A stretch of DNA of 63,089 nt from Thiomicrospira sp. (lineage in GTDB: Bacteria > Pseudomonadota > Gammaproteobacteria > Thiomicrospirales > Thiomicrospiraceae), in assembly GCA_030826915.1 (NCBI GenBank), contig JAUUDE010000030.1, positions 1 through 63,089 on the forward strand, given 5' to 3'. Positions 1 to 63,089 of the stretch are shown here, piece by piece; within the stretch, counting starts at the first letter, position 1; every line of letters starts with the position of its first letter. A program made the translations under genes and the position numbers. Under the pieces are notes generated by a model. The model saw only the letters and a list, made by a program, of their open reading frames with translations, did no database searches and was not told the origin of the DNA.

Positions 1-117
1 AAAGATGTGGCTGAGTATATGAAATACTACAACTTGGAAAGACTTCATTCTGCTAATGGTGATATGTCACCAGTAGCGTATGAAAATTCTTTAAGAAAAG
101 TGTCCTGTGGGAGTTGA
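1..117 (+). mobile_element. 3' end of an IS3-family transposase (OrfB), entering from the left edge; putative right IS end at about 100-120
   Basis: Frame 1 reads KDVAEYMKYYNLERLHSANGDMSPVAYENSLRKVSCGS*, matching the YYNxxRxHSxxGxxSPxxYE C-terminal pattern of IS3 OrfB. It is followed by gtgtcctgtgggagttgacca, a plausible terminal inverted repeat. Confidence 0.8.
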
Positions 118-372
118 CCAGAACATGCAAAACAGATCGACAATAAAAAACACTCTCATGCGGCACATTTTCCATACGAAATTTTAGTATCAGGCGATGA
201 AGTGATTGCTTTAAATGGTAAATTCCGTATTGCTATTAACTGGCCAAATTTGTCGATGATGGGGTCAGGAAGTTTTATGAGTATTTCTGGTGCGCCTGAT
301 GCAATAGAAGAAGCATTAGAAGCAGTCGCGAAGAATAAAAAATTAGAAAGTAATTCAGATGATTTAATGTAA
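118..372 (+). pseudogene. 3' remnant of a CDS truncated by the IS end, unknown function
   Basis: Frame 1 stays open directly after the transposase stop with no ATG at its start: PEHAKQIDNKKHSHAAHFPYEILVSGDEVIALNGKFRIAINWPNLSMMGSGSFMSISGAPDAIEEALEAVAKNKKLESNSDDLM*. A hairpin with T-tract follows at about 397-430. Confidence 0.6.
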
Positions 373-519
373 AAATCACCGCGAATTTTAAATATTAAAA
401 AGCACAGATTATTCTGTGTTTTTTCTTTTTTAGGCCTTGAAAAGGTTTTTTTTGACCCCATGTATCAAGCACATTTAAATTAATAAAAACATTTAAAACC
501 CAAATTAGGAGATGTATTA

Positions 520-2415
520 ATGAGTGCAACAGAGACTCACGCGTTTCAAACCGAAGTGAATCAACTTTTAAAGTTAATGATTCATGCTTTATATTCAAAC
601 AAAGAAATTTTTGTAAGAGAGTTAGTTTCCAATGCTTCTGATGCTTTAGATAAGTTGCGTTTTGAAGCTGTTTCAAATGATGCTTTGACTGAAGGTGAAG
701 AAGAATTAGCGATTCAACTAGAATTTGATAAAAAAGCTCGCACCATCACCATTAGCGATAACGGTATTGGTATGACTCGTGACGAAGTCATTGCAAACAT
801 TGGTACGATTGCCAATTCAGGAACCAAAAAATTCTTAGAAAATATGACCGGTGATCAGGCTAAAGACTCTCACCTGATTGGTCAATTTGGTGTTGGTTTC
901 TATTCTTCTTTTATTGTTGCAGACAATGTTGAACTGGTCACTCGTAAGGCGGGTACGCCTGCTTCTGAAGGAACTAAATGGGTTTCTGAAGGTGAAGGCG
1001 AATTTACGTTAGAAACCGTTGAAAAAGCGCAAAAGGGTACACAGATTACGTTGCACCTAAAAGAAGATATGGACGAATTCCTTGAAGAAGCGCGTTTAAA
1101 AACGATTATTACAACTTATTCTGACCATATTAACTTCCCAATTAAAATGGAAAAATTTGAATGGGATGAAGAAGCGAAAGAATCAAAACCAACTGGTGAA
1201 TTTGAGCAGGTAAACAAAGCCACAGCGATTTGGACACAGTCCAAATCAGAACTTACCGACGAAGATTACAACAACTTCTATCAAACGATTTCACATGACT
1301 TTAATGAGCCTTTAGCACACATTCATAACCGTGTGGAAGGGACATTGGAATATACCTCGTTACTCTATATTCCTAAGCAAGCTCCGTTTGACTTATATGA
1401 TCGTGAACGTCGTTATGGCCTTAAATTATATGTTAAGCGTGTATTCATTATGGATGATGCAGAACACCTAATGCCAACATACCTACGTTTTGTACGAGGT
1501 GTGATTGACTCTGCTGACTTACCGCTAAACGTGTCTCGTGAAATTCTACAAAGCAACAAAGTGGTAGATAAAATCCGTGCGGCTTCGGTTAAGCGTGTTT
1601 TAGACCAATTAGCTAAACTAGCTAAAGCGGAAGAACAAGAAGAGTACAACACTTTCTGGGATCAGTTTGGTCAAGTTATGAAAGAGGGTGTGGTTGAAGA
1701 CTTTGCTAACAAAGACAAAATTGCTAAGTTATTACGCTTTGCTTCAACCCATGGCGAAGGTTCTGCTGAGCAACGTGTTTCTTTAGAAAACTATGTTGAT
1801 CGTATGCAAGAAGGTCAAGAAGCCATTTACTATATTGTGGCTGATACGCATGCTGCGGCTAAAGGTAGCCCACACTTAGAAATGTTCCGTAAAAAAGGCA
1901 TTGAAGTGTTGTTGATGTCAGATCGTATTGATGAATGGTTAGTTTCTCACTTAACAGAATTTGATAGTAAACCATTAAAGTCAATTACCTCTGCGGACTT
2001 GAAAGAGTTTGATGATGAAGAAGAAAAAGATTTATCTGAAGATGAGAAACAAGCGCGTGAAGCATTGACAGAAAAAGTGAAAAAAGCCATCGAAGATAAG
2101 GTTTCAGACGTACGTATTACACACCGCTTGACCGATTCTCCAGCTTGTGTGGTGAGTGCAGAAGGTGATATGTCTGCGCACATGGCTCGTATGATGGAAC
2201 AAATGGGACAAGCCATTCCAAAACAAAACCCAGTTTTAGAGCTTAACCCAGACCACGTTTTAGTGAAAAAGCTAGAAGCGTTAGATGATGACACTAAGTT
2301 AACCGAATGGTCTCTGTTCTTATTAGAACAAGCACAGTTGGCGGAAGGGGATCAGCTAGAAGAGCCAGCAGCTTTCATTAAACGTATGAATACGTTATTA
2401 AGTGAAGCGGTATAA
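520..2415 (+). CDS. htpG: Chaperone protein HtpG (Hsp90)
   Basis: 631 aa; [45 protein letters not shown] is a hallmark N-terminus; [14 protein letters not shown]. Confidence 0.98.
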
Positions 2416-2475
2416 ATAGAATTTCGTTTTCAATCTATTTAGCTTTAAAACGATTTAGTTTAAAACTTCACGTAA

Positions 2476-2512
2476 AACCCAATCTACCAGGCCAGGTAGG
2501 TTGGGTTTTTTG
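2476..2512 (+). terminator. Rho-independent terminator of htpG, with an ACCAGGCCAGGT variant at its apex
   Basis: aacccaatctacc-aggcca-ggtaggttgggtt followed by tttttt; 13-bp stem with one G-U. Confidence 0.85.
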
Positions 2513-2669
2513 TTATCTAAAAGCATAAATAAACATTATTTTCAGATACTTATAGGTAATTTATGGCACAATATCGCCAATTTAAAAGCGTGGATATTAT
2601 TTATAATTTTCATGCTAAAACAGTGCTAGTTTTGAACTGTTCTCATGCTCTATACATAAGGAAAAGATT

Positions 2670-4271
2670 TTGATTTCAACATCCAATATCACCATGCAGT
2701 TTGGTGAAAAACCCCTATTTGAAGATATCTCTGTAAAGTTCGGTGATGGAAAACGTTACGGCCTGATTGGTGCAAATGGTTGCGGTAAATCAACCTTTAT
2801 GAAAATTCTAGGGGGTGATTTAGAGCCAACGTCTGGTGTAGTGAGTATCGATGAAAATGAGCGTGTTGGTAAGCTAAAACAGGACCAATTTGCCTATGAA
2901 GAGTTTAGTGTTGTCGACACTGTGATTATGGGCCAGCCTGAACTTTGGGAAGTGAAACGTGAACGTGACCGAATTTACGGTTTGCCAGAAATGAGTGAAG
3001 AAGAGGGGATGCTGGTAGCCGATTTAGAAGTTAAGTTTGGAGAGATGGATGGGTATACAGCCGAATCTCGTGCCGGTGAATTATTGCTTGGCTTAGAAAT
3101 CCCAGTAGAACAGCACTACGGACCAATGAGTGAAGTGGCACCTGGTTGGAAATTGCGTGTATTATTAGCGCAAGCTCTGTTCTCTGACCCAGATATTCTG
3201 TTACTAGATGAGCCGACTAACAACTTGGATATTAATACCATTCGTTGGTTAGAAAATATTCTAAATGAACGTAAAAGTACCATGATTATTATCTCCCATG
3301 ATAGACATTTCCTGAATAGTGTTTGTACACACATGGCGGATTTAGATTACGGTGAACTTCGTTTGTATCCTGGTAACTATGATGAATATATGACGGCATC
3401 GACCATGGCGCGCGAACAGCTTTTGGCAGATAACGCCAAAAAGCAAGCACAAATTGCCGAGCTTAAAGGCTTTGTTAGCCGTTTCTCAGCTAATGCATCT
3501 AAAGCAAAGCAGGCCACTTCTCGTGCTAAATTAATTGATAAAATCGAACTTGCTGAAGTTAAAGCATCAAGTCGTGTTAATCCATTTATCCGTTTTGAAC
3601 AAGACAAAAAACTGTTCCGTTTAGCGTTAGAAATTGAAAAACTTTCTAAAACGTACGATAACGAGGGTGAGCCGAATGAAGTGTTTAAAGACTTGAACTT
3701 AATGTTAGAAGTTGAAGAGCGTCTTGCGGTACTTGGAGCGAATGGTGTTGGTAAAACCACTCTACTAAAATGTTTGGTGGGGGATGAAAATCCAACTTCC
3801 GGTACCGTTAAATGGTCTGAAAACGTTAAGATTGGCTATTATGCACAGGATCATGCGCATGAGTTCGAAGAAGATCTATCTTTAATTGACTGGATGGGGC
3901 AGTGGAAACAAGAGGGCGATGATGAACAAGCCTTACGTGCTGTGTTGGGTCGCCTATTGTTCTCACAAAAAGACATTGATAAGTCGGTTAAGGTGTTATC
4001 TGGTGGTGAACAAGGGCGTATGTTATTTGGTAAGTTAATGCTGCAAAAACCTAACGTACTGATTATGGATGAACCTACCAACCACTTGGATATGGAGTCC
4101 ATCGAATCGCTCAACTTAGCAATGGAAAACTTCCCAGGCACAATCATTTTTGTATCGCATGACCGCGAATTTGTTTCGTCCATTGCCACTCGTCTATTAA
4201 TCTTGTCAGAAAATGGCATTGAAGATTTCCGTGGTGATTATGAATCTTATTTACAGGCGCAAGATATGTAA
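2670..4271 (+). CDS. ybiT: ABC-F family ATP-binding protein (YbiT-type)
   Basis: 533 aa, two ABC domains, TTG start; near-colinear with remembered YbiT ([50 protein letters not shown]). Confidence 0.9.
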
Positions 4272-4300
4272 TTGTTCATCAATATTTTTTGCGTAAATCG

Positions 4301-4346
4301 AAAGCCCATCACTTTAATCTAAAATTGAAGTGGTGGGCTTTTTTGT
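4301..4346 (+). terminator. Rho-independent terminator
   Basis: aaagcccatcacttt...aaagtggtgggctttttt-type stem with T-tract. Confidence 0.8.
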
Positions 4347-4413
4347 ATTTTGCGCTTGCACTGCTTTTACTTGCTAAAATGAATCCATAGAACTCAAGGT
4401 TTAGGTACGACAC

Positions 4414-5199
4414 ATGAAAATGAATTTTGTATTAAGTCAGTTCAGCCCTGTTTGGCAAGATACATCGGCGAGTTTGCAAAAATTTCAAAATCAGGTTTCT
4501 GAGCTCTCTTTTAAACAAGAAGCTGTTTTTGTTTTGCCTGAACTGTTTCATGCTGGGTTTTCTATGCAACCACAGTTCTTTGCCGAATTTATCGAGGGCG
4601 AAGTCAGTCAATACCTAGCAGACCTGGCTAAACAGTATTCCATCAATATTGTGGCTGGGGTTGCTCAACGTACAGTTTCTTCAAATTGTGAAGGTAAGAA
4701 AAACCGTTTCTTTAATACCGCGCTCGCTTTTGACTCTTCTGGAGATCAAGTTGGCCGCTATGTTAAGCAAAGATTGTTTCGTTTTACCAATGAACATAAC
4801 AGCTATATAGAGGGATTTAAGTCAGAAATGATTGAAATATCAGGCGAGCCGTTTGCTTTATTTATTTGTTACGATTTACGTTTTCCTGAGTTATTTAGAG
4901 AAGTTGCCAAACAGGTTAAGGGGTTCATTGTCATAGCCAATTGGCCTGAGTCTCGACAAGAACATTGGCAAAGCTTGCTTAAAGCCAGAGCTATTGAAAA
5001 CCAATGTTTTGTCATCGGTGTTAATCGAGTCGGGCTGGATGAAAACGGCTTGAACTATATTGGCGGTTCTAGTGTTATCTCTCCGTTAGGCGAAGTACTT
5101 GTTCAAGCAGACGCTAATCAACAAATCGTGTCCACTGAGATTGATTTACAACAGGTTTCGGATGTACGTAACCAATATCCGTTTTTAGAGGATATGTAA
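4414..5199 (+). CDS. Carbon-nitrogen hydrolase (nitrilase/omega-amidase, YafV-like)
   Basis: 261 aa; VLPELFHAGFS, ICYDLRFPELFR, IVIANWPESRQEHWQSLLKARAIENQCFVIGVNRVG. Confidence 0.85.
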   Translation: MKMNFVLSQFSPVWQDTSASLQKFQNQVSELSFKQEAVFVLPELFHAGFSMQPQFFAEFIEGEVSQYLADLAKQYSINIVAGVAQRTVSSNCEGKKNRFFNTALAFDSSGDQVGRYVKQRLFRFTNEHNSYIEGFKSEMIEISGEPFALFICYDLRFPELFREVAKQVKGFIVIANWPESRQEHWQSLLKARAIENQCFVIGVNRVGLDENGLNYIGGSSVISPLGEVLVQADANQQIVSTEIDLQQVSDVRNQYPFLEDM

Positions 5200-5206
5200 T
5201 AAAGCG

Positions 5207-5218
5207 ACCAGGCCTGGT
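5207..5218. repeat. ACCAGGCCTGGT palindrome (intergenic, nitrilase 3' end)
   Basis: Exact 12-mer. Confidence 0.95.
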
Positions 5219-5242
5219 GGTTTGGTAAGTGAAAAGTTTTAG

Positions 5243-5386
5243 CTAAACCTTACATTGTACGAAAGTTGAGAAGCCTTTGAGTTTAATGACTTCGCCTTGA
5301 TATTTTTTATCAGGCTTCCCGTTACTATTTTTACTTGCATAAAAATAGTAACCACAAAAAGGGCACCCCGCTCCATAAATGGGCAA
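5243..5386 (-). CDS. Small ORF or gene remnant with a CPFCG zinc-ribbon-like motif (47 aa if the TTG start is used)
   Basis: Below the ORF-track length cutoff. Reverse strand reads MPIYGAGCPFCGYYFYASKNSNGKPDKKYQGEVIKLKGFSTFVQCKV*. No convincing RBS. Confidence 0.35.
   Translation of the reverse strand: MPIYGAGCPFCGYYFYASKNSNGKPDKKYQGEVIKLKGFSTFVQCKV
5321..5352. repeat. Perfect 13-bp inverted repeat, 6-nt loop
   Basis: gttactattttta-cttgca-taaaaatagtaac. Confidence 0.8.
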
Positions 5387-5640
5387 GTTCTAAGCTGTTC
5401 ACTCACAATCTCGCAACTTGCTGAGCAAGCTCAGTTTCGAACAGTCGAGATGGCTTAATCGTTCTTTACGCTAAGAACCTTGCACCATTTATTCCAAGGG
5501 GGAACTTGGGCGTTTGCTGAAGCATTTACACAAACACAAAGTTCAATAACAGACTTGTTTCCCAGATGACATTCAAAAAACAAAACAGTTTATTTTTATG
5601 TAGCATCAGGTTAAAACTAATTTTTCACAGCTCAAGGTGA

Positions 5641-6168
5641 CTATTCAGGAATCTGTTTAGGATTGTTTAGGGCTTTTAGCGCATTGTTGATAGATTGCTT
5701 AAGGTAGTAATGATAATAATCATAAGCGCCTGATAGTAACTGGTCTGTAATGACTTCGCCTTCGCCATTGACAAAAATGACCACGGGTAAACTGGTTAAG
5801 TTGTACAAACTTTTAAATTCAAGATTGGGTGTGGCATCACCATAGAAATCAACGGTGGTTTGGTCGTCGTTGACATGGATTTCTGTCATATACACATAAC
5901 CATCAAGCTGACCTGAAAACAGCGCCGGTAAAATGGCTTCATCCTTTAATTTCTCGGTCGATTTTAAACCTTTAGAGTCAAATAAAATGGCAATCGGAAG
6001 GTTCTCTTTTAAAGCCTTTTGACCCAGTTCCTGTAAATTTGTCGCAATAGGAAGCACATTTGAATCGCTATGAGCTGTTTGGCTAAATAATATAGAAGTG
6101 ACCAGGCCTGCTACTAAAGCAAGAGAGGTAAAGTAATTAGAGTCGATTTTATATTGATTTTGGCGCAT
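5641..6168 (-). CDS. Secreted or membrane-anchored thioredoxin-like protein
   Basis: 175 aa, N-terminal hydrophobic signal, NLPIAILFDSKG... SLPVVIFVNGEGEVITDQLLSGAYDYYHYY resembles a thioredoxin-like fold without CxxC. Confidence 0.55.
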   Translation of the reverse strand: MRQNQYKIDSNYFTSLALVAGLVTSILFSQTAHSDSNVLPIATNLQELGQKALKENLPIAILFDSKGLKSTEKLKDEAILPALFSGQLDGYVYMTEIHVNDDQTTVDFYGDATPNLEFKSLYNLTSLPVVIFVNGEGEVITDQLLSGAYDYYHYYLKQSINNALKALNNPKQIPE

Positions 6169-6220
6169 TTTTTAAATCCCTTTAGGCTAACGACTTAAGT
6201 GTTTATTGTTAACTTAATGG

Positions 6221-6736
6221 CTATTTTGTAGCGGATGATTCTGTAGAGGGTAGAATCCAGTCCGCTCTTGGATAGTGACAGGTGTAACCATTTGGAATTC
6301 GTTGTAAATAGTCTTGGTGTACGTCTTCAGCTTGCCAAAAATCACCAGCAGGTTCAAGCTCGGTTACCACTGCAGCAGGCCAAAGCCCCGAAGCATTGAC
6401 ATCTTTAATAACTTGTTCGGCGGTTTCTTTTTGTTGTTCGGAGAGATAATAAATCGCAGAACGATAAGAAGTACCGATATCATTGCCTTGTCGATTTTTT
6501 GTGCTAGGGTCATGAATTTGAAAAAACAACGCTAAAATGCCTCTATAAGTGACGACATTATTATCAAATATCACTTCAATCGCTTCTGCATGGTTGCCAT
6601 GATTTTGATAGGTTGCATGCTCAATATCACCACCGGTATAGCCAACTCGAGTAGAAATAACGCCTGCTTTTTTACGAAATAACTCCTGCATTCCCCAAAA
6701 ACAACCACCCGCTAAAATTGCCGTTTCATTCGCCAT
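6221..6736 (-). CDS. msrA: Peptide methionine sulfoxide reductase MsrA
   Basis: [31 protein letters not shown] with GCFWG active site. Confidence 0.97.
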
Positions 6737-6868
6737 ATCAAGTTTCCTTGTCCAAAACCGTGTTCTTCATAATAGGTGCAGAACAATCATTAAAAATACT
6801 GAAAATCAGAATAACATCAAAAAGCAATAAAAGGCAATTTAAGCTTAGTAAAAAGCTGGCAGGCCTGG

Positions 6869-7423
6869 TTACTTCTTAAAGGTATGAGCAAACAAGCTTA
6901 TTTTCTGTTCTAAGGTCAGATTGCTTACTGTTTCAATATTGTTTTCAGGAATTTGTTCAGGGTGAGGGTAGTGGGCAATGGCCTTTTCAAGACTCTCTTC
7001 TCGCAGTAGGTGCAAGATTGGGTAGGGGGCTCGGTTGGTTAGGTTTTCGGCGTCTTCTGGTTCTGTGCCAGCAAACTGATAGTTTGGATGGAAGGTCGCT
7101 ACCTGAAAAATACCTTGCCATTCATTGTCTTCAATTAACGCATCTACGTACTCTAAAAAATCGTTGTAATCGTAAAAATCATCTAGCATATTTGGCACAA
7201 TCACGAGTGTGGTTTCTATGCTTTCTGCCTTGGTTTCGGCTAACAATATCAATTCATTTTGCAGGTCTTCAAGTAAGCAGGCCTGGGTATTACATTGTGA
7301 AACGGTAAAACGTATCTGCTTTTGTTGGTATGGACGAGAGGCAAAAGGGCACAGGTTTAAGCCAATTACCACCTTGTCTAACCACTGATTAACTTCGTTT
7401 AGAATGTGTTGTTTGTTAGACAT
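6869..7423 (-). CDS. DUF1415 family protein
   Basis: 184 aa; VNQWLDKVVIGLNLCPFASRPYQ; FQVATFHPNYQFAGTEPEDAENLTNRAPYPILHLLREES. Confidence 0.85.
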   Translation of the reverse strand: MSNKQHILNEVNQWLDKVVIGLNLCPFASRPYQQKQIRFTVSQCNTQACLLEDLQNELILLAETKAESIETTLVIVPNMLDDFYDYNDFLEYVDALIEDNEWQGIFQVATFHPNYQFAGTEPEDAENLTNRAPYPILHLLREESLEKAIAHYPHPEQIPENNIETVSNLTLEQKISLFAHTFKK

Positions 7424-7478
7424 AGTTTTAGACTCGTTTAATGGCTAGGAAGTGCTGACTAATTAGCACTTTCCTGGG

Positions 7479-8333
7479 TTAGATGATTTTTTGGTGCAGA
7501 ACAGAGCTGTTAACTAGTTCATCAAGCTCACCCATTAAATGAGCCTGAACTTGGCTGGCACTGTTTTGTGAAGCATCGTAAAGATAGATGGACAACTCAT
7601 CACCCGGTTTTAAAAATACTTTTTCACCAAATTCTGTATAGGTGGTTGCCCCTAAACTAATCATGATTTGTGGTGGTAAATTGGCTTCTTGTAAAATCTG
7701 ATGTAGGTTTTCTAATGGGCCAAAATCTTGTTGATTATTGAGTTTGTCAATCATCCAAGTCTTCAGTTCTTCATGAAAGTAAGAGTAAGTTAATACGGAA
7801 CTGTCTTGCCCGTATGCGTGGTACTCGCCATCGCGTTTTAAAAATGAAGCAATGCGAAAGACATCTAATTCTGAATCGGCTTTAAAACTGTTCAGCTCAA
7901 TAAAGTCAGTTGAGATACCCTTGGTGGCAGGCCCCCAGTTTTTCTTTTCGCTGATTTTTTTAGCACCGGGTTTACGAATCGAGCAATCGTTAAAAGCGGC
8001 AAAAGCTTTGGGTTGAATATCCGTTACTTGCCCGTCTTGATAGGTGACATTAAACAATACACAAACTTCAGGTTCGGCTTGTAAATGCGCGTTTTCAGCC
8101 AAATCTTGAGGGTAACGAATTTCTGTTGAAGAGAGAGGGAATTCGCCTACTTGTGCTTTTGAATTTGGCACATAGTATGGAAAAATGCCTTTAGGTGCAT
8201 TCGCTTTTTCGGTTTTTACATTGACAAAATCGGGTGTTTCACCGGCTTGTTCTAAGTGGCCAGCAAAGTTGCCTGCTACGCCAAATCCAGCTACTTTTTT
8301 TAAATCATTTTGGTTAATTGCAATTTGAGTCAT
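7479..8333 (-). CDS. Conserved protein, probably DUF5718 family
   Basis: 284 aa; KKVAGFGVAGNFAGHLEQAGETPDFVNV; AFNDCSIRKPGAKKISEKKNWG. Confidence 0.65.
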   Translation of the reverse strand: MTQIAINQNDLKKVAGFGVAGNFAGHLEQAGETPDFVNVKTEKANAPKGIFPYYVPNSKAQVGEFPLSSTEIRYPQDLAENAHLQAEPEVCVLFNVTYQDGQVTDIQPKAFAAFNDCSIRKPGAKKISEKKNWGPATKGISTDFIELNSFKADSELDVFRIASFLKRDGEYHAYGQDSSVLTYSYFHEELKTWMIDKLNNQQDFGPLENLHQILQEANLPPQIMISLGATTYTEFGEKVFLKPGDELSIYLYDASQNSASQVQAHLMGELDELVNSSVLHQKII

Positions 8334-8905
8334 TATTTATCTTCTGTTGTGTGTTCTGCAGTTGCTTTATTTTTGCCCATCATTCTAAGTAGAGTGGCAT
8401 CTTTATAAACTATATGATGTTTCAGCGCACCCGCAATATGTAGTAGAACAATAGCAATCAATAAAGTCCCTGCAGTTCCGTGAATTTCTTCTGCAATTTC
8501 ATGAATGGTTTCATTTTCACCGACAATATTCGGTAGTGTGAATAGGGTAAAGAATGAGACATCATGCCCACCAGAGTTAGACATAATCCAACCAGAAATT
8601 GGCATCAGAATCATGGCCAAATATAAAATGCCTTTTACTGCATGACCAAGAATATGTTCAAATTTGTTTTTAGATAGCTGTTCGGGATTTGGACTAATTT
8701 TTAACCAAACCAATCGCAACATCATCAACATAAAAAGCCCAATACCTAATGATTTATGTAAATCATAAAGTTCAAATTTTTCTGGACTTTTTGGAAGCTC
8801 ATGCATGTACATACCTAATGCAATTAAGCCAATAAACAGAAAAGCCGAAAGCCAGTGATTGGCACGAGAAACCAATCCGTAATTGAGTTCAGTATTTTTT
8901 AACAT
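8333..8905 (-). CDS. Cytochrome b561 family protein
   Basis: 190 aa, 4 hydrophobic segments, conserved His residues (RANHWLSAFLFIGL, ELYDLHKSLGIGL, EIHGTAGTLLIAIVLLHIAGALKHH). Confidence 0.9.
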   Translation of the reverse strand: MLKNTELNYGLVSRANHWLSAFLFIGLIALGMYMHELPKSPEKFELYDLHKSLGIGLFMLMMLRLVWLKISPNPEQLSKNKFEHILGHAVKGILYLAMILMPISGWIMSNSGGHDVSFFTLFTLPNIVGENETIHEIAEEIHGTAGTLLIAIVLLHIAGALKHHIVYKDATLLRMMGKNKATAEHTTEDK

Positions 8906-8945
8906 GTTATAAATCCTATAATGTGCTGTTTAACAATAACGCTTT

Positions 8946-9812
8946 TTAATAGAGCAGACTTTGAAATTTTCTTCTATATGCGGTAACTAATTCAGGCGCT
9001 TTGGCCGTAAGCATTTCAAATGCTTTAATAATACTTTTTTGAGCCAAACCGTCTTGGTATGTTCTGTCTATGGTAAAGAGTTTAAACAAGGTTTGTAATG
9101 CATTTTCTACCTGCCCGTTAAGAATAAGGTAACCAGCCAGTGCGTGCAAGGCATGGCAGTCATTTGGATCTTCTGCTAAAGCGGCTTGTATCGCTTGAAT
9201 ATCGCTTACTTGTGCAATCGCTTCTGAGAAATATAAAATGCCATCCAGCTCTTTACCTTGTGGGTCTTTTTGCGCTTCTTCTGGCAGTTTCTCAAAGAGG
9301 TTTTTTGCTTTATCTAAGTGGCCAGTATGTAAATACATCTGTACTAAATCTAAGTGAATTTTAAAGTTATTTGGGTCTGTTTTTGCCGCTTCACCTAACA
9401 GTTGAATCGCTTGATCATACTCACCATCGGCAAAGGCCAGGCCTGCTTGCTTACGTAAAATCTCAGAAGGCGCTTCTTCAATATGGGCGTTTAACATTTC
9501 GCGATAAGCGGATTCAGATAAAAGGCCTGCTTGTTCGGTAACAATATTGGCATCTTTTATCAGTTTGTAAAAAGGTGGGTTTGGAACAGCCAGTTTTTCT
9601 ACTATTTCCGTTTGTTGCTCATAAAGCACCTTTGCTAAGATGAATTTACCCGCCATCTCTTCAGCCAGTTTTTCAAGGATGGTATTAGCAAGTTTACTTT
9701 GCTCATTTAACGGTGACCAAAAGTTAATCAAAACGGGCAGGCGTTTTGAATTTTGCATAACCATTTCTTGAAAGTTATTGATGGTGACGTTAACAATCAT
9801 GGCTTCAGACAT
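8946..9812 (-). CDS. Thioredoxin-TPR co-chaperone CnoX/YbbN family
   Basis: 288 aa; thioredoxin-like N-terminus (PVLINFWSPLNEQSKLANTILEKLA) without the CxxC, TPR C-terminus. Confidence 0.85.
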   Translation of the reverse strand: MSEAMIVNVTINNFQEMVMQNSKRLPVLINFWSPLNEQSKLANTILEKLAEEMAGKFILAKVLYEQQTEIVEKLAVPNPPFYKLIKDANIVTEQAGLLSESAYREMLNAHIEEAPSEILRKQAGLAFADGEYDQAIQLLGEAAKTDPNNFKIHLDLVQMYLHTGHLDKAKNLFEKLPEEAQKDPQGKELDGILYFSEAIAQVSDIQAIQAALAEDPNDCHALHALAGYLILNGQVENALQTLFKLFTIDRTYQDGLAQKSIIKAFEMLTAKAPELVTAYRRKFQSLLY

Positions 9813-9855
9813 GGGGTTTCCTTATCAATTTCTACGTTTGCTATTCTAACGGAGT

Positions 9856-12480
9856 TTAGGCGTTTTTGAGTGTTGCTTTAAGTTCGTATATGGCATCTAA
9901 CGCCTTTCTTGGCGTTAACTCGTTAGGGTCAATGTCTTCCAATAGAGTTTGCAGTTTTTCCAAAGCTGGATTTGGTTGCGTGCTGAACATATCAAACTGT
10001 TGAACGGTTTCGGCCGCTTTGTTTGTTTGTGTGTTATCAGCAGAAATGACAATATTGGATTTTTGATTAACCGCTTGGTTCTCTAACTGTGTCAAATGCG
10101 ATTGCGCCAGTTGAATGACATTTTGAGGCACGCCTGCCAAAGCAGCCACCTGCAAACCATAACTTTGTGATGCTGGGCCATCTTGCACTTGGTGCAGAAA
10201 TACAATGCTGTCTTGATGTTCAATGGCGTCTAAATGGACATTAATGGTGTTATCAAACTGTTCATTTAACGTGGTGAGTTCAAAATAGTGGGTGGCAAAC
10301 AGGCAGTAGCCTTTTACATTTTGAGCAATGTGTTCAGCAATTGCCCAAGCTAAGGCTAAACCATCAAAAGTCGAGGTTCCTCTTCCCACTTCATCCATAA
10401 GAATTAATGAGTTTTCTGTTGCGTGGTGCAGAATATTGGCGGTTTCGGTCATTTCCACCATAAAGGTTGAACGCCCAGAGGTTAAGTCATCTGATGCACC
10501 AATCCTTGTGAAAATGCGGTCAACAGGCCCAAGTTCAGCCTTATCTGCAGGCACATAACTGCCCATAAATGTCATTAACGCAATGAGAGCCGTTTGGCGC
10601 ATATAGGTGGATTTACCCCCCATGTTTGGTCCAGTAATAATGTGTAATCGGCGCTCATCATTAAATAGGGCATCGTTGGGTATAAAGGGTTCGTTGGATA
10701 CCGCTTCAACCGTTAAATGACGCCCTTGTTCAATGACCATGCCTGGTTGTTCGGTAAGTGTTGGGCGTGTTAAGTTCAAACGCTCGGCTTGTTGTGCAAG
10801 ATTGACCAACACATCAAGTTCAGAGAGTGCGGTGGCGCATATTTGTAACTCGGCAAGCTGTTCATTCAGTTTTTCTAATAAATTTTGGTAAAGCCATTTT
10901 TCACGAGAGAGGGCTTTTTCACCGGCACTTAAAATCTTATCTTCAAAGGTTTTCAGTTCTGGAATAATGTAACGCTCTTGGCCTTTTAAGGTTTGGCGGC
11001 GTATATATTCTGCAGGCACTTGTTCGCTATGCAGTTTACTGATTTCTATGTAATAACCATGCACACGGTTATAGCCAACCTTAAGGGTTTGAATCCCCGT
11101 ACGATCACGTTCACGTTGCTCTAACTCTAAAAGGTAGTCACCGGCTTCATTTTTTAGATTACGCAGTTCATCCAGTTCGGCATCATACCCTTCGGCAATC
11201 ACACCACCATCACGAATCAGCATGGGCGGATTATCAATAATGGCTTTATCGAGTAATTCTGAAAGCGCTGGAAAGGTGCGCATTTGTTGCGCCAGTTCAG
11301 TGAGCTTTTCTGCATCTGCCAGGCCTGCTAGCTGTGATTGAAACTCTGGCAAAGCATTGAGTGTGCGGCCTAAATGCAAACAATCACGAGGGCGAGCAGA
11401 ACGTAACGCCACGCGGCTTAAAATGCGTTCCATATCGCCAACCTGTTTTAAGGTTAGCCTCAATTCATCATCTTGATGGTTGGCAAGAATGGTTTCAATG
11501 GCATCAAGACGTTGATTGATAATGGTGCGATTACGCAAAGGTTGGTTTAACCAACGTTTTAATAAGCGACTGCCCATGGCGGTGGCCGTATTATCTAAAA
11601 TGGCCGCAAGTGTATTGCTGGTTCCGCCAGACAGATTGGTGTCAATTTCTAAGTTACGTCGACTAATGGCATCCAGCACTAAGGTGTCTGTTGTGGCATA
11701 AGTGTGTAGGCTGGCGATATAGGATAAATCACTTTGCAGCATACTTTGTGCATAGTGCAGAATAACACCAGCAGAACTGATGGATGCATTATTGGTATCG
11801 CAGCCGTAAGCGACTAAATCTTGGGTTTGAAAATGCGCAATTAGACGTTTACGACAACTGGAAACATCAAAATGCCAGCTTGGATACCTTACCAGGCCTG
11901 GTCGGTTTAAAATCGATTGTGGAAGCTGTTCTCTAAACAAATCATCGTCAGGCACTAATAGCTCAGACGGTTTTAAACGTTCTACTTCGGCTAACAGTTG
12001 ATTTAACGAGTTGAGCTGAGTGGTTTCAAAACGCCCGCTGGAGACTTCTAAATACGCTAATCCATAATGGCTCTCTTGTTGAGTAATCGCCACCAATAAA
12101 TTTTCATGTTTGTCGTCTAATAAAGCCTCTTCCACCAAAGTACCTGGCGTAATAATACGAACCACTTTACGTTCAACAGGGCCTTTACTGTTGGCAGGGT
12201 CACCAACCTGCTCACAAATGGCTACTGATTCACCCAATTTAACCAATTTAGCTAAATACCCTTCAGCAGAATGATGCGGAATTCCCGCCATGGGAATCGG
12301 TTCGCCACCTGATTTACCACGAGCGGTCAGGGTAATCTCTAATAACTCAGAAGCCTTTTTAGCATCATCAAAAAACAGTTCATAAAAATCACCCATGCGA
12401 TAAAAAAGAAGATGATTAGGATGCTCAGCTTTAATCGCTAAGAACTGTTGCATCATTGGGGTGTGGCTTGTTTTTGTCAT
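9856..12480 (-). CDS. mutS: DNA mismatch repair protein MutS
   Basis: 874 aa; [53 protein letters not shown]. Confidence 0.98.
11891..11902. repeat. ACCAGGCCTGGT palindrome inside mutS
   Basis: Exact 12-mer; encodes PGLV. Confidence 0.95.
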
Positions 12481-12657
12481 GATAGGTTCTTGAGTTTGTT
12501 TTATTGATTTTAATTAGACTATAAAAAAGGGTATGCTATGGGTTATTAATAATGTATGCAAGAGCATTATGTTAAGGATGTTAAATTTAGCCTCCTTTTT
12601 TAAGCGATTGTAAGTCGTTTGTAGCTTGACATATCACGTTCTTGTAGAGGAAAAAAG

Positions 12658-13140
12658 ATGCAATTTGAAAGTTTGGTAACGCAGGTAGGTAAAGCCTTAA
12701 TTGATAATGAAGCCATGGTGGTCACAGCCGAATCTTGTACTGGAGGCATGATTGCAGAGGCTTTAACCGCAGTTGGTGGCAGTACAGCTTGGTTTGATCG
12801 GTCTTATATTACCTATAGCTATGAGTCTAAACGTGAAATGCTGGGTGTAAAAGAGATTACCATTCAGAAAAAAGGCGCAGTGAGTCAGGAATGTGTGGAA
12901 GAGATGGCTTTAGGTGCATTACAACAGTCTCATGCTAAAGTCAGTGTGGCTTGCAGTGGTATTGCAGGGCCAACGGGCGGCACGCCCGATAAACCAGTAG
13001 GTACAGTTTGGTTAGCTTGGGCGGTACAAGGCCAAGAATCTGTGGTTTCTCAAATGTTTCATTTTGATGGAGATAGGCAGGCGGTACGTGAAAAAACTAC
13101 CGAAGCTGCTTTAATGGGTATTATGAAACTTATCGCTTAA
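12658..13140 (+). CDS. pncC: CinA-family NMN amidohydrolase (stand-alone PncC)
   Basis: 160 aa; VVTAESCTGGMIAEALTAVGGSTAWFDRSYITYS; ACSGIAGPTGGTPDKPVGTVW. Confidence 0.92.
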   Translation: MQFESLVTQVGKALIDNEAMVVTAESCTGGMIAEALTAVGGSTAWFDRSYITYSYESKREMLGVKEITIQKKGAVSQECVEEMALGALQQSHAKVSVACSGIAGPTGGTPDKPVGTVWLAWAVQGQESVVSQMFHFDGDRQAVREKTTEAALMGIMKLIA

Positions 13141-13631
13141 TCTGTGACATGATGTTCAATTTATCTTAGCCCGCTTAAAGCTCCCGCAGAATCTCAAATT
13201 ATTAAATCAGCACTTCCCTAGACTTATCTTATTAGATGACTAGGATTTGCAATTAAATTATGGGATAATTTAACGCTAAAATTTAGCTTGGGTTGACCTT
13301 GATAAATTACAATGCAAAAAGTGATGAGGTCGAGTTTCTCACACACTGCTGCATTACCAAAGAAATTGCTAAACCTTTGTTTTAGCCAAACATTTAGGCT
13401 GCTTTAAAGAGATGCACTCTTTTTTAAGTGGCTGGTTGGCGAACAAGGGTTTTTTATTGGGAAGTCAAAAGACAATTTTCCAGAATAATAAAAAGCAAAG
13501 TTTTTCAAAAGCTTGGTAAAAGTGAGTTAGAAATAGTATGAAATGACTGTTCTAAACATTAGGTTTTTCAACTTGAAAACTTTGAAATAATAATTAAGTT
13601 CCAATGCCGAAACCAAAAGGATAAGCACGAG

Positions 13632-14654
13632 ATGGATGATAACAAGCAAAAAGCATTAGCGGCCGCTTTAGGTCAAATTGAGAAACAATTTGGTAAAGGT
13701 TCGATTATGCGTATGGGCGACAGCACAGTTCCTCGCGATATCGAAGCGGTTTCTACAGGCTCTCTAGGGCTTGATATGGCATTGGGCATAGGCGGTTTAC
13801 CAAAAGGACGTATTGTTGAGATTTACGGTCCAGAATCTTCAGGTAAAACCACTTTGACGTTACATGCGATTGCCGAAATGCAAAAAGCAGGTGGCACAGC
13901 GGCATTTATTGATGCTGAACACGCGCTTGATCCTATTTACGCTGAAAAGCTGGGTGTGGATGTAGATAACCTTTTGGTATCTCAGCCTGATACCGGTGAA
14001 CAAGCCCTAGAAATTACTGATTCTTTGGTACGTTCTGGTGCGGTTGATGTTGTGGTGGTTGACTCGGTAGCGGCATTAACACCTAAAGCGGAAATTGAAG
14101 GCGATATGGGTGACTCTCATATGGGTCTGCAAGCACGTCTTATGTCACAAGCATTACGTAAGTTAACGGCTAACATCAAACGTACCAATACATTGGTTAT
14201 TTTCATTAACCAAATCCGTATGAAGATTGGTGTGATGTTTGGTAACCCTGAAACCACAACGGGTGGTAACGCACTTAAGTTTTATTCGTCAGTACGTTTA
14301 GATATTCGCCGTATCGGTGCAATCAAAAAGGGTGATGAAATTCTAGGTAATGAAACTCGTGTTAAAGTCGTAAAAAACAAGGTTTCACCTCCGTTTAAAC
14401 AAGTTGAATTTGATATTTTGTACGGTAAGGGAATTTCACGTGAAGGTGAAATTATTGACCTTGGTGTCAAAGAAAAACTGATTGATAAATCGGGTTCTTG
14501 GTACGCTTATAACGGCACTAAAATTGGTCAAGGTAAAGACAATGTACGTCAATATCTTATCGATAACCCTGAAATTGCTGCAGAATTAATGGATAAGATT
14601 AAAGCGGCTACCATGCCACAGACAAAAGCGGTAAGTGAAGAAGTCGCAGAATAA
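13632..14654 (+). CDS. recA: Recombinase RecA
   Basis: 340 aa; [44 protein letters not shown]. Confidence 0.99.
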
Positions 14655-14720
14655 AAGTCTGCTTAAGCTGAGCTATTTTAGTTATTGCCACTTGTTTTAA
14701 CCCAAGCCCTTGGTGAGTTT

Positions 14721-15344
14721 ATGAAAAGTGCCGAAGAGTTTTTAGCTGAGTTGGAGATGAAGTCGGGGGCGGACTTAGGCCTAGATCGTGAACCGATTTC
14801 CGCTGAGGTAAACACCGATAGCGATGTTTTGGGTGTTATTAAAAACTCGGGTTCAAGCGCTGAACTTGCCAAAAAAATTGAGGCCAAAGCGGTTGCGCTT
14901 TTAGCCATGCGTGAACATGGCTCGAAAGAGTTACAGCAAAAGTTACTGAAGAAATTTCCCGAAACAACGGAGTTGTTGGCGGAATATTCCGAACAACCAG
15001 GCCTGGTTAAACAGTTGGTTGATGATGTGTTGGCACTTTGCAAACAGAATAATTGGCAAAGTGATGAACGCTACCTTGAGCAGGCTGTGCGTAATTATGT
15101 GGCTAAAGGGCATGGCCCACAAAAAATCAGGCAGAAATTGCAACAGGCCTGCTATGACTCAGATTTGATTTCAGCCGCTTTGGATTGGGATGAGTTCGAT
15201 TGGACAGAGTTAGCGCAAACCGTTTTAGAAAAAAAGTACGGTGATAGTCAAAAACCGGCAGAGCAAAAAGAGCAGGCAAGACGTATGCGTTTTTTACAAA
15301 GCCGTGGCTTTTCACAAAGTACGATTTGGAAAGCGTTTCGCTAA
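14721..15344 (+). CDS. recX: Regulatory protein RecX
   Basis: Directly downstream of recA; KAVALLAMREHGSKELQQKLLKKF; KGHGPQKIRQKLQQACYD. ATG at 14721 preferred over the ORF-track start at 14685. Confidence 0.92.
   Translation: MKSAEEFLAELEMKSGADLGLDREPISAEVNTDSDVLGVIKNSGSSAELAKKIEAKAVALLAMREHGSKELQQKLLKKFPETTELLAEYSEQPGLVKQLVDDVLALCKQNNWQSDERYLEQAVRNYVAKGHGPQKIRQKLQQACYDSDLISAALDWDEFDWTELAQTVLEKKYGDSQKPAEQKEQARRMRFLQSRGFSQSTIWKAFR
14996..15007. repeat. ACCAGGCCTGGT palindrome inside recX
   Basis: Exact 12-mer; encodes PGLV. Confidence 0.95.
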
Positions 15345-15512
15345 TTTAATGGTGAAATTATTTAAGTTGAATTCACTTAAATAGATCCAATGCCAATGCT
15401 TTTACCAAATTTAAAATTTAAATTTAATAAAATTCATAAACTGAGGCTTTTGTAGAAAGTAATTCGAGAGTTACTTTCAGCAATGGCCTCAAACTTTAAG
15501 GTTATTTTCATT

Positions 15513-18104
15513 ATGACGAGTGCCGAACTCAGAAAAGCTTTTCTAGATTATTACGTTAAGCAAAATCATACAGCTGTTCATTCAAGTCCAGTTGTACCAG
15601 CTAATGATCCAACATTGTTATTTACTAATGCGGGAATGGTTCAGTTTAAAGAAACCTTCTTAGGACAAGAGGAGCGTGACTATACGCGTGCTACTAGTGT
15701 GCAACGTTGTATTCGTGCCGGTGGTAAGCATAACGATTTAGAAAACGTGGGTTACACGGCTCGTCATCACACTTTTTTTGAAATGTTGGGTAACTTCAGT
15801 TTTGGTGACTACTTTAAGCAAGATGCAATTAAATTTGCATGGGACTTTTTAACCAAAGAGCTTAAATTACCAGAAGAAAAACTTTGGGTTACGGTATTTG
15901 AAGAAGATGATGAAACCGCTGATATTTGGTTAAAAGAGATGGGCATTAGCTCACAACGTTTCTCACGTTGTGGTGCAAAAGATAACTTTTGGTCAATGGG
16001 TGATACAGGGCCTTGTGGTCCATGTACTGAGATTTTTTATGATCACGGTGAAGAAGTCGCCGGTGGCCCTCCAGGTTCACCTGATGAAGATGGTGATCGT
16101 TATATTGAAATTTGGAACCTTGTGTTCATGCAGTTTGACCGTGCTGCAGATGGTACCTTAACGCCTTTACCAAAGCCTTCAGTCGATACAGGGATGGGGC
16201 TAGAGCGTTTGGCCGCAGTTATGCAGAACGTGCATAACAACTACGATATTGATCTGTTCCAAGCGATTGTTAAGAAGGCCGCTGAATTAACCAATCAAAC
16301 CGATTTATCCAATAACTCTTTACGCGTGATTGCAGACCATATCCGTTCATGTGCATTTATGGTTGTGGATGGTGTTTTACCTTCGAATGAGGGACGTGGT
16401 TATGTGTTGCGTCGCATCATTCGTAGAGCGATTCGTCATGGTTACAAGCTTGGGATGAGCGATGTCTTTTTCTATAAGTTAGTCCCCGTTTTGGTTGAAC
16501 AGATGGGTGAAGCGTATCCTGAGTTGGTTAAAGAACAAGCCAATGTTGAACGTGCTTTAAAACTTGAAGAAGAGCGTTTTGCCGAAACATTAGAAAACGG
16601 TATGAAATTACTTGATGAGTATATCTCTGGTATGGAAGGTACGGTTATTGAAGGTGAGATTGCCTTTAAGCTTTATGATACCTACGGTTTCCCATTAGAT
16701 CTTACGGCTGATGTAGCGCGTGAACGTAACCTAACTGTGGATGAAGCAGGTTTTGAGGAATCTATGGAAGCACAGCGTGAGCGTGCTCGTTCAGCCAGTA
16801 ATTTTGCTGCACAAACGGCTGGCAAGATTGATTATTCTGGTGAAACTCAATTTGTAGGTTATGACCGTGATGAAGCAGAAGCAAAAGTGATGGCCATTTT
16901 TGTTGATGGCGTTTCTGTTGATGCCGCTTCTGAAGGCACTGACGCTACGGTTATTCTTGGTAGAACGCCATTTTATGCCGAGTCTGGTGGACAAGTCGGT
17001 GATACAGGTAGTTTAACCGAAGGGATGCATAGCTTTCACGTAGATAACTGTCAAAAACAAGCAAAAGCTTTTTTACATATTGGGAGCGTCACAGCAGGCA
17101 CGATTTCTGTTGGTCAGGTTTTGAATGCCCGTATTGATGTTGATGGTCGCCGAGCTTCAGAGCGTAACCACTCTGCAACCCACTTGCTGCATGCTGCCCT
17201 AAGAGCTGTTTTAGGTACACATGTTCAGCAAAAAGGCTCTTTAGTTACACCAGAAAGACTGCGTTTTGACTTCTCTCATTTTGAACCAATTAAGCCAGAA
17301 CAGTTGCTAGAAATTGAAAAACTTGTCAATAAAAACATCATGTTAAATACCCCTGTTGGCATGAATGAAATGGATATTGAAGCCGCCAAAGAAAAGGGTG
17401 CGATGGCACTGTTTGGCGAAAAATACGGCGATGTGGTTCGTGTTGTTGATATGGGGGATTTCTCGGTTGAGCTTTGTGGAGGTACTCACGTATGTTCAAC
17501 AGGGCAAATAGGACCTTTTAGAATTTTATCTGAAACGGGTATTGCTTCAGGTGTACGCCGCGTTGAAGCGTTAACCGGAGAGGGCGCTTGGGCAGCCATT
17601 TATGAAGATGATAAAACGCTGTTGAATGTAGCCTCTACAGTTAAGTCTGATAAAAGTCAGGTAGAAACCAAAGTGGCGCAACTTGTTGCTGACCATAAAG
17701 AGCTGGAAAAACAGTTTAAGCAGTTGCAGTCCAAAATGGCGTCTTCTCAAGGTGATGATTTAGCAAACCAGGCTGTGAAAGTGGGTGAGGTAAGTGTGCT
17801 TGCCGCTCAACTGGAAGGTGCGGATGTGAATACGCTGCGTGAAACACTCGATAAGCTTAAAGATAAACTTGCCCCTGCTGCGATTGTATTAGCGGCGGTT
17901 GATGGTGAAAAAGTTTCTTTGGTTGCCGGTGTTTCTAAAGAAGTCACTAAAACTTATAAAGCCGGTGAGTTAGTTAACCATGTAGCACAGCAGGTTGGCG
18001 GTAAAGGTGGTGGACGCCCAGATATGGCGCAAGCTGGTGGTAAAGATCCAAGTAAGCTGGCAGAGGCTTTAGCCTCAGTTCAAGCGTGGGCTGAATCTAA
18101 ATAA
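15513..18104 (+). CDS. alaS: Alanyl-tRNA synthetase
   Basis: [47 protein letters not shown]-terminal [15 protein letters not shown]. Start at 15513 inferred from homologue N-termini. Confidence 0.98.
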
Positions 18105-18156
18105 ATTTGGTAAACGCTTCAATATGGTTTTGAAGCAAAATATAAAGACATAGAAA

Positions 18157-19383
18157 ATGGCATTAATTGTTCAAAAATTTGGTGGTACCTCGGTTGGAAA
18201 TGTCGAGCGTATCCAGCATGTCGCCACTCAGGTGGCTAAAGCCGTCAAAGCGGGTGACCAGGTTGTGGTAGCGGTCTCAGCAATGAGCGGAGAAACCAAT
18301 CGTTTAACGGCATTAGCGAAAGAGATGCAAAAACGTCCGTCAAAACGTGAAATGGATGTTTTGTTAACAACAGGTGAGCAGGTCACGATTGCTTTGCTAA
18401 GTATGGCTCTGCAAGAGAGAGATTGTCCAGCGATATCCTATACGGGTTGGCAAGTACCAATTACCACGGATAACGTTCATTCAAAAGCACGTATTGAGCA
18501 TATAGATGGCGAAAAAATCTTACAGCAAGTCGCCGACGGAAAAGTGGTAGTGGTAGCAGGTTTCCAAGGAATTGGTATGGATGGTGATATTACCACCTTA
18601 GGCCGTGGTGGCTCGGATACCACAGCGGTTGCTTTGGCGGCAGCATTAAATGCGGATGAGTGCCAGATTTACACAGATGTGGATGGTGTTTATACAACCG
18701 ATCCTCGTGTTGTGCCAGAAGCGAAACGTTTAGATACGGTAACTTACGATGAAATGTTGGAACTGGCTAGTTTAGGCGCTAAGGTTCTGCAAATTCGTTC
18801 AGTAGAGTTTGCCAGTAAATACAATGTACCATTAAGAGTCTTGTCCTCTATGAAAGAAGGTGGCGGGACATTGATTACAGCAGAAGATAAATTTAAGGAT
18901 AGTGATATGGAAAAGCCACTCATTTCAGGAATTGCATTTAGCCGAGATGAGGCAAAGTTGATGATTTTAGGTGTGCCAGATAAACCTGGTATGGCGTATC
19001 AAATTCTTGGTCCTGTATCCGATGCAAATATTGAAATTGATATGATTATTCAAAACCAAGGTGTTGACGGTACAACCGATTTTACCTTTACTGTTGGTCG
19101 TGCTGATATGGAAGCGGCATTGGAAATTCTTCAAAGCACAGCAAGTCACTTAGGTGCGCGTGAAGTTGTATCTGATGATACGATTGTTAAGATCTCAATG
19201 GTGGGTGTAGGTATGAAGTCGCACTCGGGCATTGCGAGTACCATGTTTAAAACGCTAGCAGATAACAATATCAATATTCAGATGATTGGTACGACTGAAA
19301 TTAAAATTTCTGTCGTAATAGATGAGCCATGTCTGGAGTTGGCGGTGCAATCATTGCATGAAGCATTTGAGTTAGATAAATAG
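18157..19383 (+). CDS. lysC: Aspartate kinase
   Basis: MALIVQKFGGTSVGNVERI; two C-terminal ACT regions. Confidence 0.97.
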   Translation: MALIVQKFGGTSVGNVERIQHVATQVAKAVKAGDQVVVAVSAMSGETNRLTALAKEMQKRPSKREMDVLLTTGEQVTIALLSMALQERDCPAISYTGWQVPITTDNVHSKARIEHIDGEKILQQVADGKVVVVAGFQGIGMDGDITTLGRGGSDTTAVALAAALNADECQIYTDVDGVYTTDPRVVPEAKRLDTVTYDEMLELASLGAKVLQIRSVEFASKYNVPLRVLSSMKEGGGTLITAEDKFKDSDMEKPLISGIAFSRDEAKLMILGVPDKPGMAYQILGPVSDANIEIDMIIQNQGVDGTTDFTFTVGRADMEAALEILQSTASHLGAREVVSDDTIVKISMVGVGMKSHSGIASTMFKTLADNNINIQMIGTTEIKISVVIDEPCLELAVQSLHEAFELDK

Positions 19384-19454
19384 TCGACCCCACATAATTT
19401 TAAACTAGTTATTCAGTGTTGACTAAATAAACATTTGTGAATGTTATCTATATT

Positions 19455-19480
19455 AAAGCCTGCTATATGCAGGCTTTTTT
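19455..19480 (+). terminator. Rho-independent terminator after lysC
   Basis: aaagcctgc-tatat-gcaggcttttttt. Confidence 0.85.
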
Positions 19481-19631
19481 ATACCCAAATATGATTAGCG
19501 GTTAAGATGGTTATATAAGAATATAACTAAATAACGATTTACTTATTTAGTTTAATAAATATTACTAATTATGCGTACAATTCAAAAGTTCTATACTAAG
19601 TGTTCTAAATTATTGTGTATAGGATTGCGCG

Positions 19632-19859
19632 ATGCTAGTTTTGACACGTAGAGAGAATGAGTCTCTTATTATTGGTGATGATATCAAATTAACCATCTTG
19701 GCTGTAAAAGGTGGGCAAGTGCGTGTTGGTATTGAGGCTCCACATGAAGTGCCAATTCACAGAGAAGAACTATTACTCAATGCTGAAGAGTTAGATAAAA
19801 CGCTCGCTTCTAATGAAGCAGCGTTAAATGATGTTGTGTCACATAAAGCCCACCCATAA
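19632..19859 (+). CDS. csrA: Carbon storage regulator CsrA
   Basis: 75 aa; [47 protein letters not shown]. Confidence 0.98.
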
Positions 19860-20001
19860 TATTCAAACCTATATACCCATTCGATTTTAGCTTGCGCTTT
19901 AATCTTTTATGCATAGCCATGTAAATTAAAAGAAAATTAAAAAAGTCCTAATTCAGCGTTTACAACAAGGCCTTAACCTTGTATTATACGCCCCAGAAAT
20001 T

Positions 20002-20094
20002 GGAGACGTGGCCGAGAGGCTGAAGGCGCTCCCCTGCTAAGGGAGTATAGGGTTTGTAGCTCTATCGAGGGTTCGAATCCCTCCGTCTCCGCCA
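20002..20094 (+). tRNA. tRNA-Ser (anticodon GCT)
   Basis: ggagacgtggccgagaggctgaaggcgctcccctGCTaagggag...ggttcgaatccctccgtctccgcca; long variable arm, encoded CCA. Confidence 0.97.
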
Positions 20095-20174
20095 TTTCTA
20101 AACTCGTTGAAAAAAGTATTAAATTAAAGATTGACTCTTAGCGAAATCACTCTATAATACGCCTCAACAACAAA

Positions 20175-20251
20175 GCGCCCGTAGCTCAACTGGATAGAGT
20201 ACTCGGCTACGAACCGAGCGGTTAGGGGTTCGACTCCCTTCGGGCGCACCA
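20175..20251 (+). tRNA. tRNA-Arg (anticodon ACG)
   Basis: gcgcccgtagctcaactggatagagtactcggctACGaaccgagcggttaggggttcgactcccttcgggcgcacca. Confidence 0.97.
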
Positions 20252-20257
20252 TATTTT

Positions 20258-20296
20258 AAAGGCTTGTAATGAGAAATCATTGCAGGCCTTTTTTAT
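20258..20296 (+). terminator. Probable terminator after the tRNA genes
   Basis: aaaggcttgtaatgagaaatcattgcaggcctttttt. Confidence 0.7.
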
Positions 20297-20373
20297 TTTC
20301 TACTCTTTAAAATTTATACGTTTAATCCACTTTTTTTATCTATTATGACCGGCAGCTATTATTCAAATGTTTA

Positions 20374-20393
20374 AACAAGCAGGCCTGCTTGTT
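20374..20393. repeat. 20-bp perfect palindrome aacaagcaggcctgcttgtt upstream of the amidohydrolase gene
   Basis: CAGGCCTG core with symmetric arms. Confidence 0.9.
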
Positions 20394-20454
20394 CTGCTTG
20401 TGTTTAAATAACTAATGTGTGTACCTCTATTTATATAAGTTTTGATAAGGTCTT

Positions 20455-21288
20455 ATGAGTATTCAAAAAAATTGTTTTCTGGTTACGGTTGTTTTATTGC
20501 TAATCTCATTTTCAGTTAAGGCGCAGCAAGCTTTGTTTGATAGTCATTTACATTATGGCGGTGAAGATGTTAAGCATTACTCTCCAAAACAGATAATAGA
20601 AATCTTTGATCGTAACCAGGTGGAATATGCTTTGGTTTCAAGTACGCCCAATAGTGGTACTGAACAGCTCTATCATTATGCACCGAAGCGAATTATTCCA
20701 TTTTTAGGTTTATATCAGACTTTAGCTGATAAACCAGATTGGATGTTTGATAAAACGGTTATTACTAGAGTAGAACAGGCCTTAGAAAGTGGTATTTATC
20801 GTGGCCTTGGTGAATTGCATATCTTTGCAAAAGATAGAAAAAGTCCAGTATTAAAGCGCATTGTAGAGATGGCGAGTGAGCGAGGTTTGATGTTGCAAGT
20901 GCATGGTGATGCAGAGGTGTTGGATGAGATATTTGAAGTTGCTCCAAATGTGACAGTATTATGGGCACACTTAGGGACAACGCCTGAGCCTGAATTTTTG
21001 CGTTCGGTATTAAAGCGTCACCCAAATAATCTTTATATTGATACTTCGGTGCGTGATAAACAGTTGCTTGAAACAGGCCGTTTGTCAGCAGAGTGGCAAG
21101 CGCTGTTTATAGATTATCAAGATCACTTTATGGTCGCTGTGGATACCTTTAGTGTGAATAGGTGGAATACCTTTGATTCAGTTGTTAAGGATATTCATGA
21201 TTGGTTAGACGACTTGCCATCAGAAGTGTCGAAAAAAATGGCTTATGATAACGCTTATAAGCTGTTTTTTAAAAAGCCAACAAACTAA
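20455..21288 (+). CDS. Amidohydrolase-family protein with signal peptide
   Basis: 277 aa; MSIQKNCFLVTVVLLLISFSVKAQQ signal; FDSHLHYGGED metal-site motif; LMLQVHGDAEVL; NVTVLWAHLGTTP. Confidence 0.7.
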   Translation: MSIQKNCFLVTVVLLLISFSVKAQQALFDSHLHYGGEDVKHYSPKQIIEIFDRNQVEYALVSSTPNSGTEQLYHYAPKRIIPFLGLYQTLADKPDWMFDKTVITRVEQALESGIYRGLGELHIFAKDRKSPVLKRIVEMASERGLMLQVHGDAEVLDEIFEVAPNVTVLWAHLGTTPEPEFLRSVLKRHPNNLYIDTSVRDKQLLETGRLSAEWQALFIDYQDHFMVAVDTFSVNRWNTFDSVVKDIHDWLDDLPSEVSKKMAYDNAYKLFFKKPTN

Positions 21289-21309
21289 CCAGGCCTGGTT
21301 AGTTTGTTG
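21278..21309. repeat. 32-bp perfect palindrome centred on ACCAGGCCTGGT, overlapping the stop codon of the upstream gene
   Basis: caacaaactaaccaggcctggttagtttgttg is its own reverse complement. Confidence 0.95.
21288..21299. repeat. ACCAGGCCTGGT palindrome
   Basis: Exact 12-mer at the centre of the 32-bp palindrome. Confidence 0.95.
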
Positions 21310-21332
21310 ATTGAATTGTTTTAATCTTGCAC

Positions 21333-21359
21333 AAAAAAGCCTCGTAATAACGAGGCTTA
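21333..21359 (-). terminator. Rho-independent terminator of trpS
   Basis: Reverse strand: aagcctcgttattacgaggctttttt. Confidence 0.85.
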
Positions 21360-21386
21360 AAGAGTATTTAATTGTAGTTTTAATGA

Positions 21387-22397
21387 TTACGGTAAAACAA
21401 ATCCAATCGCTTCATGTACCGTTTTTAGCGTTTGCTGTGCTTGTTCACGTGCGGTTTCGGCACCATTTTTCAAGATGTTACGTAGTTCTGTTTCTTCGCC
21501 ACGAATTTCATGGAATCGGCTTTGCATTGGCTCAAGATAGTCTACAACCAATTCACCAAGTTCAACTTTTAGATGGCCATACATTTTGCCTTCAAAATGT
21601 TCCTCTACTTCAGGAATAGATTTACCGCTAATGACCGAATAGATGGTTAATAGGTTAGAAACACCCGGTTTGTTTTCTAGATCATAGTAAATCTCTGAAC
21701 CAGAATCCGTAGTCGCCTTCTTGAATTTTTTGATAATCGTTTTTGGGTCATCTAGTAGGCCAATAAAGTTGCCTTTGTTTTCATCAGACTTTGACATTTT
21801 AGAAAGTGGATCTTGCAGACTCATAATTCGTCCACCCGATGTGGTTGGTGGAATGAATGGCTCTGGAACTTTAAAAATTTCTCTATCAAAACGATTGTTA
21901 TAACGCGTTGCTAAGTCGCGTGTTAATTCCAAATGCTGTTTTTGGTCCGCACCTACTGGCACCATCTCTGTTTGGTATAAAAGAATATCTGCCGCCATTA
22001 AAACAGGGTAGTCATAAAGACCAACATTGATGTTTTGCGAGTGCCTTTGTGACTTGTCTTTAAATTGGGTCATGCGGTTTAGTTCACCCATGTAGGTTGA
22101 ACAGTTTAAAATCCAAGCCAGTTCAGAGTGCTCAGGAACATGCGACTGGATGAATACGGTGCTTTTATTAGGATCAATTCCAGCTGCTAAATACAAAGCT
22201 ACAAAGTCTAAACTACGGTTATAAAGTTCTGTTGGATCTTGTTCAACGGTAATGGCGTGCATATTAACCAGTGAGAATAAGCAGTTGTAATCGTCCTGCA
22301 TTTTTACCCAGTTTTTAATTGAGCCGATATAGTTACCAATCATTAAATCGCCAGATGGCTGAATACCGCTTAACAGCGTAGGTTTTGAGTTTGTCAT
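21387..22397 (-). CDS. trpS: Tryptophanyl-tRNA synthetase
   Basis: [35 protein letters not shown]. Confidence 0.97.
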
Positions 22398-22519
22398 AGA
22401 AAGTCTTATTTTTTTGAATTAATGGCCTTGTAGGGCGGTTCAAGCATTTTTGTGGGCGTTATTTTCTCATTTTATGGGCGGAATAACTAGCTTAAAACTC
22501 GATTCTTTCTGAGAGGAAA

Positions 22520-22966
22520 TCAAAGTACAAATGGAATGAGTTTTTTAGTGACTTTCTGATATTCGCTGTAGTCATTTAGCTTTTCAACTAACAGGTGTTC
22601 TTCATAGCTCAATTTTATAAACAGAATAATGCATAAGTTGGAATAGATTGAAAGGCTCATCCAGTTTAAATCTAAAGCAACGAGAGGGAAAAAGAACAGA
22701 ATAATAGAAAAATACATTGGGTGGCGAATATAACGATATGGGCCAACTGTGATTAATTCCATATCTGGCCGTGGGTCAGGCACGATATTAAAGTTACCAA
22801 TATGCATGACCAGTATTGCCCATAGGCCAATAATAATCGCAATGGCCTGAATGATCAAAACTGTACGTTGCATATTAAGGGGAAGAACTAACAGTAAGGC
22901 CGCAATTAGGGCAAATTGTAAAAATACCAATGTAAAAGAAATAACAGGATGTTTAAGTTGAGTCAT
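22520..22966 (-). CDS. Isoprenylcysteine carboxyl methyltransferase-like (ICMT/PEMT) membrane protein
   Basis: 148 aa, hydrophobic; NIVPDPRPDMELITVGPYRYIRHPMYFSIILFFFPLVA. Confidence 0.8.
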   Translation of the reverse strand: MTQLKHPVISFTLVFLQFALIAALLLVLPLNMQRTVLIIQAIAIIIGLWAILVMHIGNFNIVPDPRPDMELITVGPYRYIRHPMYFSIILFFFPLVALDLNWMSLSIYSNLCIILFIKLSYEEHLLVEKLNDYSEYQKVTKKLIPFVL

Positions 22967-23266
22967 GAATGAGCCTTAAGAATTTTTTGAGCCAGGAATG
23001 TATGTAAATCAATTTTATTGTCACACGTAATTGACTAAGGGTCTATATATGAATGTAGAGGATTGATTAAATCAAGAAATTTCACTGTATTACATCGCAT
23101 GTTATTGATTAAATTGAGAGGCTGTTTATGAGTAAATAGGCCTTAAATATGGCAAGAAGTTGTCTAATCATTTATAAAACCTTAAAAATACGGGGAATTC
23201 ATTGCAGTATCTGCAAAACACGCTAAAATAAAACTCTCTATTTTAGATACAAATTAATACTCATAT

Positions 23267-24700
23267 ATGCAACGAATTATTCGTAAAATCAGTGCCTTTT
23301 TCTCAAGGGCAAAACAGCTTCCTGAACAGCGTCCATTAGGCAAAACCTCTCCCATTATTGTTAAACGTAAAAAGCACGGTATTTCACGTAAACAAATTGA
23401 TAAGTCGGCATTAGACGTACTTTATGGTTTAAAGCGTGGTGGCTATGATGGTTATTTAGTTGGTGGCTGTGTTCGTGATTTATTGTTAGGCATAGAACCA
23501 AAAGATTTTGATGTTGTTACCGATGCTGAACCCGATCAGGTAAAACAAGTATTTAAGCAGCGTTGTCGTTTGATTGGCCGTAGATTCAGACTGGCGCATG
23601 TACGATTTGGGCGAATGGTTATTGAAGTAGCCACTTTTCGAGGGCAGGGTGATGGCGGAGGTCGTAAAGATCGATTTGGTCGCAAAGGCAAATTATCTGG
23701 GCCAGCAAGACAAGTGGATGATAGCGGGCGATTAGTTAGAGATAACGTTTACGGCACGATTGAAGAAGATGTTTGGCGTAGAGATTTTACTGTTAACGCT
23801 TTGTATTACGATATTAGAACTTTTTCTATTACCGATTATGCCGGTGGGTTACAAGATATTGAAAAAGGTCAGTTACGTTTAATTGGTGACCCTAAAACAC
23901 GTTATCGTGAAGATCCAGTAAGAATGATTCGTGCTATTCGTTTTGCGGCCAAACTGGGTTTTAAAATTGAGAAAAAAACAGAGAAACCAATTACTAAGTT
24001 AGCACCTTTATTACAAGATGTATCGAATGCTCGTATGTTTGAAGAAGTGTTAAAGCTCTTCCATAGCGGAGTCGCGATTGAAGTGTTTGAAAAATTACGC
24101 CATTACGGTTTATTTGAACATTTATTCCCATTAACCGAACAGGTTTTATCTGAGGAAAAAGATGGTTTTCCTAGAATGTTAGTGATTGAGGCTTTAAAAA
24201 GTACCGATAACCGAATACAAGATGGTAAGTCAGTAAACCCAGCTTTTTTATTTGCCGCCATGTTATGGGAGCCGATGTTACAACGTAAGCAACAATTTCT
24301 TGATGAAGGCTTTGCACACCAAGATGCCTTTTATGCTGCCGCGAATGATGTGATTGAACAACAAATTAAACGTACAGCCATTCCTAAGCGATTTACCGCT
24401 CAAATGCGTGATATTTGGAATTTGCAGCATCGTTTACCAAAGCGTTACGGTGATAGAGCTCAAAAAATAAGAGAACATCCTCGCTTTAGAGCGGCTTATG
24501 ACTTTTTAGGTGTTAGAGCTGCAGCTGGTGAAAGTGATGTAGTATCTATTTTTGATTGGTGGACGGATTACCAAGAAAAAGATCCTGTAGAACAAGTTGC
24601 GTTTGCTAATTCGGTTGAAAAACCACGACGTAAAAAACGTGTACGCCGCAATCGAAATTTTTATCGTAAACGTAGTCAGTCAGCAGAATCAAAATCTTAA
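23267..24700 (+). CDS. pcnB: Poly(A) polymerase I / tRNA nucleotidyltransferase family
   Basis: YDGYLVGGCVRDLLLGIEPKDFDVVTDAEPDQVKQVF; basic RKKRVRRNRNFYRKR tail. Confidence 0.92.
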   Translation: MQRIIRKISAFFSRAKQLPEQRPLGKTSPIIVKRKKHGISRKQIDKSALDVLYGLKRGGYDGYLVGGCVRDLLLGIEPKDFDVVTDAEPDQVKQVFKQRCRLIGRRFRLAHVRFGRMVIEVATFRGQGDGGGRKDRFGRKGKLSGPARQVDDSGRLVRDNVYGTIEEDVWRRDFTVNALYYDIRTFSITDYAGGLQDIEKGQLRLIGDPKTRYREDPVRMIRAIRFAAKLGFKIEKKTEKPITKLAPLLQDVSNARMFEEVLKLFHSGVAIEVFEKLRHYGLFEHLFPLTEQVLSEEKDGFPRMLVIEALKSTDNRIQDGKSVNPAFLFAAMLWEPMLQRKQQFLDEGFAHQDAFYAAANDVIEQQIKRTAIPKRFTAQMRDIWNLQHRLPKRYGDRAQKIREHPRFRAAYDFLGVRAAAGESDVVSIFDWWTDYQEKDPVEQVAFANSVEKPRRKKRVRRNRNFYRKRSQSAESKS

Positions 24701-24739
24701 GTTTCTATGTGTTCCCTATTTACTAATTAAGATTTAGTT

Positions 24740-25228
24740 ATGTCAAATACCACCGTTTATATTGGATTAGGAAGTAATTTAGCTAATCCTGTAGAGCAGT
24801 TAAATACAGCTCTACAATCTATTGATAAGATTACATCTACTAAATTAGTTAAAGTCTCCTCTTTTTATGGCTCAAAACCTTTAGGGCCTCAAGATCAACC
24901 TGACTTTGTTAATGCGGTGTGTCAAATTCAAACAGGCTTGTCTGCCTTTGAACTATTAGAGAAACTTCAAAAAATTGAGATAGAACAGGGTCGAATTAAA
25001 AAACGACACTGGGGTGAGCGTTTAATTGATTTGGATATCTTACTGTTTGCTGATGAAGTCATCCATTCAGAGCACTTAACGATTCCACATTCACAGATTA
25101 CTTTTAGGGATTTTGTATTAATTCCATTAGCTGAAATTGCACCAGGCCTGGTTATTCCTGAGTTTGGTAATATTCAAAATTTAATTAATACGCTTGATGA
25201 ATCTTATTTAATTGCGTTAAGTCACTGA
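24740..25228 (+). CDS. folK: 2-amino-4-hydroxy-6-hydroxymethyldihydropteridine pyrophosphokinase
   Basis: YIGLGSNLANPVEQLNTAL; HWGERLIDLDILLF. Confidence 0.95.
   Translation: MSNTTVYIGLGSNLANPVEQLNTALQSIDKITSTKLVKVSSFYGSKPLGPQDQPDFVNAVCQIQTGLSAFELLEKLQKIEIEQGRIKKRHWGERLIDLDILLFADEVIHSEHLTIPHSQITFRDFVLIPLAEIAPGLVIPEFGNIQNLINTLDESYLIALSH
25141..25152. repeat. ACCAGGCCTGGT palindrome inside folK
   Basis: Exact 12-mer; encodes PGLV. Confidence 0.95.
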
Positions 25229-25333
25229 TTAGAATTTAGATAATTAAGCAGTTCCCTATATAATCCCTATAATATTATCTTTTAAATCTAGACACTGTGT
25301 TTTCAACACAAACTCTCTTATTCAGGAAATGTT

Positions 25334-26125
25334 ATGCCTATCACTCTTTCTAAGCTTAAAAAAATGCATCAAGACAATGATAAGATTGTTTGTTTAACGG
25401 CTTATGATTCTAGCTTGGCTTTTTGGGTTGCTCAAGCTGGTGTGGAAGTGATTTTGGTTGGGGATTCATTAGGTATGGTTGTGCAAGGTCATAATACAAC
25501 ACTACCTGTAACCTTAGACGAAATGGTCTATCACACTCAGATGGTTCAGCGTGGAAACAACCAGGCCTGGTGTATTGCAGATTTACCTTTTATGTCCGAT
25601 ACAACATCACAACAAACTATAGAAAGTGCTGCACGTTTGATGAAAGAGGGTGGTGCCAATATGGTTAAACTGGAAGGGGGGCAACGTGTTTTAGAATCCG
25701 TAGCGGCACTCTCCTCACTAGGTGTGCCTGTTTGTGGTCATTTAGGTTTGTTACCTCAGTCGGTAGAAAAGTATGGTTATAAGGTGCAAGGCAAAGATAG
25801 TGAGTCTGCTCAGCGTTTGTTAAGTGAAGCCATCGCCTTACAGAATGCGGGCGCGGAGATGCTTGTTTTAGAATGCGTGCCAGCCAATTTAGCAAAAGAA
25901 ATTACCCAGCAATTAGATATTCCTGTTATTGGTATTGGTTCTGGAAAAGGGACGAGTGGCCAGGTTTTGGTTATCAACGATATGCTGGGTATTACAGTGG
26001 GTAAAGCACCTAAATTCGCTAAGAATTTTATGGAGCAGTCCGATTCAATACAGGTTGCGCTATCTAACTATGTTACTGAGGTTAAGGCAGGAGTATTCCC
26101 TGCTGACAAGCATTTGGTTGGATAG
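25334..26125 (+). CDS. panB: 3-methyl-2-oxobutanoate hydroxymethyltransferase
   Basis: [44 protein letters not shown]. Confidence 0.97.
25560..25571. repeat. ACCAGGCCTGGT palindrome inside panB
   Basis: Exact 12-mer in a different frame (N-Q-A-W-C). Confidence 0.95.
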
Positions 26126-26241
26126 TTTAAGTTTTTAATCTTATTCAAAAAATATTATCTTATTTTGAGCTTGAACTTCGTTCAAGCCAAGCTTCCAATT
26201 ACAAACGATTCTATATAAAAAGGCTTGATGCAGGTTTATTT

Positions 26242-27093
26242 ATGCAAATTTTTAAACAAGTTCATGATTTACGTCAGCAAGTAACAGCTTGGAAAAAAGC
26301 AGGGCACAGCGTTGGCTTTGTGCCAACAATGGGCAATTTGCATGCCGGCCATTTGAGTTTGGTTAAAATTGCTCAGCAAACTTGCGATAAAGTTGTGGTA
26401 AGTATTTTTGTAAACCCAATGCAATTTGGTCCGAATGAAGACTTTGATAGTTACCCTCGCACTTTTGAATTGGATCAATCAAAATTATCAGATTTGCAAA
26501 CGGATGCGGTGTTTTACCCTTCTGTCGATGCAATGTATCCTAATGGAATTCAGCAAACTAAGGTGCAAGTGCCCGAAAAGTTAACAGGCTTGCTAGAAGG
26601 TGAAAGTCGTCCTGGGCATTTTGATGGTGTAACAACGGTTGTAAATAAGCTATTTAATATGGTGCAGCCAGATAAAGCAGTTTTTGGACAAAAGGATTAT
26701 CAGCAATTGGCCGTAATTAAAACTATGGTTGAAGAGTTAGCCATGCCAATTGAGATTATTTCTGCACCAATCGGACGAGATGCGGATGGGTTGGCTTTAA
26801 GTTCAAGAAATCAATATCTAACAAACAAACAAAGAAATATTGCGCCTAAATTGTTTGTTACGCTTCAAGATCTCGCCATTGCTATTCAATCAGGTAATCT
26901 AAACTTTTTAGAATTAGAGCAGGCAGCTACAGCACAATTGTTGGCAGCAGGGTTTGATTCAGTAGATTATGTTCGGGTTTGTAATAGCAAAACTTTGCAA
27001 GAAGCCACGCCCTTTGAAAAAGAACGGGTTATTCTTGCTGTGGCACGTCTTGGTAAAACACGCCTTTTGGACAATGTTTTGCTTAACATTTAA
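26242..27093 (+). CDS. panC: Pantothenate synthetase
   Basis: SVGFVPTMGNLHAGHLSLVKIA; DKAVFGQKDYQQLAVIKTMV. Confidence 0.97.
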   Translation: MQIFKQVHDLRQQVTAWKKAGHSVGFVPTMGNLHAGHLSLVKIAQQTCDKVVVSIFVNPMQFGPNEDFDSYPRTFELDQSKLSDLQTDAVFYPSVDAMYPNGIQQTKVQVPEKLTGLLEGESRPGHFDGVTTVVNKLFNMVQPDKAVFGQKDYQQLAVIKTMVEELAMPIEIISAPIGRDADGLALSSRNQYLTNKQRNIAPKLFVTLQDLAIAIQSGNLNFLELEQAATAQLLAAGFDSVDYVRVCNSKTLQEATPFEKERVILAVARLGKTRLLDNVLLNI

Positions 27094-27176
27094 TAAATTT
27101 GTTAGTCATAGCGTATGCCTAACTTAAAATCTAAATGTAATTAAATTTTAAATGAAATACTAAACAGAAACTATTT

Positions 27177-27989
27177 ATGAGCTTTTCAACGTTAATTGGT
27201 CTTGTCGCTGGGATAGCTATTGTGTTAATTGCAATGGCTGTTGATTCTTCTATTTCCATGTTTGTTAACTTGCCAGGGCTTATGATTGTAATTGGGGGCA
27301 CAATTGCCGCAACCATGATTCGTTATTCCATGGCTGATAGTTTTAAAGCATGGGGTATGTCTTTTAATGTACTGAAAGTGAATTCAGAGGTGAAAGACTT
27401 TAATGAAATTGTTGATATAACCGAAGATTTGTTGAGGTTAGTACGCGCTAAAGGTATGTTGGCAATGGAGAACTACGAAATCAAAAATGAATTTTATAAT
27501 AGCGGCGTACGTATGCTAATCGACGGTTATTCACATGAATTAGTTAAACAAACTTTACGTGAAAAGAATAGATTACTAATGGAAAAAGCGGAAACCAGTG
27601 CTGGTGTATTTCGCTCAATTGGAGAGGCGGCACCCGCATTTGGTATGATTGGTACTCTGGTTGGTTTGATACAAATGTTATCCAATCTAAGTGATCCATC
27701 AGCTATTGGACCTGCTATGGCGGTTGCCATGTTAACAACGCTTTATGGCGCAATGATAGCTAACTTAGTAGCCTTGCCAATTGCAGACAAGATTGAATCT
27801 TGGGCACAAAATGAGTCTGATAGAGAGATGTTAATCATTGAAGCCATTGACAGTATTGGACAGGGGCATAATCCTGCCGTAATGCGCGACTTATTAGCTC
27901 CTTTTTTACAGATTAACGGTAAGGTAAAAGACCGGTGTCCAAGAAAGCTAAGTCTTGTCCGGCATGGTTGGCTACATTTGCCGATTTAA
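27177..27989 (+). CDS. motA: Flagellar motor stator protein MotA/PomA
   Basis: 270 aa; LPGLMIVIGGTIAATMIRYSM; EAAPAFGMIGTLVGLIQMLSNLSDPSAIGPAMAVAMLTTLYGAMIANL. The unusual C-terminus overlaps motB by 55 nt. Confidence 0.92.
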   Translation: MSFSTLIGLVAGIAIVLIAMAVDSSISMFVNLPGLMIVIGGTIAATMIRYSMADSFKAWGMSFNVLKVNSEVKDFNEIVDITEDLLRLVRAKGMLAMENYEIKNEFYNSGVRMLIDGYSHELVKQTLREKNRLLMEKAETSAGVFRSIGEAAPAFGMIGTLVGLIQMLSNLSDPSAIGPAMAVAMLTTLYGAMIANLVALPIADKIESWAQNESDREMLIIEAIDSIGQGHNPAVMRDLLAPFLQINGKVKDRCPRKLSLVRHGWLHLPI

Positions 27990-28690
27990 TGTCATTGCTT
28001 ATGGCTTTTTTTGTTTTGTTGTATGCGATGTCTTCAATAGATGTTCCAAAATATAAAGCGGTAGTGGAATCACTCACTGAGGCTTTAGGAAATGGAAGTG
28101 AGCTAACACCAGAACAAGAGCAATTCTTTCAGTAATTACAGCTCAAAATTGAGGGTGATTCTGAAAATAAAGCTAAAGATTCTGAACAAGCCCCGATTGT
28201 AAAGGTTGAGAAAAGTTCCACGCTTGACCTTAAACCTTTGTATGAAAGTTTGATTGAGACCTACTCTAAAGGGGGCTTAAACAATGATATTAAGATTCAG
28301 TATGATGAAGAGTCAAACCAAGTACGCCTTGTTTTTCCAGAGCAAATTGCATTTGATCCAGGAAGAGCGGAACTTAAACCACGCTTCCTAGAATTGTTAC
28401 ACAAGTTTTATGATTTTAAAGATAAGAAAGTTGCAATACAGGCCATTGGTCATACAGATAGTAGGCCTGTATCAGGTGGGCGCTTTAAATCAAACTGGGA
28501 ATTATCTAGTGCAAGAGCCGCGAGTGTTATTGAGCAATTGGTTAAAACTAATATTGTAAAACCAGAGCAGGCCCAAGCAATTGGATTGGCTGATACAGAG
28601 CCTGTATCAAGGGGTAATACAGCTTTGGATTATGCAAAAAATCGTAGAGTTGAAATACGGATCACGCCAGAAGAATTTAGGCCTAAATGA
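27935..28690 (+). pseudogene. motB: MotB/PomB stator protein interrupted by an in-frame TAA at 28133-28135
   Basis: GTG-start MSKKAKSCPAWLATFADLMSLLMAFFVLLYAMSSID...EQEQFFQ*LQLKIEGDSENKAKDSE...YESLIETYSKGG...AIGHTDSRPVSGGRFKSNWELSSARA; both parts are in one reading frame. Confidence 0.85.
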
Positions 28691-28725
28691 TTGCAAGTTA
28701 GAGAAGATACAGGCGTACAAAAACG

Positions 28726-28757
28726 AAAAAAGCTGACGTAAGGTCAGCTTTTTTAAG
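28726..28757 (+). terminator. Rho-independent terminator after motB
   Basis: aaaaaagctgac-gtaag-gtcagctttttt. Confidence 0.85.
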
Positions 28758-28773
28758 GGTGTCTCGATAAAAT

Positions 28774-29172
28774 CTAACTTGCTTTTGATATATCAGAAGC
28801 TTGAGTAAGAATCGTATTACGGGTGTGCGTGATATTGTTATTTTCATCAAAATATACCATCTTTGGCTTAAAGTTATCAGCTTCAGCTTCCTCCATAGAG
28901 GCATAGGTTGCAATAATTAACAAATCTTTTGGGTTAGCTTTATGAGCTGCCGCACCGTTAACAGAGATAATACCACTATAATTTTCCGCCTTAATCGCGT
29001 AAGTCGTAAAGCGTTCACCATTGGTAACGTTATAAATTTGAATCTGTTCGTATTCTCGAATGCCGGCCACTTCCAATAAGTAGCCATCAATCGCACATGA
29101 ACCTTCATAGTCTAATTCAGCATGTGTGGTGGTGACACGGTGTAATTTTGATTTTAGTAGCGTTACTTGCAT
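28774..29172 (-). CDS. panD: Aspartate 1-decarboxylase
   Basis: 132 aa; [42 protein letters not shown] processing site. Confidence 0.96.
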
Positions 29173-29300
29173 ATTGTTCTCTTTAAATCGAAGAATGGGA
29201 TCACCATTACTCAGTTTATGATCTAGATGTAAGATCTTAAACAGCGAAAAATTATTTAAGCTGGTTATTATACTGTTATTTTATAAAAATTCTAATCATA

Positions 29301-29323
29301 AAAAACCCCGCTTAAGCGAGGTT
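29301..29323 (-). terminator. Rho-independent terminator of ppc
   Basis: Reverse strand: aacctcgcttaagcggggtttttt. Confidence 0.75.
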
Positions 29324-29352
29324 GATTATGAGTGATTAGCTTATCTATTTAA

Positions 29353-32166
29353 TTAACCCGTATTACGCATACCAGCAGCAATCGCATTAATGCTGTTTAG
29401 AAGAGGTGTTAGCCACAATTCTTTTTCTTCTTCTGTAGTAGAGTCAGATTTGTAACGCTCCAATAAAACAATCTGAATATTATTTAACGGAACCAAGTAT
29501 GGGTTGCGTCGAGCTAAAGACAGAGCAAGAGCGGGTGTTTCCGCCATTAAGTACTCATTACCGGTAATTTCTAAGATTCTATTACTAGAGCGCTGATGTT
29601 CTTCAGCAATCATATTGTAAATTTTTTGTGCTTCTACTTGGTTTTTGCCAAGCTTACTGTATTCATGACCAATATCTAAATCTGTTTTGAATAAGGCCAT
29701 CTGAATATTACTGATAAGCGCTCTAAAGAAAGGCCAATTTTCATGCATCTCTTTTAACTGGCTATCGCCATGTTGATTAATCCAGTTATCCAAAGCATAA
29801 CCAGTGCCTTGCCATGCAGGGAAAGTCAAGCGAGCTTGAGCCCAGCCGAATACCCATGGAATGGCACGAATAGAGGCTTTAGATAAGTTCCCCTTTTTAC
29901 GGTGAGAAGGGCGTGAGCCAATGTTTAATAGACCGATTTCAGTGACAGGGGTTGCTTCGTAGAAGAATTCGAAGAAACCTGGCGTATTGTCGGTTAGTTC
30001 TCGATAGTTATGCTCACCATCTTTAGCCAGCGTCTGCATGTAATCTAAATATTCAGGTTTGTCTTCAACAATCTCCTGAACTAGGCAAGTACTGGCCTTC
30101 ATTAAGCCAGTGACACCTAAAGAAAGTTCATACATCGCAGTTTCAGAGTTGCTGTATTTATAAGATAAAACTTCACCTTGCTCAGTAAATTTGATTGAAC
30201 CGCGTACTGTTCCTGTAGGCTGAGACAGGATTGCAAAGTGAGTTGGGCCTCCACCACGACCAACAGTTCCACCACGACCATGGAATAAACGGCAGTCGAT
30301 TTGGTGGGTATCAGCAAGTTTCATAATTTGTTGTTGAGCCTGGTATAAACTCCAAGCAGAAGCGAGGTTACCACCGTCTTTTGCAGAGTCAGAGTAACCC
30401 AACATGATTTCTTGTTCATTACCAGAACTCTGAAGCAGTGCTTTATATGTTGGGTTTTCAAACAGAGATTCTGTAACAGGGACAATGTGCTCCAAGTCTT
30501 CAATGGTTTCAAATAAAGGTGAAATTTGAAGGTCACAGTAAGCTTCGCCTGCGTTATAACCTGCTAAACCAGCTTGGTGTGCTAAGAACAGTACTTCCAT
30601 CACATGGCTGGCTTCATGCGTCATTGAGATGACATAGTTGTTAAAGGCTTTAGGACTGATCTCTTTGCGCATTTCTCGGACAGTATTAAATACTTCCAGC
30701 ACCTCTTTAGTCATATCTTGTAAAGCAAGATGCTGTGTATCAATAATCGTTGCAGAGCTTACATGCTTAGCAAGTAATTCTAGTTTTTCAGATTCGCTCA
30801 AGCTGTTGTAATCAATATCTACGTGTGAAAGTAGGTCAGCAACGGCATCGGTATGGACATTAGATTCCTGACGAATATCTAGGCGCATTAAGTAGAAGCC
30901 AAATGTTTTTACTAAGCGAATTAAATCTTGTAAATCTTCATTAGCAACGTTTTCATCACCGTGATTACATAAAGAGTCGTAGATTAATTCTAAATCTTCA
31001 AGTAACTCATCTTCAGATTGATAGGCAAAAGAACTTTTTTCTTGTTTTTCGCCATTAATCCAAGCTTCTATATAAGCCAGGTTTTTCTTAAGGCGGCCTT
31101 CCATAATATATAAAAAGCGACGGTAAGGTTCATCTTTGAATCGATCGGGACGTTTTTTGAAGACGGCTTTAATTAAGTCTGCATCAACAATAGTTGATCG
31201 CTTGATTATTTTCTGTGAAATATCGCAAAGGTAGCGAGATTGCGTCAGTTTTGAGCTTAAATCAAAAATACGTTTTTGGTATTCATAGATTACCGCGCGG
31301 CTTTGCAATAAAAGTGCGTTAACTGTTGTGTCGTGAGTAACAAAAGGGTTTCCATCACGGTCACCACCAATCCAAGAACCAAAAGTAAGAAAATTAGGTG
31401 TTTCGATATTATCGTCAGGGTAGTGTTTAGCTAGAGCACGTTCCATATAGCGATAAACTGTTGGTACGGCATCAAAGAGTGATTTTCGGAAATAGTAGAT
31501 ACCATTACGAATTTCATCTTCAACTGTTGGCTTTTGACGACGAACTTCATCTGTTTGCCAGAGTACTTGAATCTGTGATTCCAACTGCTGGTATAGCGCT
31601 TCTTTGACGTACTCGTTATTGTAGGTATCTGCTTCGTTTAGAGAGCCGATATCTAAGAATATTCTTCTTAGGTTATCCATCACTGAACGGCGTTTTGACT
31701 CTGTTGGGTGAGCGGTGAAAACAGGGATGTAATGCAATTTATTTAGTAGTTCTTGAACCTGAGAGGCGTTCATGCCTTGTTCTTTGAATTCGCTTACTGT
31801 GTTTAAAACTGAACCTGTCCAGAGAGGGCCGTCTGACTTTAATTGACTTTGTCTTTCGTAATACTGATTCTCTTCTTCTGCTAGGTTTACTAAACTAAAG
31901 TAAAGGTTGAAAGCACGAATGATTAGATTAAGTTCTTCAGCATCGCGAGATTCAATAAACTCTTTAAGTTCTTGGCGCAGAGCGGGATCATCATTGGTTT
32001 GCAGTTGAATGTAACCTGTACGCAACTTTTCAATTGCATTGTATGTCTCTTCACCTACTTGTGAAGTGATGACTTTTCCTAGAATTTTCCCCAGTAATTT
32101 AACGCGTGCTCTTAAATGCTTATCACGAATTTCCGCTGCCATTTTTACTCTCAGTTTTCTAAACAA
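29353..32166 (-). CDS. ppc: Phosphoenolpyruvate carboxylase
   Basis: 937 aa; VFTAHPTESKRRSV; MLGYSDSAKDGGNLASAW; LFHGRGGTVGRGGGPTH. Confidence 0.97.
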   Translation of the reverse strand: MFRKLRVKMAAEIRDKHLRARVKLLGKILGKVITSQVGEETYNAIEKLRTGYIQLQTNDDPALRQELKEFIESRDAEELNLIIRAFNLYFSLVNLAEEENQYYERQSQLKSDGPLWTGSVLNTVSEFKEQGMNASQVQELLNKLHYIPVFTAHPTESKRRSVMDNLRRIFLDIGSLNEADTYNNEYVKEALYQQLESQIQVLWQTDEVRRQKPTVEDEIRNGIYYFRKSLFDAVPTVYRYMERALAKHYPDDNIETPNFLTFGSWIGGDRDGNPFVTHDTTVNALLLQSRAVIYEYQKRIFDLSSKLTQSRYLCDISQKIIKRSTIVDADLIKAVFKKRPDRFKDEPYRRFLYIMEGRLKKNLAYIEAWINGEKQEKSSFAYQSEDELLEDLELIYDSLCNHGDENVANEDLQDLIRLVKTFGFYLMRLDIRQESNVHTDAVADLLSHVDIDYNSLSESEKLELLAKHVSSATIIDTQHLALQDMTKEVLEVFNTVREMRKEISPKAFNNYVISMTHEASHVMEVLFLAHQAGLAGYNAGEAYCDLQISPLFETIEDLEHIVPVTESLFENPTYKALLQSSGNEQEIMLGYSDSAKDGGNLASAWSLYQAQQQIMKLADTHQIDCRLFHGRGGTVGRGGGPTHFAILSQPTGTVRGSIKFTEQGEVLSYKYSNSETAMYELSLGVTGLMKASTCLVQEIVEDKPEYLDYMQTLAKDGEHNYRELTDNTPGFFEFFYEATPVTEIGLLNIGSRPSHRKKGNLSKASIRAIPWVFGWAQARLTFPAWQGTGYALDNWINQHGDSQLKEMHENWPFFRALISNIQMALFKTDLDIGHEYSKLGKNQVEAQKIYNMIAEEHQRSSNRILEITGNEYLMAETPALALSLARRNPYLVPLNNIQIVLLERYKSDSTTEEEKELWLTPLLNSINAIAAGMRNTG

Positions 32167-32278
32167 AATTGCTCGGTATTATATCAGAAAATTCTGATTA
32201 GATTATTAACTAGAAAGCTATTTAGCATTAACGGTATTGGTAGGGGTGAATTTGATAAGCTTTTGTACTTAGTAAATG

Positions 32279-32303
32279 AAAAAGCCCTCAATAAGAGGGC
32301 TTT
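32279..32303 (-). terminator. Rho-independent terminator of ppa
   Basis: Reverse strand: aaagccctcttattgagggcttttt. Confidence 0.8.
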
Positions 32304-32328
32304 AATAGCAAAATAAGTGAGAATAACT

Positions 32329-32856
32329 TTATTTTGCTTGGTAGGCTTTAACACCATTTAAGATTTCTGTACGCGCATCTTCAACATCGCCCCAACCATC
32401 TACTTTTACCCATTTTCCAGGTTCAAGATCTTTGTAGTGGCTAAAGAAGTGTTCAACTTGCTCTTTTAAAAGAGGAATGTCTTCTACTTTCTCGATGTTT
32501 GAGTAAATTGGTGTAAGTTTATCAACTGGAACAGCGATAACTTTTGCATCTTCACCACCGTCATCCGTCATTTTAAAGATACCAATTGGGCGACAACGAA
32601 TAACTGAACCAACTAAAAGAGGGTGTGGAGTAACAACTAATACATCTACTGGATCACCATCGTCAGACAAAGTGTCGTTAATGTAACCATAGTTAGCAGG
32701 GTAAGACATTGTTGCGCCTTGTAAGCGGTCAACCCATACAAGGTCGGTGTCTTTGTCTACTTCATACTTAACTGGCGCTGCAAATGCAGGAATTTCAATA
32801 ATAACATTTACGTCATTAGGCACATCTTTACCCGCAGGAACTGCTGAATATCCCAT
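32329..32856 (-). CDS. ppa: Inorganic pyrophosphatase
   Basis: [44 protein letters not shown]; start refined to the ATG at 32856. Confidence 0.96.
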
Positions 32857-32884
32857 TTTATTTTCCTTAATTTTTGTTAAAAGC

Positions 32885-32910
32885 AAAACACCCGCATTAG
32901 CGGGTGTTTT
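32885..32910 (-). terminator. Rho-independent terminator of fbp
   Basis: Reverse strand: aaaacacccgctaatgcgggtgttttg. Confidence 0.8.
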
Positions 32911-32932
32911 ATATTCAATAAGCTAAATAGGC

Positions 32933-33904
32933 TTATTTGTTATGGTATGCAACCACTTTAGCGACTTCGTTTTTAGAACCAAGTACAACTGGAACACGGT
33001 CGTGAATTCCTTGAGGAGCAACGTCCATAATATCCATACGACCTGTAGAAGAAGCACCACCAGCTTGTTCAACAATCATAGACATTGGATTACCTTCATA
33101 CATTAGACGAAGCTTACCAGCCTTTGATGGATCACGGTTATCATAAGGGTACATGAAGATACCACCACGGATAAGAATACGGTGTACTTCAGCTACCATA
33201 GAAGCAACCCAACGCATGTTGTAACGCTTACCTAGAGGGCCTTCTTCGCCTTGTAGACAGTCATCGATGTATTGCTTCATTTCTGGTTCCCAGAAACGCT
33301 GGTTAGACATGTTAATAGCAAATTCTGCTGTGTCTTCAGGAATCTGTAGAGCTTCTTTTGTTAAAACGAATTCACCGATGTTTGTGTCTAAAGTGAATAA
33401 GTTAACACCGTTACCTGTTGTCATTACTAATAAAGAAGATGGACCGTAAAGAACGTAACCAGCAGCAACTTGTTTGCGACCGTTTTGTAGAAATACTTCT
33501 TGGTTATCGCCAGATGTATCATCTTGAGCTTCTAGTACAGAGAAGATGGTACCCACAGAAAGGTTAACATCGATGTTTGAAGAACCGTCTAAAGGATCGA
33601 AAGTAACTAGGTACTTACCATCAGCGTTTGCTGCGATTGTGTAATCTTCTTCTTCAGAACCAACACCACGAACGTATGGGTTAGCAACTAAGATGTCTTT
33701 TAAAAGATCGTTAGAGATAACATCTAACATCTTTTGTGTTTCACCTTGAACGTTTTCGTCTTCAGTTGCGCCTAAGATACCAGCTAATTCACCTTGACTT
33801 AGTTTGTATGCGATGTCTTTACATGCAACCATTACGTCTTTGATAACGAGTTCTAGTTCAGCGTTAACGCCGTCGTTAGATAGTACTTGATCTAATCTTT
33901 TCAT
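32933..33904 (-). CDS. fbp: Fructose-1,6-bisphosphatase class I
   Basis: LVTFDPLDGSSNIDVNLSVGTIFSV; GGIFMYPYDNRDPSKAGKLRLMYEGNPMS; start refined to the ATG at 33904. Confidence 0.96.
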   Translation of the reverse strand: MKRLDQVLSNDGVNAELELVIKDVMVACKDIAYKLSQGELAGILGATEDENVQGETQKMLDVISNDLLKDILVANPYVRGVGSEEEDYTIAANADGKYLVTFDPLDGSSNIDVNLSVGTIFSVLEAQDDTSGDNQEVFLQNGRKQVAAGYVLYGPSSLLVMTTGNGVNLFTLDTNIGEFVLTKEALQIPEDTAEFAINMSNQRFWEPEMKQYIDDCLQGEEGPLGKRYNMRWVASMVAEVHRILIRGGIFMYPYDNRDPSKAGKLRLMYEGNPMSMIVEQAGGASSTGRMDIMDVAPQGIHDRVPVVLGSKNEVAKVVAYHNK

Positions 33905-34152
33905 CGAGGATCTCTCTGTAATAAATATTGAAATAATAAACCTTTTAATTTTAACACGCACGGGCGATGTATATCAATGTAATATCTCTATAAGAAAAGA
34001 TTAACTTCTATTCTAGTCCTGTTTGTAGGTTGACCCTTTATGGGTTTTTTGTAATTTATCGCTGCCGTTTTATCTGCCTGAGAATGGTATAATGAGATGT
34101 TAAAGAGTTAATGTATGTTCTTTTCGAACACAAATGGATTAAGAGTAAAGTT

Positions 34153-35598
34153 ATGAAGTTTATCGTTAAATTATTTCCTGAGATTATGATTAAGGGCGGA
34201 CCAGTCAAAAAACGTATGGTAAGTATGTTAAGCGATAACCTTCGAACTTTACTTTATAGAATAGATAAGTCCATTGAGGTAAAACGTTTTTGGGACAAAA
34301 TAGAGGTTCAGGTTGAAGATGGTTTGGCAGATGCGGTTCGTAAAGTTCTGCGACAAACACCAGGCGTAGAACAGTACTTAGAAGTTATTCAGTTCGATAC
34401 GGGTGAAAATTTAGAGCGTATTGCGGAGAAAGTCGCTGAACATCAATTAAATCTAATTGAAGGTAAAACTTTTGTTGTTAGAGCCAAGCGCAGTGGTGAG
34501 CATGAAGCAACCTCGTTTGAAATTGAACGTTATGTGGGTGCTTACATGTTTGAGCATGGTAACCCTGCTGGTGTAGATTTAAAAAATCCACAAGTAAAAA
34601 TTGAATTTGAATTGAATCAAAACACGTTAAATATCATCACTAGAAGGCAAGCAGGCCTGGGTGGGTTTCCTATTGGTACTCAAGGTGATGTTTTATCACT
34701 CATGTCTGGCGGGTTTGATTCGACGGTGGCCAGCTACTTAACAATGAAACGTGGCCTTAAAACCCACTTTGTTTTCTTTAATTTAGGTGGTGCAGCGCAC
34801 GAAGTGGGTGTTAAGCAAGTTGCACTGTATTTGTGGAGTCAGTTTGGTGCTTCACATAGGGTTCAGTTTGTTTCAGTGCCATTTGAGGAAGTTGTTGAAG
34901 AGATTTTTAGGTCTACGCATGAAAGTTATATGGGCGTGACTTTAAAACGATTGATGATTATGGCTTCTGAAAAATTAGCTGATGTTATGGGTATTGATGC
35001 ATTAGTAACAGGGGAGAGTGTGGCGCAGGTAAGTAGCCAAACATTGCGCAACTTAGCGGTTATTGATGAGGTGTCTGAGAAGCTAATTTTAAGACCTTTG
35101 GCAACCATGAATAAGCCAGAAATTATTGAAATTGCTGATAGCATAGGTACACGTCAATTTGCTGAAAATATGCCTGAATACTGTGGCGTGATTTCTAAAA
35201 ATCCAGTAACAAACGCTTCTTTTACTAGAATGGAAAAAGAAGCCAGTCGTTTTAATTATGATGTGCTTGAAAGAGCGGTGGAACAATCGGTAACCATTCC
35301 AGTCGATAAGATTGTTGAAGATGTGAATACAGCGGCTCCAGTGGAGGTGGTTAACGAACCATTGGGAGCAAAGGTTATTGATATTCGTCGAGAGTCTGAG
35401 ATTTCTCATGCTCCATTAAGTATTGAAAGTATGAATATTCCTTTTAATGAATTAAATAGAACATTTAAAACCTTGAATCAGTCGGAACAGTATCTGTTGT
35501 ATTGTGAAAAAGGTGTTATGAGTCAGTTACACGCTCAATATTTAAGGGATGCAGGTTATAAGAATGTGCGTGTCTATCGTCCCAATACATCTAAGTGA
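34153..35598 (+). CDS. thiI: tRNA 4-thiouridine synthetase ThiI with C-terminal rhodanese domain
   Basis: MKFIVKLFPEIMIKGGPVKKRM; LSLMSGGFDSTVASYL; LLYCEKGVMSQLHAQYLRDAGYKNVRVYRP. Confidence 0.95.
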   Translation: MKFIVKLFPEIMIKGGPVKKRMVSMLSDNLRTLLYRIDKSIEVKRFWDKIEVQVEDGLADAVRKVLRQTPGVEQYLEVIQFDTGENLERIAEKVAEHQLNLIEGKTFVVRAKRSGEHEATSFEIERYVGAYMFEHGNPAGVDLKNPQVKIEFELNQNTLNIITRRQAGLGGFPIGTQGDVLSLMSGGFDSTVASYLTMKRGLKTHFVFFNLGGAAHEVGVKQVALYLWSQFGASHRVQFVSVPFEEVVEEIFRSTHESYMGVTLKRLMIMASEKLADVMGIDALVTGESVAQVSSQTLRNLAVIDEVSEKLILRPLATMNKPEIIEIADSIGTRQFAENMPEYCGVISKNPVTNASFTRMEKEASRFNYDVLERAVEQSVTIPVDKIVEDVNTAAPVEVVNEPLGAKVIDIRRESEISHAPLSIESMNIPFNELNRTFKTLNQSEQYLLYCEKGVMSQLHAQYLRDAGYKNVRVYRPNTSK

Positions 35599-35685
35599 AC
35601 GTTTTGTATCAGTCGTTTATTAGTAGAGTCTAAGATATTTTCTGTTTTTACTTGAATTCTTGAACGAACAATTCAAGCTTGTGAG

Positions 35686-37257
35686 CTACTCAAAAGGCGA
35701 GTTTTTGATATCAAGAAGATGTTCACGGTTTTTAACGTTATTGTTATGAATCGTTTTGGTTTTTAATGCATTTTTTTCAAAATGCTGTTCAATTTTTTGC
35801 TCTTTTAGTTGGTGTTTTTTCACTGCGAGTTGTTTTGACAGTTTTAATGCGATTTTCGTTTTTTGAATTTCAGTCACATAATCAACCGTTTCGTGACCAA
35901 TTTTATTTCTTGCAATTACTTCTACGTTGTAATGCCATTTATGAGGATCTAAGCCTTTGGCTTTTGCAATACGTTGCAGTTTACGAATTCTTCCAGGCCC
36001 TGCGTTGTATGCGGCAAGTGTAAAGTTAATTTTGTCTTCCTTCGAATATTCCGGTTTGTCAAAATAATAATCACGTATAAATGCTAGGTATTTTGTTCCC
36101 GCTAAAATGTTGTTTTCAAGATTGTGAATATTAGGAACGTTGACAATTTTTGATTTAGCCGTAGAAGGTTTAATTTGCATGATGCCAACTGCATTAGCAT
36201 GGCTTCTTAAGTTTTGCTTAAAACCTGATTCTTGATAGGCTTGGGATGCAATTAAGTACCAATCAAAATCAAAGAATTCAGCGTATTTTTGAAAATAATA
36301 TTGCAAGCAGGGTGTTTCGTTTAATGCACTTAATGACAGGGGCTGTTTAATCCAGAAAGGATTTTTGAAATATTTTTTAAAGACGCTGTTGCCAAGTAGT
36401 TTTCCTGGTTTTGCATAGGCTTTAACAAACTCGTCTAAGGAGTTTTTGAGTTGGGGTAGGTTTTTATTGATTGCCCATGCAATTTTACCGCCATGGTAAA
36501 AAATAAAGTCTTCTTGTAAACGAATCTTTGGGTATATTTTTTTATAAATTTCTGCGATATGACTATCAACAACGGTATAGTCAAACAGCCCTGCATTAAC
36601 CATTTCTAAAAGATCTTCAGCTTCAAGAAGAGGGTTGGCTTTAACAACTTCAATGGCAGGTAATCCAAGGCGCCCTAAAGCTTGATTCATCTTTTCTATA
36701 TGGATGATGTAGCTACTATTTGAAACAACAATAATCTGCTTTCCAGAAAGTTCTTGTAAGGTTTTAGGGGCTGGATTGTTGGTGTTTGAGACAAGTATTT
36801 CTTTGACATCTTTGATATAAGGTTCTGAAAAATCTATAAATGCTTGACGCTCTGGTGTAATGGTTAAACCAGAAGCAACAATGTCCCCAAGACCTGCCTT
36901 TAGGTCAGGAATTAATCGTTCAAATGGACGGGCTAAAAATACAATGTGCGTTTTATAGCGTTTTTTTCTAGGGCCACGGTTAATGTATTTTTCATACTCT
37001 TTCATTAAATCGTGTTCAATGCCGCGGTCGCCACGCTTGGTGTGAAAAAAATTGGTTCGATTATAGCTAACAAGTACTCTTAAAATTCGTCTCTCTCTAA
37101 TCTCTTTAAGGTCGCCTATAAAAGGTTTGTTAATCATTTCACTTACGGTTTGTGCGTCAGTTTCCGCAAGCAATGCTTGACTAAAAGCCATTAACCACAA
37201 AATGATTATGCTTGAAATCATAGGTGCGATACGCGTTGAGAAAATTGACTTATGCAA
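35686..37257 (-). CDS. MltF-like membrane-bound lytic transglycosylase (SBP_bac_3 + SLT domains)
   Basis: 523 aa; LRVLVSYNRTNFFHTKRGDRGIEHDLMKEYEKY; QAYQESGFKQNLRSHANAVGIMQIKPSTA; FTLAAYNAGPGRIRKLQ. Confidence 0.9.
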   Translation of the reverse strand: MHKSIFSTRIAPMISSIIILWLMAFSQALLAETDAQTVSEMINKPFIGDLKEIRERRILRVLVSYNRTNFFHTKRGDRGIEHDLMKEYEKYINRGPRKKRYKTHIVFLARPFERLIPDLKAGLGDIVASGLTITPERQAFIDFSEPYIKDVKEILVSNTNNPAPKTLQELSGKQIIVVSNSSYIIHIEKMNQALGRLGLPAIEVVKANPLLEAEDLLEMVNAGLFDYTVVDSHIAEIYKKIYPKIRLQEDFIFYHGGKIAWAINKNLPQLKNSLDEFVKAYAKPGKLLGNSVFKKYFKNPFWIKQPLSLSALNETPCLQYYFQKYAEFFDFDWYLIASQAYQESGFKQNLRSHANAVGIMQIKPSTAKSKIVNVPNIHNLENNILAGTKYLAFIRDYYFDKPEYSKEDKINFTLAAYNAGPGRIRKLQRIAKAKGLDPHKWHYNVEVIARNKIGHETVDYVTEIQKTKIALKLSKQLAVKKHQLKEQKIEQHFEKNALKTKTIHNNNVKNREHLLDIKNSPFE

Positions 37258-37546
37258 AAGCCTATCCTAAAAGAATTGTTTAGGCATATTCTATTAGAGT
37301 TATCTAGCGAATAAAAGCCCAAATTTATTAGGTAGTTGATAAGAAATTATTGAGGCTGTTTATATGCTATTTTTGTCAAAAATAGGTAGAGGTTTGGAAT
37401 GCAAGAGTCATGCTTTAATGATATGAGTTAATTTTTTTAATCATTTTTTTGTTTAGAACGGATTCTTTAGCCTGTTTTAAGGTAAATGTAGATAAAATCA
37501 TACAACGAATAGTAAATTTTAAAGCTTGAAGCTAAGGGGAAGGGAC

Positions 37547-38959
37547 GTGCGAAAGGTTGAATGTGTAATTCTAGGTGCTGGTACATCAGGTTTAACAGCA
37601 ATGGATGAAATTCGTAAAAAGACCGATGATTTTGTCATTATCAACGGAGGCCCATTAGGTACAACTTGCGCTAGAGTCGGTTGTATGCCTTCTAAAGCGA
37701 TGATTCAATCCGCCAACTTGTTTCATAAACGTAATGCTTTAAGTGAGTTTGGTCTTGAAGGTGGTGAAAGTTTACAGGTTGATACGGTCAAGGTCTTAGA
37801 ACGAGTTAGAAGGTTAAGAGATCGTTTTACAAATGGTGTGCAGTCAGGATCAACGGCAACCTTAAAAGAGGGACAATTTATTGATGGCTACGCGAGTTTT
37901 ATTGGGCCAAATCAAATAGAAGTTAATGGTGAAAAGATTCAGGCTGAAAAAGTGATTATTGCAACCGGTTCAAGACCTGTTGTACCTGAACCATGGAAAG
38001 CGCTAGGTGACAAGCTGTTAACCAGTGATGAGATTTTTGAGTTGCCGAAATTGCCAAAACGTATTGCGGTAGTGGGTTTGGGCATTATTGGTTTAGAGTT
38101 AGGGCAAGCGTTGTCTAGATTGGGGGTTGAAGTGATTGGTTTTGAAATGCTAAAAACGGTTGGAGGCCTGTCAGCGCCCTCTGCGATAGATAAAGCGATT
38201 GAGTTGTTTAAGCAGGAGTTTCCAATTCATTTGGGGGCGGCTGCCAAATTAGAAAACACAGAAACAGGTGTTTTAGTTAAGTTAGAGAATGAGTCGTTTG
38301 AAGTAGATGCCGTGCTCGCTTCTTTAGGAAGACGCCCAAATATTGACAACTTAGATTTGCAGCAAGCAGGTATTAACTTGAATGAGCAAGGAATGCCAAG
38401 TTTTGATATTAATACAATGCAGATTGAAGATAAGCCGCTGTTTATTGCAGGGGATGTAAATGCTTATAGACCAATTTTGCATGAGGCCGCTCATGAAGGC
38501 AAGATTGCGGTGTTAAATGCAATCTCTTACCCTGAAGTAACCGCTTATCAAAGAAAAACACCATTAGGTATTGCATTTACTGATCCAGATATTGGATTTT
38601 TTGGTGCAAATTACCGTGATTTAGATTTTTCTAAAACAGAAGTAGTAAGTTTTAACTTAGAAAAAAGTAATGGTCGTGCAATTGTAATGGCAGAAGATCA
38701 TGGTGTTATTTGTTTGTATGGAGATAAACAGACAAGGCGTCTAATTGGTGGTGAAATTGTGATGCCTCATGCTGAACACTTCACGCATTTATTGACTTGG
38801 GCTGTAGAGCAGAATATGACGGTATTAGATTTAATTAAAATGCCTTTCTATCATCCAGTGCTAGAAGAGGCAATTGAGTCGGCTTTATACAAGCTATATC
38901 AAGCCCTATATCCAGAACAAGAAAGAGGAATTAAAGCAGAGTTAACAGTAATGCAATAA
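37547..38959 (+). CDS. Dihydrolipoamide dehydrogenase-like FAD/NAD oxidoreductase
   Basis: VRKVECVILGAGTSGLTAMDEIRKK; GPLGTTCARVGCMPSKAMI redox motif; GTG at 37547 follows a purine-rich RBS. Confidence 0.88.
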   Translation: MRKVECVILGAGTSGLTAMDEIRKKTDDFVIINGGPLGTTCARVGCMPSKAMIQSANLFHKRNALSEFGLEGGESLQVDTVKVLERVRRLRDRFTNGVQSGSTATLKEGQFIDGYASFIGPNQIEVNGEKIQAEKVIIATGSRPVVPEPWKALGDKLLTSDEIFELPKLPKRIAVVGLGIIGLELGQALSRLGVEVIGFEMLKTVGGLSAPSAIDKAIELFKQEFPIHLGAAAKLENTETGVLVKLENESFEVDAVLASLGRRPNIDNLDLQQAGINLNEQGMPSFDINTMQIEDKPLFIAGDVNAYRPILHEAAHEGKIAVLNAISYPEVTAYQRKTPLGIAFTDPDIGFFGANYRDLDFSKTEVVSFNLEKSNGRAIVMAEDHGVICLYGDKQTRRLIGGEIVMPHAEHFTHLLTWAVEQNMTVLDLIKMPFYHPVLEEAIESALYKLYQALYPEQERGIKAELTVMQ

Positions 38960-39070
38960 AGTTCTCTAACTATTTGTTATAATACCGCCAATTTTTATAA
39001 TTAACGTTCTGACATTTGTCACTTAGTGGAGTTTTTTAGGTGATAAACAAGGAACGTTTTTAACATTTAG

Positions 39071-41413
39071 ATGGTATTCGTGAGTAAAGAAAATACATCG
39101 GGTCAACAGGATCCACATGCACAGCGTGAAGCTGATAAGTATGAAAACCCAATTCCAAGTCGTGAGTTTATTTTAGAAGCTTTAGAAGAATCTCAAAAAC
39201 CTTTAAGACTGTATCAAGTAGCTAAGATCGTGGATGTTGATGAGGATGATGAAGAGCGCTTCGAAGCTTTGTCTCGTCGTATGAAAGCGATGGTTCGTGA
39301 TGGCCAGTTAATTCGCAATCGCCGCGGAGCGTTTGGTTTGTTAAAGAAAATGGATCTTGTAAAAGGTCGTGTTTTAGGTCATCCAGATGGTTATGGTTTT
39401 TTAGTGCCAGAAGAAGGTGGTAAAGATCTATTCTTATCTGAAAAAGAGATGCATAAAGTATTGCATGGCGATATTGTCATTGCTTCGGTGATTGGTGAAG
39501 ATCGTCGTGGTCGTCAAGAAGGTGCTATTGTTGAAGTTGCAGAGCACAATACAACTCAAATTTTAGGTCGTTTAAATCATGAAGATGGCCTGTCTTGGGT
39601 TCGTCCAAATAACAATCGTATAACTCAAGATGTTTTTATTCCTAAAGATGGCTTACTAGAAGCAAAAGAAGAGCAAGTTGTATTAGTTGAAATTCTTCAT
39701 CAGCCTACTGCACGTTCAGGACCAATTGGAAAAATTATCGAAGTAGTAGGTGACTATATGTCAGCTGGAATGGAGATTGATTCAGCCATTCATGCTTATG
39801 GCATCCCAAATAGTTGGTCTGAAGAGCTAGAAGCCGAATTAGCGCAAATTCCTGATGAGGTCGTCGAAGCGGATCTAGAAGGTCGTAAAGATTTACGTGG
39901 CATGCAGTTAGTGACTATCGATGGTTCAGATACCAAAGATTTTGATGACGCTGTTTTTGCTAAACGTCGTAAAAATGGTTGGCGTTTAGTTGTGGCCATC
40001 GCTGATGTTTCTCACTATGTTAAGCCAGGAACTGAGCTTGATAAGGAAGCTTATAAACGTGGTAATTCGGTTTATTTCCCACAACGTGTTGTGCCAATGC
40101 TGCCTTCTAAGTTATCAGATGGACTTTGTTCTTTGAATCCTCATGTTGATCGTTTATGCATGGTTGCAGATTTAATGATTACCGAAGATGGAAAATTAGA
40201 AAAGAGCCAGTTTTATCAAGCGGTGATGAACTCTAAAGCGCGTTTAACCTATAACCAGGTTTACGATATGTTGACGAATGAAAAATCGGAATATCGTGAA
40301 GAGTTTGCGGGCCAGTTATCTAACGTTGAAGAACTCTATAATCTATACAAAGTACTAAAAGTTGCGCGTGCTGAACGTGGTGCTTTAGAGTTTGAAACAA
40401 CAGAAACACGTATGGTTTTTGATGAAAACCGTAAAATTCAAGAAATTGTACCTGTACACCGTAATGAAGCTCATAAGTTGATTGAAGAGTGTATGTTAAT
40501 GGCAAACGTGGCAACGGCACGTTACCTTAAATGGCATAAAATGCCAATGCTTTATCGTGTACATGAAAAACCAATGGAAGAGCGTCTAAAAAACTTAAGA
40601 ACCTTCTTAGGTGATTTTGGTCTAACTCTTGAAGGTGGTGATGAGCCAACCGCACATGATTATGCCGCTGTTGCTGAAAAAGTTGCCGGTGAGCCGCATG
40701 AGCACTTGGTTCAGACTGTATTGTTGAGAAGTATGAATCAAGCCGTGTACCAGCCAGAAAATAAAGGTCACTTTGGTTTAAATTATGACCATTATGCGCA
40801 CTTTACGTCACCTATTCGTCGTTACCCTGATCTGTTAATTCACCGTGCCATTCGTCATGTGTGGAGTAAAAAAGGTGTTGAGAACTTTGAATACAATGAT
40901 TCACAAATGGTGGATTTGGGTCAACACTGCTCCGATACAGAAAGACGTGCTGACGAAGCGACTCGTGATGCTGTCACTTTCTTGAAGTGTGAGTTCTTGT
41001 CCCACCGTATTGGTGGTGAATATGAAGCGGTTGTTTCAGCAGCAACAAACTTTGGTCTTTTTGTTGAGTTACAACCTTTGTACGTTGAAGGCTTAGTACA
41101 TATTACTGAACTGGGTGAAGATTACTTCCATTACGATAACGCTCGTCACTGCCTTAAAGGTGAACGTACAGGTAAGGTTTATCGTTTAGGTGACAGAATT
41201 AAGGTTCAGGTTGCTCAGGTTAATTTAGATGATCGTAAGGTAGATTTACGTTTTATTGAAAGCTTAACAGAGCATGCAGAGCCAGAAACTGACAAAACAG
41301 GCGATGAATCTACTGGTGAAGACGCACAGTCAACGGCTGAAGAAAAACCGCAACGTAAAAAACGTTATTACCGTAAAAAGAAGCGTTCAAACACAAAGCC
41401 TAAGGCTGAGTAA
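39071..41413 (+). CDS. rnr: Ribonuclease R
   Basis: 780 aa; TIDGSDTKDFDDAVFAKR; YAHFTSPIRRYPDLLIHRAI; basic tail. Confidence 0.97.
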   Translation: MVFVSKENTSGQQDPHAQREADKYENPIPSREFILEALEESQKPLRLYQVAKIVDVDEDDEERFEALSRRMKAMVRDGQLIRNRRGAFGLLKKMDLVKGRVLGHPDGYGFLVPEEGGKDLFLSEKEMHKVLHGDIVIASVIGEDRRGRQEGAIVEVAEHNTTQILGRLNHEDGLSWVRPNNNRITQDVFIPKDGLLEAKEEQVVLVEILHQPTARSGPIGKIIEVVGDYMSAGMEIDSAIHAYGIPNSWSEELEAELAQIPDEVVEADLEGRKDLRGMQLVTIDGSDTKDFDDAVFAKRRKNGWRLVVAIADVSHYVKPGTELDKEAYKRGNSVYFPQRVVPMLPSKLSDGLCSLNPHVDRLCMVADLMITEDGKLEKSQFYQAVMNSKARLTYNQVYDMLTNEKSEYREEFAGQLSNVEELYNLYKVLKVARAERGALEFETTETRMVFDENRKIQEIVPVHRNEAHKLIEECMLMANVATARYLKWHKMPMLYRVHEKPMEERLKNLRTFLGDFGLTLEGGDEPTAHDYAAVAEKVAGEPHEHLVQTVLLRSMNQAVYQPENKGHFGLNYDHYAHFTSPIRRYPDLLIHRAIRHVWSKKGVENFEYNDSQMVDLGQHCSDTERRADEATRDAVTFLKCEFLSHRIGGEYEAVVSAATNFGLFVELQPLYVEGLVHITELGEDYFHYDNARHCLKGERTGKVYRLGDRIKVQVAQVNLDDRKVDLRFIESLTEHAEPETDKTGDESTGEDAQSTAEEKPQRKKRYYRKKKRSNTKPKAE

Positions 41414-42153
41414 TGAAACAAGAAGTTATTTACGGACTGCATGCGATTGAAAAGTTTCTCAAGCAGTCACCGCAGTCGGTTTTTACTATCAGCTTTTTAA
41501 AAGGTCGTTTAAATAATCGTCAGCAAGATTTGCATAATCAAGCTAAGTCTTTAGGTTTAAATATTGAGTTAGTCTCAAAATCGGCTTTTAATAAGATTGA
41601 TGGTAATCATCAAGGTGTTATGGCAACGGTTGCTAAACAGGCCGATTTAAAAGAGTCAGACTTAAAAAAACTGATTGAAGAGACCGCAAATCCATTATTT
41701 ATCTTTTTAGATGAAGTTCAAGATCCTCATAATTTAGGTGCGATATTACGAACTGCGGATGCGGTTGGTGTGCATGCGGTAATTATTCCTAAGCACAATT
41801 CTGTTGGTATGAATGCAACCGTTCGTAAAGTGGCTTCTGGTGCAGCAGATAACGTTAAGTTATTTGTTGTTTCTAACTTAACCAGAACAATCAAAGAGAT
41901 GCAGCAAGCAGGTATGTGGATGATTGGTTTGGCAGGCGAAACAGAACAAACTATTTATGACCATGATCTAACCGGTTCTATTGGTATTGTAATGGGAACC
42001 GAAGGTAGCGGGTTACGCCGCCTAACTAGAGAAGCATGTGATCACCTGGCAGCGATTCCAATGGTAGGCGTGGTAGAGAGTTTAAATGTTTCGGTTGCCA
42101 CGGGCGTGACTGTTTATGAAGCATTCAGACAACGTCATATCAAATCTAAGTAA
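41413..42153 (+). CDS. rlmB: 23S rRNA (Gm2251) 2'-O-methyltransferase
   Basis: VIYGLHAIEKFL; FLDEVQDPHNLGAILRTADAVGVHAVIIP; VMGTEGSGLRRLTREACDHLAAIPMVGVVESLNVSVATGV. Confidence 0.95.
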   Translation: MKQEVIYGLHAIEKFLKQSPQSVFTISFLKGRLNNRQQDLHNQAKSLGLNIELVSKSAFNKIDGNHQGVMATVAKQADLKESDLKKLIEETANPLFIFLDEVQDPHNLGAILRTADAVGVHAVIIPKHNSVGMNATVRKVASGAADNVKLFVVSNLTRTIKEMQQAGMWMIGLAGETEQTIYDHDLTGSIGIVMGTEGSGLRRLTREACDHLAAIPMVGVVESLNVSVATGVTVYEAFRQRHIKSK

Positions 42154-42215
42154 ACGAATTAAACAGCGTATTACTAGTTTTAACGGCATATTAAACCTAA
42201 TTCCTAATAGAAGTA

Positions 42216-42249
42216 TTTACAAAGCTACCAGGCCTGGTAACTTTGTAAA
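42216..42249. repeat. 34-bp imperfect palindrome centred on ACCAGGCCTGGT between convergent rlmB and the PfkB-Rieske gene
   Basis: tttacaaagctaccagg/cctggtaactttgtaaa; one mismatched pair. Confidence 0.9.
42227..42238. repeat. ACCAGGCCTGGT palindrome
   Basis: Exact 12-mer between convergent genes. Confidence 0.95.
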
Positions 42250-42258
42250 AGCTTGTTT

Positions 42259-43452
42259 CTAAACAATAAAAATGTCACCATTTTCATCTACTTTTACATC
42301 AATGCTTTGTAAAGATTCATCCCAACAAGGACCATCAATACAAACGCCGTCTTCAATATTAAAATAAGCGTCATGTACTGAACACTTCATGGTTTTTTCA
42401 AACGGATTGACATCAATTTTATAAGCTTCATCTAACGGTACATCTTGGTGCGGGCAGTTATTCACATAACAGCGTACGCTTTCTTCGTACTTTATTAGAA
42501 CTAAGGATTGACCTGAATCTCTATTTACAACCATTGTTTTTGCGTTGCTGAGTTGTTTTATATTGGCTAAAGCTTTGTTTGATTCTTGTTCGGCCATTAA
42601 ATTATCCAAGCCTGGTTGTTGACACTTTTTAGCAGCTAACTTATTAGCATAAATTACAGCCTCTTTTAAACTGTGCTTGCTAATTAAAGAATGAATTAAG
42701 CCTGCATTAAAGGTGTCACCAGCACCGAGAGTGTCAATAACGGGGCTGACTTTCTCAGCATTAATGTGTTCAACATCGCTATTAATAGCTTTGAACCAAA
42801 CACCATCGCTACCCCATGTACATACTGTATTTGCATTAGGTAATTCAAGACTTTCTAGTAAGGCTTGACCATCACTAAAGCCTTTAGCTTTGGCATAGTG
42901 GTGCGAAAATATAATTAAGTTTACATTAGGGAATAGGGTTTCAATGCCATCACGAGGTTTTTCAACCTCAAGTGAAATTGGTTGGTGTGTTAAAAACGTT
43001 TTGGCAATATTTAACATGCCTGGTAATTGTGTTGTATTACGTCCTTCAAAATGAAGCCAGTCATACTCTTCGATTTCAATCTTAGCGAAAAAATCAAAAC
43101 TCACTTCTGGAAGGTCACGATAATGCACAATAGTACGATGCCCATTTTGGGCATTTAATGTTACATAAGAAGAGGGGGTGCGTCCCTTAATGAACTTTTG
43201 AGTATGTTCTGTAGAAATGTTGCGCTCTTTAAGGCCGCTTAATAGTTGTTTGGATTCACTATCAGCGGCGATAGTGGTGCATATATCTGAAGAGTGTCCA
43301 AGTTGATTCAAAACATAAAGTGTATTATTAACATTGCCACCCGTCGCAATTTGTTTGTTTTGAGCTCGTAATTCTTCATCTTCTTCTGGATGGTGATCGA
43401 CGGTTAAAATGATGTCAAGAACAGCATTTCCAATCCCTAAAATTTTAGACAT
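42259..43452 (-). CDS. PfkB-family sugar/nucleoside kinase fused to a C-terminal Rieske [2Fe-2S] domain
   Basis: 397 aa; GNAVLDIILTVDHHPEEDEELRAQNKQIATGGNVNNTLYVL; VIDTLGAGDTFNAGLI; then CYVNNCPHQDVPLDEAYKIDVNPFEKTMKCSVHDAYFNIEDGVCIDGPC (CxH...CxxH). Confidence 0.9.
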   Translation of the reverse strand: MSKILGIGNAVLDIILTVDHHPEEDEELRAQNKQIATGGNVNNTLYVLNQLGHSSDICTTIAADSESKQLLSGLKERNISTEHTQKFIKGRTPSSYVTLNAQNGHRTIVHYRDLPEVSFDFFAKIEIEEYDWLHFEGRNTTQLPGMLNIAKTFLTHQPISLEVEKPRDGIETLFPNVNLIIFSHHYAKAKGFSDGQALLESLELPNANTVCTWGSDGVWFKAINSDVEHINAEKVSPVIDTLGAGDTFNAGLIHSLISKHSLKEAVIYANKLAAKKCQQPGLDNLMAEQESNKALANIKQLSNAKTMVVNRDSGQSLVLIKYEESVRCYVNNCPHQDVPLDEAYKIDVNPFEKTMKCSVHDAYFNIEDGVCIDGPCWDESLQSIDVKVDENGDIFIV

Positions 43453-43737
43453 AGCATTTCCATAAATAATTTAAATTCTCATATGCTGTGTGAAATAATG
43501 CGTTATTCACAGCATCTATTTTTTAGATAAAATTTTAACATAGGCTTTCAAACCTTGTTGATGGTTGTGTTATTGAATAAAAGTGAATAAATGTAAAAAA
43601 TTACTTGACAATGGATTCCGTTAGTTTGGATTTTATTCTCTATATATTACTTTAATATATGTTTCTAATTTGTTGAATATTAATGGTTATAGGTTTAATT
43701 TGTAGGGGGGGGCTGAAATTCAAATTTAGGTTAGTTC

Positions 43738-43760
43738 TTTTCCACAAAAGCTGTGGATAA
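43738..43760. promoter_or_regulatory. Inverted pair of DnaA-box-like sequences
   Basis: TTTTCCACA-aaagc-TGTGGATAA; the right half is an exact reverse-complement TTATCCACA. Confidence 0.5.
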
Positions 43761-43992
43761 CTTTGTGTGTAAAGTTAATAAAACCGACTTAAGTGCTTTA
43801 TACTAGCGATAAAATATTAAAATGCTTAAAAAATAAGCAGATTAATACTTGGTAATATTAATGTGATTTTTTTCACTTTTTATGAGCATATAAAGACAAA
43901 AAAAGAAATTGTATAAGTAATAGTCAAAAGAAATTTCAATTGGATACAATCATTTAAAAATATAAAAATACTCTAAATAAATTAGGCTCATT

Positions 43993-44736
43993 ATGAATAA
44001 AATGAAACCGGCATTTAATGCGAGCTGCTTGAATTGTGGTCTACAAAAGATTTGTTTTCCTTCCGGGTTGCATAAAGTTGATATCAATCGGTTAGATGAA
44101 ATTGTTGAGCGTAAGTCGCCTTTTGAAAAAAACCAACATCTATATAAAGAGGGCGATAAATTTATTTCGGTTTATGCCGTAAGAGCAGGGGTGATTAAAT
44201 TGTACTCCTATTCTGATAAGGGAGATGAGGTTGTGCATGGATTTTATCTACCAGGTGATGTGATTGGTTTTGATGGTTTGGTACAGAATGAATATTTGTA
44301 CAATGCCGTTGCACTAGATTCAACCAGTGTGTGTAATCTCTCGTATGACGAGTTAAGTGATTTATCCTTAAAAATCCCAAATCTTAATCAACAGATGATG
44401 TCTGTAATGAGTAAGGAAATGCAAGATGGTCGTATGCACTCTGAACTGCTTATAAAACGTAATGCAGATCAAAGGGTAGCGCAATTTATTTGCAATATGT
44501 CTGAACGCTATAAAAATTGTGGCTACGCATACGATGAATTTCGATTGAATATTCTGCATAGAGATGTAGCTCTATATTTGGGCTTAACACCTGAGACAGT
44601 TTCGCGAATTTTAGCAAAATTTAATACCGATCGAATTGTAAGCTGGAAAAAGAAAGAAGTTGTTATTTTTAATGAAGAGAAGTTAAAAGAGGCGGCGGGT
44701 TTAAATAATTGTGAGGCTTGTAAAGAGTTAGCCTAA
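43993..44736 (+). CDS. fnr: FNR/ANR-type oxygen-sensing transcriptional regulator (Crp family)
   Basis: N-terminal SCLNCGLQKICFPSGL Cys cluster, additional Cys in SVCNLSYDEL, C-terminal HTH RDVALYLGLTPETVSRILAKF. Confidence 0.93.
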   Translation: MNKMKPAFNASCLNCGLQKICFPSGLHKVDINRLDEIVERKSPFEKNQHLYKEGDKFISVYAVRAGVIKLYSYSDKGDEVVHGFYLPGDVIGFDGLVQNEYLYNAVALDSTSVCNLSYDELSDLSLKIPNLNQQMMSVMSKEMQDGRMHSELLIKRNADQRVAQFICNMSERYKNCGYAYDEFRLNILHRDVALYLGLTPETVSRILAKFNTDRIVSWKKKEVVIFNEEKLKEAAGLNNCEACKELA

Positions 44737-44777
44737 AGTAAGGTGGCTATATCGAGTTTGGGGTATTTCTAGTCTAA

Positions 44778-44791
44778 TTGATTTCAATCAA
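44778..44791. promoter_or_regulatory. Perfect FNR box TTGATttcaATCAA
   Basis: Exact match to consensus TTGATNNNNATCAA, 41 bp after the fnr stop. Confidence 0.85.
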
Positions 44792-44825
44792 TTAATGTTT
44801 AAAGCAGATATGTTCTAATCAAGCT

Positions 44826-44897
44826 GTGAAGACGTTAAAGATTTTCGTTTTTCATAATGTAGCCCGCTTACCCGGCTATCTTAGCCGGGGTCTTTTT
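44826..44897 (+). ncRNA. Predicted FNR-controlled small RNA (~70 nt), TSS inferred
   Basis: FNR box centred at 44784.5; -10-like TCTAAT at 44814-44819; predicted TSS ~44826 puts the box at -41.5; ends at a GC-rich hairpin plus T-rich tail; no ORF listed here. Confidence 0.55.
44871..44897 (+). terminator. Rho-independent terminator
   Basis: cccggcta-tct-tagccggg followed by gtctttttatcttt. Confidence 0.8.
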
Positions 44898-45105
44898 ATC
44901 TTTATCTAATTTTACATTTATAGACTTTTTGACAAACTATTCAAGTTGTTTACTAATCGTTTTGCTTATTTTTACTGTCTAATTTACCTAACGTAAAGTT
45001 TTCATGCGAATTAATTGTTAATTCAGTTATTATTAGACTAGCGTTTTTGCGATAATTAGGTATATTAATAAATAACAATTATTAAATTATTATTAAATAT
45101 TCAGG

Positions 45106-45645
45106 ATGATGACTATGTCTATAAAAAGTATCTCTCAATTATTTTTAGTTGGTTTTTTAGGTTTTGCATTGGTCGGTTGTAGTTCTACACCAAAAACAGA
45201 TGACAGTAAAGAAGTTGCAACAACTCAGGTTGATGCTGATATCGAAGCTGCAAAACGTGCAGCAGCAGAAAGGGAAGCGGCAGAATTAGCTGCACTAAAA
45301 GCAAAAATTAAAGCAACGATTGAAGGTAAATCCGTTCATTTTGATTTCGATCAGTCTGTAATTCGTTCAGAAGATTATCAATTAATTAAAGGTAACGCTG
45401 ATTATATGTCCTTAGAACCAAATGTTTCGGTAACGATTAAAGGTTATGGTGATGAGCGTGGAACACGTGAGTATAACTTGGCGTTAGGTGAGCGTCGTGC
45501 ACAAGCCGTTAAAAACGCATTGATTGCTGAAGGTGTGAGCCCAAGTAGAATTTCAGTAATCAGTTTTGGTGAAGATAACCCTGTTGATGAAGGTCATAAT
45601 GAGGCGGCATGGGCTAAAAACCGTCGCGCTGAGTTTTCATATTAA
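45106..45645 (+). CDS. pal: Pal-like OmpA-domain peptidoglycan-associated lipoprotein
   Basis: LVGFLGFALVGCSS lipobox; VHFDFDQSVIRSEDYQLI; IKGYGDERGTREYNLALGERRAQAVKNAL. Confidence 0.88.
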   Translation: MMTMSIKSISQLFLVGFLGFALVGCSSTPKTDDSKEVATTQVDADIEAAKRAAAEREAAELAALKAKIKATIEGKSVHFDFDQSVIRSEDYQLIKGNADYMSLEPNVSVTIKGYGDERGTREYNLALGERRAQAVKNALIAEGVSPSRISVISFGEDNPVDEGHNEAAWAKNRRAEFSY

Positions 45646-45676
45646 TTGAATACTTAGCTTAAACACGCTATATTTT

Positions 45677-45712
45677 AAAAGCCTTTCTGTGTTGTGCAGA
45701 AAGGCTTTTTTG
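45677..45712 (+). terminator. Rho-independent terminator after pal
   Basis: aaaagcctttctg-tgttgtg-cagaaaggctttttt. Confidence 0.85.
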
Positions 45713-45735
45713 TTTTAACCTATCTGAGTTTATAT

Positions 45736-48381
45736 ATGAAAAACGATACCCCTGTAGTTCACTACCTTAAAGATTACCAAAAACCTCAATTTGATATTCA
45801 ATCCATCTTTTTAGAGTTTGATTTGCAGCCCCTTACAACAAGGGTAACAAATACAATGCAGGTTAAGGTATTGTCACCACAGGATGACATGGTACTTGAT
45901 GGCGAAAACATCAAACTACTGTCAGTAATGATTGATGATAAGGATGTTATTGACCAGTGTGAGCAGACAGATGAGAGTTTACGTATACCGGTTAAAGGAC
46001 TGGCTCAATTCGAATTAAAAATCACTACTCAGATAGCACCACAAGAAAATACAGCCTTAGAAGGACTCTATAGAACCAGTGGCAATTATTGCACTCAGTG
46101 CGAGGCAGAAGGCTTTAGAAGTATTACATACTTTTTGGACAGGCCTGATGTTCTGACTTTGTTTACAACCAAAATTATTGCCGATAAAGATGAAAACAAA
46201 GTGTTGTTATCAAATGGTAATTTAATCGATTCAGGTGATTTGCCTAATAATCGTCACTATGCTATTTGGCAAGATCCATTTAAAAAACCATGTTATTTAT
46301 TTGCGTTGGTTGCTGGTAATTTGGAGTGTGTAAAAGATAGCTACCATACCGCAGATGGTCGAGATGTTGATTTAAGAATCTATGTTGAACCCAAAAATAT
46401 TAATAAATGTGATCATGCCATGCTTTCCTTAAAAAAGTCTATGCAGTGGGATGAGGAACGTTTTGGGTTAATCTACGATTTAGATATTTACATGATTGTT
46501 GCAGTTGATGATTTTAATATGGGGGCAATGGAAAATAAGGGGTTAAATGTTTTTAACTCTAAGTTTGTATTGGCGCAACCTGATACAGCGACCGATGTTG
46601 ATTATGAAGGCATTGAGGCAGTAATTGCACACGAGTACTTTCATAACTGGACAGGTAATAGAGTAACCTGTAGGGACTGGTTTCAATTAACCCTCAAAGA
46701 AGGGTTGACGGTTTTTAGAGATCAAGAGTTTACCGCAGATATGCTGTCTCCTGCTGTTAAGCGTATTGAAGATGTTAAGCGTTTGAGAACGAATCAATTT
46801 CCAGAAGATGCTGGGCCGATGTCACATCCTATACAGCCGCAGTCTTACATTGAAATGAACAACTTTTATACGATGACCGTGTATGAAAAAGGAGCCGAAG
46901 TCGTCCGTCTTTACGAGTCTCTTTTGGGTAAAGAAGGCTTTAGAAAGGGCATGGACCTATACTTTAAACGCCATGATGGTCAAGCGGTTACGGTAGAACA
47001 ATTTAGAAATGCCATGGCAGATGCAAATGGTGTGGATTTATCTCAAATGCATGAATGGTATGTTCAAAATGGTACTCCTATATTGAAAGTATCAACGGTG
47101 TTTAATCCGTTAGATAGAACGTTTACAGTGAATTTTTCACAGGAAATTCCTAGGTTTGAAGGGGATTTTAAGCCTTTATTAATGCCAATAAAAATGGCCT
47201 TATTCTCCAAGCAGGGTTTGACGCTATCGTTAGATATTACTGATGAATATGCCAACAAAGTTAAGATTAAAGAGGATGAAGCCATATTGACGTTAACAAA
47301 AAAGGAAGAGGCTTTTACCTTTAAAAATATAGATGCGGAACCAGTTGTTTCAGTGTTAAGAGGGTTTTCTTGTCCTGTTATTCTTGAATACGACCAGAGT
47401 GATGAAGACTTGGCAAGTCTAGTTACATTTGACTCAGACAGTTTTATTCGTTGGGAGTCTATGCAGACATTGGCTCTTAGAGAGATAAAGCGTAATATTA
47501 AACTTTATGAATCTGAATCAAAGTTGGAATTGTCTAAGGAATTTAAGGATGCATTTGGAGGTGTGTTGAGTGATAACGCAGCCAATAATGCCTTAAAGTC
47601 GCTGGCAATAACCTTGCCAGATTTAACGTATATTGGTGAGCAGTACCACCAAATGAATGTTGACGCAGTCTACCATGTGCATCGTTGGTTGAAGCAAGAG
47701 TTAGCAGAAATTTATGAAGTACAATTATTAGAGTTATATAAAAAACTTAATGATAGTCAAAAGGTATATCGTTATAACAAAACGGATATTGCAAACCGTA
47801 AGCTTAAAAATGTATGTCTGCAATACTTAATGTTATTACCAAATAATCTTAAGCTTAGTGAGCAACAGTTTTTGGCTAATCAAAATATGACGGATGTGTT
47901 AGCAGCTTTAGAGTCACTGTCACATACTGATAGCCAAGAGCGTGAAAGCTGTTTGAGTGCTTTCTATTCGAAGTGGAAAGAGGATAGTTTGGTTTTAGAT
48001 AAATGGTTTGCGATTCAAGCCGCATCCCATCACGAACATGCTTTGAAGCATGTTAAGGCTTTAGTGAATCATAAAGACTTTGTTTACACGAATCCAAACC
48101 GTGTAAGAAGTGTGCTGGGTGTGTTTGGAAGACTCAATATGCTAGGGTTCCATGGGATTGATGGGGCTGGCTATCAGTTTTTAGCAGAACAGGTTGTGAA
48201 GTTGGATTCTATTAATCCACAAGTAGCAGCGCGTATTGTTGCCCCATTTACTCATTGGCAGCACCTAGATACAACTCGACAACTTTTGATGAAAAACGCG
48301 TTACAGTCTATATTGGATACTCCTAACTTGTCTAAAGATGTATATGAGATTGTTTCAAAGACGTTACAAGTATCTAATTAA
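45736..48381 (+). CDS. pepN: Aminopeptidase N
   Basis: FDLQPLTTRVTNTMQV; NMGAMENKGLNVFNSKF; VIAHEYFHNWTGNRVTCRDWFQLTLKEGLTVFRDQEF. Start at 45736 preferred because the track start lies in the pal terminator. Confidence 0.95.
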   Translation: MKNDTPVVHYLKDYQKPQFDIQSIFLEFDLQPLTTRVTNTMQVKVLSPQDDMVLDGENIKLLSVMIDDKDVIDQCEQTDESLRIPVKGLAQFELKITTQIAPQENTALEGLYRTSGNYCTQCEAEGFRSITYFLDRPDVLTLFTTKIIADKDENKVLLSNGNLIDSGDLPNNRHYAIWQDPFKKPCYLFALVAGNLECVKDSYHTADGRDVDLRIYVEPKNINKCDHAMLSLKKSMQWDEERFGLIYDLDIYMIVAVDDFNMGAMENKGLNVFNSKFVLAQPDTATDVDYEGIEAVIAHEYFHNWTGNRVTCRDWFQLTLKEGLTVFRDQEFTADMLSPAVKRIEDVKRLRTNQFPEDAGPMSHPIQPQSYIEMNNFYTMTVYEKGAEVVRLYESLLGKEGFRKGMDLYFKRHDGQAVTVEQFRNAMADANGVDLSQMHEWYVQNGTPILKVSTVFNPLDRTFTVNFSQEIPRFEGDFKPLLMPIKMALFSKQGLTLSLDITDEYANKVKIKEDEAILTLTKKEEAFTFKNIDAEPVVSVLRGFSCPVILEYDQSDEDLASLVTFDSDSFIRWESMQTLALREIKRNIKLYESESKLELSKEFKDAFGGVLSDNAANNALKSLAITLPDLTYIGEQYHQMNVDAVYHVHRWLKQELAEIYEVQLLELYKKLNDSQKVYRYNKTDIANRKLKNVCLQYLMLLPNNLKLSEQQFLANQNMTDVLAALESLSHTDSQERESCLSAFYSKWKEDSLVLDKWFAIQAASHHEHALKHVKALVNHKDFVYTNPNRVRSVLGVFGRLNMLGFHGIDGAGYQFLAEQVVKLDSINPQVAARIVAPFTHWQHLDTTRQLLMKNALQSILDTPNLSKDVYEIVSKTLQVSN

Positions 48382-48410
48382 TTCAATCGTTTTTATTTTG
48401 GGTAAAATTT

Positions 48411-48767
48411 ATGAAACAGCGCTTTTTGGTTATTGTTTGATTGGTAGTAAGTTTGCCGATGGCAAACTTTGCCTATGCCGAAGAGTGGGATGAGTTTTTT
48501 AAAGATACCCAGCCAAGAGAGTTGTATGACTTTAAAGGTAAAAATAGGCAAGCACAGAATGCCAACAATCGATTGCAGCAAGTTAGGCGTTTAGACCAGA
48601 ACAGCATGCAGGAAATGCAGCAAGCTGGAGCTTCAACTATTGCTCAGGATGAAAAAACTAGTGTTGTTTGGGGAATGCCTGGCGAAGCTGTTAAATTGAA
48701 TGCAGCAGATTATATTCTTCCGTTAGAGCAAATAGCCGCTAAAATCTTAGCTCTGTCTGAAAGCTAA
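48411..48767 (+). pseudogene. Chimeric ORF: secreted-protein 5' fragment joined to the CheB C-terminus, with TGA at 48438-48440 in the signal peptide
   Basis: ATG AAA CAG CGC TTT TTG GTT ATT GTT TGA TTG GTA...: [31 protein letters not shown]...; from 48606, [48 protein letters not shown] matches the CheB methylesterase C-terminus. Confidence 0.7.
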
Positions 48768-49130
48768 TGCTCTGCATGGATTGCTTGTCCCAACTGTACG
48801 ATATATCTAATTGCTTTTACTCCTATTATTAAATAAAGCATGTCTCATTTGACATCACAATTTTGTTAAATAGTTCTGTTGAGCCAATCTGCATTGGCAT
48901 ATTAAGTGCTTAATTTTGATTACTTCTTGATTATGTTCAATTGTTTCAATAAATGGATTTGAATTTTTGAACTCAATGTAAACATATAATAAATGAGTGC
49001 TTTTCATGAGCGGGTGTGAAAAAAATAGATGAAATTTTACTAGTATAGGTGAGCTATTTGGTTTAACTGTAAATTAGGACGATATTAACCTTTCTTACCA
49101 CATTTCATTTCACTTAGTGCACTCAAAATT

Positions 49131-50411
49131 ATGATTTTAAGGAAAATTTTCATGTTTGATGTCTTAAAACCCTATTGGCCAGCCTGGTTGTTAACATTGT
49201 TGGGAGTGATATTGAGCATTATGGAAATACCATATATTGGTGTTGTCATGTTGCTTATTGTTTCTGTAGTTTGGAGCTTATTAGTGGCAAGTTTTGCCAT
49301 GGATAAAAACACAATAGAAATGAATGAGACTGCTGTTGAGGTAACTCCAGTTGCGCCAGTATATGAACCGCCAGTTAAAGATGTAGCCACGGTAAGTATT
49401 CAAGCTGCAGAGAAGACACTACAGCAAGTTTTTAGTGAAGTTGATTCTGTGATAGAAGCGGAAACAGCAATTGTTTCTGATGAGCTTATGCAAGTTAAAA
49501 CCTTGGTGTCAGAAGCAATTGAAACTCTAAATGGGAGTTTTTCTGGTTTACATGAACAAACACAAGCAGAGTATGAATTAGTTGTCTCTCTACTAGATAA
49601 CTTGAGTGGAGGTCAAACCTCTAATGAAATGAGTATCCAGAAATTTTCTGCCGAGATTAAAGATGTTTTACAGTATTTAATCGATTTATTAACTAATGCT
49701 AGTCATCGTAGTACAAAAACAGTAACTAAAATTGATGAAATGGTTGGGCAAATTGAATCTATTTTCCATTTGCTAGAAGATGTAAAAGGAATTGCTGACC
49801 AAACAAATCTTTTGGCACTTAATGCAGCAATTGAAGTGGCTCGTGCAGGTGAGGCTGGGCGAGGTTTTGCGGTTGTGGCCGATGAGGTTCGTAAACTCTC
49901 TTTAAATTCAAATGTGTTAAATGAACAAATTCGTAAGCAAGCAGAGCAGGCTCGCGTGACTGTGGATCAAGTTCGCAGTATTGTTAGTGAAACGGCAACA
50001 AAAGATATGGAACATGCAGTTTCTTCACAGGATAAAGTAGGGCATATGCTTGGTGACTTAGAAGGTATGAATGATGGAATTTCAACTAAACTTGGAAATG
50101 TCTCAGGTATGATTTCGGAAATAGAACTGAGTGTGTCAAACGCAGTACGTTCTTTGCAGTTTGAAGACATTGTCAGACAGCTTGTTGAACAGGCTATGAA
50201 TCATTTAAACAATCTAAGTAAGTTCTCAAGTGAAATGGAGGCTTTAATTCAAGAAAACCACTCTAACCCCGCAAGTAACGAGCAAGAACACAGTCAGCGT
50301 TTAGTTGAGTTAAAAGAAGCTTTAGAAAGCAAACGCAAAGAAATGCAGGCTAACCGAATGAGTCGGGTGAACACGGAAAGTATGGATGAAGGTGAAATCG
50401 AACTTTTTTAG
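49131..50411 (+). CDS. Methyl-accepting chemotaxis-type signalling protein with short N-terminal membrane anchor
   Basis: [37 protein letters not shown] hairpin-tip motif; two N-terminal hydrophobic segments; no recognisable periplasmic sensor domain. The ATG at 49152 is an alternative start. Confidence 0.88.
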
Positions 50412-50431
50412 TTAAACAAAACTAACTATTC

Positions 50432-50457
50432 AAGCCCCGTTTGTCGGGGCTTTTTTC
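50432..50457 (+). terminator. Rho-independent terminator
   Basis: aagccccg-tttgt-cggggctttttt. Confidence 0.85.
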
Positions 50458-50542
50458 ATTTGGGAATGAGGATTTAACCATTGAATAAACCTACACTCAT
50501 ATTGCTACGCATAACTAGATTCAGTAAGTAGTTGAAAAGGGC

Positions 50543-50806
50543 TTATGCCATATTGCCCATGTGATCGTTCCAGAAGCTACCGAATAGAATGCTGAAGAAC
50601 AAGCCTGTTACAAACACAGCATACCAATAACGACGCATTTTAATCGCATCGGCAGACTCTTCATCAGGTCTGTCTTTAAAGAAAACAAGCATTAAACCAA
50701 TCGCTGAGATAAAACCAGCAATATTGGCAAAATAATGAATTCCCGTTAACATAGCAGAAACACCTAGTAAAAGAATAACGGCATAAGTGATAAGTAGTAA
50801 ACGCAT
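50543..50806 (-). CDS. Small membrane protein, 87 aa, unknown function
   Basis: Three hydrophobic segments (LLLITYAVILLLGVSAML, ANIAGFISAIGLMLVFF, YWYAVFVTGLFFSILFGSFW). Confidence 0.55.
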   Translation of the reverse strand: MRLLLITYAVILLLGVSAMLTGIHYFANIAGFISAIGLMLVFFKDRPDEESADAIKMRRYWYAVFVTGLFFSILFGSFWNDHMGNMA

Positions 50807-50896
50807 GAATAATCCTTTGGATAACGGTTTATATTTTAATATTTGGGTATATTGTATTGAATTTCTGCTACTGGAGAGAGTTTTTTAGGATGAGTT

Positions 50897-51226
50897 GTGT
50901 ATAAGATTGTGTTTTTTGTACCCGAATCCCATCTAGAGCCTGTTAAGCAGGCTTTGTTTGATGCTGGTGCAGGTAAGATCGGCAGTTATGATTGCTGTGC
51001 TTGGCAGGTGAAAGGGCAAGGTCAGTTTCGTCCACTTGCAGATAGTAATGCCTATATTGGAGAGAAAAATCAGTTAGAAACTCTTGAGGAGTATCGGGTG
51101 GAATTGGTTTGCAATAAAGCATCTATTCAATTAGCAATAAAGGCTTTGATTTCAGCTCACCCTTATGAAACGCCTGCCTATGAAGTGTTAGAGGTAGTTG
51201 ATGTGTTTCAGAATGCATCAGAATAA
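50897..51226 (+). CDS. NIF3/YqfO-like domain protein (CutA-like fold), 109 aa
   Basis: YKIVFFVPESHLEPVKQALFDAGAGKIGSYDCCAWQVKGQGQFRPLADSNAYIG; AHPYETPAYEV; GTG start. Confidence 0.85.
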   Translation: MYKIVFFVPESHLEPVKQALFDAGAGKIGSYDCCAWQVKGQGQFRPLADSNAYIGEKNQLETLEEYRVELVCNKASIQLAIKALISAHPYETPAYEVLEVVDVFQNASE

Positions 51227-51395
51227 TGTGTGGTTAGACTCAGAAAGTATGAACAGATTCTACCGTCTTCAAAATATTGTAAGACTCTTTATATTAGAAT
51301 TTGTTGATATGAAGGGCAGCTTAGATTAATATGAGCGCGTTGTTTCATTAACAACACTCCTCTAAAGAGCTAAGATTGTTCCCCTTTTATATGGA

Positions 51396-51430
51396 ACCCC
51401 CAGTTAAGTTTACTTAACTGGGTTTTTTTT
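51396..51430 (+). terminator. Rho-independent hairpin with T8
   Basis: cccagttaag-ttta-cttaactgggtttttttt. Confidence 0.85.
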
Positions 51431-51487
51431 GCCTGTTGGATTTGTCACAGTGTAAGACATTGAATAAACCAACTGGTAATGAAGGGA

Positions 51488-52180
51488 TTAATTTTCGGCT
51501 TTGTCGAACTGAATTAATTCAATCGTAAATAAAAGTGTTTTATTTGGTCCTATTCGCTCACCCGCTCCCTTTTTGCCATAAGCTAAATCGGATGGAATGA
51601 CAACTTCCCATTTATCACCAGGTTTCATGTGTTTAAGCACTTCACCCCAGCCTTTTATCACATTACCCATTTGAAATTTAAGCGGCGTACCACGTTTATA
51701 TGAGCTATCAAATACTTCTCCATTAATAAAAGAGCCTTGGTAGTGTGCAAAAATGGTATCGTCCTCGGTAGGAGAGTTCCCTTTACCAGATTTAATAACT
51801 TTGTATTGAATGCCATTGTCTAAGGTTTTAACACCGTCTTTTTTAGCATTCGCGGCAAGATAGTCTTTACCTTCTTTTATGTTTGCTTCATCCTGTTTTT
51901 TTCGATCGGCAAGTTGTTTTTGCATCATGCCTTTTTTAACTTCCGTAATCGCTTTCATCATCTCGTCCTCAGTAAGACGAGATTTACGGTTATTAATAGC
52001 ATCGTCTAAACCTAGAGTAAAAGCTTTAATATCAATTTTTAATCCTTGTTGTTCAAAGTTTTTAGCTAAATCGCTCCCGAGTGTGTAGCTGGCTTTTTGC
52101 TCGGTTGTCGCTAAAGGGTCAGCTGCGATTGCATTTTGTGATGCAATTAAGCCAAGTGATAAAAATAGAATCTTTTTCAT
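51488..52180 (-). CDS. FKBP-type peptidyl-prolyl isomerase (Mip/FkpA-like), exported
   Basis: Signal MKKILFLSLGLIASQNAIAA; KASYTLGSDLAKNFEQQGLKID; GEVFDSSYKRGTPLKFQMGNVIKGW. Start refined to the ATG at 52180. Confidence 0.92.
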   Translation of the reverse strand: MKKILFLSLGLIASQNAIAADPLATTEQKASYTLGSDLAKNFEQQGLKIDIKAFTLGLDDAINNRKSRLTEDEMMKAITEVKKGMMQKQLADRKKQDEANIKEGKDYLAANAKKDGVKTLDNGIQYKVIKSGKGNSPTEDDTIFAHYQGSFINGEVFDSSYKRGTPLKFQMGNVIKGWGEVLKHMKPGDKWEVVIPSDLAYGKKGAGERIGPNKTLLFTIELIQFDKAEN

Positions 52181-52223
52181 TGATTTACCTTTTAAATAAT
52201 AAATGAGAGTATACAAACGCTTA

Positions 52224-52254
52224 TCCACACTAACCAGGCCTGGTTAAGTGTGGA
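52224..52254. repeat. 31-bp near-perfect palindrome centred on ACCAGGCCTGGT (1-nt bulge)
   Basis: tccacactaaccagg/cctggttaagtgtgga. Confidence 0.9.
52233..52244. repeat. ACCAGGCCTGGT palindrome
   Basis: Exact 12-mer between trxB and the FKBP gene. Confidence 0.95.
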
Positions 52255-52305
52255 ATATTGGTTTAAAAATATAAAAAAAATTGCATCTTAGTCGTGCAAA
52301 AGGCT

Positions 52306-53265
<960 letters not shown>

Positions 53266-53487
53266 TTAACAAATAGTGTTAGATTGAGTTGAATTAATGA
53301 GACCTTGAATAGCGCCTTGATTCAAATTCTGTCAAGGTTATAGTCAGATTCTCTTTTATATCTATGCTAAAATTTTAGCAGTTTTTACAGGATAAACGAG
53401 ACTAAAATCCAGTTTGTTCTTGGTTTGCTTAAAATAGCCAATAACTTTAACTCATTACAATATTAAATTAGGTGTAAGTAGCAATAC

Positions 53488-56025
53488 ATGTCTTTTAAAT
53501 CAGCAAAATTAGAAAAAAAACCAGCATCGGATGTCGGTGAGAAAACTCCAACAATGAAACGTTTTGGTTGGATTTTAAAAGACGGTGTTGTTCTTAGCTG
53601 TATCGGCTTAGCCTTTTTCCTATTTATTGTCTTATTTAGTTATTCTCCAACCGATTCAGGTTTTGATTCAGCAGGTGAAGTACACACCATAGAAAATTAC
53701 GGTGGCAAAACAGGCGCTTGGATTTCATCTATGTTGCTCTATGTGTTTGGTGTATTTGGTTTTTTAATCCCTTTCGGTATTTTATTGGCGGGTTGGATTA
53801 CGCTCAAAATTCGTACAGGGAATGAGTTAGATTATCTGCGTTTTATTTTAAGTTTATTAGGATTGTTATTGCTTATTTCTTCAGGAGCAGGCTTGGCTAA
53901 CCTATACATGCAGCCCGATGCGTTGATTGAACTACCTTATTCTGCAGGTGGTGTTCTAGGTTATGAGTTGAGCAGTGCTTTAGTGAAATCAGTCGATTTA
54001 TTGGGAGCTACCTTGATTTTGCTAGTGATTTTTGCCGTAGCCTTTAGTATGTTAAGCAGTTGCTCATGGTTAACTATTATTGAATTTACAGGTGAAATGA
54101 CTTGGAAATTGGGCAATAAAACCAAAAGCCTGTTTCAAGAAAAAGTCATGGATTCGGATAAGGTAAAAGATACAGTTCAAAAAATTCAGCATCAAGTTAA
54201 AGAGAAAGCACCAAAAATAAAAGTAGCGGGTGAAGATGCGGCAGAAGCTCGAAAACAATGGCTTGCAAAAATTTTGCCACCTAAAAAAGAAGAAAAGAAA
54301 GAGATATCTGCAGCAAATACAAGTGAAATTGGCAATGCAAAGGTCACACCACATGAGCCAACGATTGATATAGGTTTAGTGGGTGAAGTTACAGACAACA
54401 AAGCCATTACACAATCTTCTTCAACGAGTTCAAGTGCTGCCGTCAATACGGATGCGTCAGTGGAATCCAAAAACTTAACGGTTGGTACTAAAGAGGTTGC
54501 GCAAAATAGTACAAAAATCGTTGAACGTGCAGAATTGCCAAGCCTGAATTTGTTGGATGCGCCGCCAACTTATGACGAAGGTTTTAGTAAAGATGAGTTA
54601 ACCGCTTTATCAGGTCTGCTTGAACAAAGATTATTGGAGTTTGGTGTGACGGTGCAGGTTGAATCTGTGCAACCAGGCCCGGTAGTGACGCGTTTTGAAA
54701 TTTTGCCTGCACCAGGTGTTAAAGTTAGCCAAATTAATAATCTTGCCAAAGATTTAGCTCGCGTTCTCTCAGTGCAATCTGTTCGTGTTGTTGATGTTAT
54801 CCCAGGTAAAGCAGTGGTTGGCATTGAAATTCCAAATGAACAGCGTGAGATTGTTGGCTTTAGAGAAGTTTTGGCTTCCAAAGAGTTTCAATCCTCAAAA
54901 TCGCCACTAACAGTGGCCTTAGGTAAAGACATTGCCGGTAAACCCGTTGTTGCAGACATTGCTAAAATGCCGCATTTACTGGTGGCAGGTACCACAGGCT
55001 CTGGTAAATCGGTAGGGGTTAACAGTATGATTTTAAGCCTGCTTTATAAAAGTACGGCTGAACAAGTTCGCCTGATTATGGTTGACCCTAAAATGTTAGA
55101 ATTGTCGGTTTATGAAGATATTCCTCATCTATTAACTCCAGTAGTTACTGATATGAGTGATGCCGCAAATGCACTACGTTGGTGTGTGTTTGAGATGGAT
55201 CGCCGTTATCAACTTATGGCTAAATTAGGGGTGCGTAATATCGCCGGCTATAACCTAAAAGTGCAAGAAGCGATTGATAAAGGCGAGCCAATTATTGATC
55301 CTTTATATCAACAAGCGGCAAACTTTGGCCATGAAATGAGTGAAGCACCGCCAACCTTAGAAAAACTACCGTTTATTGTTGTGGTGGTAGATGAGTTTGC
55401 CGATATGATTATGGTGGTGGGTAAAGAGGTTGAGCAATTGATTGCACGTATTGCACAAAAAGCTCGTGCAGCGGGTATTCATTTGATTTTGGCAACACAG
55501 CGTCCATCGGTGAACGTGATTACCGGTTTGATTAAAGCCAATATTCCAACACGTATCTCTTTTATGGTTAATACCAAAATCGATTCTCGTACTATCTTAG
55601 ATCAAGGTGGCGCAGAGCAATTGTTGGGTATGGGGGATATGCTCTTTATGCCGCCAGGTTCTGGGTCGCCTAAACGTGTACACGGTGCTTTTATGACCGA
55701 TGAAGAGGTGCATAAAGTGGCATCATTTATCAAAACACAAGGGCAACCACAATATTTAGATGCAATTACGCAAGCCAATAATGGCGCCGATTCTGGCGGT
55801 GCAGGAGATGCAAAAGATGCGGAATCGGATGCATTGTATGATGAAGCGGTTGAGTTTGTGGTGAATGGTCGTCGAGTGTCCATCTCTTCGGTGCAACGTC
55901 GTTTTAAAATTGGTTATAACCGTGCTGCCAGAATTGTTGAAGCGATGGAAGCGGCCGGCGTCGTGTCAACGGCAGGATCAAATGGAAACCGTGAAGTATT
56001 AGCGCCTAAACCTCAAGAAATGTAA
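53488..56025 (+). CDS. ftsK: DNA translocase FtsK
   Basis: 845 aa, N-terminal TM domain, PHLLVAGTTGSGKSVGVNSMILSLLYK Walker A, C-terminal gamma domain with RVSISSVQRRFKIGYNRAARIVEAME. Confidence 0.97.
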   Translation: MSFKSAKLEKKPASDVGEKTPTMKRFGWILKDGVVLSCIGLAFFLFIVLFSYSPTDSGFDSAGEVHTIENYGGKTGAWISSMLLYVFGVFGFLIPFGILLAGWITLKIRTGNELDYLRFILSLLGLLLLISSGAGLANLYMQPDALIELPYSAGGVLGYELSSALVKSVDLLGATLILLVIFAVAFSMLSSCSWLTIIEFTGEMTWKLGNKTKSLFQEKVMDSDKVKDTVQKIQHQVKEKAPKIKVAGEDAAEARKQWLAKILPPKKEEKKEISAANTSEIGNAKVTPHEPTIDIGLVGEVTDNKAITQSSSTSSSAAVNTDASVESKNLTVGTKEVAQNSTKIVERAELPSLNLLDAPPTYDEGFSKDELTALSGLLEQRLLEFGVTVQVESVQPGPVVTRFEILPAPGVKVSQINNLAKDLARVLSVQSVRVVDVIPGKAVVGIEIPNEQREIVGFREVLASKEFQSSKSPLTVALGKDIAGKPVVADIAKMPHLLVAGTTGSGKSVGVNSMILSLLYKSTAEQVRLIMVDPKMLELSVYEDIPHLLTPVVTDMSDAANALRWCVFEMDRRYQLMAKLGVRNIAGYNLKVQEAIDKGEPIIDPLYQQAANFGHEMSEAPPTLEKLPFIVVVVDEFADMIMVVGKEVEQLIARIAQKARAAGIHLILATQRPSVNVITGLIKANIPTRISFMVNTKIDSRTILDQGGAEQLLGMGDMLFMPPGSGSPKRVHGAFMTDEEVHKVASFIKTQGQPQYLDAITQANNGADSGGAGDAKDAESDALYDEAVEFVVNGRRVSISSVQRRFKIGYNRAARIVEAMEAAGVVSTAGSNGNREVLAPKPQEM

Positions 56026-56029
56026 GCGA

Positions 56030-56683
56030 ATGAAAGGAATATATGTGCAGTCATTTTTAAAATTATTAGTGAGTTTTGCTGCTTTAAATATTGCCATAGC
56101 GAATAATGCCTTAGCAAAAGACAATAAAGCAGGGCATGATCTGCAAGTTTATGTCAACCAGTTGCAAACCTTTAAAGCCGATTTTGTACAAACCCAACCG
56201 GATGAGGAAGTGTTTTCATTAAATACTTCAATTGGTCATTTTGAATTAAATCGACCAGGCCAGCTAGTTTGGGAATACTTTAGTCCTGAAGAACAAAAAA
56301 TTGTGGTGGATGGACCTAACTTATGGGTTTATGATATGGACTTAGACCAAGTATCTGTGCGCCCAATTGACGATGTGAAAGCAGAACTTCCTTTAAGCTG
56401 GCTTTTATATAAAGAGCCTATTCAAGATAAATTTATGATTATTGAATCGGGTGATAAAAATGGGATTCAGTGGTTTAACCTTACGCCAAAGCAAGCCACC
56501 TATTTTCAGAGCATAGAGGTGGGTATGAAAGACGGTGAAATGCAACAAGTTTGGATGTATCAAAGTGCGGATAATATCACCAAGGTGCGTTTTTCAAATA
56601 TCCAGTCAAACCAGGTCATTCCGTATAAAAACTTTCAGTTCCAAGTGCCTGAAGGGGCAGATTTAGTGGGTAAGCCTCAGTAA
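56030..56683 (+). CDS. lolA: Outer-membrane lipoprotein carrier protein LolA
   Basis: VNQLQTFKADFVQTQ; GHFELNRPGQLVWEYFSPEEQKIVVDGPNLWVYDMDLDQV; between ftsK and rarA. Confidence 0.93.
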   Translation: MKGIYVQSFLKLLVSFAALNIAIANNALAKDNKAGHDLQVYVNQLQTFKADFVQTQPDEEVFSLNTSIGHFELNRPGQLVWEYFSPEEQKIVVDGPNLWVYDMDLDQVSVRPIDDVKAELPLSWLLYKEPIQDKFMIIESGDKNGIQWFNLTPKQATYFQSIEVGMKDGEMQQVWMYQSADNITKVRFSNIQSNQVIPYKNFQFQVPEGADLVGKPQ

Positions 56684-56699
56684 TGGTTCAATCTCTATA

Positions 56700-58040
56700 A
56701 TGTCAGTTTATCAACCGCTTTCCGACCGTTTACGCCCTAAGACACTCAACGAGTATGTGGGGCAAACTCACCTTTTGGGTAAAAGGCGTGCTTTATCCAG
56801 AATGTTGGATTCAGGGCGTTTACACTCTATGGTGTTTTGGGGGCCGCCAGGTGTCGGCAAAACCACCTTAGCAAGGTTAATTGCACTACAGTCCGATTTG
56901 CAATTTATTAACTTATCTGCAGTGTTGGATGGTGTTAAAGAAGTTCGTGCAGCCGTTGAACAAGCTCAGTTACACAAAGAACAGTTTCAACAAGGAACCT
57001 TGTTATTTGTGGACGAAGTACATCGTTTTAATAAAGCTCAGCAGGATGCTTTTTTGCCATTTGTGGAAGATGGCACCTTTGTTTTTATTGGTGCGACTAC
57101 GGAAAACCCATCGTTTGAGCTCAACAATGCTTTGCTTTCCAGAGCCAAAGTGTATGTGTTGCGCATCTTAGAAGAAGATGAACTTGAACAGGTGTTAGAA
57201 AGAGGTCGTGCTTTATTAGAGTCAGATTTAAGTAGTGATGCTTCGGTTAAAGTTCATATAGAAGACAAGGCCGTTGAATTATTAGTTGAAGCGGCGGATG
57301 GTGATGCTCGTCGTCTATTAAATAGTTTGGAACAGGCAATGGATTTTGCTGAATACCAAGCAAAACCAGATGGAGTAGGCCTGGTAAGTTTAACAACCGA
57401 ACATTGTAAAGAAGTTATTCAAGGTGGTGTTCGACGATTTGATAAAAGTGGAGAGGCGTTTTATGATCAAATCTCTGCTTTACATAAATCGATTCGTGGC
57501 TCGGATGCTAATGCTGCCCTGTATTGGTTGGTTAGAATGTTAGATGGGGGTGTTGATCCTCGTTATTTAGCCAGACGCTTAGTGCGAATGGCCAGTGAAG
57601 AAATTGGTAATGCAGATCCTAAAGCACTGCAAATTGCAGTCAATGCCGCTGAGTCATATGAAAGACTTGGTTCTCCAGAAGGCGACCTTGCTTTGGCGCA
57701 AGCGGCAACGTATTTGGCGGTTGCCCCTAAGTCCAATGCGGTTTATATGGCTTATAAAGCGGTTTTGGCAGATGTTAAAGAAAATGGTTCACACGAAGTT
57801 CCGCTGCATTTACGCAATGCGCCTACCAAACTCATGGCCGAATTGGATTATGGACAAGGTTATCGATATGCCCATGATGAACCTGAAGCCTTTGCAGCCG
57901 GAGAGTGTTATTTCCCTGAAGACATGGTTGAAAAATCTTATTACAATCCAGTAGAGCGCGGTTTAGAAATTAAAATTTCTGCCAAGATGGCACATTTGGA
58001 GTCTTTAAACCAAAACGCCATCTATAAAAGAAGAAAGTAA
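56700..58040 (+). CDS. rarA: Replication-associated recombination protein RarA
   Basis: LSDRLRPKTLNEYVGQTHLLG; MVFWGPPGVGKTTLARLIA; ATTENPSFELNNALLSRAKVYVL. Confidence 0.95.
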   Translation: MSVYQPLSDRLRPKTLNEYVGQTHLLGKRRALSRMLDSGRLHSMVFWGPPGVGKTTLARLIALQSDLQFINLSAVLDGVKEVRAAVEQAQLHKEQFQQGTLLFVDEVHRFNKAQQDAFLPFVEDGTFVFIGATTENPSFELNNALLSRAKVYVLRILEEDELEQVLERGRALLESDLSSDASVKVHIEDKAVELLVEAADGDARRLLNSLEQAMDFAEYQAKPDGVGLVSLTTEHCKEVIQGGVRRFDKSGEAFYDQISALHKSIRGSDANAALYWLVRMLDGGVDPRYLARRLVRMASEEIGNADPKALQIAVNAAESYERLGSPEGDLALAQAATYLAVAPKSNAVYMAYKAVLADVKENGSHEVPLHLRNAPTKLMAELDYGQGYRYAHDEPEAFAAGECYFPEDMVEKSYYNPVERGLEIKISAKMAHLESLNQNAIYKRRK

Positions 58041-58127
58041 GGTTTTATTTGTTACAAATAATCTGATAGATAAAGCCTGCAACACAATCAAAATGGTTTA
58101 CATTTTATTTAGAGGAGATATCAGCTC

Positions 58128-58508
58128 ATGTCAGGATTAACTTGGTTAGCTGTTGCTGTTGGTGGCGGTTTGGGTGCGGTATCTCGATTTGCCATGTCGC
58201 ATCAAGTTTATCAGTGGTTTGGTCGTGACTTTGCCTGGGGAACGCTCTCTGTTAATCTACTAGGTTCATTTTTTATGGGACTGACAGCGGTTTTATTAGT
58301 GGATAAACTGGGTGCTTCAAATGAATTAAGAGCGTTTGTAATGGTGGGCTTTTTGGGTGCTTTTACTACCTTTTCTACCTTTTCATACGAAACCATGCAG
58401 TACATAGAAGTAGGTGAATTAAACAAAGCCTTTCTTAATATAGCACTAAGTGTCATAACCTGCTTGGTTGCAGTGTGGGCAGGTATGTTAACGGCAAGAC
58501 AATTTTAA
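58128..58508 (+). CDS. crcB: Fluoride ion channel CrcB/Fluc
   Basis: 126 aa; VGGGLGAVSRFAMSHQVY; GTLSVNLLGSFFMGL; GFLGAFTTFSTFSYE. Confidence 0.95.
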   Translation: MSGLTWLAVAVGGGLGAVSRFAMSHQVYQWFGRDFAWGTLSVNLLGSFFMGLTAVLLVDKLGASNELRAFVMVGFLGAFTTFSTFSYETMQYIEVGELNKAFLNIALSVITCLVAVWAGMLTARQF

Positions 58509-58874
58509 CTCAAATTCTCACTGATTTTACATTGAGATATTTGCCTTATACCTTTTTCTGTACACCGAATTAATTCAACCACAGCAAAGATGTTAAGCAT
58601 AAGATTAGTCGTGGTAAAAATTAATACAAAAAGTGAAATCCATTTATAAGACTTATAAGCAACGTAAAAATCAGAAAATCTTGCTCCAACTATGATTACT
58701 TATGCATCAATACATGTAAGTGTTGATGAGCTGAATACATATGTGGTATGAGCTTTAACTTAGTTAAGCCACCAAATCTGCCATATTACTTGCAATACGG
58801 GCCTACCAATAATGGTAAAATATTCCGCAAAATTATTAGGCCACAGGCCTGTCACCATTGAAAAAATCAAATAG

Positions 58875-60170
<1,296 letters not shown>

Positions 60171-60210
60171 ACTTAATTAGGCTAAAACCAATTGTTACCA
60201 ACGACTGTTA

Positions 60211-60238
60211 AAAACCACCTTAATCGGTGGTTTTTTTA
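60211..60238 (+). terminator. Rho-independent terminator of serS
   Basis: aaaaaccacc-ttaat-cggtggttttttt. Confidence 0.85.
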
Positions 60239-60289
60239 TGCTGGATTTTGCACATCAAAATTAAGGGTTAATGAAAAAACAGTTGGTGT

Positions 60290-60610
60290 TTAGTTGTCAC
60301 TAAAATCATAGAGAACAGAAGTGAAATTTTTCACTCTATTATTTTCAATCTCAACGCCTTCTTTTCTAAGCAATGCAATTTTTTTAGGTGCTCCATAAGC
60401 ATAACCCCCCAAACCTCCATTGGTATTCACTACACGATGGCAGGGGACAATAGTCGGATACGGATTTTTGTTCATTGCATTGCCCACCGCTTGGTAAGCT
60501 TTGCTATTTAAAGCTACAGCAATGGCTTTATAAGTAGTGACACGGCCTTTAGGTATTTTTAGTAACAATTGATAACATTGCTCATTAAACGTTAAGTGAT
60601 TGTTTTGCAT
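60290..60610 (-). CDS. MGMT-family alkyltransferase domain protein, 106 aa
   Basis: IPKGRVTTYKAIAVALNSKAYQAVGNAMNKNPYPTIVPCHRVVNTNGGLGGYAYGAPKKIALLRKEGVEI; PCHRV retained, so not an alkyltransferase-like PWHRV protein. Confidence 0.9.
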   Translation of the reverse strand: MQNNHLTFNEQCYQLLLKIPKGRVTTYKAIAVALNSKAYQAVGNAMNKNPYPTIVPCHRVVNTNGGLGGYAYGAPKKIALLRKEGVEIENNRVKNFTSVLYDFSDN

Positions 60611-60727
60611 GGGTTTGCTATTCCTGGTTTGAACTTGGCGTAGTGTTTTCTAAAAATTTTACAGAAAATTTACCAAAACGTCTTGCAATAATCTCTCAGA
60701 ACTCTATAATACGCCACAACAAAACAA

Positions 60728-60818
60728 GGTGGACTGGCTGAGTGGTTGAAGGCGGCAGTCTTGAAAACTGTTGTGGGTTTGTAGCCCACCTGGGGTTCGA
60801 ATCCCTAGTCCATCGCCA
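60728..60818 (+). tRNA. tRNA-Ser (anticodon TGA)
   Basis: ggtggactggctgagtggttgaaggcggcagtctTGAaaactg...ggttcgaatccctagtccatcgcca. Confidence 0.96.
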
Positions 60819-60825
60819 TATTTTG

Positions 60826-60866
60826 AAAACCCCGTGTAAGACATTGTCTTCACGGGGTTTTTTTAT
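60826..60866 (+). terminator. Rho-independent terminator after tRNA-Ser
   Basis: aaaaccccgtgtaagacattgtcttcacggggttttttt. Confidence 0.85.
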
Positions 60867-61049
60867 GCCTAAAATTGGTTTGTAAACAGCTTATATAACT
60901 TGTCTTTTGATTTGAAGTTTTAGTGAATAGGCGTTTGGTATATTTGGATTAAGTATAGAGTGTTATTGTGTTCTTTAGATAAACCCGTGGGTAAAAAAAG
61001 CTCATATGATAATTATCACATGAGCTATATTTTGACTTTTAAGAGTGGC

Positions 61050-62154
61050 CTATTTAGCTCTGTAACTGTAAGGTTTTTCTTTTGATTTTTCAGTGTATCT
61101 TTTTAAGGTCTCTTGCATTTCAAGAAGTTGTTGCTGAAGGGCAGACTGTTGTTGATGAAGAACTTGAAGTTCATTTAAGACTTTTTTGTCAGAATATACC
61201 GCTTTGGTTTTCGATGATTTATTTAAACGCTTTTCTATTGCTTTTAAGGTTTTAGCCTGCTTGCTAACCGTAGTTTTAATTGAATTGATTTGCTTAACTT
61301 GATTTGTTGCTAATACTTCTGTAATAGTTGTTTTTAAATCTTTTTGTTCCGCAACGACTTCATCAAGAGCCTGTTTTAGTCTTACAAGGTCTTGATCTGT
61401 ATTTGGATGTAATGCCTTAACTACAGTAGAGTCACTATGGTGATTTTCATCTTCACTTTTATGAATATGTTCGGCTGCTAAATTGACGATAGGCGATTCC
61501 ACCTGAGTGGTTTTATGTTTGGTAATATGATGCTCACCTTGATTTTCTATGGCGTTTTCATAGGTGCTCTGTTTAACTATAGTATCCACACTGTCAGTAG
61601 ATGTTTGCTTTTTAAGCTGTGAAATCTCATATTCAAGATTTTCAATGACAGAGGCAAGTTCATCGATTTTTAGAGTGACTTGTTTGTTTAATAACGTATT
61701 TTCTGTTGCGATAATATCGAGAACTTCACCTTTAAATATGGCTTGTTGTTTTTGCATTGCATAGAATAAATAGCCCATTGCACCTAAGACAACAAGGCTG
61801 AATATGATTGATGTAGACATTAAAATTGTAAAGTTACTTTTAGCGGCTTTAAAATCTTTAGAAGCGTGATTAATGGATTGACGCCAATTAAAGTTAGCTT
61901 CTCTAAGTTCTAATGCTTGAGCTTTAAGAGATTCGGCTTGTTTGATTGCCGATTGAGCGGCATCATGACTTTGCTGCGAGGCTTGTTGTGCTGTTTTTGC
62001 CGCCTCAAGGGTAACTTATTGGCATCAATTAACCCATTTGAAGACGTCTTTGTTTTATTCGTTTCACTGTCTTTTTAACGGATGATTCAAGCTCTTGAGT
62101 GGATTCTTCGAGCTGTTCAACTTCAGATAAAAGTTCATCTACAATGTCACTCAT
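61050..62154 (-). pseudogene. Membrane-anchored coiled-coil protein; the 5' part appears frameshifted. The ORF-track CDS 61050..61820 may be the intact or restarted part
   Basis: MSTSIIFSLVVLGAMGYLFYAMQ TM then coiled coil. The same frame is open upstream to 62015 (VTLEAAKTATQQASQQSHDAAQSAIKQAESLKAQALELREANFNWRQSINHASKDFKAAKSNFTIL). A separate frame starts at the ATG at 62154 (MSDIVDELLSEVEQLEESTQELESSVKKTVKR...) and stops at 62029. Confidence 0.55.
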
Positions 62155-62165
62155 AGGATTTCCTA

Positions 62166-63089
62166 TTACTCTTTAAGTTTTGCAATGCGAGCTTTAAGAC
62201 TCTCATTAACCAATTTTAAATGAGCGTTTTTCTCTTGAATAGTGGTAATTTCATTGGCAATTTCGTCGCTATTAGTATCTTCAATCTCTGATAAATCAAT
62301 GCTATAACCTGCCTTTTTTGCGGCTTCAAATGCACGGTCGGCAGCAACAAACGTGGCCTCAATAGCATTTTGGATTTGTTTAGCAGAATTTTGCGCTTTT
62401 TTAGAAGTTGCTAATGCCAATTGTGTGGCTTCTTGTGCGGTTTGTTTTGCCTGTATAGCAATTTCATGAATTGTTTGATTAATCTCAATCGCTTCTTCCA
62501 TATTGGAAACGGAATCGTTGGTATATTGAATAATAGCCAAATCATCGTCTGAAGAATTAGTCTCTTTTACTGGTGAATCCAATTCTTGACTAACGTTAGC
62601 TTCTTCAGGGTTGTCAGTAATTATTGAGTCTTCAGCAAAGTCTTTTACTAACTCTTCTGCTGCCATTTCATCTTTAGCTGCTGAAGATAAATCAAAATCA
62701 ATACCATCTAATTCGTCAACGCTGATTTCATCTAAAGGAACATCAATATCTGTTTCGGACTCGATAGGTTCATTGATTTCATTTTTTTCATCGACAGATG
62801 CAGTTTCGAAGTCACCCAAGTTAAGGTCATCTAACTGAGGTAGCTCAATATCGTCTAGCAAAGCATCACTGTCTTCTGTAGAAACTTCAAGGTCATCGAT
62901 GGCTTCCATATCGATATCCGCTAAATCATTTAATTCACTTATATCAATGTCTGCATCTAAAGTTACAGCGTTATCAGTATCAGTGTGTTGAATTTCAACT
63001 TTGCTGTCAAGTTTGTTATTTTCTTCATCCATTAATGAATCTAAATCCAGGTTATCTAAGTCATCTATAGTCTCGATATCTATGTCATC
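62166..63089 (-). CDS. Asp-rich, coiled-coil protein of unknown function; open at the right window edge
   Basis: The frame continues upstream of the listed Met to 63089 (DDIDIETIDDLDNLDLDSLMDEENNK...); acidic DID/DLD-rich N-terminal part, then Ala/Gln-rich heptads and a terminal coiled coil. Confidence 0.65.
   Translation of the reverse strand, partial: DDIDIETIDDLDNLDLDSLMDEENNKLDSKVEIQHTDTDNAVTLDADIDISELNDLADIDMEAIDDLEVSTEDSDALLDDIELPQLDDLNLGDFETASVDEKNEINEPIESETDIDVPLDEISVDELDGIDFDLSSAAKDEMAAEELVKDFAEDSIITDNPEEANVSQELDSPVKETNSSDDDLAIIQYTNDSVSNMEEAIEINQTIHEIAIQAKQTAQEATQLALATSKKAQNSAKQIQNAIEATFVAADRAFEAAKKAGYSIDLSEIEDTNSDEIANEITTIQEKNAHLKLVNESLKARIAKLKE

Follow-up and report, generated by a model that had tools for sequence, protein, structure and literature searches.

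What would a sugar kinase gain from an iron-sulfur cluster fused to its C-terminus? Rieske domains are electron carriers of respiratory complexes and oxygenases, and the question is raised by a gene in a stretch of 63,089 nucleotides (hereafter the window) from a Thiomicrospira genome, for which a sequence-only reading had proposed that a PfkB-family kinase and a complete Rieske [2Fe-2S] motif are encoded together. The gene is a single unbroken ORF, with an ATG start and its stop codon included (Table 1). Both Pfam domains were recovered above their cut-offs: the kinase portion aligns with positions 1-297 of the 302 in PF00294 (108.7 bits, cut-off 25.8), and the C-terminal portion matches PF00355 (42.9 bits, cut-off 20.3). 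All of the motifs singled out beforehand, GNAVLDI, GGNVNNTLYVL, DTLGAGDTFNAG, C-P-H, and C-S-V-H, are present in the protein, which, judged by its aligned residues, has an intact kinase active site and a full set of cluster ligands. Three terminator-like inverted repeats lie around the gene, against 0.9 expected.

Table 1. Features of the fusion locus (positions in the window).
Feature	Position	Strand	Remarks
Fusion gene, ketohexokinase-type PfkB kinase + Rieske [2Fe-2S] domain (by sequence and model)	42259..43452	-	397 aa; kept in relatives
PfkB/ketohexokinase-like kinase domain, residues 1-284	42601..43452	-	Pfam E 4.6e-31
Short linker joining kinase and Rieske domains, residues 285-294	42571..42600	-	Pfam domain limits
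Rieske [2Fe-2S] domain, residues 295-379	42316..42570	-	Pfam E 4.7e-11
GAGD catalytic motif, residues 243-246	42715..42726	-	D246 corresponds to KHK Asp258 by alignment
Cluster loop 1, C333-P-H335	42448..42456	-	Invariant in 18/18; found in 38/38 complete fused or adjacent Rieske domains
Cluster loop 2, C357-S-V-H360, then D-A-Y-F	42373..42384	-	bc1 Ser and Tyr replaced by Ala and Phe
Proline-loop motif, C371-x-x-G-P-C376	42325..42342	-	Invariant in 18/18; found in 38/38 complete domains
Terminator-like inverted repeat separating the fusion gene from the convergent rlmB	42216..42249	.	15-pair stem
fnr-type regulator	43993..44736	+	Divergent neighbour, probably outside the system

The first explanation to be weighed is a trivial one, namely that two separate genes have been merged by an assembly or sequencing artefact, as the sequence-only reading had itself cautioned. 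A genome scan found the whole fusion encoded at 58-82% identity in 18 named genomes of the Thiomicrorhabdus/Hydrogenovibrio/Thiomicrospira group, related metagenome-assembled genomes (MAGs) among them, and the frame is intact in 17 of the 18 (397-406 aa), with all four ligands (C333, H335, C357, and H360) invariant in 18 of 18. Twelve more genomes of the same genus have the Rieske domain within an extended ORF of 325-432 aa, and carriers of the fusion include isolates with long contigs. Apart from the a priori possibility of an artefact, what speaks for one is a single broken frame, in Thiomicrorhabdus MAG NP51 (L018:5001-6195), which represents either a sequencing error or a pseudogene. The 17 intact named genomes and the 12 further long frames rule out two genes joined by error, and the probability left to an artefact is negligible.

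The census of architectures suggested at the outset was run on 369 evenly sampled genomes of Gammaproteobacteria, searched for the kinase and for the Rieske subfamily. The kinase occurs in 102 of these genomes, fused in 9, beside a Rieske gene in 31, alone in 60, and at a contig edge in 2. The adjacent Rieske genes are on the same strand as the kinase, downstream in 30 cases and upstream in 1, with about 45-155 bp between the domain ends. The Rieske subfamily is found in 143 genomes and together with the kinase in 60, in 40 of which the two are adjacent or fused; the co-occurrence is significant by Fisher's test (p 1.5e-6 over the 369 genomes), a statistic that ignores relatedness. For 62 of the 102 kinases, including the 2 cut off by a contig edge, no adjoining Rieske gene was seen; 42 of the genomes concerned lack a Rieske of that subfamily altogether, so the kinase can evidently work without it. 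The Rieske subfamily in turn occurs without the kinase in 83 genomes, beside other genes. Beyond the Gammaproteobacteria, matches to the kinase in a phylum sample are weak, at most 72 bits; that sample also supplied one additional lone kinase (G569).

The fused state is scattered on the kinase tree and requires three changes, all forced by strongly supported branches, in a quick tree of 113 rows that has many weak forks and on which gain and loss are not distinguishable. The fused lineages are the Thiomicrospira group, a second set (G363, G269, and G158, with G146), and G055. This scatter is compatible with neighbouring genes that fused more than once, and the pair seems, on sequence grounds, to have fused about three times as a convergent 'Rosetta-stone' fusion. 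One could argue that such fusions are neutral, arising when an intervening stop codon was lost between co-expressed genes whose domains keep independent jobs; the tight packing of the adjacent pairs would make stop loss easy, and both the kinase and the Rieske domain have neighbourhoods from which the other is missing. About three fusions, 31 adjacent pairs, and retention throughout the Thiomicrospira group would, however, be unusual for an accident, and a neutral origin is unlikely. The adjacent pairs and the recurrent fusions argue instead that kinase and Rieske domain work together, and with good probability.

What, then, does the kinase phosphorylate? The ten best PDB sequence matches are all ketohexokinases (KHK; best E 4.3e-45, 157.6 bits), separated by 100 bits from the next match, sulfofructose kinase (57.5 bits). 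Consistent with this, an AlphaFold model of the fusion (pLDDT 86) has KHK as its first fold match (E about 1e-30, TM about 0.9 normalised by target, 34% identity). By comparison, the fusion kinase falls far short of the curated NCBIfam cut-offs for the ribokinase equivalog (85 bits against 299.65) and the 1-phosphofructokinase equivalog (37.7 bits against 292). The human and mouse enzymes (PDB 3nbv, 2hqq) share with it the PfkB fold, the GAGD base, and the fructose contacts, and differ in that identity is about 34% and that the Rieske C-terminus is found only on the bacterial fusion. In KHK, fructose is hydrogen-bonded directly by Asp15, Gly41, Asn42, Asn45, and Asp258, the last being the proposed base (PMC2651755). 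By alignment these residues are D13, G39, N40, N43, and D246 of the fusion protein, and they are near-invariant among 112 kinase family members, whether fused, paired, or lone; the equivalents of KHK Arg108, Glu139, Trp225, and Asp27 are mostly kept in the same 112, those of Glu139 and Arg108 in nearly every one. The kinase is thus, as far as sequence and model can tell, of the ketohexokinase type. With KHK as best match and its fructose contacts conserved, a ketose 1-kinase becomes the leading candidate activity, and phosphorylation of a ketose at O1 is moderately likely.

The identity of the ketose is less firmly drawn. Fructose or a similar ketose is an uncertain substrate, suggested by the conserved contact residues alone, and no 1-phosphofructokinase above the curated cut-off was found in 20 related genomes, so that what would consume fructose 1-phosphate is not evident. 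A prokaryotic precedent is the haloarchaeal ketohexokinase, which yields fructose 1-phosphate; in the parts of its description cited here (PMC11519228) it is a distant relative of eukaryal KHK, is encoded with 1-phosphofructokinase and an aldolase, whereas the Thiomicrospira relatives have no 1-phosphofructokinase above cut-off, and is mentioned without any Rieske domain. A link to sucrose synthesis was considered and rejected, as no sucrose-phosphatase match was found in the source genome or in several relatives, and same-genus genomes with those genes have another PfkB-kinase match adjoining them. The KHK-like pocket may mislead, the substrate being not a free ketose but, for example, a nucleoside or a phosphorylated or modified sugar, a reading compatible with any model of how the two domains are coupled. 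The missing 1-phosphofructokinase favours it, as does the other PfkB match beside the sucrose genes, which makes the fusion gene no obvious fructokinase. So does locus L154, where this type of Rieske is paired with another PfkB kinase that resembles adenosine kinase. Against this stand the retention of every KHK fructose contact tested and the 157.6 bits to KHK compared with 57.5 to the next PfkB structure, and a substrate other than a free ketose, though possible, has appreciably less than an even chance.

The type of Rieske domain bears on whether it could be a conventional electron carrier. Every one of the 38 complete Rieske domains, fused or adjacent, has the full cluster motif CxH-x21/23-CxxH, and in the same 38 the positions of the bc1 Ser and Tyr are held by Ala and Phe; Ser is the residue aligned with that Ala in Rieske proteins of the bc1 type. 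The disulfide cysteines that mark the cluster loops of the bc1/b6f type were likewise missing in the fusion protein, in which there is no extra Cys in the two loops. Folded alone (pLDDT 79), the Rieske part matches the carbazole dioxygenase ferredoxin, NirD-like proteins, and the toluene-4-monooxygenase ferredoxin, and in its family profile oxygenase ferredoxins ranked first. In the respiratory type the residue at the Phe position is exclusively Tyr, and oxygenase Rieske ferredoxins have potentials near -150 mV (PMC1847435). On this combination of sequence and model, the Rieske domain of the fusion is predicted to be of the low-potential oxygenase-ferredoxin kind. The CxxGPC motif is typical of the fusion's Rieske subfamily, and the conserved Cys that follows its GP may, by our own analogy, play the role of Cys-83, which hydrogen-bonds the cluster in one Rieske ferredoxin (PMC1847435).

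Two groups of known proteins invite comparison. NirD, the small subunit of nitrite reductase, shows weak Rieske-like similarity to the fusion and appears among the fold matches (4aiv, 3c0d), but the fusion Rieske differs by its pairing with a kinase and by a score below the cut-off of the NirD family (TIGR02378; 19.3 bits against 74.65, E 0.00095). The oxygenase ferredoxins CarAc, TmoC, and BphA3/BphF share the fold, the CxH and CxxH loops, and a Phe at the Tyr position of bc1 with the fusion, whose Rieske domain differs from theirs in being joined to a kinase, in having the additional CxxGPC motif, and in residing in a genome with no candidate oxygenase. The source genome, which is 86% complete, has two Rieske matches in all, the fusion and a 208-aa frame that is, judged by its size, probably the bc1 subunit; a third Rieske is absent from 12 of 13 same-genus genomes, the exception being G759, which has one of 139 aa. 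A search of the source genome for Rieske oxygenases, with diiron oxygenases outside its scope, returned no candidate at that 86% completeness. The notion that the fusion supplies the ferredoxin of a Rieske oxygenase was rejected on this basis and, since the only other Rieske in the genome is of bc1 size, the domain is probably not a donor to such an enzyme.

These observations bear on a third alternative, in which kinase and Rieske ferredoxin belong to one pathway or complex, the Rieske domain serving as electron donor to some third protein without regulating the kinase, and fusion provides stoichiometry and co-localisation. Such a tether would fit a domain whose fold and sequence are closest to CarAc, TmoC, and BphA3/BphF, and whose subfamily is also met in the absence of the kinase, several genomes having it next to a giant protein with cNMP-binding, rhodanese, coiled-coil, and FGE-like regions. 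The source genome offers no candidate Rieske oxygenase to receive the electrons, however, and no reductase or oxygenase gene recurs next to the fusion, whose conserved neighbours are rnr, rlmB, fnr, pal, and pepN. A tether for electrons alone is rather unlikely.

Elsewhere in the Gammaproteobacteria the neighbourhoods are of other kinds. A homologue of the giant protein lies near the kinase in 24 kinase loci, and the examples scanned have the order cNMP_binding, Rhodanese, coiled coil, FGE-sulfatase, or coiled coil followed by FGE-sulfatase. Giants beside the kinase, the Rieske gene, or both, a three-part neighbourhood of an unusual kind, include L060:9299-14569(-), L054:3366-7448(+), and L055:5580-7691(+), with about 20 more loci; the giant of L055 is without cNMP_binding and Rhodanese and keeps the C-terminal FGE-sulfatase. 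In several genomes the giant adjoins a Rieske gene with no neighbouring kinase, so there is a role for the Rieske protein that needs no kinase. Lone kinases have neighbours of their own: a zinc-ribbon-like gene at 27 loci and one contig-edge case, none of them with a Rieske gene, and an ankyrin-repeat-like gene at 20 lone-kinase loci (for instance L085, L074, and L078), suggesting a second functional context for the lone kinase. At L154:1327-2658(+), another PfkB kinase, which by eye resembles adenosine kinase, lies 9 bp upstream of a gene of the fusion's Rieske subfamily, with a dksA-like gene next in line; among 60 Rieske loci this was the one further case of pairing with another PfkB kinase. 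The giant, zinc-ribbon, and L154 contexts point to a partner module, though not to a particular pathway.

The arrangement with fnr was the other feature to which the sequence-only reading drew attention. The fusion gene is indeed divergent from fnr. All 18 named relatives share this layout, the fnr match lying 492-601 bp from the start of the kinase; in 17 of them rlmB is convergent with the fusion. The redox theme drawn from this neighbourhood is weak, however, as no FNR box is conserved in the intergenic region that the two genes share, and at the other loci examined the pair is flanked by different genes. Regulation of the fusion by FNR was rejected, no conserved box being found in the divergent promoter across 19 genomes. 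Elsewhere in the window, a perfect FNR-box palindrome (TTGATTTCAATCAA) lies at 44778-44791, between fnr and a pal-like lipoprotein gene, and sites resembling an FNR box with up to 2 mismatches number 99 over the whole window against 65 expected, an excess.

The intergenic region between the fusion and fnr, near-constant in length, gave no credible Rfam match to a non-coding RNA. It contains a near-invariant block at 43738-43772 (TTACnCACAAAGTTATCCACAGCTTTTGTGGAtAA on the minus strand), kept in 17 of 17 aligned relatives while its flanks diverge, with three DnaA-box-like 9-mers, two of them head to head. From its sequence the block looks like a putative DnaA-binding locus, perhaps of the datA or DARS kind. 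In two genomes of one contig each (G750 and G756) the locus lies about 31% from a contig end, a figure that is informative about how far it is from the origin provided that the two contigs begin at dnaA.

Taken with the evidence for partnership, the explanation that we consider best, at a probability of roughly 0.4, is a ketose 1-kinase coupled to a Rieske ferredoxin whose cluster state controls the kinase. The protein would be a cytosolic, ATP-dependent kinase of the ketohexokinase type with a small, low-potential Rieske ferredoxin covalently attached as its dedicated partner; the redox or occupancy state of the [2Fe-2S] cluster would control kinase activity, and sugar phosphorylation would then follow the redox or iron state of the cell. 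Among single mechanisms we rank control by the cluster first, no further redox partner being apparent in this case, although as a claim in its own right it is tentative and falls short of an even chance. The sequence-only reading, which had suggested redox-gated phosphorylation or an electron-transfer partner, is thus supported in part: the conserved architecture and the functional link stand, whereas gating is beyond what sequence can prove. That reading had recognised neither the ketohexokinase type of the kinase nor the widespread gene pair behind the fusion. A precedent for a Rieske-system ferredoxin in regulation is ThnA3, which acts on an iron-sulfur flavoprotein regulator, whereas the Rieske domain of the fusion is tied to a kinase (PMC4814904). 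It is doubtful that the cluster is specifically an allosteric redox or occupancy switch of the sugar kinase, in a two-gene module fused some three times and often accompanied by the cNMP-binding/rhodanese/FGE-like signalling protein.

No description of a protein combining a PfkB kinase or ketohexokinase with a Rieske domain was found in the literature covered, most subscription papers and all preprints lying outside its scope. Individually both domains are known; their combination, its repeated occurrence, and the gene pair are undescribed as far as could be checked. The Rieske domain is repeatedly tied to a ketohexokinase-like enzyme over a large bacterial group, including the sulfur-oxidising bacterium from which the window comes and its close relatives, which likewise carry the fusion. 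If the cluster does control the kinase, the redox or iron status of the cell would be coupled directly to sugar phosphorylation, and two families widespread in the Gammaproteobacteria, present in 102 and 143 of the 369 sampled genomes, would share a function.
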